A DNA stretch of 55,673 nucleotides from the NCBI GenBank assembly GCA_017431515.1, contig JAFRKV010000002.1, forward strand, positions 1 through 55,673. The letters are read 5' to 3'. The notes under the pieces were generated by a model. That model saw only the letters and a program-made list of their open reading frames with translations, ran no database searches and was not told the DNA's origin. The number at the start of each line of letters is the position of its first letter. Positions within the stretch are counted from its first letter, which is position 1. The DNA comes from Lachnospiraceae bacterium. Its GTDB lineage: Bacteria > Bacillota > Clostridia > Lachnospirales > Lachnospiraceae. Shown here in pieces: positions 1 to 55,673 of the stretch. The translations under genes were made by a program, and so were the position numbers.

Positions 1-31
1 CCATTCCTACGTAAACTGTGGTATTATTCAT
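1..31 (-). CDS. Partial gene start, probable IS110-family transposase
   Basis: Only the first ten codons are inside the window, read leftward from an ATG at 31-29. They give MNNTTVYVGM, preceded by a strong AAGGAGGT ribosome binding site. From memory this opening matches many Clostridial IS110-family transposases, whose next residues form the DVHK-type RuvC-like active site. IS110 enzymes recombine a circular element into target DNA guided by a bridge RNA. The catalytic part lies outside the window, so the identification rests on ten residues. Any gene with a similar start would be an alternative. Confidence 0.5.
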   Translation of the reverse strand, partial: MNNTTVYVGM

Positions 32-86
32 TTGTGACCTCCTTTTGTATGCGGTAATCCCTGTTACCATTGTTATTAGCAACTAT

Positions 87-115
87 AGTATACAGGTAAA
101 TCCACGTTGCTACAA
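87..115 (-). promoter_or_regulatory. Candidate promoter for the leftward edge gene
   Basis: On the minus strand a TTGTAG box (115-110) and a TATACT box (92-87) are 17 bases apart. Transcription would begin near position 80 and leave about 50 bases of leader before the ATG at 31. The leader holds a short GGTAA/TTACC hairpin. That is short for a typical IS110 bridge RNA. Confidence 0.4.
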
Positions 116-147
116 AATGGAGGTCATTACATATTGTCTAAAGGATT

Positions 148-447
148 TTATTCCTCCGGATCGTCGGTGTCTTCGATGGGGAGATCAGAAAAAGCGGCGG
201 AAGCAAGCTCATACTCCTCGTCGGTTTCGATGTTGTCAAGGGAAGGATTGCCTTCTTCGTCCTCGGCATAGCGGTAGAGATAGATTTCGCCGTCGGCATT
301 GTCTTCGCCGTTTTCATCCTGGGGGATGAGGGCGATATAGTCCCGGCCGCCGGCAGAAAAGATCGTTAAGATCCGGCATTCGACCGCATCACCTTCGTCT
401 AATTCAAGCGTCACGCGCACATCTTCCATCAGATCCACTTCTGCCAT
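148..447 (-). CDS. DUF1292 domain protein
   Basis: A 99-residue acidic protein whose residues about 10-60 match the DUF1292 pattern: an N-terminal beta-strand region, a phrase like YIALIPQ, and EIYLYRY. DUF1292 proteins are small, common in Firmicutes, and without a known function; in many genomes they sit near ruvX/yrrK and alaS, which is not the case here. The C-terminal third is nearly all Asp/Glu. The start is set by an AGGAGG site nine bases upstream of the ATG. It has its own minus-strand promoter at 480-509, which overlaps the promoter of the divergent GlgX-like gene. Identification of the family is fairly sure; function is unknown. Confidence 0.8.
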   Translation of the reverse strand: MAEVDLMEDVRVTLELDEGDAVECRILTIFSAGGRDYIALIPQDENGEDNADGEIYLYRYAEDEEGNPSLDNIETDEEYELASAAFSDLPIEDTDDPEE

Positions 448-479
448 GGGATAAGCCCTCCTCGCATCATTCCGGATTC

Positions 480-509
480 ATTATAGAATCCGCGGGGAAC
501 GGTTGTCAA
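480..509 (-). promoter_or_regulatory. Sigma-A type promoter for the DUF1292 gene
   Basis: On the minus strand TTGACA (509-504) and TATAAT (485-480) are both perfect consensus boxes with an 18-base spacer. The -35 box occupies almost the same bases as the -35 box of the plus-strand promoter at 503-530. Confidence 0.75.
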
Positions 510-530
510 TCTGGGATTTTGTGATATACT
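503..530 (+). promoter_or_regulatory. Sigma-A type promoter for the GlgX-like gene
   Basis: TTGTCA (503-508) and TATACT (525-530) are 16 bases apart. Transcription would begin near 537, so the multi-hairpin element at 549-691 lies wholly inside the 5' leader. The -35 overlaps the oppositely directed -35 of the DUF1292 promoter. Confidence 0.7.
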
Positions 531-548
531 AATTAACTGTATGGAAGA

Positions 549-691
549 AATTACTTTTCATAGTCGAATTGCGCACTTGCTGCGCAATTACGACCCAAAG
601 CGTATCGGCTGAGATTGGTTTTGCCCCATCGCCGCAGGCGATTCAATTGGCAAAACCAGTTACATTCACAGATGGGCTGTGAATAGTAACT
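549..691 (+). promoter_or_regulatory. Multi-hairpin leader element upstream of the GlgX-like gene
   Basis: An imperfect outer stem pairs 549-563 with 677-691 (12 of 15 bases). Inside are a strong hairpin 564-593 (AATTGCGCA with TGCGCAATT), and 616-658 (TGGTTTTGCC with GGCAAAACCA, which encloses ATCGCC/GGCGAT). The segment 659-671 is also complementary to 677-690, so it competes with the left outer strand for the same partner. The right strand ends one base before the GGGAG ribosome binding site at 692-696. The layout resembles the elements at 7280, 10568 and 11940, but the sequence does not. Confidence 0.6.
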
Positions 692-702
692 GGGAGAACA
701 CC

Positions 703-2643
703 ATGGGATATCAGATCAGACAAGGTAACTACGAAAAGATGGGCGCGCTCCAGATGGGGAGCGACGTGATGTTTACATTTGCCTGTCCCAACGGAGAGGA
801 CTGTGCGGTGCTGCTTTACAAAAAGGAGACCGCCAAACGTCCGACGGTGATCGATGTGCCGAAAAGCTATCGGATCGGCTCGCTCTACTCCGTGCTGGTG
901 CAGGGCGTTTCTTTGGACACCTTTGATTACAATTTCCGGATCGGGAAGACGGTTGTCACAGATCCCTATGCGGCGAGGATCGTCGGCCGGGAGAAATGGG
1001 CGGATCACGCCCGGCTTTCGGATCCCCACAGCCTGCGGAGCAGTTATTATCCAGAGCCCTTTGACTGGGACGGGGACGAGCGGGTGCATCTGGCGGATGA
1101 AGAGATGATCCTTTATAAGCTCCATGTCAGGGCATTTACCAAGGACGGTCTGACAAAGGGCGCAAGGAAAGGGACTTTCGCCGGTGTGCAGGACGGGATT
1201 CCTTATCTCAAGGAACTGGGGATCACTTCCGTGGAGCTGATGCCGGTGTATGAGTTTGAGGAGATCCTGCCGCAGGAAACCAAGCCTGTGTATCAAAACT
1301 ATGAGGCCTGGAAAGAGGAACGGGAGAAGCCGGAGACAAAAGAGGCCGAAACCCCTGTGGAAGCACCGATAAAGCTCAATGTCTGGGGCTATCGTGACGC
1401 GGATTATTTTGCGCCGAAGGCTTCTTACGCAGCGGGAACCGACCCTGCGGGAGAAATGCGGGAACTGGTGAGGGCGCTCCATCGGAACCGGATGGAATGC
1501 ATTCTCGAGTTTTTCTTCCCGGAAGGGCATACGGGGAGTTATATCGTCTCCGTGCTGCGGTACTGGGTCAGAGAGTATCACGTGGACGGTGTCCATCTCC
1601 TCGGCTATCATCTGCCGATGCAGGAGATCATCGGAGATCCGCTGCTTTCCGACACCAAGATCTTTTACACCGGGTTCGACGCAGAGTTTATCTCCGGCAA
1701 CAAAGAGAAAAACCGCCTGTTTGTTTATAACGATGAATATCAGTATCCGGCGCGCAAAATGCTGAACCGTCTCGAGATGAATCTGGACGAGATAGTTGCC
1801 CAGATCGTGAAATGGCATCCGGCGCAGGGCTTTGTGAATTACATTACCAGCAACAACGGGTTTACGTTGTACGATTTGTTTTCCTATACGGAAAAACACA
1901 ACGAGGCAAACGGGGAAGGCAATACAGACGGCAGCAACTGGAATTACAGCGCGAATTACGGCGAGGAAGGAAAGAGTCGTAAAAAAGCGGTGAATCTGGA
2001 GCGTGACCGTCAGATGCGAAACGCTTTTTCTCTGCTCCTGCTCTCCAAGGGCGTGCCGCTGATCTATGAGGGCGACGAACTCATGAACAGCAAGGGCGGC
2101 AACAACAATACCTATTGTCAGGATAACCGGGTCTCCTATGTGACCTGGTCCAAACGCAAGCAGAATCTGGAGCTGCGGGGGTTTGTCAAACGGCTCATCG
2201 CGTTCCGAAAGGATCATCCGGTGCTTTCCGACCGGGGCATCCAGGGAAAGACCGTGCGGCCGGAGAGCGGGCTGCCGGAAATCTCTTATCACGGGGAAAA
2301 CGCGTGGATCTCAGGGCCGGAGTACGGACGCTGCGCCATCGGCATTTTGTATTGCGGCGAGTATATCGTGGATGAGGACGGCAAGACCGACGACCTGATC
2401 TATATCGCTTATAATTTCATGGGCGGACAGCAGACGCTGGCGCTGCCGAAACTGCCCTTTGAAGGGAACTGGGTAAAGATCATGGATACCGCGGTTGCCG
2501 CGGAGCCGTTCCTGAGAAAGCCCGAGCGGACCAGGGATCAGAGGATCTATATGCCCGGCCGGTCGGTGCGGATTTATATCGGAAAACGAAGCGCTGCGAA
2601 GAAAGCTCCTGTGAAACAGGAAGCGCGCGGGAAACAGAAATGA
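703..2643 (+). CDS. GlgX/TreX-like protein of the GH13 family, predicted catalytically inactive
   Basis: A 646-residue relative of bacterial glycogen debranching enzymes. It keeps an N-terminal beta-sandwich (about 10-110), ELMPVYEF, VWGYRDADYFAP (from 227), YCQDN and RKDHPVL, all typical of GlgX/TreX. The four GH13 active-site regions are degraded. The DVV-NH region reads LEFFFPEGH (Asp to Glu269). In the GFRFDL region the nucleophile Asp is Leu300 and the Arg is His298. In AEPWD the acid Glu is Thr323. In the HD pair both are Asn (384-385). The fold may bind glucan or do something else, but should not hydrolyse it. The start at 703 is chosen for GGGAG six bases upstream; a GTG at 679 lies inside the leader hairpin. 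It overlaps the next gene by four bases (ATGA). Confidence 0.8.
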   Translation: MGYQIRQGNYEKMGALQMGSDVMFTFACPNGEDCAVLLYKKETAKRPTVIDVPKSYRIGSLYSVLVQGVSLDTFDYNFRIGKTVVTDPYAARIVGREKWADHARLSDPHSLRSSYYPEPFDWDGDERVHLADEEMILYKLHVRAFTKDGLTKGARKGTFAGVQDGIPYLKELGITSVELMPVYEFEEILPQETKPVYQNYEAWKEEREKPETKEAETPVEAPIKLNVWGYRDADYFAPKASYAAGTDPAGEMRELVRALHRNRMECILEFFFPEGHTGSYIVSVLRYWVREYHVDGVHLLGYHLPMQEIIGDPLLSDTKIFYTGFDAEFISGNKEKNRLFVYNDEYQYPARKMLNRLEMNLDEIVAQIVKWHPAQGFVNYITSNNGFTLYDLFSYTEKHNEANGEGNTDGSNWNYSANYGEEGKSRKKAVNLERDRQMRNAFSLLLLSKGVPLIYEGDELMNSKGGNNNTYCQDNRVSYVTWSKRKQNLELRGFVKRLIAFRKDHPVLSDRGIQGKTVRPESGLPEISYHGENAWISGPEYGRCAIGILYCGEYIVDEDGKTDDLIYIAYNFMGGQQTLALPKLPFEGNWVKIMDTAVAAEPFLRKPERTRDQRIYMPGRSVRIYIGKRSAAKKAPVKQEARGKQK

Positions 2644-3227
2644 AAGCGTGGAAGCATTTTTGCACGGTGACCCATCACAGACATCTTGTGCGGCATTACT
2701 GCTTCATGGCAGGATTGTATTGGCAGGGGCTGACTCACGATCTTTCCAAGTATTCCTGGACGGAGTTCAGAGTCGGCGCGAAATACTATCAGGGAACGCG
2801 CAGCCCTAACAACGCGGAACGGGAGACAGTGGGGTATTCCACGGCCTGGCTTCATCACAAGGGACGCAACAAGCACCATCTGGAGTACTGGATCGACTAC
2901 GGGATTGGCGAAGTGAAGGGCATGGTGGGCATGCGGATGCCGGTGCGGTATGTGGTCGAGATGTTCTGCGACCGGATCGCGGCCTGCAGAACCTACGGCA
3001 AGGACAGTTACACGGATGCGAGCCCATATCTCTACTATGAGAAAGGCAAATCCTATCATATGCTCCATGACAGGACCCGGGCTTTGTTGGAGGATCTGTT
3101 GCGGAGATTGAAGGATGACGGGGAGGAAAAGACCTTCCGCTATATCCGGGAAGTGGTCCTGACCCCATCATATATTGAAAAATACGAGGACGAGGTTATT
3201 GCAGGAAGAACAGGAGAGGGGCTGTAA
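2640..3227 (+). CDS. DUF5662 family protein
   Basis: A 195-residue protein rich in His, Tyr and Trp, with an N-terminal run of histidines (VTHHRHLVRHYC), then LTHDLSKYSWTEF, LHHKGRNKHHLEYW and a C-terminal basic helix. These are the features of the DUF5662 family, soluble Firmicutes and phage-associated proteins of unknown function. The repeated H-D and H-H-K-x-R-N-K-H-H motifs suggest a metal-binding helical protein, similar in feel to HD-domain phosphohydrolases; this is inference. Its ATG overlaps the stop of the GlgX-like gene, so the two are translationally coupled. Its stop codon lies in a possible terminator hairpin (3219-3235). Confidence 0.7.
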   Translation: MKAWKHFCTVTHHRHLVRHYCFMAGLYWQGLTHDLSKYSWTEFRVGAKYYQGTRSPNNAERETVGYSTAWLHHKGRNKHHLEYWIDYGIGEVKGMVGMRMPVRYVVEMFCDRIAACRTYGKDSYTDASPYLYYEKGKSYHMLHDRTRALLEDLLRRLKDDGEEKTFRYIREVVLTPSYIEKYEDEVIAGRTGEGL

Positions 3228-3235
3228 GCCCTTTT
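3219..3235 (+). terminator. Possible short terminator after the DUF5662 gene
   Basis: GGGCT and AGCCC enclose a three-base loop and are followed by TTTTCT. The stem is only five base pairs, so it may be weak or incidental. Confidence 0.35.
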
Positions 3236-3305
3236 CTGATATATGGGAAGCGAAGGAAAGCGTTTCTCATCCAAATGCTATACATCGGAAAGGAAGAAAA
3301 CAATA

Positions 3306-4313
3306 GTGGAAAAGGACAGAAAGATTTTATACAGCGGCATGCAGGCCACCGGGACATTGCAGCTCGGCAATTATATCGGTGCATTGAAAAACTGGGTGAC
3401 GCTGAGCACGGAATATGACTGCATTTACGGGATCATGGATCTGCATTCCCTGACGGTGCGCCAGGACCCGACGGAGTTCCGTCAGAACGCCAGACGGTTT
3501 TACACCCTTTATGTGGCGGCAGGACTGGATCCGGAGAAAAACATCGTTTACTATCAGTCCCATGTAAGCGCCCACGCGGAGCTGGCGTGGATTCTGAACT
3601 GCTTCACCTATATGGGGGAACTGGGACGGATGACGCAGTTTAAGGACAAGTCGCAGAAGCATGCGGACAATGTCAATGCCGGACTGTTTACCTATCCGGT
3701 GCTGATGGCGGCGGATATCCTGCTTTATCAGGCGGACAAAGTGCCGGTGGGTGCAGATCAGAAGCAGCATGTGGAGATCTGCCGTGACATTGCGCAGCGC
3801 TTCAATGCGATCTACGGCGATGTCTTCAAGATCCCGGAGCCCTATATCGCAAAGGCGGGGGCGAAGGTCATGAGCCTTGCAGAGCCGGAAAAGAAGATGA
3901 GCAAATCGGATGAAAATCCCAATGCGACCATCTTTGTGCTGGATGACAGGGATACGATCCTGCGGAAGTTCAAGCGGGCGGTGACGGATTCCGAGACCGA
4001 GGTGCGTTTTGACCCGGAGCAGAAACCCGGTGTCTCCAATCTCATGACAATCTATTCCTGCGTGACTGGAAAGGACATGGATGCCATCACGTCTGAATTT
4101 GCGGGCAAAGGCTACGGCGATTTCAAGAGCGCGGTGGGAGAAGCGGTGGCAGATCATCTGGCGCCGATCCAGAAGCGTTATGAAGACCTGACGAAGGAAA
4201 AAACCTACATCGAGACCTGCATCAAGACGAACGATGAAAAAGCCGCGTATCTGGCAAATAAAACCCTTCGGAAGGTGCAAAAAAAGGTGGGACTCACAGA
4301 GCGGATCAGGTAA
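3306..4313 (+). CDS. trpS: Tryptophanyl-tRNA synthetase
   Basis: A class I aminoacyl-tRNA synthetase of 335 residues that charges tRNA-Trp. The Rossmann signature appears as TGTLQLGNYIGAL (the HIGH counterpart is GNYIG), and the second signature as KKMSKSDEN. Length and motif order fit bacterial TrpRS. I place the start at GTG 3306, giving MEKDRKILYSG, because AGGAAG lies nine bases upstream and the homologous region begins at once. An upstream ATG at 3243 would add an unlikely 21 residues. There is no visible T-box leader in the 78 bases before it, although T-boxes are common before trpS in this group. It converges with dprA. Confidence 0.95.
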   Translation: MEKDRKILYSGMQATGTLQLGNYIGALKNWVTLSTEYDCIYGIMDLHSLTVRQDPTEFRQNARRFYTLYVAAGLDPEKNIVYYQSHVSAHAELAWILNCFTYMGELGRMTQFKDKSQKHADNVNAGLFTYPVLMAADILLYQADKVPVGADQKQHVEICRDIAQRFNAIYGDVFKIPEPYIAKAGAKVMSLAEPEKKMSKSDENPNATIFVLDDRDTILRKFKRAVTDSETEVRFDPEQKPGVSNLMTIYSCVTGKDMDAITSEFAGKGYGDFKSAVGEAVADHLAPIQKRYEDLTKEKTYIETCIKTNDEKAAYLANKTLRKVQKKVGLTERIR

Positions 4314-4349
4314 GCATACTGCCGCTGCTTGTTGTCATATTTCATTCTT

Positions 4350-5444
4350 CTAATAAAGCCGCCGGTACGCCCCCGGGAAGCCCTCCTCCGCCAGATGCTT
4401 TTTGATCAGCCCATCCAGCGCCGCAGACAGCGCCGGGATGGAAAGATCCGTTTTCTCCAATAGTTCCTCCAGACCCTTCGGCAGGATCTCCAGCGCCTCA
4501 TACACGGTTCGTTCCGTCGCAGGAAGCGCCCGGAGGCAAGGCTCCTTGGTATTCCCGGCATTCCCGGCATGCACTCCCTTGACCTTCAAATCGGTCAACA
4601 GTTCCTCCACGGAGACGATGGGGTAGGCACCCTGCCGGATCAGTTGATTGGTGCCGTATGACAGGGCATCCGTGATCCTGCCCGGCAGCGCATAGACATC
4701 CTTCCCCTGCTCCAAGGCAAAATCCGCCGTGATCAGCGACCCGGACCGCGCCCGCGCTTCGATCACAAGCACCGCATCGGAAAGCGCGCTGATCAACCGG
4801 TTTCTGGCAGGAAAAAACCCCTTTTCCGGCGGTGTCCCCGGGGCAAATTCCGACAAGACGCCGAAACGGGATACCAACGTTTCATAGAGCTGCCTCCCAC
4901 TTCTTGGATAGCAGATATCCGGCCCGCACCCCAAAAGTGCATAGGTTTCTCCGCCTCCTGCGATCGCGCCCGCATGGGAAGCAGCATCAATTCCCCGCGC
5001 CATGCCGCTGATCACAATCACCCCTGCCGCGGCAAGCGCCCCGGCGATTCGTTTTGCCATATCCCTGCCGTATTCCGTGCATTCCCGCGCGCCTACCATC
5101 GCCACCGCTCTTTGTTCCTCCGCAGGCAGTTTTCCGCGGAAAAACAAAAGATGCGGTGCATCAAAAAGGGAGAGGAGGCGGCTTGGATATCCTGCTTCTC
5201 CTTTTCTGATGACAGAGACATTCCTTTTCGCCAATGCCTCCCATTGTCTTTCCAGATCCCATGTGCGCCGGCTTTCGACGATCCTTTGCATATCATCTTC
5301 GCGCAGCAAAGGAATATAGCGCAGCGCCTCCTCTTTTAAATAGAAGCATTCCCGCGCCGTTCCACAGGCGCTGATGATGGAAGCGATCTTTCTTTGCCCG
5401 ATGCCCGGAACGCTTGCAAGCCACAGATCATATGGATTTGCCAT
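4350..5444 (-). CDS. dprA: DNA processing protein DprA
   Basis: A 364-residue DprA/Smf protein. In natural transformation DprA binds incoming single-stranded DNA and loads RecA. The order is an N-terminal helix-hairpin-helix/SAM-like part (PGIGQRK near the start), the Rossmann fold with VGARECTEYGRDMA, ISGMARGIDAASH, LLGCGPDICYP and the phosphate-binding ARSGSLITADFALEQG, then a C-terminal winged-helix part (about 300-364). The start is the ATG at 5444-5442 with AGGGGG upstream; a longer reading would overlap comM. It follows comM by 13 bases, so the two are probably co-transcribed. Bacillus has dprA beside topA too. Confidence 0.93.
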   Translation of the reverse strand: MANPYDLWLASVPGIGQRKIASIISACGTARECFYLKEEALRYIPLLREDDMQRIVESRRTWDLERQWEALAKRNVSVIRKGEAGYPSRLLSLFDAPHLLFFRGKLPAEEQRAVAMVGARECTEYGRDMAKRIAGALAAAGVIVISGMARGIDAASHAGAIAGGGETYALLGCGPDICYPRSGRQLYETLVSRFGVLSEFAPGTPPEKGFFPARNRLISALSDAVLVIEARARSGSLITADFALEQGKDVYALPGRITDALSYGTNQLIRQGAYPIVSVEELLTDLKVKGVHAGNAGNTKEPCLRALPATERTVYEALEILPKGLEELLEKTDLSIPALSAALDGLIKKHLAEEGFPGAYRRLY

Positions 5445-5457
5445 TCGTTTTTCCCCC

Positions 5458-6996
5458 TCAATCCCTGTTTCTCTCCTCCGGTTCCCAGTCGCGTTTTTCC
5501 ACACCCCGATAGCAGACGGCTTCTGCAAGGCACGTTTCATCTATCCGGTCTTTCCCGGAAAGATCCGCGATGGTCCGCGCCACCTTTAAGATCTTATGAT
5601 AGCCCCGCGCTGTCAGGTTGCGTCGAAAAAAGACTTCTTCCAAATAATCTCTTGCGGCTGCATCCAGAGGAACGTATTGTTTGATCAAGCCTGCGGGAAG
5701 CGCGCTGTTAAAACGAAATGCCTCGCCCCGATACCGCGCCCTTTGGATCGACTGCGCCTCCTCCACTCTGCGCCTGATCGCAGCGGAAGATTCCCCCTTC
5801 GATTCGCCGGATAACTCCTCAAAAGCCACGGCTTTGATCCCGACAGCCAGATCCATCCGGTCAATGACAGGTTCACTGATCTTTCCCAGAAAGCGGTCCA
5901 GCTGCCGTCTCGTGCAGCGGCACTTGTTTCTGTCCGGATAGTAGCCGCACTGGCAAGGGTTCATCGCCGCCACCAGCATAAATTTCGCCGGATACCGGTA
6001 ACTCCCGTTGGCGCGCGCGATAGTGATCTCATGGTCCTCCATGGGCTGCCGCAGTACCTCCAGCACCTGTGGGGAAAATTCCGTCAGTTCATCCAGAAAG
6101 AGCACCCCGTTATGGGCAAGGGAGATCTCCCCCGGACGCGGGATCGTCCCGCCGCCGGCCATCCCCTGGAGCGTCGCCGTATGGTTCGGCGAACGAAAGG
6201 GTCTTCGTTTGGAAAGGGCGGTCGCACCGGTCAAAAGTCCCGCCACGCTCTGAATCTTGCTGGTCTCCATCTGCTCTTTCCGGTCCATCTCCGGCAGAAT
6301 TGAGGGCAGGCGCTTCGCCGCCATGCTTTTTCCCGCGCCGGGAGGACCGATCATCAGAAGATTGTGCATCCCTGCGCAGGCGATTTCGCAGGCCCGTTTC
6401 AAAAGTTTCTGCCCTTTGATCTCGGCAAAATCCGGCGCCGACGCTTCTTTTGCCTCACCCTGCGCTTCCCGCGGCGGAATCTCATAATCTCCGGTCAGGT
6501 AGTCCACTGCGCCGTTGATGCTCTCCACCGGGATCACTTCAATCCCGCCCAGCAGTTCTGCCTCCACCCTGTTTTGCGCCGGCACCAAAATCCGCTTGAT
6601 CTGCAGCTCCGCGGCCTTTGCTACAATAGGCAGAACACCCGGGATCGGACACACATTGCCCTGCAGATTGACCTCTCCGATCACAAAAGTATCCCAAAAA
6701 GCATCCGGCGGGATTACGCCGGTTGCCGACAGGATTGCAAGCGCCACCGGAAGATCAAACCCCGTTCCGGATTTCCTGATGTCCGCCGGATACAGATTCA
6801 CCGTGATCCGCTTTACGGGCAGTGCAAACCCGCTGTTTCTGAGCGCCGTCGAGACCCGTTCTCTGGCTTCCCGCACTTCCGAGCTGAGATACCCCACCAT
6901 CTGAAACATCGGCATGCCTTCCGACACATCCGCCTCCACGCGGATTGGCAGCCCGTCAATTCCATAAATTGCCGCCGACTGTACTTCGCTTACCAT
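5458..6996 (-). CDS. comM: ComM/YifB family AAA+ Mg-chelatase-like ATPase
   Basis: A 512-residue protein with an N-terminal Lon-protease-like (ChlI) fold (about 1-165), a central AAA+ ATPase with Walker A GPPGAGKS, and a C-terminal Mg-chelatase domain. The Cys-rich NPCQCGYYPD plus CRCT motif typical of YifB is present. In some bacteria ComM is a hexameric helicase that drives branch migration during integration of transforming DNA, which agrees with its pairing with dprA. Start at 6996 is chosen for GGAGG five bases upstream; an alternative 18 codons further up has no good site. Its leader carries a promoter and a terminator-like hairpin. Confidence 0.92.
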   Translation of the reverse strand: MVSEVQSAAIYGIDGLPIRVEADVSEGMPMFQMVGYLSSEVREARERVSTALRNSGFALPVKRITVNLYPADIRKSGTGFDLPVALAILSATGVIPPDAFWDTFVIGEVNLQGNVCPIPGVLPIVAKAAELQIKRILVPAQNRVEAELLGGIEVIPVESINGAVDYLTGDYEIPPREAQGEAKEASAPDFAEIKGQKLLKRACEIACAGMHNLLMIGPPGAGKSMAAKRLPSILPEMDRKEQMETSKIQSVAGLLTGATALSKRRPFRSPNHTATLQGMAGGGTIPRPGEISLAHNGVLFLDELTEFSPQVLEVLRQPMEDHEITIARANGSYRYPAKFMLVAAMNPCQCGYYPDRNKCRCTRRQLDRFLGKISEPVIDRMDLAVGIKAVAFEELSGESKGESSAAIRRRVEEAQSIQRARYRGEAFRFNSALPAGLIKQYVPLDAAARDYLEEVFFRRNLTARGYHKILKVARTIADLSGKDRIDETCLAEAVCYRGVEKRDWEPEERNRD

Positions 6997-7116
6997 ATAA
7001 ACCTCCAACCATCCGGGATGAGAACGTGTCCATTCCGCAAAAACGCGCAAAAACAGAATGGCGTCGTCGTTTTCCCGAAAAACAAGGGGGAATCCTGCGG
7101 TGAATCCGGCAGATAA

Positions 7117-7157
7117 AGAAAAAAGAGATGCTCTTATATTACCAAAAGATCATCTCT
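7117..7157 (-). terminator. Terminator-like hairpin in the comM leader
   Basis: Read on the minus strand, AGAGATG pairs with CATCTCT, with TCTT/AAGA continuing the stem after one mismatch, followed by a run of T. It begins about eight bases after the predicted comM start of transcription, and no other minus-strand gene lies upstream. It could attenuate comM-dprA transcription. Confidence 0.5.
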
Positions 7158-7171
7158 CTGTTTCTAAAATT

Positions 7172-7201
7172 TTTATAAATTTTTCAGGTTTTAAATGTCA
7201 A
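7172..7201 (-). promoter_or_regulatory. Promoter for comM-dprA
   Basis: Minus-strand TTGACA (7201-7196) and TATAAA (7177-7172) with an 18-base spacer. It is back to back with the topA promoter that begins at 7219. Confidence 0.65.
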
Positions 7202-7218
7202 TAAAAAGAAAAATCTTC

Positions 7219-7247
7219 TTGAAAAAGTCAGAAAGCGGGTGTATAGT
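7219..7247 (+). promoter_or_regulatory. Promoter for topA
   Basis: TTGAAA (7219-7224), 17 bases, TATAGT (7242-7247). Transcription would begin near 7254, which puts the structured element at 7280-7423 in the topA leader. Confidence 0.65.
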
Positions 7248-7279
7248 GGTTTCGATTTTTGACGCGAAAATGAAATAAT

Positions 7280-7423
7280 GATGGTGGGGGCAAAAGTGCC
7301 ATGCGTGGAACACGCATGTGCACTTTGCGTGGCGAGGCGCTCTGACACGCTAGCGTGTCGAGACGCCTTACCACGCAAAGGTCACAATGTCACTTCGTGA
7401 CATGTGACTTTTGCCCCGACATC
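7280..7423 (+). repeat. Structured palindromic element, copy A (topA leader)
   Basis: The outer stem pairs GGGGCAAAAGT with ACTTTTGCCCC, with GATG/CATC at the ends. Inside are three hairpins. Arm 1 is CATGCGTG-GAA-CACGCATG (7300-7318). Arm 2 starts CTTTGCGTGG (7323-7332), pairs with CCACGCAAAG (7371-7380), and is capped by GACACGC/GCGTGTC. Arm 3 (7381-7408) has GTCACA/TGTGAC and TGTCAC/GTGACA around TTC. The element ends six bases before the AGGAGG of topA. Related copies are at 10568 and 11940. Confidence 0.85.
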
Positions 7424-7443
7424 AAAAACAGGAGGAACACATT

Positions 7444-9528
7444 GTGAAATGTCTTGTCATCGTGGAGTCACCGGCGAAGGTGAAGACGATCAAGAAGTTT
7501 TTGGGGAAAAATTATGAGGTCTGTGCTTCCAACGGACACGTGAGGGATCTTCCCAAGAGCCAGATGGGGATTGATACGGAGCATGACTTTGACCTGAAAT
7601 ATATTACGATTCGCGGAAAAGGGGATATCCTTTCCAAACTCCGGAAGGAAGCCAAGAAGGCGGATCGGATCTATCTTGCAACTGACCCTGACCGCGAGGG
7701 GGAAGCCATCAGCTGGCATCTGGAAAAAGCCCTGAACCTGGCGGACAAGGATGTGCAGCGGATCACCTTTAATGAGATCACCCAGTCTGCAGTGAAGGCT
7801 TCCTTAAAGAAACCGCGCGGGATCGACCAGAATCTTGTGGATGCGCAGCAGGCGAGACGTGTCTTGGACCGCCTCGTGGGCTACAAGATCAGCCCGCTTC
7901 TCTGGGCAAAGGTAAAACGGGGACTTTCCGCGGGGCGCGTGCAGTCTGTCGCCCTTCGGATCATCTGTGACCGGGAGGAGGAGATCAACGCCTTTATTCC
8001 GGAGGAATACTGGACTCTTGAAATCGAATGCAAGGTCAAGGGAGAAAAAAAGCCGCTCATCGCAAAGCTTACCGGCAAAGGGGAGGAAAAGCTTGAGGTA
8101 AAGAATGAGGCGGAGATGAAGCAGGTCATCAAAGCCGTTGAAAAAGCGGAACTGAAGGTGCTGGAGGTGAAAAAGAGCGAGCGCGAGAAGAAGCCGCCGC
8201 TGCCGTTTACGACCAGCACGATGCAGCAGGAAGCGGCAAAACGCCTTAATTTTTCCACGCAAAAGACCATGCGGATCGCGCAGCAGCTTTATGAAGGCGT
8301 GGACATCAAAGGACAGGGCACGATTGGTCTCATTACCTATCTTCGTACGGATTCGATCCGGATCAGCGAGGAGGCGGATGCGGCTGCAAAAGCCTTTATC
8401 CGCGATGCTCATGGGGAAGCGTATCTGATGAAAAACGAAAACGGAAAGCGCCCCGGCGGCAAGATTCAGGATGCCCATGAAGCGATCCGGCCTTCCGATA
8501 TCACGCGGATTCCGTCTTCCGTCAAGGACTCCCTGTCCAGAGACCAGTTCCGTCTGTATCAGCTGATCTGGAGCCGGTTTGCTTCCAGCAGGATGGCACC
8601 GGCGAAGTATGAATCCACCACTGTACGGATCGGGGCGGGAGAATACCGTTTCAGCGCGACAGCGTCAAAACTTTTGTTTGACGGCTTTCTCGCAGTCTAT
8701 TCCGAGGAAGAGGATAAGAAAACCGAAGGCAACATGATGCTCAAAGGCCTCGATCAAAAGAGTGTCCTGACGTTGGAAAATACCGATGCGAAACAGCATT
8801 TCACGCAGCCGGCGCCGCATTTTACGGAGGCTTCGCTGGTGAAGGCGCTGGAGGAGCGCGGCATCGGCCGGCCGTCGACCTATGCCCCCACCATCACCAC
8901 CATTCTGGCGCGGCACTATATCACCAAAGAAAACAAAAACCTCTATGTCACAGAGCTGGGAGAAGCGGTCAACGCCATCATGAAGCAGTCCTTTACGACC
9001 ATCGTGGATGAACGCTTTACGGCAAATATGGAGTCGCTGCTGGATAAGATCGAGGAGGGAGAGATCCAGTGGAAGACTGTGGTCAGAAACTTCTATCCGG
9101 ATCTTAAGGAGGCCGTGGAAAAAGCGGAGAAGGAACTGGAGAAGGTGCAGATCGCGGACGAAGTGACCGACGTGAAATGCGAATTCTGCGGGCGCAACAT
9201 GGTGATCAAATACGGTCCTCATGGCAAATTCCTTGCCTGTCCGGGCTTCCCGGAGTGCCGCAATACCAAACCGTATCTGGAAAAAGTAGGGGTTCCCTGC
9301 CCGAAGTGCGGCAAGGAAGTGGTGCTGCGCAAGACGAAGAAGGGCAGGAAGTATTACGGGTGTGAGGGACATCCGGATTGCGATTTTATGTCCTGGCAGA
9401 AACCGCTCACACAGAAATGCAAAAAATGCGGCGGTTATATGGTTGTCAAAGGCCAGCGTGCGGTCTGCGCGGATGAGAAATGCGGCTATGTGGAGCCGCT
9501 GCCCCAGAAGACAGAAGAAAAAGTTTGA
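7444..9528 (+). CDS. topA: DNA topoisomerase I
   Basis: A 694-residue type IA topoisomerase that relaxes negatively supercoiled DNA. It opens with the Toprim domain (VIVESPAKVKTIKKFLG, then ATDPDREGEAISWHL), followed by the arch domains. The catalytic tyrosine is Tyr299 in LITYLRTDS. Three C-terminal zinc-ribbon units follow: CEFCG...C-x5-C, CPKCG...C-x4-C and CKKCG...C-x4-C. Start is GTG 7444, since AGGAGG lies eight bases upstream and the Toprim strand begins immediately. Its promoter and leader carry a member of the structured element family. Neighbour codY follows after about 70 bases with its own promoter. Confidence 0.97.
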   Translation: MKCLVIVESPAKVKTIKKFLGKNYEVCASNGHVRDLPKSQMGIDTEHDFDLKYITIRGKGDILSKLRKEAKKADRIYLATDPDREGEAISWHLEKALNLADKDVQRITFNEITQSAVKASLKKPRGIDQNLVDAQQARRVLDRLVGYKISPLLWAKVKRGLSAGRVQSVALRIICDREEEINAFIPEEYWTLEIECKVKGEKKPLIAKLTGKGEEKLEVKNEAEMKQVIKAVEKAELKVLEVKKSEREKKPPLPFTTSTMQQEAAKRLNFSTQKTMRIAQQLYEGVDIKGQGTIGLITYLRTDSIRISEEADAAAKAFIRDAHGEAYLMKNENGKRPGGKIQDAHEAIRPSDITRIPSSVKDSLSRDQFRLYQLIWSRFASSRMAPAKYESTTVRIGAGEYRFSATASKLLFDGFLAVYSEEEDKKTEGNMMLKGLDQKSVLTLENTDAKQHFTQPAPHFTEASLVKALEERGIGRPSTYAPTITTILARHYITKENKNLYVTELGEAVNAIMKQSFTTIVDERFTANMESLLDKIEEGEIQWKTVVRNFYPDLKEAVEKAEKELEKVQIADEVTDVKCEFCGRNMVIKYGPHGKFLACPGFPECRNTKPYLEKVGVPCPKCGKEVVLRKTKKGRKYYGCEGHPDCDFMSWQKPLTQKCKKCGGYMVVKGQRAVCADEKCGYVEPLPQKTEEKV

Positions 9529-9546
9529 AAATTTGAAACATTTAGG

Positions 9547-9575
9547 TTGAATTTTTAGAAAAATGGTTGTATAAT
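9547..9575 (+). promoter_or_regulatory. codY promoter
   Basis: TTGAAT (9547-9552), 17 bases, TATAAT (9570-9575). A CodY-box-like sequence fills part of the space between the two boxes. Confidence 0.75.
9550..9564 (+). promoter_or_regulatory. CodY-box-like operator in the codY promoter
   Basis: AATTTTTAGAAAAAT agrees with the CodY consensus AATTTTCWGAAAATT at 13 of 15 positions. It overlaps the end of the -35 box and the spacer, a good place for repression, so codY probably controls itself. Confidence 0.55.
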
Positions 9576-9600
9576 AACAACACTTCACCGGGAGGAAGAA

Positions 9601-10380
9601 ATGAGCGTACAGTTACTCGACAAGACGAGGAAGATTAACAAGCTCTTACACAATAACAACTCGTCCAAGGTCGTATTCAATGACATCTGCGAAGTGCTGA
9701 CAGACGTTCTGGATTCCAACAATTTGGTGATCAGCCGCAAGGGCAAGGTGCTTGGCACCAGCCATTGGAGCGGCAAGCCTACCATCGCGGAGCTGATCCA
9801 CGATCCGGTGGGAGGCTTCATCGACAAAGCGCTGAACGAGCGGTTGCTGGGTATTTTGTCGACGAAGGAGAATGTCAATCTGGAGACCCTCGGATTCGGG
9901 GAAGAGCTTTGTGAGGATCATGCGATCATCACACCCATCGATATCGCAGGGGAGCGCCTCGGTACACTTTTTGTCTATCGTAACGACAAGCAGTTTGACA
10001 TTGACGACATCATCCTCTGCGAATACGGCGCGACGGTAGTGGGACTGGAGATGATGCGTTCCGTCAATGAGGAGAACGCGGAAGAGACCAGAAAGCAGCA
10101 GATCGTGAAATCAGCGATCAACACCTTATCCTTCTCCGAACTGGAAGCCATCATTCACATCTTTGATGAACTGGACGGCATGGAAGGGATTCTCGTGGCC
10201 AGCAAGATCGCAGACCGGGTGGGGATTACGAGATCGGTTATTGTAAACGCGCTGCGGAAGTTTGAAAGCGCCGGAGTCATCGAGTCAAGATCCTCCGGTA
10301 TGAAAGGCACCTACATTAAAGTATTGAACGACGTCGTCTTTGATGAACTGGCGGCGATCAAGAAACAAAACAGGCGATAA
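9601..10380 (+). CDS. codY: GTP-sensing global repressor CodY
   Basis: A 259-residue CodY, the length usual for the family. The N-terminal GAF domain (about 1-155) binds branched-chain amino acids in known members. A linker helix leads to the C-terminal winged helix-turn-helix, seen as ASKIADRVGITRSVIVNALRK and the wing SSGMKGTYIKVLN. CodY represses stationary-phase, nutrient uptake and, in Bacillus, motility genes when amino acids and GTP are plentiful. As in Bacillus, it lies directly before flgB. The operator-like site in its promoter suggests feedback. A terminator separates it from the flagellar genes. Confidence 0.97.
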   Translation: MSVQLLDKTRKINKLLHNNNSSKVVFNDICEVLTDVLDSNNLVISRKGKVLGTSHWSGKPTIAELIHDPVGGFIDKALNERLLGILSTKENVNLETLGFGEELCEDHAIITPIDIAGERLGTLFVYRNDKQFDIDDIILCEYGATVVGLEMMRSVNEENAEETRKQQIVKSAINTLSFSELEAIIHIFDELDGMEGILVASKIADRVGITRSVIVNALRKFESAGVIESRSSGMKGTYIKVLNDVVFDELAAIKKQNRR

Positions 10381-10424
10381 CGCCCTTTGACAAACCAAAG
10401 ATCGAAACGGATTTGCCGGAGCTA

Positions 10425-10459
10425 AACGGATTTGGAGCTTTCCAGATCCGTTTTTTGTT
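10425..10459 (+). terminator. Rho-independent terminator after codY
   Basis: AACGGAT and ATCCGTT form a stem, with inner TGGA/TCCA, followed by TTTTTTGTTTT. It isolates codY from the fla/che unit. Confidence 0.8.
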
Positions 10460-10523
10460 TTCCCCGAAACCATCCATTTTGTAGATGCTTTTTAAAGAAA
10501 CCGCAAGATGGTGTAAAAAATGC

Positions 10524-10551
10524 TTGTCAAAAGTTTAAATTTGAATATAAT
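10524..10551 (+). promoter_or_regulatory. Promoter of the first flagellar unit
   Basis: TTGTCA (10524-10529), 16 bases, TATAAT (10546-10551) is a near-consensus vegetative promoter. The start of transcription would be near 10558, ten bases before the structured element, so every fla transcript from here would begin with that element. Confidence 0.75.
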
Positions 10552-10567
10552 AAATTCTGGATCATGA

Positions 10568-10702
10568 GATGGTCAAAAGTGCCATGCGATGAAATCGCAT
10601 GTGCACTTTGCGCAAGGATCCGGATGGACAAACCAGTTTGTCCACACGGATCTTCGCGCAAAGGTCACAATGTCACTTCGTGACATGTGACTTTTGACCA
10701 TC
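10568..10702 (+). repeat. Structured palindromic element, copy B (flgB leader)
   Basis: The outer stem GATGGTCAAAAGT/ACTTTTGACCATC is perfect over 13 pairs. Arm 1 is CATGCGAT-GAA-ATCGCATG. Arm 2 has the shared base CTTTGCG/CGCAAAG but a wholly different upper part, GGATCCG and TGGACAAAC pairing with GTTTGTCCA and CGGATC. Arm 3 is identical to copies A and C. The element ends 15 bases before the AAGGAG of flgB. Confidence 0.85.
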
Positions 10703-10730
10703 CCACAATCCAGGTGAAAGGAGCCAACCT

Positions 10731-11129
10731 ATGATCAGTTCCAATGCATTTGACTACATCGACGTTCTGGACAAGGCGATGGATGCCAGCTGGGAGCGGG
10801 AGACCATTCTCGCCAACAACCTGGCCAATGTGAACACGCCGAATTACAAACGTCAGGACCTTGACTTCGAGGCCGTGCTGGAGTCCGAACTCGGAAAATC
10901 CAAGTACAAATCTCTGGATGCCAAGATTTCCGATATTCATATGCACCACCTTCAGCCGCGCATCTATACGGATTACGCGAACTTCTCCTATCGTCTTGAC
11001 AAGAACAATGTGGACGTAGACACAGAGAACGTGGAGCTGGCATCGGAGCAGATCCGTTATCGGACTCTGGAAGATGCGATCGACTTTGATTTCAGCGGAC
11101 TGAAGACGGCAATGCAGTCCTCGTCATAA
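10731..11129 (+). CDS. flgB: Flagellar basal-body rod protein FlgB
   Basis: A 132-residue rod protein of the family that builds the proximal flagellar rod between the MS ring and the hook. The N-terminal signature ILANNLANVNTPNYKRQDLDF and the C-terminal amphipathic helix (ELASEQIRYRTLEDAI) form the coiled-coil D0 domain shared by axial proteins. It is exported by the flagellar type III system and has no signal peptide. It is first in the unit, with a promoter at 10524 and a structured leader. flgC follows after 21 bases. Confidence 0.97.
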   Translation: MISSNAFDYIDVLDKAMDASWERETILANNLANVNTPNYKRQDLDFEAVLESELGKSKYKSLDAKISDIHMHHLQPRIYTDYANFSYRLDKNNVDVDTENVELASEQIRYRTLEDAIDFDFSGLKTAMQSSS

Positions 11130-11150
11130 GCATAGAAAGGAGCTTCTCTC

Positions 11151-11594
11151 ATGGGACTTTTTCAATCATTTGATATCAGCGCAAGCGGCATGACGGCAGA
11201 GCGGTTCCGGATCGACGTGATCGCGGAAAACGTTGCCAATGTGAATACAACCAGAACGGAGTCCGGGGAGCCATACCGGCGCAAGATCGTTACCTTTGCG
11301 GAGAAGAAGGTCACACCCTTCACGGACGTGCTGGCGCGCTCCAGACAGGCGTATCTCGGAAACGGTGTCAAGGTTTCCCATGTTACCGAGGATGAGGAAA
11401 ACGATTTTGTGATGGAGTATGACCCGTCCCATCCGGACGCGGATGAGAACGGCTATGTTTCTTATCCGAACGTCAATATCGTGACGGAAATGACGAACTT
11501 AATCGATGCGAGCCGCGGGTACGAAGCGAATACGACGGCATTTGAAGCCGCAAAGTCGCTGGCGACCACGGGACTCTCCATCGGGAAAGGATGA
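11151..11594 (+). CDS. flgC: Flagellar basal-body rod protein FlgC
   Basis: A 147-residue proximal rod subunit. The N-terminus (FDISASGMTAERFRIDVIAENVANVNT) is the rod/hook family signature. The C-terminus (VTEMTNLIDASRGYEANTTAFEAAKS) is the matching helix. The middle part carries the YVSYPNVNIV motif typical of FlgC. AAGGAG precedes the ATG. It is packed tightly between flgB and fliE, as in Bacillus. Confidence 0.97.
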   Translation: MGLFQSFDISASGMTAERFRIDVIAENVANVNTTRTESGEPYRRKIVTFAEKKVTPFTDVLARSRQAYLGNGVKVSHVTEDEENDFVMEYDPSHPDADENGYVSYPNVNIVTEMTNLIDASRGYEANTTAFEAAKSLATTGLSIGKG

Positions 11595-11597
11595 TAA

Positions 11598-11909
11598 ATG
11601 ACAGCGATCACTGAACTGACCAATGTTTCGTCAAATGTCATTCAAAAAACCGCGGACGACTGGAAGGTCAAAAAAGACGAGGATACCTTCGACTCCGCAT
11701 TAAACGGTGCGATCAAAATGCTGAACGAGACCAACGGTCTTTGGAACAAGGTCTCGGAGCAGGAGGTGCGTTTTGAATTGGGGGAAGCAATCAATACGCA
11801 TGACCTTCAGATCGCCCAGGAAAAAGCGAACGTGGCACTGCAGTACACGATCGCGGTGCGGGATAAGGTGTTGTCCGCATACAAAGAGTTGATGAATATG
11901 CAGGTGTGA
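11598..11909 (+). CDS. fliE: Flagellar hook-basal body protein FliE
   Basis: A 103-residue FliE, the adapter that joins the FliF ring to the rod and is the first substrate of the export gate. The C-terminal half has the family pattern: MLNETNGLWNKVSEQEVRFELGEAINTHDLQIAQEKANVALQYTIAVRDKVLSAYKELMNMQV, of which the LQIAQEKANVAL and the final MNMQV are the most conserved. It begins three bases after flgC. A 205-base gap holding copy C of the structured element separates it from fliF. Confidence 0.94.
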   Translation: MTAITELTNVSSNVIQKTADDWKVKKDEDTFDSALNGAIKMLNETNGLWNKVSEQEVRFELGEAINTHDLQIAQEKANVALQYTIAVRDKVLSAYKELMNMQV

Positions 11910-11939
11910 GGGTAGTGCGAGCGGCACATGCTATTAGAT

Positions 11940-12084
11940 GATGCTGAGGTCAAAAGTGCCATGCGATGAAATCGCATGTGCACTTTGCGTGGCGAGGCGT
12001 TCTGACACGCTAGCGTGTCGAGACGCCTTACCACGCAAAGGTCACAATGTCACTTCGTGACATGTGACTTTTGACATCAACATC
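11940..12084 (+). repeat. Structured palindromic element, copy C (between fliE and fliF)
   Basis: The outer stem pairs 11940-11957 with 12067-12084, GGTCAAAAGT/ACTTTTGACat continuing into GATG/CATC. Arm 1 equals copy B (CATGCGAT-GAA-ATCGCATG). Arm 2 equals copy A except for one base. Arm 3 is the same in all three. So C looks like a mosaic of A and B. It lies inside the operon and ends about 20 bases before the fliF ribosome binding site. Confidence 0.85.
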
Positions 12085-12114
12085 GTCGCAACAAGTTCAT
12101 GTTAGGAGAGAGCG

Positions 12115-13719
12115 ATGCCTGAGAGATTACAACAACTTCTAAAACGAATACAGGAGTGGTGGAGCAAGTTCACGACCAGACAAAAGGCTTTGATGATCAG
12201 TCTGGCTGCGATTGTCGTGACGGCGCTTATCATTCTTGGCGTGGTTCTTAGCCAGCCGAAGATGGTGGTGCTGGCCACTTGTGATACCACAAAGCAGTCC
12301 GGTGAGATCAAGACCCTGCTGGACGGGGAAAGCGTCAAATATGAGCTTTCCACAGACGGCATGACCTTCTATGTGGAGGAAAAGGATTACGCCACCGCTT
12401 CCATTCTCCTTGGTTCCAACGGGATCCCCTCCGAGGGTTACAGCATCGACAGTGTCTTTGACGGCGGATTCTCCACCACAGAGGCGGATAAGGCGAAGAA
12501 ATACCAGCTTTATCTGGAAAACAAATATGCGGATGCTTTGAAGACCATCTCCAATGTGGACGACGCGACGGTATCGCTTTCCATCCCGGTGGATGACGGC
12601 ACACTGATCCAGAGAGAGCAACCCACCTACGCATCTGTTCTTCTGACCTTAAATGACCCCATGTCCGAAGACGAGGCAGCGGGCATCGCAAAATACATTT
12701 CCACCACGGTGGGGAATGATAACACGGACAATATCCTGATTCTTGACACTGCAGGCAACGTCCTGTTTTCCGGAAGCGATTCCAGCAGCTCTGCCGGCTT
12801 GGCGAGCACACAACTGTCGCTGCGCAACAAGCTGGAGCAGTCCACCAAGAATGCGGTAAAATCCGTCTTGCTTGGAACGGATCTTTTTGATAACGTAGAG
12901 GTAGGCGTGAACCTTTCCATGGATTTCAGCTCGAAAGAAATCGTGGATCATGAGTATTATGTGGCGGACGGGCTGACCCAGGGGTATCTCGACAGCCGTT
13001 CCGTTTATGAGTCGGAATCCGTCGGCGGCAATGCAGCCGTGCCGGGCACCGACAGCAACGATGATACGACCTATGTGATCCGGGACAATGAGTATACCAG
13101 CGCAACGATCTCGGATACCACGGAGGACTTCCTCCCCAATGAAAAGATCACCACGACCCATGGCAACGGCGGAGATGTGGATTACAATAATTCTTCCCTT
13201 TCCGCGGTGGCGACCACCTATGTGGTGTATAATGAGGATACGCTGAAGGCCAACGGGACGCTGGATGACATGACCTTCGATGAATTTGTGGAGCAGAATT
13301 CGGCGCGGGTGCAGCAGGAGGTCGATCCGGAATTTTTGACACTCCTTTCCAATGCGACGGGGATTCCGGCGGAAAATATTTCTCTGGTGGCTTACAACGT
13401 GCCATTCTTCCAGTACTCCAGCGAGACGGGCAGAACGCTGACCGATTGGCTGCAGATCATTCTCGTGATCCTGATCTTCGCGATGCTTGGCTATGTGGTC
13501 TTCCGCAGCACGAGAAAAGAGAAGCAGGCAGAGGTGGAGCCGGAGCTTTCCGTGGAGACACTGCTTGACGCCACGAGAGAGGCGGAGGAAGAAGAACTTG
13601 AGGACATCGGCTTCCAGGAGAAATCCGAGACCCGCATCCTCATCGAGAAATTTGTGGACGAGAACCCGGAGGCTACCGCGGCGCTGCTGCGTAACTGGCT
13701 GAACGACGACTGGGAATAA
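12115..13719 (+). CDS. fliF: Flagellar MS-ring protein FliF
   Basis: A 534-residue inner-membrane ring protein, the base on which the flagellum is built. A first membrane helix lies at about residues 24-45 (LMISLAAIVVTALIILGVVL). The large periplasmic-side YscJ/PrgK-like ring domains follow, and a second helix lies at about 444-466 (LQIILVILIFAMLGYVVF). The C-terminal tail ends in ENPEATAALLRNWLNDDWE, the FliG-binding motif. AGGAG precedes the ATG. The 205-base spacer with copy C upstream is unusual for this tightly packed operon. Confidence 0.97.
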   Translation: MPERLQQLLKRIQEWWSKFTTRQKALMISLAAIVVTALIILGVVLSQPKMVVLATCDTTKQSGEIKTLLDGESVKYELSTDGMTFYVEEKDYATASILLGSNGIPSEGYSIDSVFDGGFSTTEADKAKKYQLYLENKYADALKTISNVDDATVSLSIPVDDGTLIQREQPTYASVLLTLNDPMSEDEAAGIAKYISTTVGNDNTDNILILDTAGNVLFSGSDSSSSAGLASTQLSLRNKLEQSTKNAVKSVLLGTDLFDNVEVGVNLSMDFSSKEIVDHEYYVADGLTQGYLDSRSVYESESVGGNAAVPGTDSNDDTTYVIRDNEYTSATISDTTEDFLPNEKITTTHGNGGDVDYNNSSLSAVATTYVVYNEDTLKANGTLDDMTFDEFVEQNSARVQQEVDPEFLTLLSNATGIPAENISLVAYNVPFFQYSSETGRTLTDWLQIILVILIFAMLGYVVFRSTRKEKQAEVEPELSVETLLDATREAEEEELEDIGFQEKSETRILIEKFVDENPEATAALLRNWLNDDWE

Positions 13720-13755
13720 GACAAGGATGACGAAAACAAACTAAAGGATTGAAGC

Positions 13756-14766
13756 ATGGCAGAAGAGGAGGAGTACACAGGCGTCCAAAAGGCGGCGATC
13801 CTGTTGATTACACTCGGACCTGAGCGTTCGTCAACAATTTTCAAACATCTGAAAGAGGATGAGATCGAAGAGCTGACGCTTGAGATCGCAAACACAAGGA
13901 GTGTTTCTCCCCAGACCAAGGAAGCGATTCTGGAGGAGTTTTATCAGGTATGCCTTGCACAGCAGTATATCGCAGAAGGCGGCATCGGCTATGCGAAGGA
14001 GCTTTTGGACAAGGCATTGGGCGAGGATCGTGCGCAGGAGGTTATCACCAAACTGACGGCATCTCTCCAGGTGCGCCCGTTCGAGTTTGTACGGAAAACC
14101 GATCCCAGCCAGATCTTGAACTTCATTCAGGACGAGCATCCCCAGACCATCGCCATGATTTTATCCTATCTGCCGGCCGGCCAGGCGGCCATGGTCGTTG
14201 GTGCGTTGCCGCCGGACAAGCAGTCCGACGTGGCAAAGCGTATCGCCATGATGGATCGTACTTCGCCGGACGTGATCAAGGAGGTGGAGCGCGTTTTGGA
14301 ACGGAAGCTGTCATCCCTCATCAATCAGGATTACACGATTGTCGGCGGCGTGGATTCGGTGGTGGCGATTTTGAACACCGTGGACCGCGGTACAGAGAAG
14401 CATATAATGGAGTCTCTCGAAATCGAAGAGCCGGAACTGGCAGACGAGATCCGCAAGAAGATGTTCGTCTTCGAAGATATCCTTCTTCTGGACGACCGCG
14501 CGATCCAGCGTGTGCTGCGTGATGTGGAGAATAACGACCTCGGCGTGGCGTTGAAGGGCGCCAACGAGGAAGTCCAGAATGTTATTTTCAAGAACCTGTC
14601 CAGCCGTTTGGCGGCGATGATCAAGGAGGACATGGAATACATGGGTCCTGTGCGTATGAAGGACGTGGAGGAAGCCCAGCAGAAGATCGTCAGCGTGATC
14701 AGAAAGCTGGAGGACGCAGGCGAGATCGTAATCAGCCGTGGCGGAGGAGACGAGATCATTGTCTAA
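13756..14766 (+). CDS. fliG: Flagellar motor switch protein FliG
   Basis: A 336-residue C-ring protein that binds FliF, contacts MotA and generates torque. The N-terminal domain begins VQKAAILLITLGPE. The middle domain carries the EHPQTIAMILSYL motif. The C-terminal domain includes FVFEDILLLDDRAIQRVLRDV and the charged torque helix. Length and order are standard. Its last codons overlap the start of fliH by eight bases. Confidence 0.97.
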   Translation: MAEEEEYTGVQKAAILLITLGPERSSTIFKHLKEDEIEELTLEIANTRSVSPQTKEAILEEFYQVCLAQQYIAEGGIGYAKELLDKALGEDRAQEVITKLTASLQVRPFEFVRKTDPSQILNFIQDEHPQTIAMILSYLPAGQAAMVVGALPPDKQSDVAKRIAMMDRTSPDVIKEVERVLERKLSSLINQDYTIVGGVDSVVAILNTVDRGTEKHIMESLEIEEPELADEIRKKMFVFEDILLLDDRAIQRVLRDVENNDLGVALKGANEEVQNVIFKNLSSRLAAMIKEDMEYMGPVRMKDVEEAQQKIVSVIRKLEDAGEIVISRGGGDEIIV

Positions 14767-15655
14767 TGTTTATAAATACTACGTCCCGCAGGAAAAGACG
14801 GACGAGACCCGCCATATCAATAACAACGCGGCGTCGGAAGAAAGAATCAAACGTTTCGCCGAGGCGGAAGCAAGAGCAAGAGAAGAAGCACTGAGGCAGG
14901 CGGAGGCAGAAGCAGCCGCAGAAGACGGCGAAGCCGGTGAGGAAGGCGAATTCGCAGAAGGGATCCTTGCGGATCAGGTGGATCCGGACGGGGAAAATGT
15001 GGTCGGCGAGGAGCGCGAGGCTGTACCGGAAGCAGCGCCGGCGCCGGAACCATCAGGACCGCCCCCGGAGGTCATGCAGCAGATCGAAGCGCTGGTGGAT
15101 CGCGCGAGCCAGGAGGCAGAGCAAATCCTCTCCAACGCAAGAGCAGAAGCGGAGGAGTTGAAAAAGGCGGCCTGTGCCAAGGGGCATGATGAGGGACTGC
15201 AGAGCGGACGCGCCGCAGCCGAAAAGGAAGTTGCCGCCCGTATGCAGGAGATCGAGGCGCTCAAAAAGAGCATGCAGGCAGAACGCGATCAGGCGCTGAA
15301 GGAATTGGAACCAAAGCTTTTGGATGTCATCCTTCAGGTGTTTGAGCGCGTTTTTCATATCCAGTTCGGCGAGAAAAAGGAAATTCTGGAGTATCTCATC
15401 ATCAATACGATTATGAACGTGGAGGGCTCCAAGGAGTTCCGGATCAAAACGTCGGAAAGCAATCTGGATTACCTGAACGCGCATCTCCCCGAGATCCGTT
15501 CCCAGGTGGGACAGGAGTATCTGCTGGAAGTCATTTCGGACAGCAGTTTATCGCCCAGCCAATGCGTGATTGAGACGGATGCAGGGCTCTTTGACTGCAG
15601 CATCGATGTCCATCTGGAGAACCTGATCAAAGACTTGAAATCACTTTGTCCCTAG
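14759..15655 (+). CDS. fliH: Flagellar export ATPase regulator FliH
   Basis: A 298-residue FliH, the stator-like negative regulator and membrane tether of the FliI ATPase. An N-terminal MSNVYKYY is typical of Clostridial FliH. It is followed by a long Ala/Glu-rich segment (about 30-120), a coiled coil with small-x-x-x-small repeats, and a C-terminal V-ATPase E-subunit-like domain (LLDVILQVFERVFHIQFGEKKEILEYLI). I choose TTG 14759 because GGAGGAG lies nine bases upstream; a GTG at 14738 has no good site. It overlaps fliG, which suggests coupled translation. Confidence 0.87.
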   Translation: MSNVYKYYVPQEKTDETRHINNNAASEERIKRFAEAEARAREEALRQAEAEAAAEDGEAGEEGEFAEGILADQVDPDGENVVGEEREAVPEAAPAPEPSGPPPEVMQQIEALVDRASQEAEQILSNARAEAEELKKAACAKGHDEGLQSGRAAAEKEVAARMQEIEALKKSMQAERDQALKELEPKLLDVILQVFERVFHIQFGEKKEILEYLIINTIMNVEGSKEFRIKTSESNLDYLNAHLPEIRSQVGQEYLLEVISDSSLSPSQCVIETDAGLFDCSIDVHLENLIKDLKSLCP

Positions 15656-15680
15656 AGTAAAATTTTTTTGGGAAAAATCC

Positions 15681-17018
15681 ATGCCATATGATGTGAACAA
15701 ATATCTTCAGGCCGCGGAACATCCGCATTTCAAACGGATGGGAAAGGTGATGAAGATTGTCGGGCTGACGATCGAATCGCTCGGTCCCGAGGCAAAATTG
15801 AATGATCTGTGCAAGATCATCATCAACGAAGAACGGAATCAGGTTCTGATGGCAGAGGTGGTCGGATTCCGCGACAAACGGATTCTGCTGATGCCCTTTG
15901 AAAACACGGAGGGTCTCGGCGTCGGCTGCACCGTCATCAATACCGGGCATCCGCTGACGGTGCCTGTAGGGGATGCGCTGCTTGGGCATACTTTGGACGG
16001 GATCGGCCGGCCCACAGACGGCGCGGATCTTTCCGATCTGCCTTATGAATATCCGACGGAAGCGATGCCCCCGGATCCGATGGAGCGTGTGATCATCAAT
16101 GAGATCCTGCCCCTTGGGGTGAAAGCGGTGGACGGCATGCTGACCATCGGAAAAGGACAGCGGATCGGGATTTTTGCAGGATCCGGTGTCGGAAAAAGCA
16201 CGATCATGGGTATGTTTGCCCGCAACACCAAGGCCGATATCAACGTCATCGCGCTGATCGGCGAGCGCGGGCGCGAGGTGAGAGAGTTCGTCGAGCGGGA
16301 TCTGGGCGAAGAGGGCATGAAGCGCTCTGTTGTGGTGATTGCCACGTCGGATACGCCGGCGTTGATCCGGAACCGCGCTGCCAAGACAGCGACCGCCATC
16401 GCGGAGTATTTCCGGGATCAGGGCAAGGATGTGCTTCTGATGATGGATAACCTGACGCGGTTCTCCATGGCACAGCGGGAGATCGGGCTTGCCTCCGGAG
16501 AGCCGCCTGTGACGAGGGGCTATCCGCCCAGTGTGTATGCGGAGATGCCGCGGCTTCTGGAGCGGGCAGGCAATGCAAAGACCGGCTCCATCACGGGGCT
16601 ATATGCGGTGCTGGTGGACGGCGATGACTTCAATGAACCTATCAGCGATCTGGCGCGTTCGATCCTGGACGGCCATATCGCCTTGAGCCGCCGGATTGCG
16701 CAGAAAAACCACTATCCGGCCATCGATGTCCTGGGGAGCATCTCGAGGTGTATGAGTCAGATTGCTTCCGACGAGCAGAAAAAGACTGCCGGGCGGATCA
16801 GAAACATCATGGCGACCTACAACGAAGCCGAGGATCTTATCAACATCGGCGCCTACAAACGCGGCTCCAATCCGGCGATTGATGAAGCCATTGAAAAGAT
16901 TGACGCGGTAAACAGCTTTTTGATGCAGGGAACCCATGTGAAATATACGTTCGAGGAAATGCGCGAGGAGATGGAAGCCATTTTTGCGGCTCCTCAGGAT
17001 GCGCAGCAGGCGGGGTGA
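15681..17018 (+). CDS. fliI: Flagellum-specific export ATPase FliI
   Basis: A 445-residue F1-beta-like ATPase that energises type III export of rod, hook and filament proteins. Walker A is GSGVGKS (167-173), followed by ALIGERGREVREF, the LLMMDNLTRFSMAQREIGLASGEPP switch region and the C-terminal helical domain. The length is normal. It follows fliH by 25 bases and precedes fliJ by six. Confidence 0.97.
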   Translation: MPYDVNKYLQAAEHPHFKRMGKVMKIVGLTIESLGPEAKLNDLCKIIINEERNQVLMAEVVGFRDKRILLMPFENTEGLGVGCTVINTGHPLTVPVGDALLGHTLDGIGRPTDGADLSDLPYEYPTEAMPPDPMERVIINEILPLGVKAVDGMLTIGKGQRIGIFAGSGVGKSTIMGMFARNTKADINVIALIGERGREVREFVERDLGEEGMKRSVVVIATSDTPALIRNRAAKTATAIAEYFRDQGKDVLLMMDNLTRFSMAQREIGLASGEPPVTRGYPPSVYAEMPRLLERAGNAKTGSITGLYAVLVDGDDFNEPISDLARSILDGHIALSRRIAQKNHYPAIDVLGSISRCMSQIASDEQKKTAGRIRNIMATYNEAEDLINIGAYKRGSNPAIDEAIEKIDAVNSFLMQGTHVKYTFEEMREEMEAIFAAPQDAQQAG

Positions 17019-17024
17019 CGATAG

Positions 17025-17468
17025 ATGGCGAAATTCAACTATCGGATGCAAAGCATTCTTGATCTGAAGGTAAAACTGGAGGATCAGGAGCGGACTGCCT
17101 ATGGGCTTGCCGCCATGCGGCTCAGGGAAGAAGAGGAAAAACTCCAGGCGTTGGCGCTTCGACGGGCCGGCTATGAAAGGGTGGGGCGCGAGATGCGCGC
17201 CGGCGGCACGATTGATGTGAAAGAGCTGGAGGCAAACCGCAAAGCCGTGGAAGCGATGAAGGTCTTAATCCGCGCGCAGATGCTGGAGGTGCGCCGGGCG
17301 GAAAAGGATGTGGAGGCCGCCAGAAGGCGTCTGCAGGAAGCAATGCAGGAACGGAAGATCCATGAAAAACTGCGGGAGCATGCCTTTGAAGCGTTTGTGG
17401 AAGAACTGGAAAAAGAGGAAAGCAAGGCCGTGGATGAGCTGGTAAGTTACAGCTACAGCACGAAGTAA
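17025..17468 (+). CDS. fliJ: Flagellar export chaperone FliJ
   Basis: A 147-residue, almost wholly helical and charged protein. The opening FNYRMQSILDLKVKLEDQER is the FliJ signature, and the rest is an antiparallel coiled coil rich in Arg, Glu and Ala. FliJ acts like the gamma stalk in the FliI hexamer and links it to FlhA. Family assignment rests on the N-terminal pattern and position right after fliI. Confidence 0.9.
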   Translation: MAKFNYRMQSILDLKVKLEDQERTAYGLAAMRLREEEEKLQALALRRAGYERVGREMRAGGTIDVKELEANRKAVEAMKVLIRAQMLEVRRAEKDVEAARRRLQEAMQERKIHEKLREHAFEAFVEELEKEESKAVDELVSYSYSTK

Positions 17469-17496
17469 GGCAGTGTAAACGAAGAAGGGAAAACCA

Positions 17497-18387
17497 ATGG
17501 CAGCGGAAGACGAACAACTGGAAGCGAAACCGGCGGCCGATCCGAAAGAGGAGAAGGCCCGGCTGAAGGCGGAGAAAAAGGCCGCAAAGCGCGCCAAAAA
17601 ACGCGGAAAAAAGGGCGGCGAAGACGGCGACGATGAGGAGCGGGAGACCGTAGGCAGTAAGATTGCGGTCTTTTTTGTGACGCTCCTCATTATTTTTATC
17701 TGGCTGGCGATTTTCGCACTGCTGATCAAAGCGGATGTGGGCGGTTTCGGGTCTTCTGTGATGCGGCCGCTGATCGGCAATGTTCCGATTTTAAACAAGA
17801 TCCTGCCGGACGACCCCAACGCACCGGAGGGATCGACAGAGATTTCCACGGAGGATGCCAAGTACCGCTACAAAAACATGGATGAAGCCGTTGCCTATAT
17901 CAAGGAGCTGGAGCTGCAGCTGGCAGATGCCCAGCAGACCGATGAGGCGGATGCCGCGCATGTGGCGGAGCTGGAGGCAGAAGTGGCGAAACTGCGCACT
18001 TTAGAGCAGGAGCAGGCCTCTTACGAAGCGGAAAAACAAAAATTTTACGAAGAGGTTGTTTTTTCGGACAAAGCACCCGATATAAATGAATATATAGAGT
18101 ATTATCAGAGCATTGATCCGGAAAACGCGGAGGTCCTGTATCAGGAGGCGCTGAAGCAAAAGGCGGTCAGCGACGAGATGGACAATTACATCAAGAAGTA
18201 TTCCTCCATGAGCGCGAAAGCCGCAGCCGGAATCTTTGACGCGATGACGGATGATCTGCCGCTGGTGGCGGAGATCCTCACCAATATGGACGCCGATTCG
18301 GCAGGCGCCATTCTCGGCAAGATGAACGCGGATACGGCGGCAAAAGTGACCGAGATCATGCATCCGAAGCAGACCACCAAAAAGTAA
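17497..18387 (+). CDS. MotE/YlxF-like membrane protein
   Basis: A 296-residue protein with a very basic N-terminus (Lys/Ala-rich to about 45), one membrane helix at about 55-78 (IAVFFVTLLIIFIWLAIFALLI), a Glu-rich coiled coil (about 130-180), and a C-terminal MgtE-N-like domain (SAKAAAGIFDAMTDDLPLVAEILTNMDADSAGAILGKMNADTAAKVTEIM, with the repeated I-L-x-x-M-x-x-x-x-A pattern). This is the architecture of MotE/YlxF in the same place in Bacillus and Clostridia. MotE is reported as a stator chaperone for MotC in other bacteria; the role here is inferred. Confidence 0.82.
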   Translation: MAAEDEQLEAKPAADPKEEKARLKAEKKAAKRAKKRGKKGGEDGDDEERETVGSKIAVFFVTLLIIFIWLAIFALLIKADVGGFGSSVMRPLIGNVPILNKILPDDPNAPEGSTEISTEDAKYRYKNMDEAVAYIKELELQLADAQQTDEADAAHVAELEAEVAKLRTLEQEQASYEAEKQKFYEEVVFSDKAPDINEYIEYYQSIDPENAEVLYQEALKQKAVSDEMDNYIKKYSSMSAKAAAGIFDAMTDDLPLVAEILTNMDADSAGAILGKMNADTAAKVTEIMHPKQTTKK

Positions 18388-18477
18388 GGGTCGATCCGGC
18401 GAAAGCCGAAGACATAGAAACCTATAGGAGATCCGGCAGATCCGCCGGGCAGCACAGCAAGAAAGGAGGTAAAACGT
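18388..18477 (+). other. Small hairpins in the leader of fliK
   Basis: CGGC-GAAA-GCCG (18397-18408) is a perfect four-pair hairpin with a GNRA loop. CCGGC/GCCGG (18433-18448) is another. The fliK ribosome binding site AGGAGG follows at once. I do not recognise a known riboswitch. Confidence 0.45.
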
Positions 18478-19989
18478 TTGACGAGTGCAGCGGTATCAAA
18501 CATTACAGCCCCGGTAACACCGGCCGGCAGTAGCGCAAAGGATACCAACAAGGTTGCAGAAGGAGCGGACGTCACATTCCAGAATCTCCTGCAGAACCCG
18601 AAGCAGCAAAGCAAGTCCCTCACGGCGCAGGCGAATGCCGTGAATCCGCAGAAGGCGGACAGCGTAAACGGAGTCAATCCGGCAGAAAAGCCCTATGACG
18701 CCGTCAGCAAAAAAGAAGCGGTCAAAATCGATGACGCATCCAAGGGACAGAAGGCTGTGTACTCCGACGAGGATCTTTCCAAAGCGGAGGAAGCGGTTTC
18801 GGCATTTCAGGAAGAAGTGAAGCAGGTACTGGAAGAAGAGTTGAACGTCACCGAAGAAGAAATCGAGACGGCGATGGAGACGCTGGGACTCACATTCCTG
18901 GATCTTTCCAGCCCCGACAATCTGGTGCAGCTCATCGGCATGCTTACCGGCGCCGAAGAAAGCACCGACCTTCTGACGAACCAGAACCTGAACGGAATCA
19001 TGGCTCAGGTGTCCGAACTTGTCACGAACCTCACGGAAGAGACCGGCATCCCGATGGAAGAACTCACCGCACTGGGGATGACGGAAACGGATGACATGCA
19101 GAATGCAGAGTTTCAAAGCATTCTGACGGAAAAGGCGGTGGGAGATGCGTCACCGGAGATGGCCGATGTGAAAGCAGAGGAGAATGCTCCGGAATTTTCC
19201 GTGCGCAGCAATGACGGAAAAGACGCGGGTAAACAGGAAGTACCAAATGACCTTCCGGAAGAAGTACAGCCCGAGGATGAAATGATCCGCACGCAGCCTT
19301 TGGAAGTGAAGACTTCCGAGAACCAGACGCAGCAGGATCAAAGCGGCAGGGAATTCCAGAGTGAAAAGGAAGCGCCGAAGACCGAGATGTCTGATGCAAA
19401 CGAGAAGCCCCTGCAGGAAGTGCACGCGGCAGTTCAGCAGACCGAAGCGCGCGTGGATGCGGAAGCGATCAGACCGGAGCAGACAGATGTCCGCCCGACC
19501 GTGGATGTACGGGATCTGATGGAACAGTTCCAGCAGTTCGCAAGGACGAATATCCAGGCGGATACGACTTCCATTGAGATGCGGCTGAACCCGGAAAGCC
19601 TGGGCAGACTTCTGATTCATGTCACTGAGCAGGAAGGCAGCGTACGCGCCACGATCCAGACGCAGAACGTCGAGGTGAAAGAGGCGATGGAAAGCCAGCT
19701 CGCAGTCCTTCGCACCACGCTGGAAGGACAGGGCATCAAGGTGACAGAGGTGGAAGTCACGGTGGCCTCCCACGAGTTCGAGGAGAACCTGGAAAAAGGA
19801 AACGCCGAAGCAGGCATGGAAGAGGAACAGCAGCAGGGAGAACGCACCGGTGAGGAGGCACAGGACGGCCGTAGAAGGAACTTAAACGTCAATAATCTGG
19901 ATGAACTGCAGGGGCTGATGACAGAAGAAGAACAGCTCGCAGCGCAGATCATGAAAGACAACGGCAACTCGGTGGACTACACCGCATAA
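18478..19989 (+). CDS. fliK: Flagellar hook-length control protein FliK
   Basis: A 503-residue secreted molecular ruler. The first 340 residues are low in conservation and rich in Glu, Gln, Ala and Thr, as expected for an extended ruler. The C-terminal Flg_hook domain is clear: MRLNPESLGRLLIHVTEQEG, RATIQTQNVEVKEAM and LEGQGIKVTEVEVTV (about 365-425). A TTG start is supported by AGGAGG eight bases upstream. FliK measures the hook and switches the export gate to filament substrates by acting on FlhB. Confidence 0.92.
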   Translation: MTSAAVSNITAPVTPAGSSAKDTNKVAEGADVTFQNLLQNPKQQSKSLTAQANAVNPQKADSVNGVNPAEKPYDAVSKKEAVKIDDASKGQKAVYSDEDLSKAEEAVSAFQEEVKQVLEEELNVTEEEIETAMETLGLTFLDLSSPDNLVQLIGMLTGAEESTDLLTNQNLNGIMAQVSELVTNLTEETGIPMEELTALGMTETDDMQNAEFQSILTEKAVGDASPEMADVKAEENAPEFSVRSNDGKDAGKQEVPNDLPEEVQPEDEMIRTQPLEVKTSENQTQQDQSGREFQSEKEAPKTEMSDANEKPLQEVHAAVQQTEARVDAEAIRPEQTDVRPTVDVRDLMEQFQQFARTNIQADTTSIEMRLNPESLGRLLIHVTEQEGSVRATIQTQNVEVKEAMESQLAVLRTTLEGQGIKVTEVEVTVASHEFEENLEKGNAEAGMEEEQQQGERTGEEAQDGRRRNLNVNNLDELQGLMTEEEQLAAQIMKDNGNSVDYTA

Positions 19990-20008
19990 AACGAAAAGGA
20001 GGAATTCT

Positions 20009-20818
20009 ATGGCAGTAGATATGAGCAGTATGCTGACACAGTCCATCACGAATGGTAAAGTGGACGACATGACAGCATCCGCAAATTCTCTTTCTTCGGA
20101 AACCAATAAGACCGGAGAACAGAACCTCGGCAAGATGGACTTCATCAACCTTCTGGTCGCGGAAATGCAGTATCAGGATCCGCTGGAGCCCTCCAGCAAC
20201 ACGGATTATGTAGCGCAGATGGCGCAGTTTTCACAGGTGGACGCGTTAAATGCCATGCAGCAGAGCATGAAGAATATGCAGGCAAGCGGGCTTGTGGGAC
20301 AGACCGTGGTACTTTCCGTCACGAATGCGACGACAGGCAACACGACGGAGGTCACCGGAAAAGTGGATTTCGTGCAGTACGAAGGCAGCAAGACCTATCT
20401 TTCCGTCAACGGTTCTCTTTACAACATGGACGATCTGGAGACCGTCATCAACAGCGAATTCTACGAAGCGAATCAGATCTCCGAAGAGCTGGCGGCGTTG
20501 GTGAACAGCCTTCCCTCCGCGGACAGAGTGACGCTGGCCAATTACAATGATGTGAATAAGGCCGTGGTTGTCCGCGACGCGCTGACCACCTATCAGCTGG
20601 GCTTCATTGATGCGGATGTGCTGTCGAAGCTGTCCGAGATTCAGGCGGCGATGGAGCAGATCATCAATGCGGAAGCGGAGCGCCAGAGAGAAGAAGCGGA
20701 GAAGCTGGCGGCCCAGACCAAGGAAGCGGAAGAGAATCAGGAAAAGGATACCACGACGGAGCAGACGGCAGAGACCGCGGCTGAATCCGGCGCAGTCACC
20801 GCGGCAGAGGAAGGATAA
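20009..20818 (+). CDS. flgD: Flagellar hook capping protein FlgD
   Basis: A 269-residue hook scaffold. The conserved part is LGKMDFINLLVAEMQYQDPLEPSSNTDYVAQMAQFSQVDALNAM (about 45-90), followed by a Tudor-like region with VGQTVVLS and VTGKVDFVQY. From about residue 205 the protein runs into a charged Glu/Ala/Gln tail that is not part of the family core. AGGAGG precedes the ATG. FlgD caps the growing hook and is not in the finished flagellum. Confidence 0.94.
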   Translation: MAVDMSSMLTQSITNGKVDDMTASANSLSSETNKTGEQNLGKMDFINLLVAEMQYQDPLEPSSNTDYVAQMAQFSQVDALNAMQQSMKNMQASGLVGQTVVLSVTNATTGNTTEVTGKVDFVQYEGSKTYLSVNGSLYNMDDLETVINSEFYEANQISEELAALVNSLPSADRVTLANYNDVNKAVVVRDALTTYQLGFIDADVLSKLSEIQAAMEQIINAEAERQREEAEKLAAQTKEAEENQEKDTTTEQTAETAAESGAVTAAEEG

Positions 20819-20833
20819 AAGGGAGAAAAGCCT

Positions 20834-21226
20834 ATGACAAGGATCGCGAACCCACATGCTTCCATCGAGCAGATGACAAATGAATATCTGAGGGTCGGAA
20901 GCAGTCGAGCAGCGACCGGGGAAAACGGACTTTCCTTTGAAGAGATCCTTTCTGGAAAAGCAACGGAGAGTGACAAACTGAAATTCTCCAAACATGCGAG
21001 CGAGCGCCTTTCCACACGCAGCATCGACCTCACGGAGGAGATGAGCAGGCGCCTGCAGGAAGGCGTGAAGCGCGCAGGAGAAAAAGGGATCAAGGATTCC
21101 CTGGTTGTCGTGGATTCCTACGCGTTTATCGTAAACGTGCCCAACAAGACGGTCGTGACCGCCATGGATCAGGGAGAAACGGGAGACCACATTTTTACCA
21201 ACATTGACGGCGCAGTCATCGCTTGA
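20834..21226 (+). CDS. TIGR02530-family flagellar operon protein
   Basis: A 130-residue protein that always sits between flgD and flgE in Firmicutes operons and belongs to TIGR02530. The recognisable core is LKFSKHASERLSTRSIDL, then a helical stretch and SLVVVDSYAFIVNVPNKTVVTAMD. The function is not established; the location suggests a part in hook assembly. It starts 15 bases after flgD. Confidence 0.85.
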   Translation: MTRIANPHASIEQMTNEYLRVGSSRAATGENGLSFEEILSGKATESDKLKFSKHASERLSTRSIDLTEEMSRRLQEGVKRAGEKGIKDSLVVVDSYAFIVNVPNKTVVTAMDQGETGDHIFTNIDGAVIA

Positions 21227-21311
21227 CCGGACCCAACGGGAGGTCAAAGGCTCTTAAACGACAGAGAGAGCCGAAGCGGGGCGCCACCTACAAAACAGGA
21301 GGAAATGCCTT
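21227..21311 (+). other. Hairpin-bearing leader before flgE
   Basis: GGCTCT (21249-21254) pairs with AGAGCC (21267-21272) inside a possible outer AGGT/ACCT closure (21241-21244 with 21286-21289). No T-run follows. AGGAGG for flgE comes next. It may tune flgE expression, but that is inference. Confidence 0.4.
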
Positions 21312-23333
21312 ATGATGAGATCACTTTACTCGGCAGTGGCCGGGCTTAAGAACCACCAGACCAAGATGGACGTTATCGGTAACAACATCAGTAACGTCAA
21401 CACCATGGCCTTCAAGTCATCCAGCGTGACTTTCAGCGATATTATTTACCAGACTCTTTCCGGCGCATCAGGTCCGAACCAGACCCTCGGCGGTGTCAAC
21501 GCCAAGCAGATTGGTCTTGGTATGAGTACAGCCGCGACCTCCATGAACATCACGGGCTCCGGTTCCGCACAAACAACCGGAAAACCCTTTGACCTGCGCT
21601 TAAACGACGCCGGCAATTCCACCAACTTTTTCGTAGTGAATAACGGGACGCAGAACGTCTACACGAGAGACGGCTGCTTTTACATCGACGGCGCGGGCAC
21701 GCTCTGCATGGACTCCACAGGATATAAGCTGATGGGATGGCTGGCAGATATTGACACCGGAGAAGTCATCACCTCCGGCGACGTGGTGCCGCTTGCAATT
21801 ATGGATACGCCGAACCTCACCAGCCCTCCGGAAGCAACGGAGAATGCTTATGCGTCCGGTATCATCGATAAGGATACGCCGGATCTTTCCAGCACGCAGG
21901 GTTACACCATGGCGCTCGAGTTCTTCGATGACCTTGGATACCCGTATTCTGCAAGGTTTACGGTGCGACTTGCCAGTGACGACGGCAGTGTATACACCGT
22001 GAAACTTTCTCAGATCCTGGATCAGAACGGTGTGGATGTGCTGAAAGAAGTTATGGAATCCCAAGGAATCAGTTTAGATCAGGTATTTGGAAGTGCCAGT
22101 ACCAGCAATTATTCTTTAAATGCTGGTATTCCCTATATCACAAGTGACAACCTCTCAACCGGTACGCAGGGAGATTGGGTTTATGATACTGCAGAGTCAA
22201 CGACTTATTCTGGAGGAATTGTGGGACATATATCCAGTGCCACTACCGGGGAAAGTATTTACTTCAATAAGAACGGAAAACTATACGAAGATAAGGCTGG
22301 CACACAGGCATGGGCCGATACCCATCCCACGCAGAATTGGGGACAGATTCTGGATTTGACACATCCATGGTCAGATACGGAATCCAATACCATCTCCATT
22401 GACGGTTCCGGCAACTTCACGCTGAAGCAGATTACGGCAGGAGAAGCCTCGGCAATTGAGAAAGCAAACTGGTACTTTCTGTCCTCCGCCGATGCGGCTG
22501 GCACATGGCCAGTGACCTATGGCAATTACACCTATCCGGATCCTGCTGTGAAGAATCCGTCGGATACATGGGCAGGATATTTCATCAATATCTCCACCAA
22601 CCGTCTGGTTGCGGTGAATACGGCGGGTATCCTGTACGAGTATGACAACGCAACTGATAAATACGTGGCGTCGTCTCTGGGGCTTGATAATATCTTAGAA
22701 GGGTTTGACGCGGACACCAGTAGTATGAGCGTGTCTGGCAAGACATTGACCGCAACCTATACCGATTATGACTTGACTTTCTCTAAGGCAGACGGTTCTT
22801 TTGCCGGTATCGATGATCAGGATTCTGTATTCCTGTATGGTGCCACTTTGGGACCGAACTTCCACAACATCAGCATTGACTTCACGTCGCTCCGCAACGC
22901 CAACAATGGCAAGAAGTCCACGGCAGGCATGGACAGCGGTACTTCCGCCATCGATACCACCGGCGCAGGTAAGAAACTCGGATCTTTGGTAGGTGTGGCA
23001 GTCCAGAACGATGGAAAGATTTACGGTTCCTATGACAACGGGAATACGGTACTCCTTGGGCAGGTCGCGGCAGCGCACTTTGCAAATGCCTCCGGTCTTG
23101 AGAAGATCGGCGAGTCCTGCTACGATACGACCCTGAACTCCGGCGACGCGGTCATCGGGGATATCAGCGCAGATGGTTCTTCCATGACGTCCGGCGAGAT
23201 CGAAATGTCAAACGTAGACCTCTCCGCTGAGTTCACAGACATGATCACGACGCAGCGTGGTTTCCAGGCAAACAGCCGTGTCATCACCACCTCCGACACG
23301 CTTCTGGAAGAGTTGATCAACCTGAAGAGATAA
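21312..23333 (+). CDS. flgE: Flagellar hook protein FlgE, with a large variable insert
   Basis: The hook subunit, 673 residues here compared with roughly 260 in Bacillus and 400 in E. coli. The N-terminal D0 helix is LYSAVAGLKNHQTKMDVIGNNISNVNT. The C-terminal D0 helix is VDLSAEFTDMITTQRGFQANSRVITTSDTLLEELINL. Between them the usual D1/D2 strands (for example MALEFFDDLGYPYSARFTV) are joined by an extra stretch at about 260-530 that is rich in Ser, Thr, Asn, Trp and Tyr and looks like a surface-exposed domain. The DNA of this stretch is more AT-rich than its surroundings. Two adjacent ATGs are possible starts. Confidence 0.93.
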   Translation: MMRSLYSAVAGLKNHQTKMDVIGNNISNVNTMAFKSSSVTFSDIIYQTLSGASGPNQTLGGVNAKQIGLGMSTAATSMNITGSGSAQTTGKPFDLRLNDAGNSTNFFVVNNGTQNVYTRDGCFYIDGAGTLCMDSTGYKLMGWLADIDTGEVITSGDVVPLAIMDTPNLTSPPEATENAYASGIIDKDTPDLSSTQGYTMALEFFDDLGYPYSARFTVRLASDDGSVYTVKLSQILDQNGVDVLKEVMESQGISLDQVFGSASTSNYSLNAGIPYITSDNLSTGTQGDWVYDTAESTTYSGGIVGHISSATTGESIYFNKNGKLYEDKAGTQAWADTHPTQNWGQILDLTHPWSDTESNTISIDGSGNFTLKQITAGEASAIEKANWYFLSSADAAGTWPVTYGNYTYPDPAVKNPSDTWAGYFINISTNRLVAVNTAGILYEYDNATDKYVASSLGLDNILEGFDADTSSMSVSGKTLTATYTDYDLTFSKADGSFAGIDDQDSVFLYGATLGPNFHNISIDFTSLRNANNGKKSTAGMDSGTSAIDTTGAGKKLGSLVGVAVQNDGKIYGSYDNGNTVLLGQVAAAHFANASGLEKIGESCYDTTLNSGDAVIGDISADGSSMTSGEIEMSNVDLSAEFTDMITTQRGFQANSRVITTSDTLLEELINLKR

Positions 23334-23365
23334 TGACATTAAGTAACTTTCATGCGTCATAAAAG

Positions 23366-23405
23366 AAAGCCCGGATTCGTAGATGTACGAGTCCGGGCTT
23401 TTTCT
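23366..23405 (+). terminator. Strong rho-independent terminator after flgE
   Basis: AAGCCCGGA/TCCGGGCTT with TCGTA/TACGA above it gives a stem of about 14 pairs, followed by TTTTT. It divides the fla/che genes into two units. The following 120 bases up to the next promoter hold no gene or structure that I recognise. Confidence 0.88.
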
Positions 23406-23526
23406 CATGATCAAGTACGTCCGGCCGCCTCTCAGCAAGCCACTTGCAGGTTTTACTTCCAAACCAGAATTTTGTCGCAAACGGTGTTCTTTGACGGTGC
23501 ACCACTCGCAGTTTAGTGGTTTTTCC

Positions 23527-23555
23527 TTGACTTTTTCGGTTTTTTTTGCTATAAA
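23527..23555 (+). promoter_or_regulatory. Promoter of the second flagellar unit
   Basis: TTGACT (23527-23532), 17 bases, TATAAA (23550-23555). It leaves a leader of about 155 bases before motA. Confidence 0.65.
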
Positions 23556-23568
23556 TAAGAGACAGGGA

Positions 23569-23602
23569 GGCATTTTCCAATTCCAAGGGACTGGAAAGTG
23601 CC
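23569..23602 (+). promoter_or_regulatory. Leader hairpin upstream of motA
   Basis: GGCATTTTCCA pairs with TGGAAAGTGCC (one T-G mismatch) around an 11-base loop and is followed by TTTCTG. It begins about seven bases after the expected start of transcription. It could be a weak attenuator or a 5' stabilising hairpin. Confidence 0.4.
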
Positions 23603-23716
23603 TTTCTGTGTGTGTTGTTGAAAATCTTAAAAAAAAATAGACAACAGGGGCAAAGTCGGGTAAGATATTATAAGGGCTGAGAGTATGCCTATTTTTAACA
23701 TGGAAGGTGAGTAAAC

Positions 23717-24520
23717 TTGGATATAGCGTCGCTAGCGGGCATGGCGATGGGACTGGTCATGGTCATATTTGGTATCGTCAGTTCCGGTGGTGTCTCCGCG
23801 ATCGGAAACTTTATTGATATACCGTCTGTGATCATCACGATCGGTGGGTCTATTACCGGTACCTTGGCCTGCTTTAAAATGACGGATTTCATCGCCGGGC
23901 TCAAATCTCTGACGATGTCTTTAAAGGATCCGAAATATGACGTGGGAGAGGTGATTACGCAGATCATATCCCTTTCCAATGTCGCCAGAAAAGAAGGTCT
24001 GCTTGCTTTGGAAGAAGCGGCCAACGGGATCGAAGATCCGTTCCTGAAGAAGGGCATCATGCTGGTGGTCGACGGTACCGATCCGGAGCTGGTGCGCGGC
24101 ATTATGGAGACAGAACTGGCCTGTGTGGAGGGGCGGCATAAAAAGGTCATCGGTTTCTGGGCGAGATGGGAAGCCCTGGGACCCGCATGGGGCATGATCG
24201 GGACCCTGATCGGTCTCGTGAACATGCTGAAGAACCTGGAGGATGCATCCACCATCGGACCGAACATGGCGGTCGCGTTGTTGACCACGTTGTACGGATC
24301 CCTGATCGCAAACTGGATCTGTGCCCCCACCGGCGCCAAGCTGGCGGTGAATAACGATAACGAAATGATGGTAAAAGAGGTTGCCGTCGAGGGACTGCTT
24401 TCGATTCAGGCCGGGGAGAACCCGCGCGTCATCGAAGAGAAGCTGAAATCCTTCCTGGCTCCCGCAGTCAGAGACAGCCTTACGACTGGTGATAATCCGG
24501 CTGGAGGCGGGGAAGGCTGA
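23717..24520 (+). CDS. motA: Flagellar stator protein MotA
   Basis: A 267-residue MotA/PomA-type subunit with four membrane helices: two near the N-terminus (about 1-50) and two after the cytoplasmic loop (about 150-215). The conserved WARWEALGPAWGMIGTLIGLVNML carries the Pro and Gly typical of helix 3, and ALLTTLYGSLIAN is helix 4. It starts at TTG 23717, six bases after AAGGTGA. It forms the 5:2 ion-driven stator with MotB and pushes on FliG. The length is nearer the Bacillus MotP/PomA class; ion choice cannot be told from this. Confidence 0.94.
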   Translation: MDIASLAGMAMGLVMVIFGIVSSGGVSAIGNFIDIPSVIITIGGSITGTLACFKMTDFIAGLKSLTMSLKDPKYDVGEVITQIISLSNVARKEGLLALEEAANGIEDPFLKKGIMLVVDGTDPELVRGIMETELACVEGRHKKVIGFWARWEALGPAWGMIGTLIGLVNMLKNLEDASTIGPNMAVALLTTLYGSLIANWICAPTGAKLAVNNDNEMMVKEVAVEGLLSIQAGENPRVIEEKLKSFLAPAVRDSLTTGDNPAGGGEG

Positions 24521-25353
24521 TGGCAAAGAGGAAAAAAGACGAAGGCGGCGGAGGCGGCGCACCGGGCTGGATGGCCACATTCTCCGACCTCATGAACCTG
24601 CTCCTTTGCTTCTTCGTGTTGCTGTTCTCCATGTCCTCAGTGGACGCTGCCAAATTCGAAGCGGTCGTTGCCTCGCTGCAGTCGAGTTTTTCGATTCTGC
24701 CGGCAGGCGGATCCTCCATCGGAGATGCCAATATGATCAGCTCCGGTATCAGCCAGCTTGAGAATCTGGACATCTATGTGAATCCGCAGGCCACCAGCTC
24801 CGACGGGGAAGACACCAACGACGGGGATACTGCGGACGAGGAACTTCAGGAAGCGCAGGAGAAATTGGAAGAAGCGCAGCTGGAAGAGTCCGAGCAGATG
24901 GCAGAGGAGATCGAAAAGCTGGCCCAGGAATACGGCATCCAGGATCAGGTGGAGGTATCCTTTAACGGAGATTATGTGCAGTTGACCCTAAACGGCGCGA
25001 TCCTCTTTGACTCGGGTAAATCGGAGATCAAGCAGGAGGCGCTGCCGCTGATCGACAAGATCGGCGCGATCCTGGACGGGTACCAGAATAACGATATCGA
25101 GATCGAGGGACATACCGATAACGTCCCGATCCACAGCGGCAAATTTGAAAATAATGATGTCCTGTCGATGTACCGCGCGCTTTCGGTGGCGGATTATATC
25201 AGACAGATCACGGGGATTCCCTCCGGACATATCAAGAGCTCCGGGAGAGGAGAGTATGTGCCCATCGCGGACAACGGCACTCCGGAAGGACGCGCCCGCA
25301 ACCGCCGCGTGGAGATCAAACTGTACAACTCTTACAATTCAGGGAAAGAGTAA
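24520..25353 (+). CDS. motB: Flagellar stator protein MotB
   Basis: A 277-residue stator subunit. A basic, Gly-rich N-terminus precedes the single membrane helix, whose ion-binding Asp is D23 in FSDLMNLLLCFFVLLFS. A Glu-rich linker (about 105-135) precedes the OmpA-like peptidoglycan-binding domain with LTLNGAILFDSGKSEI, IEIEGHTDNVPIHS and GRGEYVPIADN. The start shares one base with the stop of motA, so the pair is translationally coupled. Confidence 0.95.
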   Translation: MAKRKKDEGGGGGAPGWMATFSDLMNLLLCFFVLLFSMSSVDAAKFEAVVASLQSSFSILPAGGSSIGDANMISSGISQLENLDIYVNPQATSSDGEDTNDGDTADEELQEAQEKLEEAQLEESEQMAEEIEKLAQEYGIQDQVEVSFNGDYVQLTLNGAILFDSGKSEIKQEALPLIDKIGAILDGYQNNDIEIEGHTDNVPIHSGKFENNDVLSMYRALSVADYIRQITGIPSGHIKSSGRGEYVPIADNGTPEGRARNRRVEIKLYNSYNSGKE

Positions 25354-25411
25354 TCATGCGATCAACGCGAACCGCTGACAGGTGTTCGCGATACGAAAGG
25401 AAGACATTGCA

Positions 25412-25927
25412 ATGAAAAAAAATCTGATGTCGGTGCTGATCCTGGCACTCGTGTTTGTGAATGTGGCACTGACAGCGCTCCTTTTGATCACGGTGCTGCC
25501 GCAGGCAAAGAAAGCGAATGAACTGGTGACAAAGGTTGCTTCCGCGATTGATCTGGAGCTGGAGAGTGGTCAGGTGACCAATACCAGCACCATCCCGATC
25601 AGCGACATCGAGGTATATGCGGTGAACGGCGGTTCCGCATGGCTGATTAATCTGCAGAGCAATGACGGAAAGGCGCATCACGCGCAGATCGCGGTCAGCC
25701 TTTCTCTGAATACGCAGGACGACGGATACAAGGATGGCAGCGAATCGCTTGCCTCCAAGGAAGCGCTGATCATGGATGTGATCAACCGCGTGATCGGCGG
25801 GTATTACCCTGACGATCTGAAAAACGACCCGCAGGGGGCACAGCAGGAAATCTTAAAAGAACTGCAGAAGCTGTTTGATGATGACTTTATCGTCGGCGTC
25901 ACGTTCCCGACCTTTACGGTAGAATAA
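25412..25927 (+). CDS. fliL: Flagellar basal body-associated protein FliL
   Basis: A 171-residue protein with a short cytoplasmic N-terminus, a membrane helix at about 5-27 (MSVLILALVFVNVALTALLLITVL) and an outside domain with a family-like ILKELQKLF near the C-terminus. FliL forms a ring around the stator and helps its activation. The chosen ATG (25412) has GAAAGGAAG nine bases upstream; an upstream ATG at 25382 would add ten unlikely residues. Sequence similarity to well-known FliL is weak but position and topology agree. Confidence 0.85.
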   Translation: MKKNLMSVLILALVFVNVALTALLLITVLPQAKKANELVTKVASAIDLELESGQVTNTSTIPISDIEVYAVNGGSAWLINLQSNDGKAHHAQIAVSLSLNTQDDGYKDGSESLASKEALIMDVINRVIGGYYPDDLKNDPQGAQQEILKELQKLFDDDFIVGVTFPTFTVE

Positions 25928-25954
25928 GAAAAAGCGATATAGGGGAGAAAGCCC

Positions 25955-26935
25955 ATGGGCGAGGTTCTTTCCCAGAGCGAGATCGACAACCTCCTTCAAG
26001 CGCTCAGCAGCGGTGAAGTGGATGTTGAGGACATGAAAGACCGGGACGAGAAGCAGGTCAAGAATTATGACTTTGCGAGACCGTCCAAGTTCTCAAAGGA
26101 GCATCTCAGGACTCTGGAGATTATATTTGAACATTACGGGCGGCTGCTTTCCACGAACCTTCCGGTCTACTTAAGCAAGTCCGTTACGATCGAAGTCATG
26201 AACTCGGAAGCAGTGACTTATTCGGAGTTTTCCAATGCGCTGTCCAATCCGGTACTCCTTGGGATCGTGAATTTTTCCCCGCTGCAGGGAAATGTGATTC
26301 TGGAGCTGGCGGCGAACCTGGGCTTCACCATCGTGGACCGGATGCTTGGAGGACCGGGCAAACCGCTGGACAAAAACCGTGATTTTTCGGAAATAGAGCT
26401 TTTGATCATTGACCGTATTATGGCGGTCTGCGTAAATCTCCTCCGGGAGCCGTGGAAAAACGTGGTGGACCTGCATCCGCATCTGGAGCGGATCGAGACC
26501 AATTCCCAGTTTGCGCAGATTATCGCGCCGAGCGAGATGATCGCGATCGTTACGATCAACATCCACATCGGCGATGTGGAAGGTCTCATGAATATCTGTC
26601 TTCCCTATCTGACGCTGGAAGACGTCATGGACAAGCTGAACACGAAATACTGGTTTTCCACCATGCAGGAGATGGACGAAGCGTCTTACCGGGATAATCT
26701 GGAAGCGCTGGTGAATAAGGTTCATGTGCCGGTGAAGGCGATTCTGGGGAACAGCAGTATCAATGTCAATGATTTCATCAATCTGCAGGTGGGTGACATC
26801 ATCCGTCTGGATAAAAAGGTTGAAGATGAATTAGATGTATTTGTAGGCGACATCAAGAAATTTACGGCCTTGCCGGGCGCGTCCGATGACGCGTACGCAA
26901 TCAGAGTCACCTCGATCATCAGAGAGGAGCAATAA
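25955..26935 (+). CDS. fliM: Flagellar motor switch protein FliM
   Basis: A 326-residue switch protein. The N-terminal VLSQSEIDNLLQAL binds phospho-CheY in studied members. A central CheC/CheX-like domain follows, with DFARPSKFSKEHLRTLEIIFEHYGRLLS and GGPGKPLDKNRDFSEIE. The C-terminal SpoA domain has INVNDFINLQVGDIIRLDKKV. Length is normal. It stands just upstream of fliY, as in Bacillus. Confidence 0.97.
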   Translation: MGEVLSQSEIDNLLQALSSGEVDVEDMKDRDEKQVKNYDFARPSKFSKEHLRTLEIIFEHYGRLLSTNLPVYLSKSVTIEVMNSEAVTYSEFSNALSNPVLLGIVNFSPLQGNVILELAANLGFTIVDRMLGGPGKPLDKNRDFSEIELLIIDRIMAVCVNLLREPWKNVVDLHPHLERIETNSQFAQIIAPSEMIAIVTINIHIGDVEGLMNICLPYLTLEDVMDKLNTKYWFSTMQEMDEASYRDNLEALVNKVHVPVKAILGNSSINVNDFINLQVGDIIRLDKKVEDELDVFVGDIKKFTALPGASDDAYAIRVTSIIREEQ

Positions 26936-26937
26936 GC

Positions 26938-28095
26938 GTGGACGGAGTATTATCACAAGAAGAGATTAACGCCCTGCTGGACAGTGGGGGCGATGGCGGC
27001 GCCGCTGACGACGGACCGGGATCTCTTTCTTCCACCGAGATGGACACGATTGGCGAAGTTGCCAACATCAGTATGGGAACTGCCGCGACAACCTTGTTCT
27101 CTCTGGTTAACCGGAAGGTGGATATCTCAACGCCCGTGGTTTCGGAGGCGACCTGGAAAGACATCGCCGGGAATTATGAAAAGCCTTGCGTTTTTATACG
27201 GATCGGCTATACTTTAGGATTGGATGGAAGCAACATTCTGGTGCTGAAGGAGCGGGACGTCAAAGTCATCACCGATCTGATGATGGGAAATGACGGGACC
27301 AATACCGATGGAGAGCTTTCAGAGCTTCATCTCTCCGCCATCAGCGAGGCGATGAACCAGATGATGGGATCGGCGGCCACATCGCTTTCGTCGATGCTCA
27401 ACAAGATGATCGACATCAGTCCTCCGGTTGCGGATCTGATTGATCTGCAGGAGACCGTGGATGAAAGCGAGATCGAGCCGTTTCTGGCCGGGCATTTTGT
27501 CAAGATTGCCTTCAAGATGCAGATCGGGGATCTCGTAGACAGCGAGATCATGCAGCTGTATCCCTACAGTTTCGCTCACGAGATGTGTGACAGCATCACC
27601 AAGAATATGCAGATGGACAGCGAGAGCGTGGGAGGGGAGAGTGCACCGGCGCCCGCAGCGGCACAGTCTCCGGCGCCTGCACCTGCACCCGCAGCGGCTC
27701 CTCCGCCTCAGGCAGCAGCACCGCCACCGATGGCAGCGGCTCCGCCGCCGCAGGGGATGCCGATGGCGCAGCCGGTGGATATGTCCATGTACGGGGCTCC
27801 GGTCAATATCCAGCCCGCGCAGTTCCAGCCTTTCGTGACAGAGCTGAACCCGGCGCTTCAGAAAGAAAACATCGATCTGATCATGGATGTGCCGCTGGAG
27901 GTCACGGTGGAACTGGGACGGACCAGCAAGTCGATTCAGGATATCTTGGATTTTGCGCCCGGTACTATCATCGAGCTGAACAAACTGGCAGGAGAGCCGG
28001 TGGACATCCTGGTCAACGGCAAGTACGTCGCCAAAGGCGAGGTCGTCGTCATCGAAGAAAGCTTCGGTGTGCGGTTGACGGAGATTATCAAGTGA
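26938..28095 (+). CDS. fliY: Flagellar motor switch phosphatase FliY
   Basis: A 385-residue FliY. Residues about 1-15 (VLSQEEINALLDSG) resemble the FliM CheY-binding motif. Two CheC-type phosphatase motifs follow: IGEVANISMGTAATTL and ISEAMNQMMGSAATSL, each with the Glu and Asn that attack CheY-P. A linker rich in Pro, Ala and Gln (about 235-285) leads to a C-terminal SpoA/FliN domain (VPLEVTVELGRTSKSIQDILDFAPGTIIELNKLAGEPVDI). The start is GTG 26938. FliY makes the lower C ring and dephosphorylates CheY-P at the motor. Confidence 0.96.
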   Translation: MDGVLSQEEINALLDSGGDGGAADDGPGSLSSTEMDTIGEVANISMGTAATTLFSLVNRKVDISTPVVSEATWKDIAGNYEKPCVFIRIGYTLGLDGSNILVLKERDVKVITDLMMGNDGTNTDGELSELHLSAISEAMNQMMGSAATSLSSMLNKMIDISPPVADLIDLQETVDESEIEPFLAGHFVKIAFKMQIGDLVDSEIMQLYPYSFAHEMCDSITKNMQMDSESVGGESAPAPAAAQSPAPAPAPAAAPPPQAAAPPPMAAAPPPQGMPMAQPVDMSMYGAPVNIQPAQFQPFVTELNPALQKENIDLIMDVPLEVTVELGRTSKSIQDILDFAPGTIIELNKLAGEPVDILVNGKYVAKGEVVVIEESFGVRLTEIIK

Positions 28096-28099
28096 CAGC

Positions 28100-28122
28100 A
28101 AGGCTCGCACCATAGGAGCCTT
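28100..28122 (+). other. Hairpin between fliY and cheY
   Basis: AAGGCTC and GAGCCTT pair around a nine-base loop. There is no T-run, so it is probably a processing or stability hairpin within the operon and not a terminator. Confidence 0.4.
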
Positions 28123-28173
28123 CTGAAATAAAAAGAAAACACATTAACAAATCAAGATAAGGAGAGAAACAAA

Positions 28174-28536
28174 ATGGCAAAGAACATCTTAATTTGTGAT
28201 GACGCAGCATTCATGCGGATGATGATCAAGGACATCCTCACAAAGAATGGCTACAATATCGCAGGTGAGGCAGAGAATGGAGCCAAGGCAGTCGAGAAAT
28301 ACAACGAGACAAAGCCGGATCTGGTTCTGATGGATATCACGATGCCTGAGATGGACGGGATCCAAGCGCTGAAGAAGATCAAAGAAGGAGATCCCAACGC
28401 GACGGTGATCATGTGCTCTGCAATGGGTCAGCAGGCCATGGTGATTGAGGCGATTCAGTCCGGCGCAAAGGATTTCATCGTAAAGCCGTTCCAGGCAGAG
28501 CGTGTGCTGGAAGCTGTGAAAAAAGTCGTGGGCTGA
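28174..28536 (+). CDS. cheY: Chemotaxis response regulator CheY
   Basis: A single receiver domain of 120 residues. The acidic pair is D9-D10 (ILICDDAAFMR), the phosphorylated residue is Asp54 (LVLMDITMPEMDG), the Thr/Ser position is in IMCSAMGQQ and the Lys is in FIVKPFQ. There is no output domain. It carries the signal from CheA to FliM and FliY. AAGGAGAG precedes the ATG. Confidence 0.97.
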   Translation: MAKNILICDDAAFMRMMIKDILTKNGYNIAGEAENGAKAVEKYNETKPDLVLMDITMPEMDGIQALKKIKEGDPNATVIMCSAMGQQAMVIEAIQSGAKDFIVKPFQAERVLEAVKKVVG

Positions 28537-28540
28537 TCCG

Positions 28541-28927
28541 ATGATCTTGCTTAGCACTAGAGGATCTGTTCAGAGCGCATTCCAACTGATTGGCGTGCTC
28601 CTGATCTTTGTTTTTGTGCTTGTGATTACCTATTTTACCACGCGTTTTATTGCGGGGTATCAGAAGGTACAGTCGCAGGGACGGAATCTCAAGGCTGTAG
28701 AGACCCTGCGGCTGGTGAATAATAAATATCTGCAGATCGTCAAAGCAGGCGAGAAGTACCTTGTGATCGCAATCGGAAAGGATGAGGTACGCCTGCTTGC
28801 CACATTGACGGAAGAAGAGTTGGTGCAGTACGAGCCGCCGGCAGCGCCGGTGACTACGACGTTTCAAGACTCGCTGCGTATCGCGCTGGGCAAATGGAAA
28901 GATCATTTTCCCAAAAAGCAGGCCTGA
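28541..28927 (+). CDS. fliO: Flagellar biosynthesis protein FliO/FliZ
   Basis: A 128-residue protein with one N-terminal membrane helix (about 11-33, AFQLIGVLLIFVFVLVITYF), then a small cytoplasmic domain with RNLKAVETLRLVNNKYLQIVKAGEKYLVIAIGKDEVRLLATL, the FliO pattern. FliO helps assemble the FliP ring of the export gate. It lies between cheY and fliP as in Bacillus, where it is called FliZ. Confidence 0.9.
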   Translation: MILLSTRGSVQSAFQLIGVLLIFVFVLVITYFTTRFIAGYQKVQSQGRNLKAVETLRLVNNKYLQIVKAGEKYLVIAIGKDEVRLLATLTEEELVQYEPPAAPVTTTFQDSLRIALGKWKDHFPKKQA

Positions 28928-28930
28928 GTG

Positions 28931-29761
28931 ATGAACAAAAAGTATGTTTTGCGTATAGCCGCAGGAGTGATTGCGGCGTTTCTCATTTGTTTAATCGCAA
29001 TGCCGATGCGCGTTGCGGCGGCTGAGCCCTCCGACATCGGCTCGTTAAATGTTGAAAACAGCAACGGAGAAGAGGTCCCCCACGCACAGGACGACATCAA
29101 TAACGGCTTCGCCATCATTTACAACAATGATGAAGGAAGCCTGACGGCGCCGGTTCGGATCCTGATCGTCATTACGATCCTTTCCATTGCGCCGGCGATC
29201 CTGGTCATGCTGACCTCGTTTACGAGGATCATCGTGGTGCTGCACTTCCTTCGGACCGCAATCGGGACGAACACAGCTCCGCCGAACCAGGTTTTGATCG
29301 GACTTGCGCTGTTTTTGACTTTTTTTATTATGTATCCCACGTTTTCTGCGATTAATGAAAACGCGATCCAGCCCCTCGACCGGGGAGAGATCACGCAGGA
29401 AGAAGCAGTGCAGGAAGCGATCCAGCCTCTCAGGGATTTTATGCTGAGCCAGGCGAAAGAGAAAGACATCGATCTGTTTTGCCAGATCGCAAACATTACC
29501 TACAAGACCAGTGACGACATTCCCAATATGGTTTTGATCCCGGGATTTATCCTGAGTGAGCTCAGGCAGGCGTTTGTGATCGGCTTTTTGATCTATATAC
29601 CGTTTATTGTGATTGATATGGTGGTATCGTCGGTACTGATGTCCATGGGTATGATGATGCTGCCGCCGACAACCATCTCGCTGCCGTTTAAGGTATTGCT
29701 GTTTATCCTTGCGGACGGGTGGGATCTGGTCATCGGAAATCTGGTTCGCACTTTCTACTGA
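28931..29761 (+). CDS. fliP: Flagellar export gate protein FliP
   Basis: A 276-residue membrane protein of the export gate. A cleavable-looking signal sequence (about 1-30, ending near RVAAAEP) is typical of FliP. The hallmark segments are [32 protein letters not shown], and [33 protein letters not shown]. Starts at GTG 28928 or ATG 28931 are equally placed; I prefer the ATG. FliP forms a pentamer with FliQ and FliR. Confidence 0.96.
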
Positions 29762-29778
29762 CAGGAGGAAGGTAAACG

Positions 29779-30051
29779 ATGATTACCCAGGGAGAGATCC
29801 TCGATATCGCAAGAGACACCTTTTATACGATCATCACGACCGCGGCGCCGCCGCTTTTGATTTCACTGATCGTGGGACTGGTCATCAGCGTGTTCCAGAC
29901 GGTCACCAGCATTCAGGAGCAGACGCTGACTTTCGTGCCGAAGATTCTGGCGATCTTTCTGACCCTGATGCTGATTGGATCGTGGATGCTGGATAATCTG
30001 ACGGATTTTATGACACGATTATGGAATAATTTTGCACTCTATCTGAATTGA
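29779..30051 (+). CDS. fliQ: Flagellar export gate protein FliQ
   Basis: A 90-residue protein of two hydrophobic helices: about 14-40 (APPLLISLIVGLVISVFQTVTSIQEQTLTFVPK is the family core) and about 50-75. It has the standard length and lies between fliP and fliR. AGGAGG precedes the ATG. Confidence 0.96.
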   Translation: MITQGEILDIARDTFYTIITTAAPPLLISLIVGLVISVFQTVTSIQEQTLTFVPKILAIFLTLMLIGSWMLDNLTDFMTRLWNNFALYLN

Positions 30052-30052
30052 C

Positions 30053-30832
30053 ATGGTAACCTTCACTTTTTCGCTGTACGCATTTGAATTCTTCCTGGCA
30101 ATTCTTGTGCGGACGGCCAGCTTCTTTTTCGTTGCACCGCTGTTCGGTGTACAGGGGGTGCCGAGCCGGATCAAACTTGGACTGGCTTTTTTCATTTCCC
30201 TGATGCTGTACAATATTCTGCCCCATGAGACACTGGACTATCAGGACGTGGTGGGATTCGCGATGATCGTGGTGAAGGAAACCATCGTCGGATTGGTGCT
30301 GGGTTTTATGGCGAATATCAGTACCTACATAATCAACCTTGCAGGTACTTTCATTGATCAGCATATGGGTCTTTCCATGGCGGCGGAGTATAACCCCATG
30401 ACCCAGATGCAGACGAGTGTGACCGGGAATCTGTATTACTATCTGGTGCTGCTTTTACTCCTTGTGACGGGGCTGGATCATTATCTGATCCAGGCGCTGG
30501 CGGATACCTACACCGTGATTCCCATCAACGGCGCTGTCTTTCATACCGATCGGATGCTGGAAGCGTTTTTGATGTATATGGCGGACTCTTTCATTCTGGC
30601 GTTTCGGATCGCGTTACCGGTATTTGCCTGCATCATGATCCTGAACGCTATTTTGGGTGTTATGGCGAAGGTTGCGCCGCAGATGAATATGTTTTCCGTC
30701 GGTATGCAGCTCAAGATTTTTGCCGGCCTGGCGATTCTGATCATGATCACCCAGCTTCTGCCGTACGTTTCGGATTTCATCTATACGGAGATCCGGCGGA
30801 TGATGGTATCGATCACGGAGGCCATGTATTAG
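30053..30832 (+). CDS. fliR: Flagellar export gate protein FliR
   Basis: A 259-residue, very hydrophobic protein with about six membrane helices, the last member of the FliPQR gate. Family patterns include FLAILVRTASFFFVAPLFG, GVPSRIKLGLAFFISLML, VKETIVGLVLGFMAN and AEYNPMTQMQ. It starts one base after the stop of fliQ. Confidence 0.95.
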   Translation: MVTFTFSLYAFEFFLAILVRTASFFFVAPLFGVQGVPSRIKLGLAFFISLMLYNILPHETLDYQDVVGFAMIVVKETIVGLVLGFMANISTYIINLAGTFIDQHMGLSMAAEYNPMTQMQTSVTGNLYYYLVLLLLLVTGLDHYLIQALADTYTVIPINGAVFHTDRMLEAFLMYMADSFILAFRIALPVFACIMILNAILGVMAKVAPQMNMFSVGMQLKIFAGLAILIMITQLLPYVSDFIYTEIRRMMVSITEAMY

Positions 30833-30854
30833 GGAAATTTTTAGGAGAGCTCCT

Positions 30855-31967
30855 ATGGACCTTCTGCTCCAATATAATCTGCAGTTTTTTGCCAACGATG
30901 ACGCGACGGAAGAACCTACCGCCAAGAAGACCGAAGACGCGCGGAAAAAGGGTCAGGTTGCCAAAAGCAAAGAGCTGGAAAACGCAGTCATCTTGCTGGT
31001 GCTGTTTTTAACCATCCGCATCGCGGCGGGCATGATGTCGGATAATTTCGGAAACACCTTCCGTTATGTATATGGTCATGTGCCGGACGTTTTATCCAAC
31101 GCGGCGATGGAGGGCGGGATCTCCACCATCACCATCCGCAGCATGCTGGTCTACATCATGACCAGGATCCTGACGATCTGTCTCCCGTTTTTTGTCCTGG
31201 GTGTGATCGTGGCGTTTGTGGTGAATGTATTGCAGTTTGGCTTTAAGGTGACGCCGGAGCCCCTGAAACCAAAGCTGGATAAACTGAATCCGGCAAGCGG
31301 ACTGAAACGGATTTTTTCCAAGGATTCGTTGTTTGAACTGCTGAAGTCCATTCTGAAGATTGTGGTGATCGCAGTGATCGCTTACGCCACCATCAAGGAA
31401 CAGGCGGACCGGCTGTTTGTGATCTATGACATCGGTGTGGTGCAGGCCGTGATCCTGATGGGGACCATCATCCTGGATGTGGGCATCCGGATCAGCATGG
31501 TATTTCTGGTACTCGGCTTTGTGGATCTTTTATACCAGAAACGCAAACACCATAAGAACCTGATGATGACCAAGCAGGAGGTCAAGGACGAATATAAAAA
31601 CACCGAAGGAGATCCGGCAGTCAAGAGTGCGCAGCGGCAGCGGATGCGTGAAGCGAGCCAGCGTCGCATGATGCAGGATGTCCCCCAGGCGGACGTGGTC
31701 ATCACGAACCCAACGCATCTGGCGGTTGCTTTGCAGTATGACGGAGAAAAAAACCGCGCGCCCGTGGTGGTGGCAAAAGGAGAGGAATACGTTGCCGCCA
31801 AGATCAAGGAAGTGGCGAGAGAGCACGGTGTGCAGATTATCGAGGATAAGCCCCTTGCGAGAATGCTTTACACCACCGTGGAAGTGGGGCAGGAGATTCC
31901 TCCGGAGCTTTATCAGACCGTGGCGGAAGTGCTTGCGATGGTCTACAGCATGAAGAAGGTTTCCTGA
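30855..31967 (+). CDS. flhB: Flagellar export switch protein FlhB
   Basis: A 370-residue protein with four membrane helices (about 40-215) and a cytoplasmic domain that cleaves itself at NPTH (Asn285-Pro286), seen in VVITNPTHLAVALQY. The N-terminus has EEPTAKKTEDARKKGQVAKSKEL, a family signature. FlhB sets the specificity of export and switches after the FliK signal. It ends 102 bases before flhA, a spacer without clear coding capacity. Confidence 0.97.
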   Translation: MDLLLQYNLQFFANDDATEEPTAKKTEDARKKGQVAKSKELENAVILLVLFLTIRIAAGMMSDNFGNTFRYVYGHVPDVLSNAAMEGGISTITIRSMLVYIMTRILTICLPFFVLGVIVAFVVNVLQFGFKVTPEPLKPKLDKLNPASGLKRIFSKDSLFELLKSILKIVVIAVIAYATIKEQADRLFVIYDIGVVQAVILMGTIILDVGIRISMVFLVLGFVDLLYQKRKHHKNLMMTKQEVKDEYKNTEGDPAVKSAQRQRMREASQRRMMQDVPQADVVITNPTHLAVALQYDGEKNRAPVVVAKGEEYVAAKIKEVAREHGVQIIEDKPLARMLYTTVEVGQEIPPELYQTVAEVLAMVYSMKKVS

Positions 31968-32069
31968 TGCAGGAACCTGGCGTGATCCGGCTCTTGGAAA
32001 AGCAGCATCACAGGGTCTGATGGCAGGGGCGGACAGGAAATCCCGGGAAAAAGACGGAAAGGAGGACAT

Positions 32070-34112
32070 ATGGGCGGAATCAAAAAAGCCGATATCGGCG
32101 TCGCGGCATATTTGATGGCTGCGATTCTGTTCTTCATCATTCCGATCCCCAGCGTGATGCTCGACGTCATGCTTGCGATCAATCTGTCGATTGCCCTGAT
32201 CGTCCTGTTTAACTGTCTTTTTGTCAAAGAAGTGCTGGATATGTCCTTCTTCCCGACATTGCTGCTGTTTACGACGATCTTTCGGATTTCGCTGAACGTC
32301 AGTTCCACCCGTCTGATCCTGACCACCGGAGAGCCCGGAAACGTGGTGGAGACCTTCGGACAGTTCGTGGGTGGCGGCGATCTGGTCATCGGTGCGATCA
32401 TTTTCATCATTTTGATCATCATCCAGTTTGTGGTCATCAACAAAGGTTCTGAGCGTGTGTCCGAAGTCACCGCGCGTTTCACCTTGGACGCAATGCCCGG
32501 TAAGCAGATGGCCATCGACGCGGACTTAAATACCGGCGCCATCGACGATGCGGAAGCGAAGCGCAGGCGTGACAAGATCCAGAAAGAATCCGCTTTTTTC
32601 GGCTCCATGGATGGTGCGACGAAGTATGTCAAGGGAGACGCGACAGCGGGTCTCATCATTACCGGCGTCAACCTGGTGGGCGGCATCGTGATGGGCATGA
32701 TGAATGGCGGGATGTCCGCAGCCGAAGCGCTGCAGCGATACGGCCTCCTGACCATCGGTGACGGGCTTTCTTCCCAGATCCCGTCTCTTGCCATCTCGCT
32801 GGCTACCGGTATTCTCGTCACAAAGGGAAGTGCAGAGGCCGATTTTGCGGGCGTTCTGGTCAGCCAGCTCTTTGGCGTACCGAAAGTTTTAATGCTGGTC
32901 GGCGCAGTGCTGGCGCTGCTGGGGATTTTTACGCCGCTGAATGTGTTTCTGTTTCTCGCGCTCGGCGGGATGTTTTTGATCGTCGGCTATCGGATGAGCA
33001 AGACCATCGAGGTCAAGGAGACAGAGGAGGAAGCTCAGGCCGAAGAGGAACAGGCGGAGGAGATCCGAAGGCCGGAGAATGTGGTGTCTCTGCTTTCGGT
33101 GGATCCGATCGAGCTGGAGTTCGGGTACGGCATCATTCCGCTGGCGGACGTGAACCAGGGCGGCGATCTTTTAGATCGTGTCGTCATGATCCGACGGCAG
33201 ATCGCGTTGGAGCTCGGCACGGTTGTGCCCATCATTCGTTTGCGTGACAACATCCAGCTGAATCCGAATCAGTATATCATCAAGATCAAAGGCATTCAGG
33301 TGACGGAGGGAGAGATCCTGTTTGATCACTATATGGCCATGAATCCCGGGTATGTGGAGGAGGAGATCACGGGTATTCCCACAACGGAGCCCAGCTTCCA
33401 TCTGCCGGCGACCTGGATCACGGAGAGCCAGAGAGAGCGCGCGGAGAGCCTCGGCTATACCGTGGTGGATCCGCCCTCCATCATTGCGACCCACCTGACA
33501 GAAGTGATCCGTTCCCATATCGCGGAGCTTTTGACCAGACAGGATGTGCAGAACCTTGTCAATAACCTGAAGGAGAGCAATCCCGCCCTGGTGGACGAGC
33601 TGGTGCCGAAGCTCCTCGGCCTCGGCGAAGTGCAGAAGGTTTTGCAGAACCTTTTGTCCGAAGGGATTTCCATCAGAGATCTCCTGTCGATTTTTGAAAC
33701 GCTGGCGGATCACGCCACGACCACAAGGGATACGGATGTGCTGACGGAGTATGTCAGACAGGCGTTGAAACGCGCCATTTCCAATAAATATTTTCCGGCG
33801 AATGAGGCCACCAGCGTGATCACTCTGGATCCGAAGATCGAGCAGGAGATCATGGGCTCTGTGAAACAGACGGAGCAGGGCGCCTATCTCACCATGGATC
33901 CGGATCGCACGAAAGGCATTATGAAATCTGTTGAGGAAGAGACCACGAAGCTGGAGAACCTCGGCAAGATGCCTATCGTGATCACATCCCCCATTGTGAG
34001 GATGTACTTCAAGCGGCTGACAGAGGACTTTTTCCACGATCTGATCGTCGTGTCCTATAATGAGGTGGAGTCAAACGTGGAGCTGCAGTCTGTGGGCATG
34101 GTGACAGCGTAG
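32070..34112 (+). CDS. flhA: Flagellar export gate protein FlhA
   Basis: A 680-residue protein. The N-terminal half has about eight membrane helices and the FHIPEP-family stretch DMSFFPTLLLFTTIFRISLNVSSTRLIL, with the cytoplasmic loop rich in charge (VSEVTARFTLDAMPGKQMAIDADL) that forms part of the proton-using gate. The C-terminal half (from about 330) is the docking ring for chaperone-substrate complexes. AAGGAGG precedes the ATG. Confidence 0.97.
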   Translation: MGGIKKADIGVAAYLMAAILFFIIPIPSVMLDVMLAINLSIALIVLFNCLFVKEVLDMSFFPTLLLFTTIFRISLNVSSTRLILTTGEPGNVVETFGQFVGGGDLVIGAIIFIILIIIQFVVINKGSERVSEVTARFTLDAMPGKQMAIDADLNTGAIDDAEAKRRRDKIQKESAFFGSMDGATKYVKGDATAGLIITGVNLVGGIVMGMMNGGMSAAEALQRYGLLTIGDGLSSQIPSLAISLATGILVTKGSAEADFAGVLVSQLFGVPKVLMLVGAVLALLGIFTPLNVFLFLALGGMFLIVGYRMSKTIEVKETEEEAQAEEEQAEEIRRPENVVSLLSVDPIELEFGYGIIPLADVNQGGDLLDRVVMIRRQIALELGTVVPIIRLRDNIQLNPNQYIIKIKGIQVTEGEILFDHYMAMNPGYVEEEITGIPTTEPSFHLPATWITESQRERAESLGYTVVDPPSIIATHLTEVIRSHIAELLTRQDVQNLVNNLKESNPALVDELVPKLLGLGEVQKVLQNLLSEGISIRDLLSIFETLADHATTTRDTDVLTEYVRQALKRAISNKYFPANEATSVITLDPKIEQEIMGSVKQTEQGAYLTMDPDRTKGIMKSVEEETTKLENLGKMPIVITSPIVRMYFKRLTEDFFHDLIVVSYNEVESNVELQSVGMVTA

Positions 34113-34122
34113 TGAGGATAGC

Positions 34123-35424
34123 ATGACAATCAACAAGTTTCAGGGGAAAACCGAACAGGAAGCGGTTGAGAAAGCCCGCAAGGAGATGGGGCAGAACGCG
34201 GTGATCATGAATGTCCGTCAGATCAAGCCGAGAGGCTTTCTGGCAGGATTGAAGGGACCCACCTATGAAGTGACGGCAGCCATCGAGGAACGGGAGCAGT
34301 ACCGCGATCCGGTGCCGGCGCTGAAAACGCCCCTCAAGATGCATGACAATATCAGTGTCGCGGCGGACGAGCAGATTTCCCTCCCGCCCCTGGGAGTGAG
34401 TCCCGCAGCGAAGGGGCGACTCGCTGAACCGAAAATTGCAGCTGAACCGCCCCGGACAAATACGCCGGCGGTGAAAGAGCAGGCAGATGCGCAGAATAGT
34501 GAAGAACTGAAGGGAAGACTGGAAAATCTCCAGAAGCTTCTGGAAGAGAAGCTTCCGCAGCAGGAGCAGAAAAAAGAAGCCCCTGAGGAGAAGCCGATTG
34601 AGGCCGCGGATCGGAAGAGTGCCCAGAGTGAGGAATTCAGGTTTTTGAAAACCGTTTACGGTATTCTCCTCGACAACGAGGTGGATGAGAAATACGTGAA
34701 CGAGATCCTGGATGAGGTGGAGAAGGTGGCGCGCCACGGAAACGGCGTGGATTTGATCCTTTCCAATATCTATCAGAAGATGATCCTGAAATTCGGGACG
34801 CCGAAAACCATTGAACTGACCGGGAAGAAGCCGAAGGTGGTCTTTTTCATCGGACCCACCGGTGTCGGCAAGACCACGACCATCGCGAAGGTGGCCTCTG
34901 CCATGAAAGTGGATCATGACAAAAAGGTGGCATTTCTGACCGCGGATACTTACCGGATCGCCGCGACGGAACAGCTCCGTACCTATGCGAATATTCTGGA
35001 TGCACCGCTGACGGTCATCTACTCGCCGCAGGAAATGAATGACGCGGTGGAGCGCGTGAAGGCATACGATCTGGTGCTTGTGGACACGGCGGGTTTTTCG
35101 CATAAAAGCGACAGACAAAGAGAGGAAACCCGCGCGCTGATGGAAAGCCTCGATCCGAAATATGAGCGGGAGATTTATCTGGTGCTGTCCGCGACGACGA
35201 AATACAAGGATCTGCTGGAGATCGTGGATATTTATCACGAAATGACCGCGTACAAACTGATCTTTACCAAGCTGGACGAGACCTCGACCTATGGGAATCT
35301 GATGAATATCAAGCTGTATTCCGGCGCGGATATTTCTTACGTGACCACGGGGCAGACCGTCCCGGATGATATCGAAGTCTTTCATACCCAAAGGATCGTC
35401 AAGCAGCTTCTGGGAGGAAAATAG
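34123..35424 (+). CDS. flhF: Signal-recognition-like GTPase FlhF
   Basis: A 433-residue SRP-type GTPase. The N-terminal B domain starts INKFQGKTEQEAVEKARKEMGQNAVI, followed by a variable Pro/Glu-rich linker (about 80-165), then the NG domain. G1 is GPTGVGKT (244-251), G3 is DTAGFSHKSDRQ and the G4 position is TKLDET. FlhF places the first parts of the flagellum and sets number and place together with FlhG. Confidence 0.95.
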   Translation: MTINKFQGKTEQEAVEKARKEMGQNAVIMNVRQIKPRGFLAGLKGPTYEVTAAIEEREQYRDPVPALKTPLKMHDNISVAADEQISLPPLGVSPAAKGRLAEPKIAAEPPRTNTPAVKEQADAQNSEELKGRLENLQKLLEEKLPQQEQKKEAPEEKPIEAADRKSAQSEEFRFLKTVYGILLDNEVDEKYVNEILDEVEKVARHGNGVDLILSNIYQKMILKFGTPKTIELTGKKPKVVFFIGPTGVGKTTTIAKVASAMKVDHDKKVAFLTADTYRIAATEQLRTYANILDAPLTVIYSPQEMNDAVERVKAYDLVLVDTAGFSHKSDRQREETRALMESLDPKYEREIYLVLSATTKYKDLLEIVDIYHEMTAYKLIFTKLDETSTYGNLMNIKLYSGADISYVTTGQTVPDDIEVFHTQRIVKQLLGGK

Positions 35425-35427
35425 CGG

Positions 35428-36306
35428 ATGGATCAGGCAGCACAGCTACGCAATGTGATCAAAATGCGCTCCCGGTCGGAAGAGGCGGCAAAAGCCAGGG
35501 TATTTACGATCACAAGCGGGAAGGGCGGCGTCGGCAAAAGCAATGTGGCCGTCAATCTGGCCGTACAGTTCCGCAAACTCGGAAAACGTGTGGTGATCTT
35601 TGATGCGGATCTCGGACTCGCGAATGTGGAAGTGATGTTCGGCTCGATCCCGAAATATAATCTTTCCGATCTGATCTACAGAGGAAAGAGCATGAAGGAG
35701 ATCATTACGCCGGGACCTCTGGACATCGGCTTTATCTCCGGCGGTTCCGGGATCATGGCATTAAACAATCTCTCCCGTGACCAGATCAACTATCTGGTGC
35801 GGAGCCTGTCCGAGCTGGACCAGTTGGCGGACGTGGTACTGATCGACACGGGTGCCGGGATTTCGGACAGCGTGATGGAGTTTGTTCTGGCCAGCGCGGA
35901 GATTCTGCTGGTGGCGACGCCGGAGCCCAGTTCTCTGACGGATTCGTACTCTCTGCTGAAAGCGTTGTTTCGCAATCCGAATTTTCCGCAGGATGAAGCG
36001 GAGATCCATGTGATCGCCAATAAAGTCCTCAGCAAAGAGGACGCGGAAGCGGTTTATGAAAAGCTGGACACGGTGGTGCACCAGTTTCTGAAGGGGGATC
36101 TCCATTATCTTGGCATGATCCCGCAGGACACCCAGCTGGAAAAAGCAGTACGGCAGCAGAAGACGGTATCTCTGCTGTATCCGGAGGCGCAGTCCGCCAA
36201 GGCCTTTGAGGTGCTGGCGAAAAATCTTCTGAACCACGAACAGAAGGAATATGTTATGAAACGGGGGTTCCTGCAGATGCTGGCAGGGCTCGTGGGAAAG
36301 GCATAA
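35428..36306 (+). CDS. flhG: MinD-like ATPase FlhG
   Basis: A 292-residue MinD/ParA-type ATPase. The N-terminal DQAAQLRNVI is the FlhF-activating DQAxxLR motif. The deviant Walker A is KGGVGKS (32-38), and FDADLGLANVEVMFG and DTGAGISDSVMEF follow. A C-terminal helix (about 270-292) fits membrane association. In Bacillus FlhG also binds FliM/FliY. It starts three bases after flhF. Confidence 0.95.
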   Translation: MDQAAQLRNVIKMRSRSEEAAKARVFTITSGKGGVGKSNVAVNLAVQFRKLGKRVVIFDADLGLANVEVMFGSIPKYNLSDLIYRGKSMKEIITPGPLDIGFISGGSGIMALNNLSRDQINYLVRSLSELDQLADVVLIDTGAGISDSVMEFVLASAEILLVATPEPSSLTDSYSLLKALFRNPNFPQDEAEIHVIANKVLSKEDAEAVYEKLDTVVHQFLKGDLHYLGMIPQDTQLEKAVRQQKTVSLLYPEAQSAKAFEVLAKNLLNHEQKEYVMKRGFLQMLAGLVGKA

Positions 36307-36315
36307 CAAGGCAAG

Positions 36316-37071
36316 ATGAGAACAGACGTCCTGAAGATCGGTGATAAGGTTGAAATCAGAATCGTGATGGAGGTCGCGCAGGAGAGAAAGACCGGCGTGG
36401 CGGCCCGCGTGTTCAAAAGCCAGCTCCTTGACATGAAGGAAAACGGAGATCTGGAGCTTGCCATGCCGTTTTCCGGGAACCGGATTGTTCTTCTCCCTCT
36501 GGAGCTTCGCTATGAGTTCATTTTTTCCGCGAAGGAATCCGTGCTCTATAAGGCGGAGGGACAGATCACGGAGCGCTACAAGTCCGAAAACCGCTTTATG
36601 ATCCGGGTCCGCCTGGCATCGGAATTGGAAAAGATCCAGCGTAGAGCGTTTTTTCGTCTGGAGTGTTCCATGGATGTGGTCTTCTGGAAGATCACGGAGG
36701 AGCAGATGGCGCTTCCCAATGCCGAAGCCATCGTCCGTTCGCTGCAGGACGGCGAGGAGTTTGTACATAGCCAGATCAAGGCGCGCACCATTGATATCAG
36801 CGGCGGCGGCGCCAGATTTCAAACGGAGTATGCGTTGGAAGAAGGCCAGTGTCTTTTGATGTGTATCAATCTGCAGTCGGACGAGCGGGATGAGCAGATC
36901 ATCGTGCCGGGGCGCGTGCTGACAAGCGAGGAGATCAAAACCGCGCATCACACGGTTTATCGCAGCAGGATTGTGTTTGTCAATTCCGATAAAAAAGTAA
37001 ACGAAGCAATTGTCCGGTTTGTTTTTTCGGAGGAACGAAAATACCGTAAAAGCGGGAAAGGTGTTGTATGA
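36316..37071 (+). CDS. YcgR/PilZ domain c-di-GMP-binding protein
   Basis: A 251-residue protein with an N-terminal YcgR-like beta domain (about 1-105) and a PilZ domain. The two ligand motifs are intact: RRAFFR (109-114) matches RxxxR, and DISGGG (160-165) matches D/NxSxxG. In Bacillus the relative YpfA/MotI acts as a clutch on MotA; in E. coli YcgR brakes the motor. Its place between flhG and cheB suggests the same job here. Its end overlaps cheB by four bases (ATGA). Confidence 0.88.
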   Translation: MRTDVLKIGDKVEIRIVMEVAQERKTGVAARVFKSQLLDMKENGDLELAMPFSGNRIVLLPLELRYEFIFSAKESVLYKAEGQITERYKSENRFMIRVRLASELEKIQRRAFFRLECSMDVVFWKITEEQMALPNAEAIVRSLQDGEEFVHSQIKARTIDISGGGARFQTEYALEEGQCLLMCINLQSDERDEQIIVPGRVLTSEEIKTAHHTVYRSRIVFVNSDKKVNEAIVRFVFSEERKYRKSGKGVV

Positions 37072-38153
37072 AAAAAAATATTCTGGTTGTAGATGACTCT
37101 GCACTCATGAGAAGGGTTCTCTGTGATATAATCGATGCAAGCGATAATTACGTCGTGGCAGATGTTTGTAAGGACGGGCAGGAAGCATTTGACAAACTGA
37201 GCACCAAGAAATATGACGGGGTGCTTCTGGATGTGAATATGCCTCGCCTGAACGGCCTGGAACTTCTGGATAAGCTTCGCGCAAGCCGCATCGATGCGAC
37301 GGTGATCATGGTCAGCACCGAGACCACGGAGAATGCCGTGACGACCATGAAAGCGCTGGAAAAAGGCGCGATCGACTTCGTTGCGAAGCCAACCAACATC
37401 ATAGAGGCAAAAGGGACAGCTTTCCGCGATGATGTGACGCGGGTTCTGGATGCGGTTGTGCAGTCACGCAGGCAGGTGACGGCAGCAGCGACGCAGGCGG
37501 AATCCAAGGTCACTCCCGTGAAAAAGCCCGCTGATGCGCAGATCCGCCGTCTCCCGCCGGTGACGGGAAAGGCAAACAGGCTGATCGCGCTGGCTTGCTC
37601 CACAGGCGGTCCGAAGGCGCTGCAGAGCGTGATCCCGTTTCTGGATCCGAAGATCGACGCGCCGATGGTTCTCGTGCAGCACATGCCGGTTGGATTCACC
37701 AAATCCATGGCAGACCGTTTGAACGAGATCAGCAAGGTCAATGTGAAGGAGGCGGAGAACGGCGAGGTGCTCCAAAAGGGGTGGGTCTATATCGCTCCCG
37801 GCGGCAAGCACATGGAAGTCAAAAAAAGTCCTGCCGGCGCGCACACCATTTATCTGCATGATGCGCCGCCCATCGGAGGCTTAAGGCCCTGCGCCGATGT
37901 GATGTACAAATCGCTGGTTAACTGCGGATATGACGAGATCACCTGCGTCGTCCTCACGGGAATGGGCGCGGACGGTACAGAAGGGATCAAAGCCTTATCT
38001 GCAAGGAAACCGGTACATGTGATTGCACAAAATGCCGCAACCTGTGTGGTTTACGGGATGCCGAAGGCGATCGCAGAGTCCGGGCTGGTGGATGAGGTTG
38101 TTCCACTGACATCTGTTGCAGACACCATCAAAAAGAATGTGGGGGTACATTAG
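37068..38153 (+). CDS. cheB: Chemotaxis methylesterase CheB
   Basis: A 361-residue receiver-plus-methylesterase protein. The receiver has D9-D10 and the phosphorylated Asp55 (LLDVNMPRLNG). The C-terminal esterase keeps the catalytic triad: Ser178 (ACSTGGP), His205 (VQHMPVGFT) and Asp302 (GMGADGTEG). It removes methyl groups or deamidates receptor glutamines, giving adaptation. The partner CheR is not in this window. Confidence 0.97.
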   Translation: MKKNILVVDDSALMRRVLCDIIDASDNYVVADVCKDGQEAFDKLSTKKYDGVLLDVNMPRLNGLELLDKLRASRIDATVIMVSTETTENAVTTMKALEKGAIDFVAKPTNIIEAKGTAFRDDVTRVLDAVVQSRRQVTAAATQAESKVTPVKKPADAQIRRLPPVTGKANRLIALACSTGGPKALQSVIPFLDPKIDAPMVLVQHMPVGFTKSMADRLNEISKVNVKEAENGEVLQKGWVYIAPGGKHMEVKKSPAGAHTIYLHDAPPIGGLRPCADVMYKSLVNCGYDEITCVVLTGMGADGTEGIKALSARKPVHVIAQNAATCVVYGMPKAIAESGLVDEVVPLTSVADTIKKNVGVH

Positions 38154-38154
38154 T

Positions 38155-40278
38155 ATGGATGTAAGCCAATATCTCGAGATTTTTATTGACGAGACGAGTG
38201 AACACATTCAGGCGCTGTCCGATAACATCATGGCGCTTGAAAAAGAACCGCATGATATGGATACCGTCAACGAGATCTTCCGCGCGGCCCATTCTCTGAA
38301 GGGAATGGCCGGGACGATGGGATTCAAACGCATGCAGCATCTGACGCATACGATGGAGGATGTGTTCCAGGAGGTGCGTTCGGACAAGGTGCAGGTGAAC
38401 AGCGCCATGATCGACATCCTGTTCAAGTGCCTGGATGCCATTGAAGGTTATCTTGACAACGTCAAGAATACCTCCAACGAGGGAACCGACGACAACGAAG
38501 CGCTGGTGAAATCTCTGGAGGATTATCTGAACGCGGCGGAGAACGGAGGAGCGGCTCCGGAAGAGAAGCCGGCCGCAGCACCTGCACCGGCAGAGGAGTC
38601 CGCGGTGAGCGCGGATGCAGCAGAGAGTCAGGAGGCTGCATACCTCAGCATTGAGCTTGCGGATGAAGAAAAAGACGCCATCCGCGCCTCTTTGAATGCG
38701 GGGCAGAAGGTTTACGGCATAACCGCCTACATTGACAAAGAGTGCCTGCTGAAAGCGGCGAGGGCATTCCTCGTGTTTAAGGCGGTGGAAGAGTTCGGAC
38801 AGATCATTGTCTTTCATCCGTCTTCCCAGGACATTGAGGACGAGCATTTCGAGTTTGATTTCAGTTTTTTCCTGGCAACCGCAGAGACCGATTTTGACAA
38901 GATCGCAAACGCTGCCAAGGCTGTGACGGAGATCGTGGACGTCCTCGGCGGTGAAGTGGACGAAGCGTTCCTTAGCAGTGGCAAAGCGGATGAGCCGGAG
39001 AGCGCGGAGGAGACAGCGCCTGCGGTGGCAGAGCCCGCTTCACAGGCGGCACCGGCTGCCGCGGAAACAAAAGCTTCCGGCGCGACCAATGCACCGGCCA
39101 CCAAGAACAAACCGGTGGCGGGACGCACCGTTAGAGTGGATATCGAGAAGCTGGATTCCCTGATGAACCAGGTATCGGAGCTGATCATCGCAAAGAACAG
39201 CCTCGTTTCTCTCAGCAATTCCACCGACGGGAAGGGGCTGACCCAGCAGGAAGCTACCGAGCAGATCGAGTATCTGGAGCGGATTACGACGACGCTGCAT
39301 GAGTCCGTCATGAAGGTCCGCATGGTGCCCATCGAGAGCACAGTGAACAAATTCCCGCGCATGATCCGTGACCTTTCCAGAAAGCTGGATAAGAAGATGG
39401 AACTGATCATGACCGGTGAAGATACCGAGCTTGACCGTACCGTGGTTGACCAGATTGGGGATCCGCTGCAGCACTTGCTCCGGAATTCCGCAGACCATGG
39501 TCTGGAGTCCGCGGAGGTTCGCCGGGAAAGAGGGAAGCCGGAGACCGGTACCATCCGTCTGGATGCATATCAGGAAGGTAACAATGTCGTCATCGAAGTC
39601 AGCGATGACGGTAATGGCATTGATACGGAAGCTGTCAAAGCAAAGGCGATCGAACGCGGCGTGGTGACTGCAGATCAGGCAGAGACCATGAGCCAGAAGG
39701 AAATCATCGACATGCTCTTTATGCCGAGTTTTTCCATGGCGAAACAGATCACGGATATTTCCGGCCGCGGCGTTGGACTCGATGTGGTGAAGTCCAATAT
39801 CGAAGCCCTTGGCGGTGATGTGGAAGTCAAGAGCAAACTGGGCGAAGGCTCCAAGTTTACGGTGCGCCTGCCGCTCACCCTTGCCATCATCCAGGCTTTG
39901 ATGGTGGAGGTCAGAGACGAGAAATATGCGATTGCCCTTGCCTCCATTGAGACCATCGAGAATATTTCCGTGACCGATATCAAGTATGTAGAGGCAAAAG
40001 AGGTGATCAACCTTCGCGGTGTGGTCATCCCAATCATCCGGCTCGATCAGATCCTCGAATGCACGCCGGAGAAAGAAGATGATGACAACCTGACCGTCGT
40101 CATTGTCCGGAAGGGCGATAAGCTGGTAGGTCTCGTGGTTGACAGCCTCGGCGGACAGCAGGAGATCGTCATCAAGTCCCTTGGCAAGTACATCAGTTAC
40201 AACAAGATCATCAGCGGCGCAACGGTGCTCGGCGACGGCGGCATTGCGTTGATTCTCGATGTGAATGTGTTAATGTAG
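38155..40278 (+). CDS. cheA: Chemotaxis histidine kinase CheA
   Basis: A 707-residue CheA. The P1 domain holds the phosphorylated His46 (AAHSLKGMAGTMGF). An acidic linker leads to P2 (about 160-285), another Ala/Pro linker, then P3 dimerisation (about 325-390). P4 has the N box QHLLRNSADHGLES, G1 DDGNGID and G2 GRGVGLDVVKSNIEALGG. P5 (about 570-707) is CheW-like. The start at 38155 follows the cheB stop by one base and has GGGGG upstream. A longer start inside cheB is not needed. Confidence 0.97.
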   Translation: MDVSQYLEIFIDETSEHIQALSDNIMALEKEPHDMDTVNEIFRAAHSLKGMAGTMGFKRMQHLTHTMEDVFQEVRSDKVQVNSAMIDILFKCLDAIEGYLDNVKNTSNEGTDDNEALVKSLEDYLNAAENGGAAPEEKPAAAPAPAEESAVSADAAESQEAAYLSIELADEEKDAIRASLNAGQKVYGITAYIDKECLLKAARAFLVFKAVEEFGQIIVFHPSSQDIEDEHFEFDFSFFLATAETDFDKIANAAKAVTEIVDVLGGEVDEAFLSSGKADEPESAEETAPAVAEPASQAAPAAAETKASGATNAPATKNKPVAGRTVRVDIEKLDSLMNQVSELIIAKNSLVSLSNSTDGKGLTQQEATEQIEYLERITTTLHESVMKVRMVPIESTVNKFPRMIRDLSRKLDKKMELIMTGEDTELDRTVVDQIGDPLQHLLRNSADHGLESAEVRRERGKPETGTIRLDAYQEGNNVVIEVSDDGNGIDTEAVKAKAIERGVVTADQAETMSQKEIIDMLFMPSFSMAKQITDISGRGVGLDVVKSNIEALGGDVEVKSKLGEGSKFTVRLPLTLAIIQALMVEVRDEKYAIALASIETIENISVTDIKYVEAKEVINLRGVVIPIIRLDQILECTPEKEDDDNLTVVIVRKGDKLVGLVVDSLGGQQEIVIKSLGKYISYNKIISGATVLGDGGIALILDVNVLM

Positions 40279-40288
40279 GAGGTGGATC

Positions 40289-40750
40289 ATGACGGAATTA
40301 GAAATGAACGAAGATACTGCAATGCAGTACATTGTGGTAAAAATCGGCAGTGAGCAGTACGGGATCAATATCGCTTCCGTGGACAATATCATCCGGATGC
40401 AGAAGATTACCAGAGTTCCCACAGCGCAGTTCTATTTCAAAGGCGTCCTGAACCTGCGTGGTGTCATCGTGCCGGTGATGAGCATTCACCAGAGAATGGA
40501 GCTGGAGGAAAGCGAGATTACGGACAAATCCCGTGTCGTGATTCTCAGGATCGAAGAGAACGGGCTTCTCGGCATTATCGTGGATGAGGTCAGCGAAGTG
40601 GTGACCCTGACCCGCAATGAGATCGACCCCCCGAATAGGGACTCCAGGTCCACCAAGGATTCCTTCATCAACGGAATCGGCAAGAACGGCGGCAGACTGA
40701 TCTCGCTGTTTGATATCACGACCATTGTTGATCAGGAAGAAACAGCATAG
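40289..40750 (+). CDS. cheW: Chemotaxis coupling protein CheW
   Basis: A 153-residue CheW, two small beta barrels. Core patterns are QYIVVKIGSEQYGINIASVDNIIRMQKITRVPTA and FKGVLNLRGVIVPVMSI, followed by GLLGIIVDEVSEV. It joins receptors to CheA P5. GGAGG stands before the ATG; the stop is followed at ten bases by cheC. Confidence 0.96.
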   Translation: MTELEMNEDTAMQYIVVKIGSEQYGINIASVDNIIRMQKITRVPTAQFYFKGVLNLRGVIVPVMSIHQRMELEESEITDKSRVVILRIEENGLLGIIVDEVSEVVTLTRNEIDPPNRDSRSTKDSFINGIGKNGGRLISLFDITTIVDQEETA

Positions 40751-40760
40751 GAGGAAGACG

Positions 40761-41381
40761 ATGTCGAATTTTACGTTGGAAGATGTAAACAGCATGTACT
40801 TTGATGTGCTGAAAGAGATCGGTAATATCGGTGCCGGTAATGCCACCACAGCCATCGCAAACATGCTCGGATTAAAGATTGATATGAAGGTGCCCAATGT
40901 GGCGCTGCTGACGTTTCAGGAACTGACCACTGCGATCTGTCCCGAAGAAGAGGTCGTGGTCGCGATCTTCCTGGAGGTGACAGAGGACATCGACGGCAGC
41001 ATGATGTTTATCATGCAGCGGGAATCCGCCCGTTACCTTGTGAACATTCTGATGATGAAGCAGGGGGAGGAATCCCTTGAATTTGACGAGATGGAGCAGT
41101 CGGCGCTGAAAGAGATCGGCAACATTATTGCGGGCTCTTATCTGAACGCATTGTCTACCTTGACAAATCTGAAGATTGCTCCCTCGATTCCGTATCTTTC
41201 CATCGACATGGCGGCTTCCATTCTTTCGGTGCCGGCGATCATGTTTGGAAAGTACGGTGACAACGCATTGATGATTTCTACGGAATTCGGAGACGATGTG
41301 AAAATAGACGGACATTTTATCCTGCTTCCGGAACCGGACTCCTATGACAAGATTTTGCAGTCGCTTGGTATTCCGGTGTAA
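40761..41381 (+). CDS. cheC: CheY-P phosphatase CheC
   Basis: A 206-residue CheC with two active-site repeats: LKEIGNIGAGNATTAIANMLG and LKEIGNIIAGSYLNALSTLT, each with the Glu and Asn that hydrolyse CheY-P. It is activated by CheD and needed for adaptation in Bacillus. Start at 40761 is preceded by GGAGG; the longer reading would overlap cheW. Confidence 0.95.
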   Translation: MSNFTLEDVNSMYFDVLKEIGNIGAGNATTAIANMLGLKIDMKVPNVALLTFQELTTAICPEEEVVVAIFLEVTEDIDGSMMFIMQRESARYLVNILMMKQGEESLEFDEMEQSALKEIGNIIAGSYLNALSTLTNLKIAPSIPYLSIDMAASILSVPAIMFGKYGDNALMISTEFGDDVKIDGHFILLPEPDSYDKILQSLGIPV

Positions 41382-41417
41382 GTAAGATATAAACATGCGT
41401 TTATAGAGGAGACGATT

Positions 41418-41903
41418 ATGGCGAATGTCATAAAAATAGGGATCGCGGATATTGCCGTCAGCAAAGATCCGGATATCATCACAACGCTTGGACTCGGGTC
41501 CTGCATAGGGATCGCGATGTATGATTCCGCTACCAAAGTGGGCGGGCTTGTGCATGTGATGCTTCCGGACAGCACCAAGATCAAACAGAACTCCAATCCC
41601 TCCAAGTTTGCGGACACAGGGATTCAGGAACTTCTGAACCGCATGGTGAAGGCCGGCGCCAATAAGTCTCGGATCGTGGCGAAGATCGCGGGCGGTGCCA
41701 AGATGTTCGAAGTGAGTGGAACGACGGACGTCGGAAATGTGGGCGAACGGAATGCGCAGGCGAGCAAGGAAAAGTTAAAGGCGCTGGGGATCAGGCTTGT
41801 GGCAGAGGACACCGGCGCAAACTACGGGCGGACTGTGGAGCTGAACTGCGCGAACGGTGAGTACGTGATCAAGGCGGTTGGGAAACCGATTAAAAAAATC
41901 TGA
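41418..41903 (+). CDS. cheD: Chemoreceptor glutamine deamidase CheD
   Basis: A 161-residue CheD. The catalytic Cys is in LGLGSCIGIAM, the His in GGLVHVMLPDS, and the Thr in the KIAGGAKMF/NVGERNA region that follows. CheD deamidates receptor glutamines and exchanges between receptors and CheC. It lies directly after cheC as in Bacillus. Confidence 0.95.
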   Translation: MANVIKIGIADIAVSKDPDIITTLGLGSCIGIAMYDSATKVGGLVHVMLPDSTKIKQNSNPSKFADTGIQELLNRMVKAGANKSRIVAKIAGGAKMFEVSGTTDVGNVGERNAQASKEKLKALGIRLVAEDTGANYGRTVELNCANGEYVIKAVGKPIKKI

Positions 41904-41906
41904 GGA

Positions 41907-42206
41907 ATGAAGACAAAACATATTCCTGCGCTGGTGACGCTTCTCGCCGGAGCCGTTGCAGCGCTTCTCATGTGGCTATGGAAAGTGGATTTTTTCACGT
42001 TTACCAGAAATCTTCTGATTGTTCTGGTGATCTTCTATATTCTGGGGCTTGTGATCAAATATATTCTGGATCGTAATTTCAAGGATATGGAGGATGAGGT
42101 GAAGGAAGAAGGGGAAGACGCGACCGGAGAGGAGACAGGGGAAGAACCTACGCAGGAGAATGTGGATACCGAGGACGAAAAGGCCCCGGGAGAGGAAGAA
42201 CAGTAA
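41907..42206 (+). CDS. Small membrane protein of unknown function between cheD and sigD
   Basis: A 99-residue protein with two predicted membrane helices (about 5-25 and 30-52), then an acidic tail (VKEEGEDATGEETGEEPTQ onward) that fills half the protein. I do not recognise a family. It starts three bases after cheD and is followed by sigD after 20 bases, so it is part of the chemotaxis operon. It could be a membrane anchor or assembly factor for flagellar genes, which is speculation. Confidence 0.72.
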   Translation: MKTKHIPALVTLLAGAVAALLMWLWKVDFFTFTRNLLIVLVIFYILGLVIKYILDRNFKDMEDEVKEEGEDATGEETGEEPTQENVDTEDEKAPGEEEQ

Positions 42207-42225
42207 AGACTGTTTGTAACACGAT

Positions 42226-42990
42226 ATGAAGGTTGAAACAGATAAGGACAAGCTTTGGACTGAATATCAGAAAAAGCCCACACCGGAACTGAGGGAGCAG
42301 CTCATTGTGGAGTATGCTCCTCTTGTGAAACTGGTTGCCGGGCGTCTTTCCATGTATCTCGGCTACAATGTGGAATACGATGATCTGGTCAGTTACGGCG
42401 TATTCGGGTTGATCGATGCGATCGACAAGTTTGACGTGTCCAAGGATGTCAAGTTTGAGACCTATGCGAGCCTTCGGATTCGCGGATCGATTCTGGATCA
42501 GATCCGCAGGATGGACTGGATTCCGCGCACAGTAAGGCAGCGCCAGCGGAAGATCGACGAAGCGGTCAAAGAGATTGAGATGGAGACCGGAAAATCAGCG
42601 ACAGATGAGCAGATAGCGCAGCGTCTCGGCGTTTCCGGTGAAGAATACACGGATTGGCAGTCTCAGATGAAGGTGACGAACGTTGTTTCTCTGAACGAGT
42701 TTGTGGAGCAGGGGACGGAGCCGGCGATGGATGCGAGGTCCAATTCGCATTTCGCCCAGCCCGAAGACGTGGTGGAAGAGGCCGAGCTCAAGAAGGTGCT
42801 GGCGGAGACTTTGGAGCTTCTGACGGAACGCGAGCGCAAGGTCATTACACTTTACTATTACGAGGATCTGACCTTAAAAGAAATCAGCAAGGTGTTGGAG
42901 GTTTCGGAGTCCCGGGTTTCACAGCTCCATACCAAAGCCCTCGCCAAGATGAAGACCAAAATGGGGAATTATATGTATATGTTGACCTGA
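42226..42990 (+). CDS. sigD: Flagellar sigma factor SigD/FliA
   Basis: A 254-residue sigma-28. Region 2 holds EYDDLVSYGVFGLIDAIDKFD and FETYASLRIRGSILDQIRRMDWIPR. Region 3 follows, and region 4 is LLTERERKVITLYYYEDLTLKEISKVLEVSESRVSQLHTKALAKMK. SigD drives late flagellar genes such as filament, receptors and motor genes located elsewhere. I saw no sigma-28 promoter in this window that I trust. The start has weak ribosome binding sequence. Confidence 0.97.
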   Translation: MKVETDKDKLWTEYQKKPTPELREQLIVEYAPLVKLVAGRLSMYLGYNVEYDDLVSYGVFGLIDAIDKFDVSKDVKFETYASLRIRGSILDQIRRMDWIPRTVRQRQRKIDEAVKEIEMETGKSATDEQIAQRLGVSGEEYTDWQSQMKVTNVVSLNEFVEQGTEPAMDARSNSHFAQPEDVVEEAELKKVLAETLELLTERERKVITLYYYEDLTLKEISKVLEVSESRVSQLHTKALAKMKTKMGNYMYMLT

Positions 42991-43029
42991 ACATCATACT
43001 GATGATTAAGACATCAAAGGGAGAAGCGT

Positions 43030-44631
43030 ATGGGGAAAAACGGGTATTTCCGGCTGGATATGCGGTCGGATGGGGTATACCTGAACATCATTCCTGAGGA
43101 GGACGAGGGGAAACCGGTATCCATCAAGGAAGTGACGGAATACCTGCAGGCAAACAAGCTGACAGACTATGATCTCAAAACACTGAATGCAGCGACCATG
43201 GACAAGTCGGGATCGGCAGAGGTTAGGGTCTCTGATCCGGTCTCGTTTTTTGTGAACGAAACCATGACGCTGGAGCTTTCTGCGGATCAGATGAAGCTTT
43301 ACGCACGGTTTTATCCCAATTCCGAGGGCGGGACGCGGCTGAAACTGGAAACCATCGTGAACGACCTGCATTATAAAAAGGTGCGTTACGGCATCAAAGA
43401 GGATGCCATCAAGCAGTTTCTGGCGGAGAGAGCGTACTGTACCGATTATGTCATTGCGGAGGGGACGCCGGCCCGCGCCGGTAAGGACGCCTCCATCGAA
43501 TATTTCTTCAAGACCAAGGTGGACATGAAGCCGAAGACCAATGAGGACGGCTCCGTGGATTTTCATGATCTGGACATCGTCAGCGCGGTGGAAAAAGGGC
43601 AGCTTCTTGCCAGACTGACGCCGGCGGATCCGGGAGATCCCGGCACGGATGTCTTCGGAAACAAGGTCAATCCGCCGAAGGTGAATGTCCTGAAGCTTCA
43701 GTTCGGTAAAAATATTACCCTTTCCGAGGATCAGACCGAGATCTTTTCGGAGGTGACGGGACATGCGATGTTGACGGGAGACCGGGTCTTTGTGTCGGAT
43801 GTGTATGAAGTCGCGGCGGATGTGGACAATTCCACCGGTGATATCGACTATCCCGGCAGCGTCCATGTGCAGGGCAATGTTAAAAGCGGCTTTTCCGTGA
43901 AGGCCACCGGAGACGTGGTGATCGACGGTGTGGTCGAAGGTGCCACTGTCATTGCCGGCGGTCAGATTGTGGTGCGCGCAGGGATTCACGGCATGGGAAA
44001 AGGCTTGCTTTCGGCTGATTCCAATGTCCTTTGTAAGTTTATCGAGAATGCGACAGTGAAATCCGAAACCGGCTATGTGACCTCGGACACCATCATTCAC
44101 AGTCATGTGGAAGCCCACACAGAGGTGCGTGTTTCCGGCAGAAAGGGCAATATCACCGGCGGATCGGTCCGGGCGGGGCAGCTCATCGAGGCGAATTATC
44201 TGGGCACGGAAATGGGCGCCCGTACGGAGCTGGAAGTCGGAAGCGATCCCGTGGCGCTGAAAAAGAACGCGGAGCTTCTGAAGGAGGAAAAACAGCTTTC
44301 GGAAGAGATCGAAAAGATCAAACCCATACTGGCGACCTTCTCCCAGAAGCTGCAAAGCGGCGTGGCGCTGGATGAGAAGAAAAAGCATTATGTCACGACG
44401 CTGGTGCAGCAGCTGAAGTCTTTGCAGACGCGGTACAAGGAAGTGGTGGATGAACTGCGGGCATTGTCCGCGTATGTTTCCCAGACCGGCAGATCCAAGA
44501 TCATTGTGCACAGGACGGCTTATCCGGGCGTGGCGATCAAGATCGGCAGTGCCTCCACAACGCTGAAGAGCAAACGGGATTATTGCTGCTATATGTCTGA
44601 TGGCGCAGACGTGAGAACGGAGGTTCTTTGA
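43030..44631 (+). CDS. FapA-like DUF342 protein
   Basis: A 533-residue DUF342 (FapA) protein. A mixed N-terminal domain (about 1-190) is followed by a right-handed beta-helix rich in short hydrophobic repeats (DIDYPGSVHVQGNVKSG, VVIDGVVEGATVIAGGQIVV), a gap at GIHGMGKG, and a C-terminal coiled coil (about 410-480). The family is common beside flagellar or cell-envelope genes; one member in Vibrio affects FapA-HubP placement of flagella. The role here is unknown. GGGAG precedes the ATG. Confidence 0.88.
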   Translation: MGKNGYFRLDMRSDGVYLNIIPEEDEGKPVSIKEVTEYLQANKLTDYDLKTLNAATMDKSGSAEVRVSDPVSFFVNETMTLELSADQMKLYARFYPNSEGGTRLKLETIVNDLHYKKVRYGIKEDAIKQFLAERAYCTDYVIAEGTPARAGKDASIEYFFKTKVDMKPKTNEDGSVDFHDLDIVSAVEKGQLLARLTPADPGDPGTDVFGNKVNPPKVNVLKLQFGKNITLSEDQTEIFSEVTGHAMLTGDRVFVSDVYEVAADVDNSTGDIDYPGSVHVQGNVKSGFSVKATGDVVIDGVVEGATVIAGGQIVVRAGIHGMGKGLLSADSNVLCKFIENATVKSETGYVTSDTIIHSHVEAHTEVRVSGRKGNITGGSVRAGQLIEANYLGTEMGARTELEVGSDPVALKKNAELLKEEKQLSEEIEKIKPILATFSQKLQSGVALDEKKKHYVTTLVQQLKSLQTRYKEVVDELRALSAYVSQTGRSKIIVHRTAYPGVAIKIGSASTTLKSKRDYCCYMSDGADVRTEVL

Positions 44632-44957
44632 TGAGTATTCGACCGATTGATTTTAACGGCATGATCCAAAACAGCACAGAGGCAGGGACGATCCGACAGC
44701 ATGAGGAAGCCCGCCCCATGGTGGAGCAGCAGAGCATGGCGGTGGCCATGGAGCATGAAGTGCAGGAACGCATGAATCAGGTGGAGGAGGCGAACCGCAC
44801 GGAGTCCGGCGAGGACAAGATGGATGCCAAGGACGGCGGCAATGGCGAATATCAGGACAACCGTAAAAATAAGAAAAAGAAAGAACAGGAAAAAGGCAGA
44901 CAGCAGGATCGCGTGATCATCAAGGGGCAGCCGAAAAGCTTTGATATCACGATCTGA
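44631..44957 (+). CDS. Small highly charged protein downstream of fapA
   Basis: A 108-residue soluble protein. The N-terminus MSIRPIDFNGMIQNSTE is followed by a Glu/Gln helix, then an extremely basic, lysine-rich segment (RKNKKKKEQEKG) and a hydrophobic end (PKSFDITI). I do not recognise a family. It could be a small flagellar operon protein of Lachnospiraceae. Start at 44631 overlaps the fapA stop by one base with GGAGG seven bases upstream. Confidence 0.7.
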   Translation: MSIRPIDFNGMIQNSTEAGTIRQHEEARPMVEQQSMAVAMEHEVQERMNQVEEANRTESGEDKMDAKDGGNGEYQDNRKNKKKKEQEKGRQQDRVIIKGQPKSFDITI

Positions 44958-45037
44958 AGGCTTCAGAGTCATGGTTTCGTAAAGCCGCAGGCAGATACTT
45001 GCTGCGGCGCATGGTTTGTTTTTTATGAGGTAACAGG

Positions 45038-45787
45038 ATGGCAGTGCTGGAGATAGCGCTTCTGATTATCGGAGTGGTGCTTTTGATCGGCAGCTTTTTT
45101 ATTACGGAAAAACTGTCAAATACGGAAGTGCAGAAGATGGCCGAGCTCTCGGACGATGAGATCAAAAAGATCCTTGAGAAAAGGCTGCAGGCCGCCGATG
45201 AGCGGATCGACGGGAAGATCGAGGATGCGATCGACAACTCCATCGGAAAGGTGGAGCGGTCTCTTGACAAAGAGACCAATGAAAAGATCATGGCGATTCA
45301 TGAGTATTCGGATACCGTCATGGATGAGATGAACAAAACCCGTGAGGAGATCACGTTTCTTTACAGCATGCTGAATGACCGCCACAGGGAAATGACCGAA
45401 ATGGCGGGAAGCCTGAAGGAGCTGATCCATCAGGCGGGGGATGCAAAAAGGAGCGTCCAGCAGGAGGAAGCGATACAGCCAGTGCCGATACAGCCAGTGC
45501 CGATACAGCCGGAGAAGCCGGCTCCGACGATGTATCTGCCGGAACGAGAGATTCCGGCACCGGAGCTGTTTGCGGAGGAACCGCTCTCCGTTGCAGAGTC
45601 TCCCGGAGAGTCGGAGCTTTTGCCGGAGGACGAGGCCGAAGACGAGACCTTCGGCGGGGAAGGAAATCATAACGGCAGGATTCTGGAGCTTGCGGCTCAG
45701 GGGATGGATGCCGTTGACATCGCAAAGGAGCTGTCTCTCGGGACCGGAGAAGTACAGCTGGTGCTGGATCTCTTCCGGCGTTCTTGA
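45038..45787 (+). CDS. SwrB/DUF6115-like membrane protein
   Basis: A 249-residue protein. One membrane helix lies at about 2-24 (AVLEIALLIIGVVLLIGSFFI), followed by a long coiled coil (about 30-145), a Pro/Glu linker that includes three direct repeats IQPVP, and a C-terminal helix-turn-helix-like ILELAAQGMDAVDIAKELSLGTGEVQLVLDLFRRS, the DUF6115 domain. In Bacillus the gene at this place is swrB, which activates the FliP/FliF stage of basal body assembly. Family identity by topology and place is fairly firm. Confidence 0.78.
   Translation: MAVLEIALLIIGVVLLIGSFFITEKLSNTEVQKMAELSDDEIKKILEKRLQAADERIDGKIEDAIDNSIGKVERSLDKETNEKIMAIHEYSDTVMDEMNKTREEITFLYSMLNDRHREMTEMAGSLKELIHQAGDAKRSVQQEEAIQPVPIQPVPIQPEKPAPTMYLPEREIPAPELFAEEPLSVAESPGESELLPEDEAEDETFGGEGNHNGRILELAAQGMDAVDIAKELSLGTGEVQLVLDLFRRS
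45475..45514 (+). repeat. Tandem 15-base repeat inside the SwrB-like gene
   Basis: GATACAGCCAGTGCC occurs twice and continues GATACAGCC a third time. Each unit codes IQPVP, so changes in copy number would keep the reading frame and only alter linker length. Confidence 0.75.
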
Positions 45788-45805
45788 AATGAGGGAACTG
45801 ATCGC

Positions 45806-46465
45806 ATGAAATTGAAGTATTATCTCCGGGGCGCGGGCATCGGGGTGATCGTATCGACGCTGATTTTGATGATCGCCTTCGGAGTTTATCAAGGGAAAAC
45901 CAAAGAAAATGCGCCAACGGAAACGGAAACTGCCTCGAAGGATCTGACCATCGCGGAAGCGCTGTCAGAGTTGGAGACAGAGGCAGGTACGGAGACCGCG
46001 GAAACCGAAGAACCGGCCATCACGCCGGAGGAGACGGAGGCGCAGCAACCGGAAACGAGCGAAGCGGTGGAGGAAACGGCAGAGGAAGAAGCGGGTGATG
46101 AAGCGGAAGCCGTTGATGATACGGATGGGCAGGAGACCATGGAGAACGGCGGCGAACGGATCGAACCGGACGACAATACCGGAGAAGGAGAGGACGCCGG
46201 GGCAGATGTAGAGGATACGGGAGTGACTGTCAAAAAGACCGTGTCCGTCGTGGTGCGAAACGGAGATTCGCCCATGGTCGTTTCCAGAATGCTGGCAGAG
46301 GCCGGCGTGGTGGACGACGCAGATCTTTTTTACCGATATCTGCTGGATCACGGATTGAATGACGGCATCGAAGTCGGAAGCTTTTCCATCCCGGAGGGCG
46401 CCGACTATGAAACCATCGCGAAGTTGATCACCACAAACGAATATGAGAGCCGGATGCAAAGATGA
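45806..46465 (+). CDS. Membrane protein with an MltG-like N-terminal domain only
   Basis: A 219-residue protein. One membrane helix (about 10-31), a very long acidic Glu/Thr linker (about 40-145), and a C-terminal part VSVVVRNGDSPMVVSRMLAEAGVVDDADLFYRYLLDHGLNDGIEVGSFSIPEGADYETIAKLI, which fits the LysM-like first domain of the endolytic transglycosylase MltG. The catalytic domain is missing altogether, so it should bind, not cut, peptidoglycan. Its stop lies inside the terminator at 46451. I am fairly sure of the domain, not of the role. Confidence 0.72.
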   Translation: MKLKYYLRGAGIGVIVSTLILMIAFGVYQGKTKENAPTETETASKDLTIAEALSELETEAGTETAETEEPAITPEETEAQQPETSEAVEETAEEEAGDEAEAVDDTDGQETMENGGERIEPDDNTGEGEDAGADVEDTGVTVKKTVSVVVRNGDSPMVVSRMLAEAGVVDDADLFYRYLLDHGLNDGIEVGSFSIPEGADYETIAKLITTNEYESRMQR

Positions 46466-46492
46466 GAAAATCCTTGCATCCGCTTTTTTTTT
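46451..46492 (+). terminator. Terminator of the second flagellar unit
   Basis: CGGATGCAA and TTGCATCCG pair around a 14-base loop, followed by CTTTTTTTTT. The left half is inside the last codons of the MltG-like gene. The right half also contains the -35 box of the rpsB promoter. Confidence 0.85.
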
Positions 46493-46502
46493 GTGCTAGT
46501 AT
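46474..46502 (+). promoter_or_regulatory. rpsB-tsf promoter
   Basis: TTGCAT (46474-46479), 17 bases, TAGTAT (46497-46502), with an extended TGC just before the -10. The -35 is embedded in the right arm of the terminator, so read-through control and rpsB initiation share bases. Confidence 0.5.
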
Positions 46503-46508
46503 AAATAA

Positions 46509-46620
46509 GCCGTTTTGCGACATGAGCATGATTGTGTCAGTCGTTTTACGGCACACCAGTAAACACATGCGCGGATTCTTGCTGAGAGGTGCCGTCGGAT
46601 CCGACGGTCTCACGGGAGCT
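46509..46620 (+). promoter_or_regulatory. Candidate rpsB leader RNA
   Basis: The leader of about 150 bases can fold into two parts: a stem GCCGT/ACGGC with an internal loop and CGAC/GTCG above it (46509-46552), and a hairpin in which GAGA/TCTC encloses the perfect palindrome CCGTCGGATCCGACGG (46584-46611). Such leaders often allow ribosomal protein S2 feedback in other bacteria; whether it is so here is inferred. Confidence 0.4.
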
Positions 46621-46660
46621 TAAAACGCATGGAAGCACAAACCAAAGGAGGAAACTGAAC

Positions 46661-47410
46661 ATGAGTGTAATTTCAATGAAGCAGCTGCTGGAAGCGGGTG
46701 TCCATTTCGGACATCAGACCAGACGGTGGAACCCCAAGATGGCGCCGTACATCTATACGGAGCGGAACGGGATCCACATCATCGATCTGCAGAAGTCGGT
46801 GGGGATGGTTGACGACGCTTACAAGGCTGTTTTTGACGTTGTGGCAGATGGTGGCACGATCCTTTTCGTTGGCACCAAGAAGCAGGCGCAGGATGCCATC
46901 AAGGCTGAGGCGGAGCGCTGCGGGATGTTTTATGTCAACGAACGGTGGCTTGGCGGCATGCTGACCAACTTCAAGACGATCCAGAGTCGGATTGACCGTC
47001 TGAAAGCGATTGAAAAGATGGAAGCGGACGGCACCTTTGACGTTCTGCCCAAGAAGGAAGTCATCCAGCTGCGGAAAGAACTGGAAAAGCTGGAGAAGAA
47101 CCTGGGCGGGATCAAGGGAATGAAGCGTCTTCCGGATGCGATCTTTATCGTGGATCCGAAGAAGGAGCGCATCTGCGTGCAGGAAGCCCATGCACTTGGC
47201 ATTCCGCTGATCGGTATTTCCGATACCAACTGCGACCCGGAGGAACTGGACTTCGTGATTCCGGGGAATGACGATGCAATCCGCGCGGTGAAGCTGATTG
47301 TCTCTACGATGGCGGACGCAGTGGTGGAAGCAAACCAGGGTCTGGAAGAGATCGCGGCGCGCGCGGAAGCCGGAGAAGAGGCTCCTGAAGAAGCAGCGGA
47401 AGAAGCATAA
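46661..47410 (+). CDS. rpsB: 30S ribosomal protein S2
   Basis: A 249-residue S2. The N-terminal [26 protein letters not shown] is diagnostic, then [26 protein letters not shown], and [35 protein letters not shown] short acidic Ala/Glu tail closes the protein. AGGAGG precedes the ATG at 46661; longer readings run into the leader RNA. Confidence 0.98.
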
Positions 47411-47446
47411 AGACAAAAAGCAGTACAAGAAAGGGATAGAAGCATT

Positions 47447-48382
47447 ATGGAAATCACAGCATCGATGGTAAAAGAACTGCGCGAATTGACCGGCGCAGGG
47501 ATGATGGATTGTAAAAAAGCATTGAACGAGACCGACGGCAACATGGATGAGGCGGTGGAGTTCCTGCGCAAGAACGGGCAGGCGAAGGCGGAGAAGAAGG
47601 CTTCCCGTATCGCGGCAGAGGGCCTTTCCATGGTCTATAAAAAGGATGATCAGACGGCAGCTGTCGTCGAGGTCAATTCCGAGACCGACTTTGTGGCAAA
47701 GAATGAGACCTTCCAGGCATTTGTACAGGCAGTGGCAAAGCAGGCGGCGGATTCTGACGCAGCGGATCTGGATGCGTTTCTTGCGGAGAAATGGATCGAG
47801 GACGACGCAAAAACCGTTTCCGAGGCATTGGTGGAGAAGGTGGCAGTCATCGGCGAGAACTTAAAGATCCGCCGGTTTGAAAAAGTGACGGCTTCCCACG
47901 GCTGCGTGGTATCTTATGTTCACGGCGGCGGTCGGATCGGCGTGGTCGTCGAGGGCGAGACCGACACGGCAAATGACACCGCGAAGGAAGCGCTGACCAA
48001 CCTTGCAATGCAGATTGCAGCCATGAATCCGAAGTATGTGGACCGGAGCGAGGTCAGTGAAGAGTTTATCGCCCATGAGAAAGAGATTTTGAAGGCGCAG
48101 ATCATGAATGACCCGAAGGAATCCCAGAAACCGGAGAAGGTCATTAACGGGATGATCGAAGGCCGTGTCAGCAAAGAGCTGAAGGAGATCTGCCTGATGG
48201 ACCAGGTATATGTGAAGGCAGAGGACGGGAAGCAGACCGTCGGCAAATATCTGGAGCAGGTTTCCAAGGAGCTTGGCGCAAAGCTTTCCGTAAAGCGCTT
48301 TGTACGGTTTGAGACCGGAGAAGGACTGGAGAAAAAGAACGAGGATTTTGCGGCAGAAGTAGCAGCGCAGATGAATGCATAA
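47447..48382 (+). CDS. tsf: Elongation factor Ts
   Basis: A 311-residue EF-Ts, the guanine nucleotide exchange factor for EF-Tu. The UBA-like N-terminus is ITASMVKELRELTGAGMMDCKKALNE, with GAKAEKKASRIAAEG and then VVEVNSETDFVAKNETF. The C-terminal part has the dimerisation repeats. It lies directly after rpsB, as in most bacteria. Confidence 0.98.
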   Translation: MEITASMVKELRELTGAGMMDCKKALNETDGNMDEAVEFLRKNGQAKAEKKASRIAAEGLSMVYKKDDQTAAVVEVNSETDFVAKNETFQAFVQAVAKQAADSDAADLDAFLAEKWIEDDAKTVSEALVEKVAVIGENLKIRRFEKVTASHGCVVSYVHGGGRIGVVVEGETDTANDTAKEALTNLAMQIAAMNPKYVDRSEVSEEFIAHEKEILKAQIMNDPKESQKPEKVINGMIEGRVSKELKEICLMDQVYVKAEDGKQTVGKYLEQVSKELGAKLSVKRFVRFETGEGLEKKNEDFAAEVAAQMNA

Positions 48383-48404
48383 AAAAGGATAGGGTCGGAA
48401 AGTT

Positions 48405-48433
48405 GTGACAGAGAAACGGATTCGTGATATAAT
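48405..48433 (+). promoter_or_regulatory. Promoter of the deacetylase-bactofilin pair
   Basis: TATAAT (48428-48433) with an extended TGA directly before it and GTGACA (48405-48410) 17 bases upstream. It lies between tsf and the deacetylase gene. Confidence 0.6.
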
Positions 48434-48456
48434 CACCCTATTAAGGAGACTTCTTC

Positions 48457-49533
48457 ATGCCAAACGACAGTAATCTTACAGAACAGTTAGAACGTCGGAA
48501 ACGTATCAACCGCATGAAAAAGGGTATCCTGACCTTTCTTACGACATGGATCCTGATTGTCAGCGTGGTATTGGTGTTTCTGGTGGTGCAGATATTTCGC
48601 ATGCAGCATCAGATCAGCATTCTGGCGTCAAATCAGTTAGAACTCAGCCAAATGTCCGCAGGGGTCACCTATGACGGAGAGGACTCTATGGTGCAGAGCA
48701 CAGAGGCAGCGCCTGCGCCGTCGGCATCCGCGGCGCCCACCGTAGAGATCGCGACGCTGGATGAAGCCAATCTGGCCCAGCCGGGAGATCCGCTGAAGGT
48801 GTATCTGACTTTTGACGACGGCCCCAGCAGCAATACCGCGGAGATTCTCGATATCCTTGACAAATACGGTGTGAAAGCGACCTTCTTTGTCATCGGCAAA
48901 GAGGACGAAGAGTCACAGAAACTCTATCAAAGGATCGTGGAGGAGGGACATACCCTCGGCATGCACAGCTTCTCCCATCAGTACAGCACGATCTACAGCT
49001 CACTGGAAAGCTTTGAAGATGATTTCTATCATCTGCAGTCCTATCTTAAGGAGCTGACAGGCGTGGAATCCACCTATTACAGATTCCCGGGGAGCAGCAG
49101 CAACCAGATCAGCAACACGGACATGGGTTCGTTTATTTCGTTTCTGGATGAGAACGGCGTCACTTACTATGACTGGAATGTATCCAGCGGCGATGCGACG
49201 ACCCAGGCCTATACCAAAGAAGAGATCGTGGATCATGTGCTGAATGATGTGGTGAAATACAAGACATCCATTGTTTTGCTGCATGATTCCAACGCAAAGA
49301 CCATCACGGTGGAAGCACTGGCTCCGCTCATTGAAGGTCTGCAGGCGATGGGCGCCGAGATCCTGCCCATCGATCAGAACACCTATCCGGTACAGTATAC
49401 GGTGCTGAGCAAAGACAACACAGAAACGACAGAAGCAGCGGATACGAAGGAGCAGGAAGCAGAGCCTGCAGAAGCGCAGCCGGAAGAGGATCAGCCCAAA
49501 GAGCAAGAAAATGAAAATCAAATACAGGAGTAA
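48457..49533 (+). CDS. Membrane-anchored polysaccharide deacetylase
   Basis: A 358-residue NodB-family (CE4) enzyme. One membrane helix at about 24-48 is followed by a Ser/Ala linker and the NodB domain. Motif 1 is YLTFDDGPS with Asp120-Asp121; motif 2 is the metal-binding HSFSH; motif 3 is YYRFPGSSS; motif 4 is YDWNVSSGD; motif 5 is IVLLHDS. All catalytic positions look intact. It probably deacetylates N-acetylglucosamine of peptidoglycan outside the cell. A Glu/Gln-rich tail closes it. It is followed by a bactofilin gene after 15 bases. Confidence 0.9.
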   Translation: MPNDSNLTEQLERRKRINRMKKGILTFLTTWILIVSVVLVFLVVQIFRMQHQISILASNQLELSQMSAGVTYDGEDSMVQSTEAAPAPSASAAPTVEIATLDEANLAQPGDPLKVYLTFDDGPSSNTAEILDILDKYGVKATFFVIGKEDEESQKLYQRIVEEGHTLGMHSFSHQYSTIYSSLESFEDDFYHLQSYLKELTGVESTYYRFPGSSSNQISNTDMGSFISFLDENGVTYYDWNVSSGDATTQAYTKEEIVDHVLNDVVKYKTSIVLLHDSNAKTITVEALAPLIEGLQAMGAEILPIDQNTYPVQYTVLSKDNTETTEAADTKEQEAEPAEAQPEEDQPKEQENENQIQE

Positions 49534-49548
49534 ACGGAGGGAGAGAAC

Positions 49549-50349
49549 ATGAGCTTTTTCAAGGATTTTAAGGATGACCTGTCCACAGCGGCCGATGAGC
49601 TGCTTACGGGAAATGACACCGATTTCGGCGCGAAGAAAACGGACAGCAGTCAGGACATCATGGTGGACACTTTTTCTGCGGACAACAAGGATGAAAAGGA
49701 TCTGAAGAAGATTGACAATCTTCTGGAGAAGGTCACGCCAGCGGAGTCCGCAAAGAACGACAAGGATAAGGATAAAGCAAAGAAGCAGGATACGGCTACG
49801 CCGGCTGCTTCGAAACCGGCAGCAACATCCACAACGGCGAGCGCACCGATTTCCTATACGTTGAACTCCCCCACGCCGGCAGCGGAGACTTTGCCGGTAT
49901 CGGATGAGACCACAGTGATCACTTCCGGAACCGTGATCCGCGGCGATATCGAATCCACAGGATCTTTGGATATCAGCGGCGAGATCTCCGGGGATGTGAA
50001 ATGCCGCGGCAAGTTGACCGTGACCGGCACGATCAACGGTAACAGCAGTGCGGAGGAAGTCTTTGCGGATTCCGCGCATATCAGCGGCGAGATCGTCAGC
50101 AACGGCACGGTGAAGATCGGTCTCGGCTCTGTCGTGATCGGCAATGTTTCCGCAAATTCCGCAGTGGTCGCAGGCGCGATCAAGGGCGATATCGATGTGC
50201 ACGGTCCTGTGGTGGTCGACACATCGGCAGTAGTCATGGGTAACATCAAGTCGCGTTCCGTACAGATCAACAACGGTGCTGTTATCGAGGGCTTCTGCTC
50301 GCAGGCATACGCAGAGATCGATGTCAACAGCCTTTTTGGCGGGAAATAA
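49549..50349 (+). CDS. Bactofilin
   Basis: A 266-residue bactofilin, a nucleotide-free cytoskeletal protein that polymerises through a right-handed beta-helix. The N-terminal MSFFKDFKDDLSTAADELL may bind the membrane. A Lys/Asp and Ala/Thr linker (about 45-115) leads to the bactofilin domain (about 120-250) with TVIRGDIESTGSLDISGEISGDVKCRGKLTVTGTI, and regular repeats of a short hydrophobic pattern. Co-transcription with a peptidoglycan deacetylase suggests that it positions a cell-wall enzyme, as bactofilins do elsewhere. It is long for the family because of the linker. Confidence 0.88.
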   Translation: MSFFKDFKDDLSTAADELLTGNDTDFGAKKTDSSQDIMVDTFSADNKDEKDLKKIDNLLEKVTPAESAKNDKDKDKAKKQDTATPAASKPAATSTTASAPISYTLNSPTPAAETLPVSDETTVITSGTVIRGDIESTGSLDISGEISGDVKCRGKLTVTGTINGNSSAEEVFADSAHISGEIVSNGTVKIGLGSVVIGNVSANSAVVAGAIKGDIDVHGPVVVDTSAVVMGNIKSRSVQINNGAVIEGFCSQAYAEIDVNSLFGGK

Positions 50350-50358
50350 GACTGACGC

Positions 50359-51054
50359 ATGAAACGAATTCTTCTGAAGCTGAGCGGGGAAGCACTCGCG
50401 GGAGAGAAAAAAACGGGTTTTGACGAAGAAATCTGCCTCGGCGTTGCTGCACAGGTAAAGCAGCTGACGGAGCAGGGGGTGGAAGTCGGCATCGTCATCG
50501 GCGGCGGCAATTTCTGGCGCGGCCGCACCGGCGGGATCATTGACCGCTCCAAAGCGGATCAGATCGGCATGCTGGCGACGGTGATGAACTGCATCTATGT
50601 TTCGGAGATCTTCCGGCATGAAGGCATGCGCACCGCGGTGCTGACGCCTTTTGAGTGCGGTTCCTTTACCAAGCTTTTCAGCAAAGACCGCGCGAACAAA
50701 TACTTTGACCGCGGTATGGTGGTCTTTTTCGCAGGCGGCACGGGGCATCCTTTCTTTTCCACGGATACAGCGACGCTCCTTCGCGCCGTTGAGATTGAGG
50801 CTGAAGGGATCTATCTCGCAAAGGCCGTCGACGGCGTCTATGACAGCGATCCGAAGAGCAACCCGAATACGAAGAAATATGATACGGTTTCCATCCGTGA
50901 GGTCATCGAGAAAGGTCTGCAGGTCGTGGATATGACGGCATCCATCATGGCAGAGGAGCAGAAGATGCCGATGTATGTATTTGCGCTGCAAGGGGAAAAC
51001 AGCATTGTGCAGGCAGTGACCGGCGCGTTTCAGGGGACCAGAGTTACGGTATAA
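50359..51054 (+). CDS. pyrH: Uridylate kinase
   Basis: A 231-residue UMP kinase that makes UDP for nucleotide and cell-wall synthesis. The amino acid kinase fold shows RILLKLSGEALAGE, VGIVIGGGNFWRG, FFAGGTGHPFFSTDTATLLRA and AKAVDGVYDSDP. Length is normal. It follows the bactofilin by nine bases, which is unusual since pyrH normally follows tsf. Confidence 0.98.
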   Translation: MKRILLKLSGEALAGEKKTGFDEEICLGVAAQVKQLTEQGVEVGIVIGGGNFWRGRTGGIIDRSKADQIGMLATVMNCIYVSEIFRHEGMRTAVLTPFECGSFTKLFSKDRANKYFDRGMVVFFAGGTGHPFFSTDTATLLRAVEIEAEGIYLAKAVDGVYDSDPKSNPNTKKYDTVSIREVIEKGLQVVDMTASIMAEEQKMPMYVFALQGENSIVQAVTGAFQGTRVTV

Positions 51055-51076
51055 AAAAGATCGGGGGGTAGAAGCA

Positions 51077-51631
51077 ATGGATGAACGACTGCAGCCATTC
51101 GAAGACAAAATGAAAAAAACCATGGGAAACCTTGGGGAAGAGTTTTCCGGAATCCGCGCGGGACGCGCCAATCCCCATGTGCTGGACAAGATCCGGGTGG
51201 ATTATTACGGCGCACCGACACCGATTCAGCAGGTGGCAAACGTCAGCGTGCCGGAGCCCCGCATCATACAGATCCAGCCCTGGGAGCCGAACATGGTCAA
51301 GGAGATCGAGAAAGCGATTCTGACATCTGACATCGGCATCAACCCCACCAACGACGGCAAGCTGATTAGGCTGGTTTTTCCGGAACTTACCGAGGAACGA
51401 CGGAAGGACCTGTCCAAGGAAGTCAAGAAGAAGGGCGAAAACGCCAAGGTGGCGATCCGTAATATCAGGCGGGATGCCATCGACAGTCTGAAAAAACTTT
51501 CCAAGCAGGACGATATCTCCGAGGATCAGATCAAGGATCTGGAGGACATGACACAGAAACTGACAGACAAATACATTGCCGAGGTTGACAAAGCGGTGGA
51601 AGAAAAAACGAAAGAGGTCATGACCGTATAA
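51077..51631 (+). CDS. frr: Ribosome recycling factor
   Basis: A 184-residue RRF that splits post-termination ribosomes with EF-G. The opening FEDKMKKTMGNLGEEFSGIRAGRANPHVLDKIRVDYYGAPTP is diagnostic. The C-terminal helix has VRNIRRDA-type KVAIRNIRRDAIDSLKKL. It is followed by a terminator, so frr ends a transcript. Confidence 0.98.
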   Translation: MDERLQPFEDKMKKTMGNLGEEFSGIRAGRANPHVLDKIRVDYYGAPTPIQQVANVSVPEPRIIQIQPWEPNMVKEIEKAILTSDIGINPTNDGKLIRLVFPELTEERRKDLSKEVKKKGENAKVAIRNIRRDAIDSLKKLSKQDDISEDQIKDLEDMTQKLTDKYIAEVDKAVEEKTKEVMTV

Positions 51632-51647
51632 GGAAAGAAAGAAGAAA

Positions 51648-51681
51648 GGGACAAATGCGAAATGCTTTGTCCCTTGTTTTT
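51648..51681 (+). terminator. Terminator after frr
   Basis: GGGACAAA (51648-51655) pairs with TTTGTCCC (51666-51673) around a ten-base loop, followed by TTGTTTTT. Confidence 0.82.
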
Positions 51682-51707
51682 CAACTTCGTTGGGGGCTAA
51701 GGAGAAG

Positions 51708-52415
51708 ATGAAGATTCCACAGCATATTGCAATTATTATGGACGGAAACGGGCGTTGGGCGAAAGCGCAGGGGAAGCCCAGAAGTTTCGGACATAAAGCC
51801 GGCGCCGATAATGTGGAGGTGATCTGCCGGGCGGCGAAGTCCCTGGGTGTGAAATACCTGACCATGTACACGTTTTCCACGGAGAACTGGAGCCGTCCCA
51901 AGGATGAGGTGGAAACGCTGATGAAGCTGATCCGCCAATACCTGAAGAAATTCGAAAAGACGGCGATTGAAGAGGATATGCGGATCCGGATCATCGGAGA
52001 CCGGACGAAGCTGAGCCGGGAGCTGCTCTCGCAGATCGACCACACCGAGAAGGTGACGGGAGAGCAGAATGGGATGCAGCTGCTGCTGGCCATCAATTAC
52101 GGCAGCCGGGACGAGATGATCCGCGCCATGCGGCTGCAGGCAAAGGAAGTGGCGGATGGGGCGTTGCGTCCCGAGGACATCACGGAAACCTCCTTTGCGG
52201 CATTTCTGGATGCGCCGGATGTGCCGGATCCGGATTTTCTGATCCGCACCAGCGGAGAGGCGCGGCTTTCCAATTATCTGCTTTGGCAGCTGGCGTACAG
52301 TGAGTTTTATTTTACGGATGTGCCGTGGCCGGCATTTTCACCGGAGGAGTTAAAGATCGCGGTGGAAGCCTATGACGGGCGCGACCGGAGGTTTGGCGGC
52401 GTTCATGCCGAATAG
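51708..52415 (+). CDS. uppS: Undecaprenyl diphosphate synthase
   Basis: A 235-residue cis-prenyltransferase that makes the C55 carrier of cell-wall sugars. The catalytic motif is IAIIMDGNGRWAKAQGKPRSFGHKAG, followed by YTFSTENWSRP and a C-terminal PDFLIRTSGEARLSNYLLWQLAYSEFYF. Starts at TTG 51690 and ATG 51708 are both possible; I prefer the ATG, which opens MKIPQHIAI. AAGGAG lies very close to it. Confidence 0.95.
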   Translation: MKIPQHIAIIMDGNGRWAKAQGKPRSFGHKAGADNVEVICRAAKSLGVKYLTMYTFSTENWSRPKDEVETLMKLIRQYLKKFEKTAIEEDMRIRIIGDRTKLSRELLSQIDHTEKVTGEQNGMQLLLAINYGSRDEMIRAMRLQAKEVADGALRPEDITETSFAAFLDAPDVPDPDFLIRTSGEARLSNYLLWQLAYSEFYFTDVPWPAFSPEELKIAVEAYDGRDRRFGGVHAE

Positions 52416-52428
52416 AGGGGCAATAAGG

Positions 52429-53247
52429 ATGTTTAAAATAAGATTATTGAGCGGGATTATTTTGCTGGCGATTACGATTCTGCTGATCCATCTGGGAGGA
52501 TATGTGCTGCTGATTGCATCAGCGGCGGTGTCGCTGATCGGGTTGATGGAACTGTATCGCGTGATCGGAATTCACAAAACGCCTCTTGCGGTCATCGGAT
52601 ATTTTGCGACGGCGTTTTACTACGTGTCGTTGGAAGTGGAGCTCGGGACAGGCTATGAGGAGCATTTCCCGCTGATGCTGGTCCTCTTTGCACTGGTGGC
52701 GTTTTTGTTCTGCTATGTGCTGTCTTATCCGAAGTATCAGGCGAAAGAGGTGATGGGCGCGTTTTTCGGACTGCTCTATGTGTCCGTGATGCTCTCCTAC
52801 ATCTATCTGACCAGAGATGACATTGAAGGCGGGAAGTATCTGGTGTGGCTGATCTTCCTCTGTTCGTGGGGGAGCGATACCCTTGCCTATTGCACGGGGA
52901 TGCTGTTCGGAAAGCATAAGATGACGCCGAAGCTTTCGCCGAAAAAAACCTGGGAGGGTGCCATCGGCGGGGTGATCGGGGCGTCTCTTCTGACCGTTTT
53001 GTTTGCGTGGATCTTTCGGGAGCCGATGCAGCTGAACACGACGAAGATCATTGTGCTTGCGGTGATTGCCGCGGCGGGAGCGGTGATCTCCATGATCGGC
53101 GATCTGGCGGCATCCGCCATCAAACGCAATTACGACATCAAGGATTACGGGAAACTGATCCCCGGCCACGGCGGGATTCTGGACCGCTTTGACAGCGTGA
53201 TCTTTACGGCACCCATCATTTTTTATCTGGCATTGTTTTTTATTTAA
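52429..53247 (+). CDS. cdsA: Phosphatidate cytidylyltransferase
   Basis: A 272-residue membrane enzyme that makes CDP-diacylglycerol from CTP and phosphatidate. About eight membrane helices and the signature SAIKRNYDIKDYGKLIPGHGGILDRFDS near the C-terminus are clear, as is KHKMTPKLSPKKTWEGAIGG. The start at 52429 follows GAGGGG by eight bases; the longer reading overlaps uppS by 44 bases and is unlikely. Confidence 0.95.
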   Translation: MFKIRLLSGIILLAITILLIHLGGYVLLIASAAVSLIGLMELYRVIGIHKTPLAVIGYFATAFYYVSLEVELGTGYEEHFPLMLVLFALVAFLFCYVLSYPKYQAKEVMGAFFGLLYVSVMLSYIYLTRDDIEGGKYLVWLIFLCSWGSDTLAYCTGMLFGKHKMTPKLSPKKTWEGAIGGVIGASLLTVLFAWIFREPMQLNTTKIIVLAVIAAAGAVISMIGDLAASAIKRNYDIKDYGKLIPGHGGILDRFDSVIFTAPIIFYLALFFI

Positions 53248-53265
53248 GTGTGAGGGAAGAAAGCG

Positions 53266-54411
53266 ATGAAAAAGATAGCCATACTCGGGTCGACGGGGAG
53301 CATCGGGACACAGACGCTGGATGTGGTCAGAGAACAGGGGGATCTCAAGGTCCTGGCGATGTCCTGCGGGATCAACCTGGAGCTCTTTGAAAAGCAGATC
53401 AGAGAATTTCTGCCGACGCTGGTTTCCGTCAAGGATGAGGCATTGGCAAAGACGCTTTCGGAACGGATCCGGGATCTCGACGGGATCTCGGTGCGTTTCG
53501 GGATGGACGGTCTCATGGCAGTCGCAGCGGAAAATGATGCGGAGATCGTGGTGACCGCCATTGTGGGGATGCTCGGGATCCGCCCGACGATCGCGGCGAT
53601 CCGTGCGGGAAAAGACATCGCCCTTGCCAATAAGGAGACCCTTGTGACGGCGGGACACCTCATCATGCCGATGGTGAAGGAATGCGGGGTGCGCCTGCTG
53701 CCGGTGGACAGCGAGCACAGTGCGATTTTCCAGTCTCTGAACGGAGAGCGGAAGAATCGGATCGCAAAGATCCTTCTCACGGCTTCCGGCGGACCGTTTC
53801 TGCATCGGACGAGAGAGGAACTGGAGCATGTGGGCGTGCAGGATGCTTTAAAGCACCCGAACTGGTCCATGGGGAGAAAGATCACGATCGATTCCGCCAC
53901 GATGGTCAATAAGGGGCTGGAGGTCATTGAGGCAAAGTGGCTTTTTGGCGTGGCGCCGGAACAGATCGAGGTGGTGGTGCAGCCGCAGAGCATCATCCAT
54001 TCCATGGTGGAATATGAAGACGGCGCGGTGATCGCGCAGCTTGGCACCCCCGATATGCGGCTGCCCATCCAGTACGCTTTGTATTATCCGAAGCGGCGTC
54101 CTTTATCCGGCGAAAGGCTTGATTTTGCGAAGATTTCCGAGATCCGGTTTGAAAAACCGGATACAGGGACATTTATGGGACTCCCATTATGTTATGATGC
54201 AATCAGACGCGGAGGAAACGTCCCGACGGCTTTGAACGCGGCGAACGAACTCGCCGTGGCGAAGTTTCTGGATGGCCAGATCTCCTTCCTGACGATCTAT
54301 GAGATTCTGGAGGATGCAATAGCAAACATTGCATTTGTGCCGGATCCTTCCGTGGAAGAGATTCTCGCCACAGAGCAGTCGGTCTATGACAGAATTAGGA
54401 GCAAATGGTGA
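53266..54411 (+). CDS. dxr: 1-deoxy-D-xylulose 5-phosphate reductoisomerase
   Basis: A 381-residue DXR of the MEP isoprenoid pathway, which makes MEP from DXP with NADPH and a divalent metal. Clear patterns are ILGSTGSIGTQTLDV (nucleotide), DIALANKETLVTAGHLIM, LPVDSEHSAIFQSL (metal and substrate), ILLTASGGPF, MGRKITIDSATMVNKGLEVIEA. It fits the neighbouring uppS by supplying isoprenoid units. Confidence 0.97.
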   Translation: MKKIAILGSTGSIGTQTLDVVREQGDLKVLAMSCGINLELFEKQIREFLPTLVSVKDEALAKTLSERIRDLDGISVRFGMDGLMAVAAENDAEIVVTAIVGMLGIRPTIAAIRAGKDIALANKETLVTAGHLIMPMVKECGVRLLPVDSEHSAIFQSLNGERKNRIAKILLTASGGPFLHRTREELEHVGVQDALKHPNWSMGRKITIDSATMVNKGLEVIEAKWLFGVAPEQIEVVVQPQSIIHSMVEYEDGAVIAQLGTPDMRLPIQYALYYPKRRPLSGERLDFAKISEIRFEKPDTGTFMGLPLCYDAIRRGGNVPTALNAANELAVAKFLDGQISFLTIYEILEDAIANIAFVPDPSVEEILATEQSVYDRIRSKW

Positions 54412-54412
54412 T

Positions 54413-55459
54413 ATGGGGATTCTGATTGCGATCCTGATCTTTTGCGGCATTGTGATCTTCCACGAATTTGGACATTTCGTGGTGGCGAAAAAAAACGGTG
54501 TCGAGGTGAAAGAATTTATGATGGGCTTCGGGCCGAAGATCTTCGGCGTGAAGCGCGGGGAGACCCTCTTTACTCTGCGGGCCGTGCCGCTGGGCGGTGC
54601 CTGCGTGATGGCAGACGACACGGAGGAGGATGCGGAGAATCCCCGCGCCTTTCGCAGAAAACCGGCATGGAGACGGCTTCTCATCGTGGGGGCAGGACCG
54701 TTTTTCAACTTTCTGCTAGCCTTTGTGTTGGCTGTGATCCTGACGGCGCTGATCGGGGTGGACCGCCCGGTGCTGACGGGCACGGTGGACGGACTTCCGG
54801 CACAGGCGGCGGGACTGCAGGAGGGAGATGAAATTGTAAAGCTCAATCATAAGCCGATCCATTTTACCAGAGAGCTGCGGCTGTATCTGCAGACCCATGG
54901 AAGCCAGGAAATGCGTGTCACATACAAGCGGAACGGCGAAACCTATCAGACGGTAATGATCCCCGTCTATGACGCCGATGCCGGCTCCTATCAGCTGGGG
55001 ATTACCTACAGTCCCTTTTCCGAAAGGGTCGGGCCCCTGCAGACCCTCCAGTACGGCTGGTATGAGATGGAATACAGCGTCTGGTCCGTGGTGGAAGGGT
55101 TAAGGCTGCTGTTCACCGGCGGCGTGACCGTCAATGACCTTTCCGGACCGGTGGGGATCGTGAAGGCCATCGACGAGACCTATACGGAGAGCAACAAGGC
55201 AGGGGGCGCGTTTCTCGTGGTGGTCAATATGTTAAATATTGCAGTGCTTTTATCTGCCAACCTCGGCGTGATGAACCTGCTCCCGATTCCGGGGCTTGAC
55301 GGCGGACGATTGATCTTTACGACCGTAGAGCTGGTAACGAGGAAGCAGCTGCCGGTGGAAAAAGAGGGCATGATCAACCTGATCGGAATGGGCGTGCTGT
55401 TTGCGCTGATGATCTTCATTGTGGCTAACGATGTGCGCAAACTCATGATCGGATTCTAA
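54413..55459 (+). CDS. rseP: Site-2 protease RseP/RasP
   Basis: A 348-residue zinc metalloprotease that cuts within membranes. The first helix carries the zinc site HEFGH (residues 17-21), followed by a PDZ domain (about 105-175), and the second metal site NLLPIPGLDGGR near the third helix. The C-terminal helix completes the core. The start at 54413 follows the dxr stop by one base and has AGGAG upstream; a longer reading would overlap dxr. In Bacillus RasP degrades anti-sigma factor and division protein fragments. Confidence 0.93.
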   Translation: MGILIAILIFCGIVIFHEFGHFVVAKKNGVEVKEFMMGFGPKIFGVKRGETLFTLRAVPLGGACVMADDTEEDAENPRAFRRKPAWRRLLIVGAGPFFNFLLAFVLAVILTALIGVDRPVLTGTVDGLPAQAAGLQEGDEIVKLNHKPIHFTRELRLYLQTHGSQEMRVTYKRNGETYQTVMIPVYDADAGSYQLGITYSPFSERVGPLQTLQYGWYEMEYSVWSVVEGLRLLFTGGVTVNDLSGPVGIVKAIDETYTESNKAGGAFLVVVNMLNIAVLLSANLGVMNLLPIPGLDGGRLIFTTVELVTRKQLPVEKEGMINLIGMGVLFALMIFIVANDVRKLMIGF

Positions 55460-55510
55460 ACGGCAGTTTAACTGCATTGCCTCTCCGGACGGTCGTCCTT
55501 TGGATGTCGC

Positions 55511-55547
55511 AAGCACAACGGTCTGCAAATGTTCGCTCGATGTGCTT
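55511..55547 (+). other. Hairpin downstream of rseP
   Basis: AAGCACA (55511-55517) pairs with TGTGCTT (55541-55547). Upstream, GCAGTTTAACTGC (55463-55475) is a small palindrome. No T-run follows either, so they are not a classic terminator. Both lie just before the larger element at 55551. Confidence 0.4.
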
Positions 55548-55550
55548 CTA

Positions 55551-55665
55551 ACCAGATTTGCCAATGTATCGACCCCGATGCAACCGCTCGCAATACGCTT
55601 CCATGCGTATGCTCGCTCTCGCGCACATCCATGTGCGCTCGTTGCAAGACTTTGAGAAATCTGGT
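55551..55665. repeat. Multi-hairpin palindromic element downstream of rseP
   Basis: An outer stem ACCAGATTT/AAATCTGGT (55551-55559 with 55657-55665) encloses a second stem TGCAAC/GTTGCA (55579-55584 with 55641-55646). Inside are hairpins ATACGC/GCGTAT (55593-55610) and GCGCACAT/ATGTGCGC (55621-55638). The general plan (outer stem with several arms) recalls the elements upstream of topA, flgB and fliF, but no shared sequence is visible. The strand is undetermined. Confidence 0.6.
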
Positions 55666-55673
55666 AAGAATCA

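Follow-up and report, generated by a model that had tools for sequence, protein, structure and literature searches.

The repeat present in three copies in the window (the whole stretch of 55,673 nucleotides analysed, from a Lachnospiraceae bacterium) probably belongs to a family of transposon-derived, non-autonomous MITEs, which can fold into a four-way cross on either strand and would keep their pairing largely by DNA mechanics and not by selection on a transcript. The element is non-coding and about 145 bp long. In this genome (G000), 42 pieces represent at least about 40 elements, and in the sister species RUG12461 (G001) 30 pieces represent about 29; the count for this genome is a lower bound because only 40 of its 70 first-look BLAST candidates were scored, and one further copy (L283) was found later. 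The initial annotation had left open whether the palindromes are an RNA family or a mobile element. Terminal repeats with target duplications in two relatives, patchy distribution, empty sites, inversions and the absence of a wobble bias now favour mobile DNA. No published description of this repeat family was found in the literature searched.

Architecture and covariation of the element

All three window copies are full four-armed elements on the forward strand. Copy 1 (7280..7424, 152.1 bits) lies in the topA leader and has the ends GATGGTGGGG and CCCCGACATC, copy 2 (10563..10707, 149.3 bits) lies upstream of flgB, and copy 3 (11940..12084, 158.1 bits) occupies the gap between fliE and fliF; the covariance model giving these placements was built partly from the same copies. 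A repeat scan found one 136-nt family with starts at 7278, 10561 and 11938, in which the second and third copies are 76% and 94% identical to the first, and its inverted repeat at copy 2 extends the outer stem to about 10557-10713. The parts are described here for copy 3, from the alignment and consensus structure. The left end and outer stem (11940..11956) consist of GATGCTGAGGTC followed by AAAAG. Hairpin 1 (11957..11982) has a GAA loop and a bulged T on its 3' side, the variable central arm (11983..12040) carries the palindrome GCTAGC at its tip, and hairpin 3 (12042..12067) has a TTC loop, so that its reverse complement shows the GAA loop and bulge of hairpin 1. The right end (12068..12084) is CTTTT followed by GACATCAACATC. 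The fold is a four-way junction nearly without unpaired bases, and the outer stem continues past CAAAAGT into sequence particular to each copy. The three related multi-arm palindromes first read from the sequence were all recovered by the repeat scan and the covariance model, and they do have the CAAAAG/CTTTTG outer stem, the GAA-loop hairpin, the variable central arm and the identical TTC-loop hairpin.

The pairing is strongly maintained. RNA folding of two of the three window copies gave -85.4 and -82.2 kcal/mol (z = -10.8 and -11.1), and none of 200 shuffles of either copy matched its fold energy. The consensus over 60 full-length copies, from which L008 and L054 were left out for want of a clean end anchor, contains 57 pairs, and 32 of these have at least one two-sided change. 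Both sides are changed in 412 cells. Shuffles give 115.8, with none of the 500 as high as 412, and sliding the partner columns by 1-3 leaves at most 74. Such a stable fold, with covariation exceeding both controls, is what a structured cis-regulatory or 3'-UTR RNA would show, in which a four-way-junction transcript controls stability, termination or translation of the adjacent mRNA and selection on it produces the covariation. However, DNA-level processes also give covariation, so that covariation need not mean RNA, and the evidence below makes a regulatory RNA quite improbable. The opposite strand is also scored by the covariance model (99-108 as against 142-158 bits). In agreement with the earlier failure to name an RNA family, the window and eight loci, relatives included, gave no Rfam match at gathering score. 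At a permissive threshold 11 matches were obtained for copy 2 and 12 for copy 3, nearly all of them to microRNA precursors and every one far below its gathering score; these were taken as chance.

Gene neighbourhoods and the wobble test

The positions of the copies can be read in favour of an RNA to some extent. Promoter-like sites occur at 7219-7247, upstream of copy 1, and at 10524-10551, near copy 2, so that these copies sit between such a site and the start of topA or flgB. Hairpin 3 looks like a terminator in all three copies by a loose scan, whose total of 10 is close to the shuffled mean of 6.6. The upstream gene is 277, 191 and 36 nt away from copies 1, 2 and 3; two of the three (copies 1 and 2) are thus not close to a stop codon. 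Pfam backs the gene names topA, fliE and fliF, and the flgB ORF matches only a general rod-protein domain (E = 7e-6). The proximity to topA, flgB and fliF pointed out in the initial annotation stands, but the link looks incidental, as matches to the element are spread over 19 contigs of this genome (neighbours were annotated in the window only).

Gene calls were made with our own simple codon-usage gene caller. None of the 75 places examined lies inside a called gene, which bears out the view that no gene explains the elements; at seven of the 75 the end of a called gene overlaps the match by 6-22 nt. The neighbour count covers 58 of 62 copies, the other four having one side without a called neighbour. 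Eleven of the 58 lie between convergent and five between divergent genes, an arrangement that argues against an RNA acting on an adjacent mRNA. On the other side, 32 of the 42 co-directional copies lie no more than 30 nt from the upstream stop, where 17.1 would be expected under uniform placement in the same gaps. Within these gaps, relative position is shifted only mildly towards the stop (mean 0.42, KS p = 0.018).

Pairs that are not Watson-Crick provide a more direct comparison of RNA and DNA. Read in the transcript orientation, 44 copies with an assigned direction contain 58 GU and 47 AC pairs (p = 0.33), that is, no excess of GU, whereas tRNA acceptor stems from the fetched loci (16 stems) gave GU to AC as 11 to 1. 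The two ratios differ (Fisher p = 0.015) in a test that depends on our own gene calls and on a small tRNA control.

Terminal repeats, target duplications and orthologous sites

The assignment to MITEs comes from relatives, in two of which (G217 and G281) copies have both terminal repeats and flanking duplications. In G217, copies carry 19-bp terminal inverted repeats. Direct repeats 6 nt or longer (6-12 nt) adjoin these in 23 of 31 fetched copies as against 68 of 930 cross-paired controls, with 3 nt of slack allowed and with L218, misplaced by the end finder, scored as a miss. The 19-mer end occurs at 126 places with up to three mismatches, and its reversed-pattern control at three. Seven copies were tested in G281. 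Five have both end motifs (GATGTTGGGG), and four of these five agree at 6-7 of 7 flanking bases, as against four of 132 cross pairs in the control, indicating duplications of about 7 bp. Better-kept copies in G000 show related ends, and the left-end motif of copy 3, GATGTTGRGGKC, is also found in G281, where it is flanked by the duplications of about 7 bp. Short derivatives carrying the same ends exist as well. Copy 3 itself has no target duplication, its flanks agreeing at 2 of 7 bases. In G000 and G001, target duplications are not above chance: direct repeats of at least 8 nt occur in four of 60 copies and in 6.1% of cross pairs (70-nt flanks), and in seven copies between one and four of the 7 flanking bases agree, where the control mean is 2.98. 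By eye, the flanks of L032 and L281 would agree after a one-base shift.

The searches revealed neither a parent transposase nor an autonomous element. Among the 100 of 126 G217 places listed, no end pair enclosing a transposase gene was seen, nor was one seen in G281 (about 400 contigs). Relatives of the family are scattered patchily among other Lachnospiraceae genera. More than 40 genomes were searched with strict filters, so that distant relatives may be missed, and one of the models (R3) was made without the hairpin-3 pairs because of an alignment register problem. Matches in G401, G049, G385, G294, G249 and G167 were weak, and membership is not claimed for them. A loose hairpin pattern applied to 10 relatives gave four matches in two genomes, all unrelated, and the element had no match in collections of plasmids, phages and viral contigs.

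Since hairpin 3, read as its reverse complement, has the loop, bulge and foot of hairpin 1, the element could also be viewed as a REP/REPIN-type repeat moved by a Y1 (RAYT) transposase, made of two inverted bulged hairpin units with a 5' GAA hairpin on each strand. Solo hairpins occur, the genome (82% complete) has one Y1_Tnp gene, and REPs are mostly downstream of coding regions in the available text of the REP study (PMC3733652). Nevertheless, this origin is very unlikely. The foot is CAAAAG, with no consistent GTAG or CGTC tag by eye in the 60-row alignment, and the 3.4-kb locus of the Y1 gene, about 1.5 kb to either side, contains no element. Y1-moved REPs should be without target duplications, whereas relatives here have terminal inverted repeats with such duplications.

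The orthologous sites of copies 1 (topA) and 3 (fliF) are empty in RUG12461. Loss of a copy in a close relative had been proposed earlier as weakening a functional role, and it does so for the topA and fliF copies, again at odds with a regulatory RNA; for copy 2 the orthologous site (L077) holds an inverted element with a co-varied outer stem. The copy-specific outer stems might have come from hairpins already present at the insertion sites, but no such hairpin was seen by eye at the empty topA and fliF sites. At the RUG12461 fliF site the 20-30 nt past the ends also differ, which blurs the exact insertion point there.

The element is inverted at 10 of the 14 sites common to both species. Its sense and antisense forms are thus swapped, which counts further against an RNA. 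Outer stems vary among copies and between orthologues with their pairing retained: at the 14 common sites, 106 and 104 of 126 positions are paired within each genome, as against 74 and 73 with mixed flanks. The inversions would fit an inverton, in which a site-specific recombinase flips the element in a programmed manner through its outer inverted repeats. However, these repeats are copy-specific in sequence and so offer no single recombinase site. Pure flipping also predicts that the orthologue is the closest copy, and it is not in eight of nine inverted pairs tested. An inverton is very unlikely. In the core comparison, which excludes the pair L005/L054 as L054 is not in the alignment, four of 13 pairs have the orthologue as best match (three of four in the same orientation, one of nine inverted); in one of the eight inverted pairs it still ranks third, with 96.7% identity. 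Because the orthologue is rarely the best match, replacement by other copies must also be invoked. Three types of hairpin 1 and three of the central arm appear in eight of the nine combinations (48 of 60 copies typable), which suggests reassortment.

Maintenance of the cross and comparison with known systems

The family as a probable MITE may be explained as follows. A transposase acting in trans would recognise the ends, which would be GATGTTGRGG adjoining CAAAAG here and in G281 and another end in G217, and would duplicate a short stretch of target when it inserts the element; most copies in this genus would be old by now. Template switching between the inverted arms, linked to replication, would let one arm correct the other and so produce compensatory changes, and it may also flip the interior of the element. 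Ectopic conversion among copies would swap cores and arms and, the element being pseudo-palindromic, could do so in either orientation. In the available text of studies on quasipalindromes, template switching homogenises inverted-repeat arms and inverts spacers (PMC8604942) and yields compensatory changes (PMC8794818). The spacer inversions described there are substitutions of 2-5 bp in yeast (PMC8604942, as far as available), and the interior here is far longer, about 120 bp. Template switching and conversion, which we infer from two species, are preferred over a regulatory RNA as the means of maintenance. G217 and G281 share one cloverleaf but not its terminal repeats, and a single transposase does not explain this. 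Alternatively, though this is unlikely, the cross may be a functional cis-acting cruciform that was captured between different terminal repeats by different Lachnospiraceae transposition systems, is needed for movement or repeated flipping in place, and is selected as folded DNA and not as RNA.

The standard logic of RNA discovery would call this element a new structured RNA, and it is a clear case in which strong covariation need not signal RNA. Two sister species that have 14 or more sites in common make it a naturally occurring multi-copy setting for measuring how palindromes invert and how their arms are corrected in bacteria. The work also describes a repeat family from one of the major bacterial families of gut and rumen.

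Bacterial MITEs such as QMITE1/2 and Chunjie, in the part of the source available (PMC10969869), resemble the element in being shorter than 500 bp, intergenic and bounded by terminal inverted repeats, in having direct repeats in younger copies, and in giving stable stem-loop transcripts and truncated REP-like derivatives. The location of QMITE2 mainly in 3' untranslated regions is counted as a further likeness. Unlike known MITEs, the present family retains a four-way cross through two-sided changes, has outer stems that are copy-specific yet paired, is inverted at most of the 14 orthologous sites that were compared, has a body alignable between G217 and G281 with terminal repeats that differ between the two, and is without a known parent IS. 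REP/REPIN sequences with their RAYTs, again as far as the available text describes them (PMC3733652), are likewise palindromic units, often close together and in opposite orientation, and are found mostly downstream of coding regions, where the flanking genes are co-directional or convergent. They differ in that the element here is larger, shows neither a consistent GTAG/CGTC tag nor a linked RAYT, and has relatives with terminal repeats and target duplications. Both oddities of the family, arm homogenisation and spacer inversion, have a parallel in template-switch mutation at quasipalindromes in the accounts available (PMC8604942, PMC8794818). That work concerns short repeats in yeast genes and RNA genes, whereas the same mechanism would here act on a multi-copy bacterial repeat of about 145 bp.

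Architecture and neighbours of the window copies

The initial annotation took the palindromic elements, placed by the covariance model at 7280-7424 (copy 1, topA leader), 10563-10707 (copy 2, upstream of flgB) and 11940-12084 (copy 3, between fliE and fliF) to be related and multi-armed. Both claims hold, in that the three group beyond chance expectation as a single repeat family of the window, and every copy is a four-armed cross of outer stem, hairpin 1, central arm and hairpin 3. Folding of two of them gave z-scores of -10.8 and -11.1. The loop of hairpin 1 is GAA, that of hairpin 3 is TTC, and the tip of the central arm is palindromic. Because hairpin 3, read on the reverse strand, has the same loop, bulge and foot as hairpin 1, the element resembles itself from either side, and the covariance model recognises every copy on either strand, at 149-158 bits on one and 99-108 bits on the other. 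As for the neighbours, Pfam backs the names topA, fliE and fliF and adds codY; the flgB position is backed only as a flagellar rod protein. Promoter-like sites precede copies 1 and 2, and only copy 3 has a stop codon nearby (36 nt). A TwoAYGGAY RNA (RF01731; 65.1 bits), truncated by the contig edge, occupies window positions 55528-55673 on the reverse strand.

Copy number, distribution and placement

The window is one entire contig of a 2.35-Mb genome that is 82% complete (G000). BLAST found at least 56 matches over 19 contigs of this genome (40 of 70 candidates scored) and 41 in the sister species RUG12461 (G001), an uncultured Lachnospiraceae MAG and one of the three further genomes that represent the genus. 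Merging strands left 42 and 30 pieces, or approximately 40 and 29 elements after joining split copies. The other two genomes of the genus, G002 and G003, gave no BLAST match. A covariance model built from 60 copies was searched against 397 genomes of the bacterial family, 7 of which had a match at E <= 0.001; a broader model, R3, matched 11 of the 397 and, in a draw from the class, 1 of 391 genomes, the window's own. Strong matches came from G000, G001 and four other Lachnospiraceae genomes (G281, G217, G059 and G398), and weaker-matching genomes are not counted as carriers. This patchy, multi-copy spread, with similar copies inside each genome, is the pattern of mobile elements. Among the papers listed, no description of the repeat family was found in the literature on repeats of Lachnospiraceae, Butyrivibrio or Roseburia. 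Adjoining copies of one multi-arm palindrome, central-arm-like but different elsewhere, lie in a 6.9-Mb genome of the bacterial family (G401:C9:242017-242270; loci L186, L198).

Where both neighbours were called (58 copies), the flanking genes are co-directional for 42 copies, convergent for 11 and divergent for 5. Of the 42 co-directional copies, 32 lie no more than 30 nt from the upstream stop codon, against 17.1 expected if copies were spread evenly over those gaps; relative position within gaps shows a mild bias (KS p = 0.018).

Three elements carry a second hairpin repeat (TCTACGCTCCGCTCCGGTC ... GTCCACTGGAC) inside the tip of the central arm, at G000:C15:125391-125459 (L165), G000:C15:101912-101980 (L169) and G001:C10:96800-96861 (L167). 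This hairpin repeat also stands alone in G000, G002 and G003 (L166, L168, L171, L173, L174, L177), and no Rfam match spans it at 8 loci.

Pairing, inversion and the RNA alternative

The outer stem varies between copies but still pairs: its positions 4 to 7 are paired in 72-97% of 60 copies, vs only 30-43% when flanks are cross-paired. At 14 orthologous sites, 106/126 and 104/126 of the first nine outer positions pair within the two genomes, compared with 74/126 and 73/126 when a flank from one genome is combined with a flank from the other. At the flgB site, where G001 has its copy at the corresponding position, one outer-stem pair has switched from G-C to A-T. Over the whole structure, two-sided changes occur in 412 cells vs 115.8 in shuffles.

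A less likely reading is that such elements are a structured RNA instead of a transposon-derived DNA repeat. Selection on transcripts would be expected to raise G-U above A-C in the transcribed strand, and this excess is absent in 44 copies with assigned direction (58 G-U vs 47 A-C), in a test of modest power with directions from our own gene calls; the control, a set of 16 tRNA acceptor stems taken from fetched loci, gave 11 G-U vs 1 A-C (Fisher p = 0.015). Moreover, element orientation is opposite at 10 of the 14 sites common to G000 and G001, one of the four same-orientation sites resting on a single flank. The wobble result and the inversions argue against a strand-specific RNA. Orthologous cores are mutual closest relatives at only 4 of 13 shared sites, and different copies combine the arm types in different ways. 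RUG12461 has no element at its topA and fliF sites, and therefore those two copies are dispensable in that species.

For the DNA repeat, two published reports offer a route: template switching between inverted arms reportedly homogenises arms and inverts spacers (PMC8604942), and compensatory changes are reported as its product (PMC8794818). Template switching combined with ectopic conversion might thus yield paired but variable outer stems, inversions, and cores that are not closest relatives and have reassorted arms.

Element ends and likeness to MITEs

Element anatomy is clearest in G217, where 24 of 31 copies measure 190-198 bp from end to end. They are bounded by TTTGAGTTTCCCCATTTTT at the start and its complement at the finish, and 23 of the 31 fetched copies have a flanking direct repeat of 6-12 nt, as do 68 of 930 controls with cross-paired flanks. 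Copies in G281 have the ends GATGTTGGGG; both motifs are present in 5 of 7 copies tested, 4 of these 5 matching at 6-7 of 7 flanking bases. Better-kept G000 copies have a related end, GATGTTGAGG (e.g., G000:C51:167341). Flanking duplications of G000 and G001 copies are not above chance, so that most of these copies look old.

Searches for the element ends revealed no autonomous parent among the matches listed. One Y1_Tnp gene (PF01797; 155-aa ORF) lies at G000:C61:68923-69288 (L055), a locus with no element. Short derivatives, with such ends around a single hairpin, exist; solo or mini forms with one hairpin or less between similar ends are seen at L027:2666-2704, L018:1758-1776, L279:2318-2377 and L281:2146. 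The anatomy of the G217 and G281 copies and of the short derivatives agrees with bacterial MITEs as described in PMC10969869.
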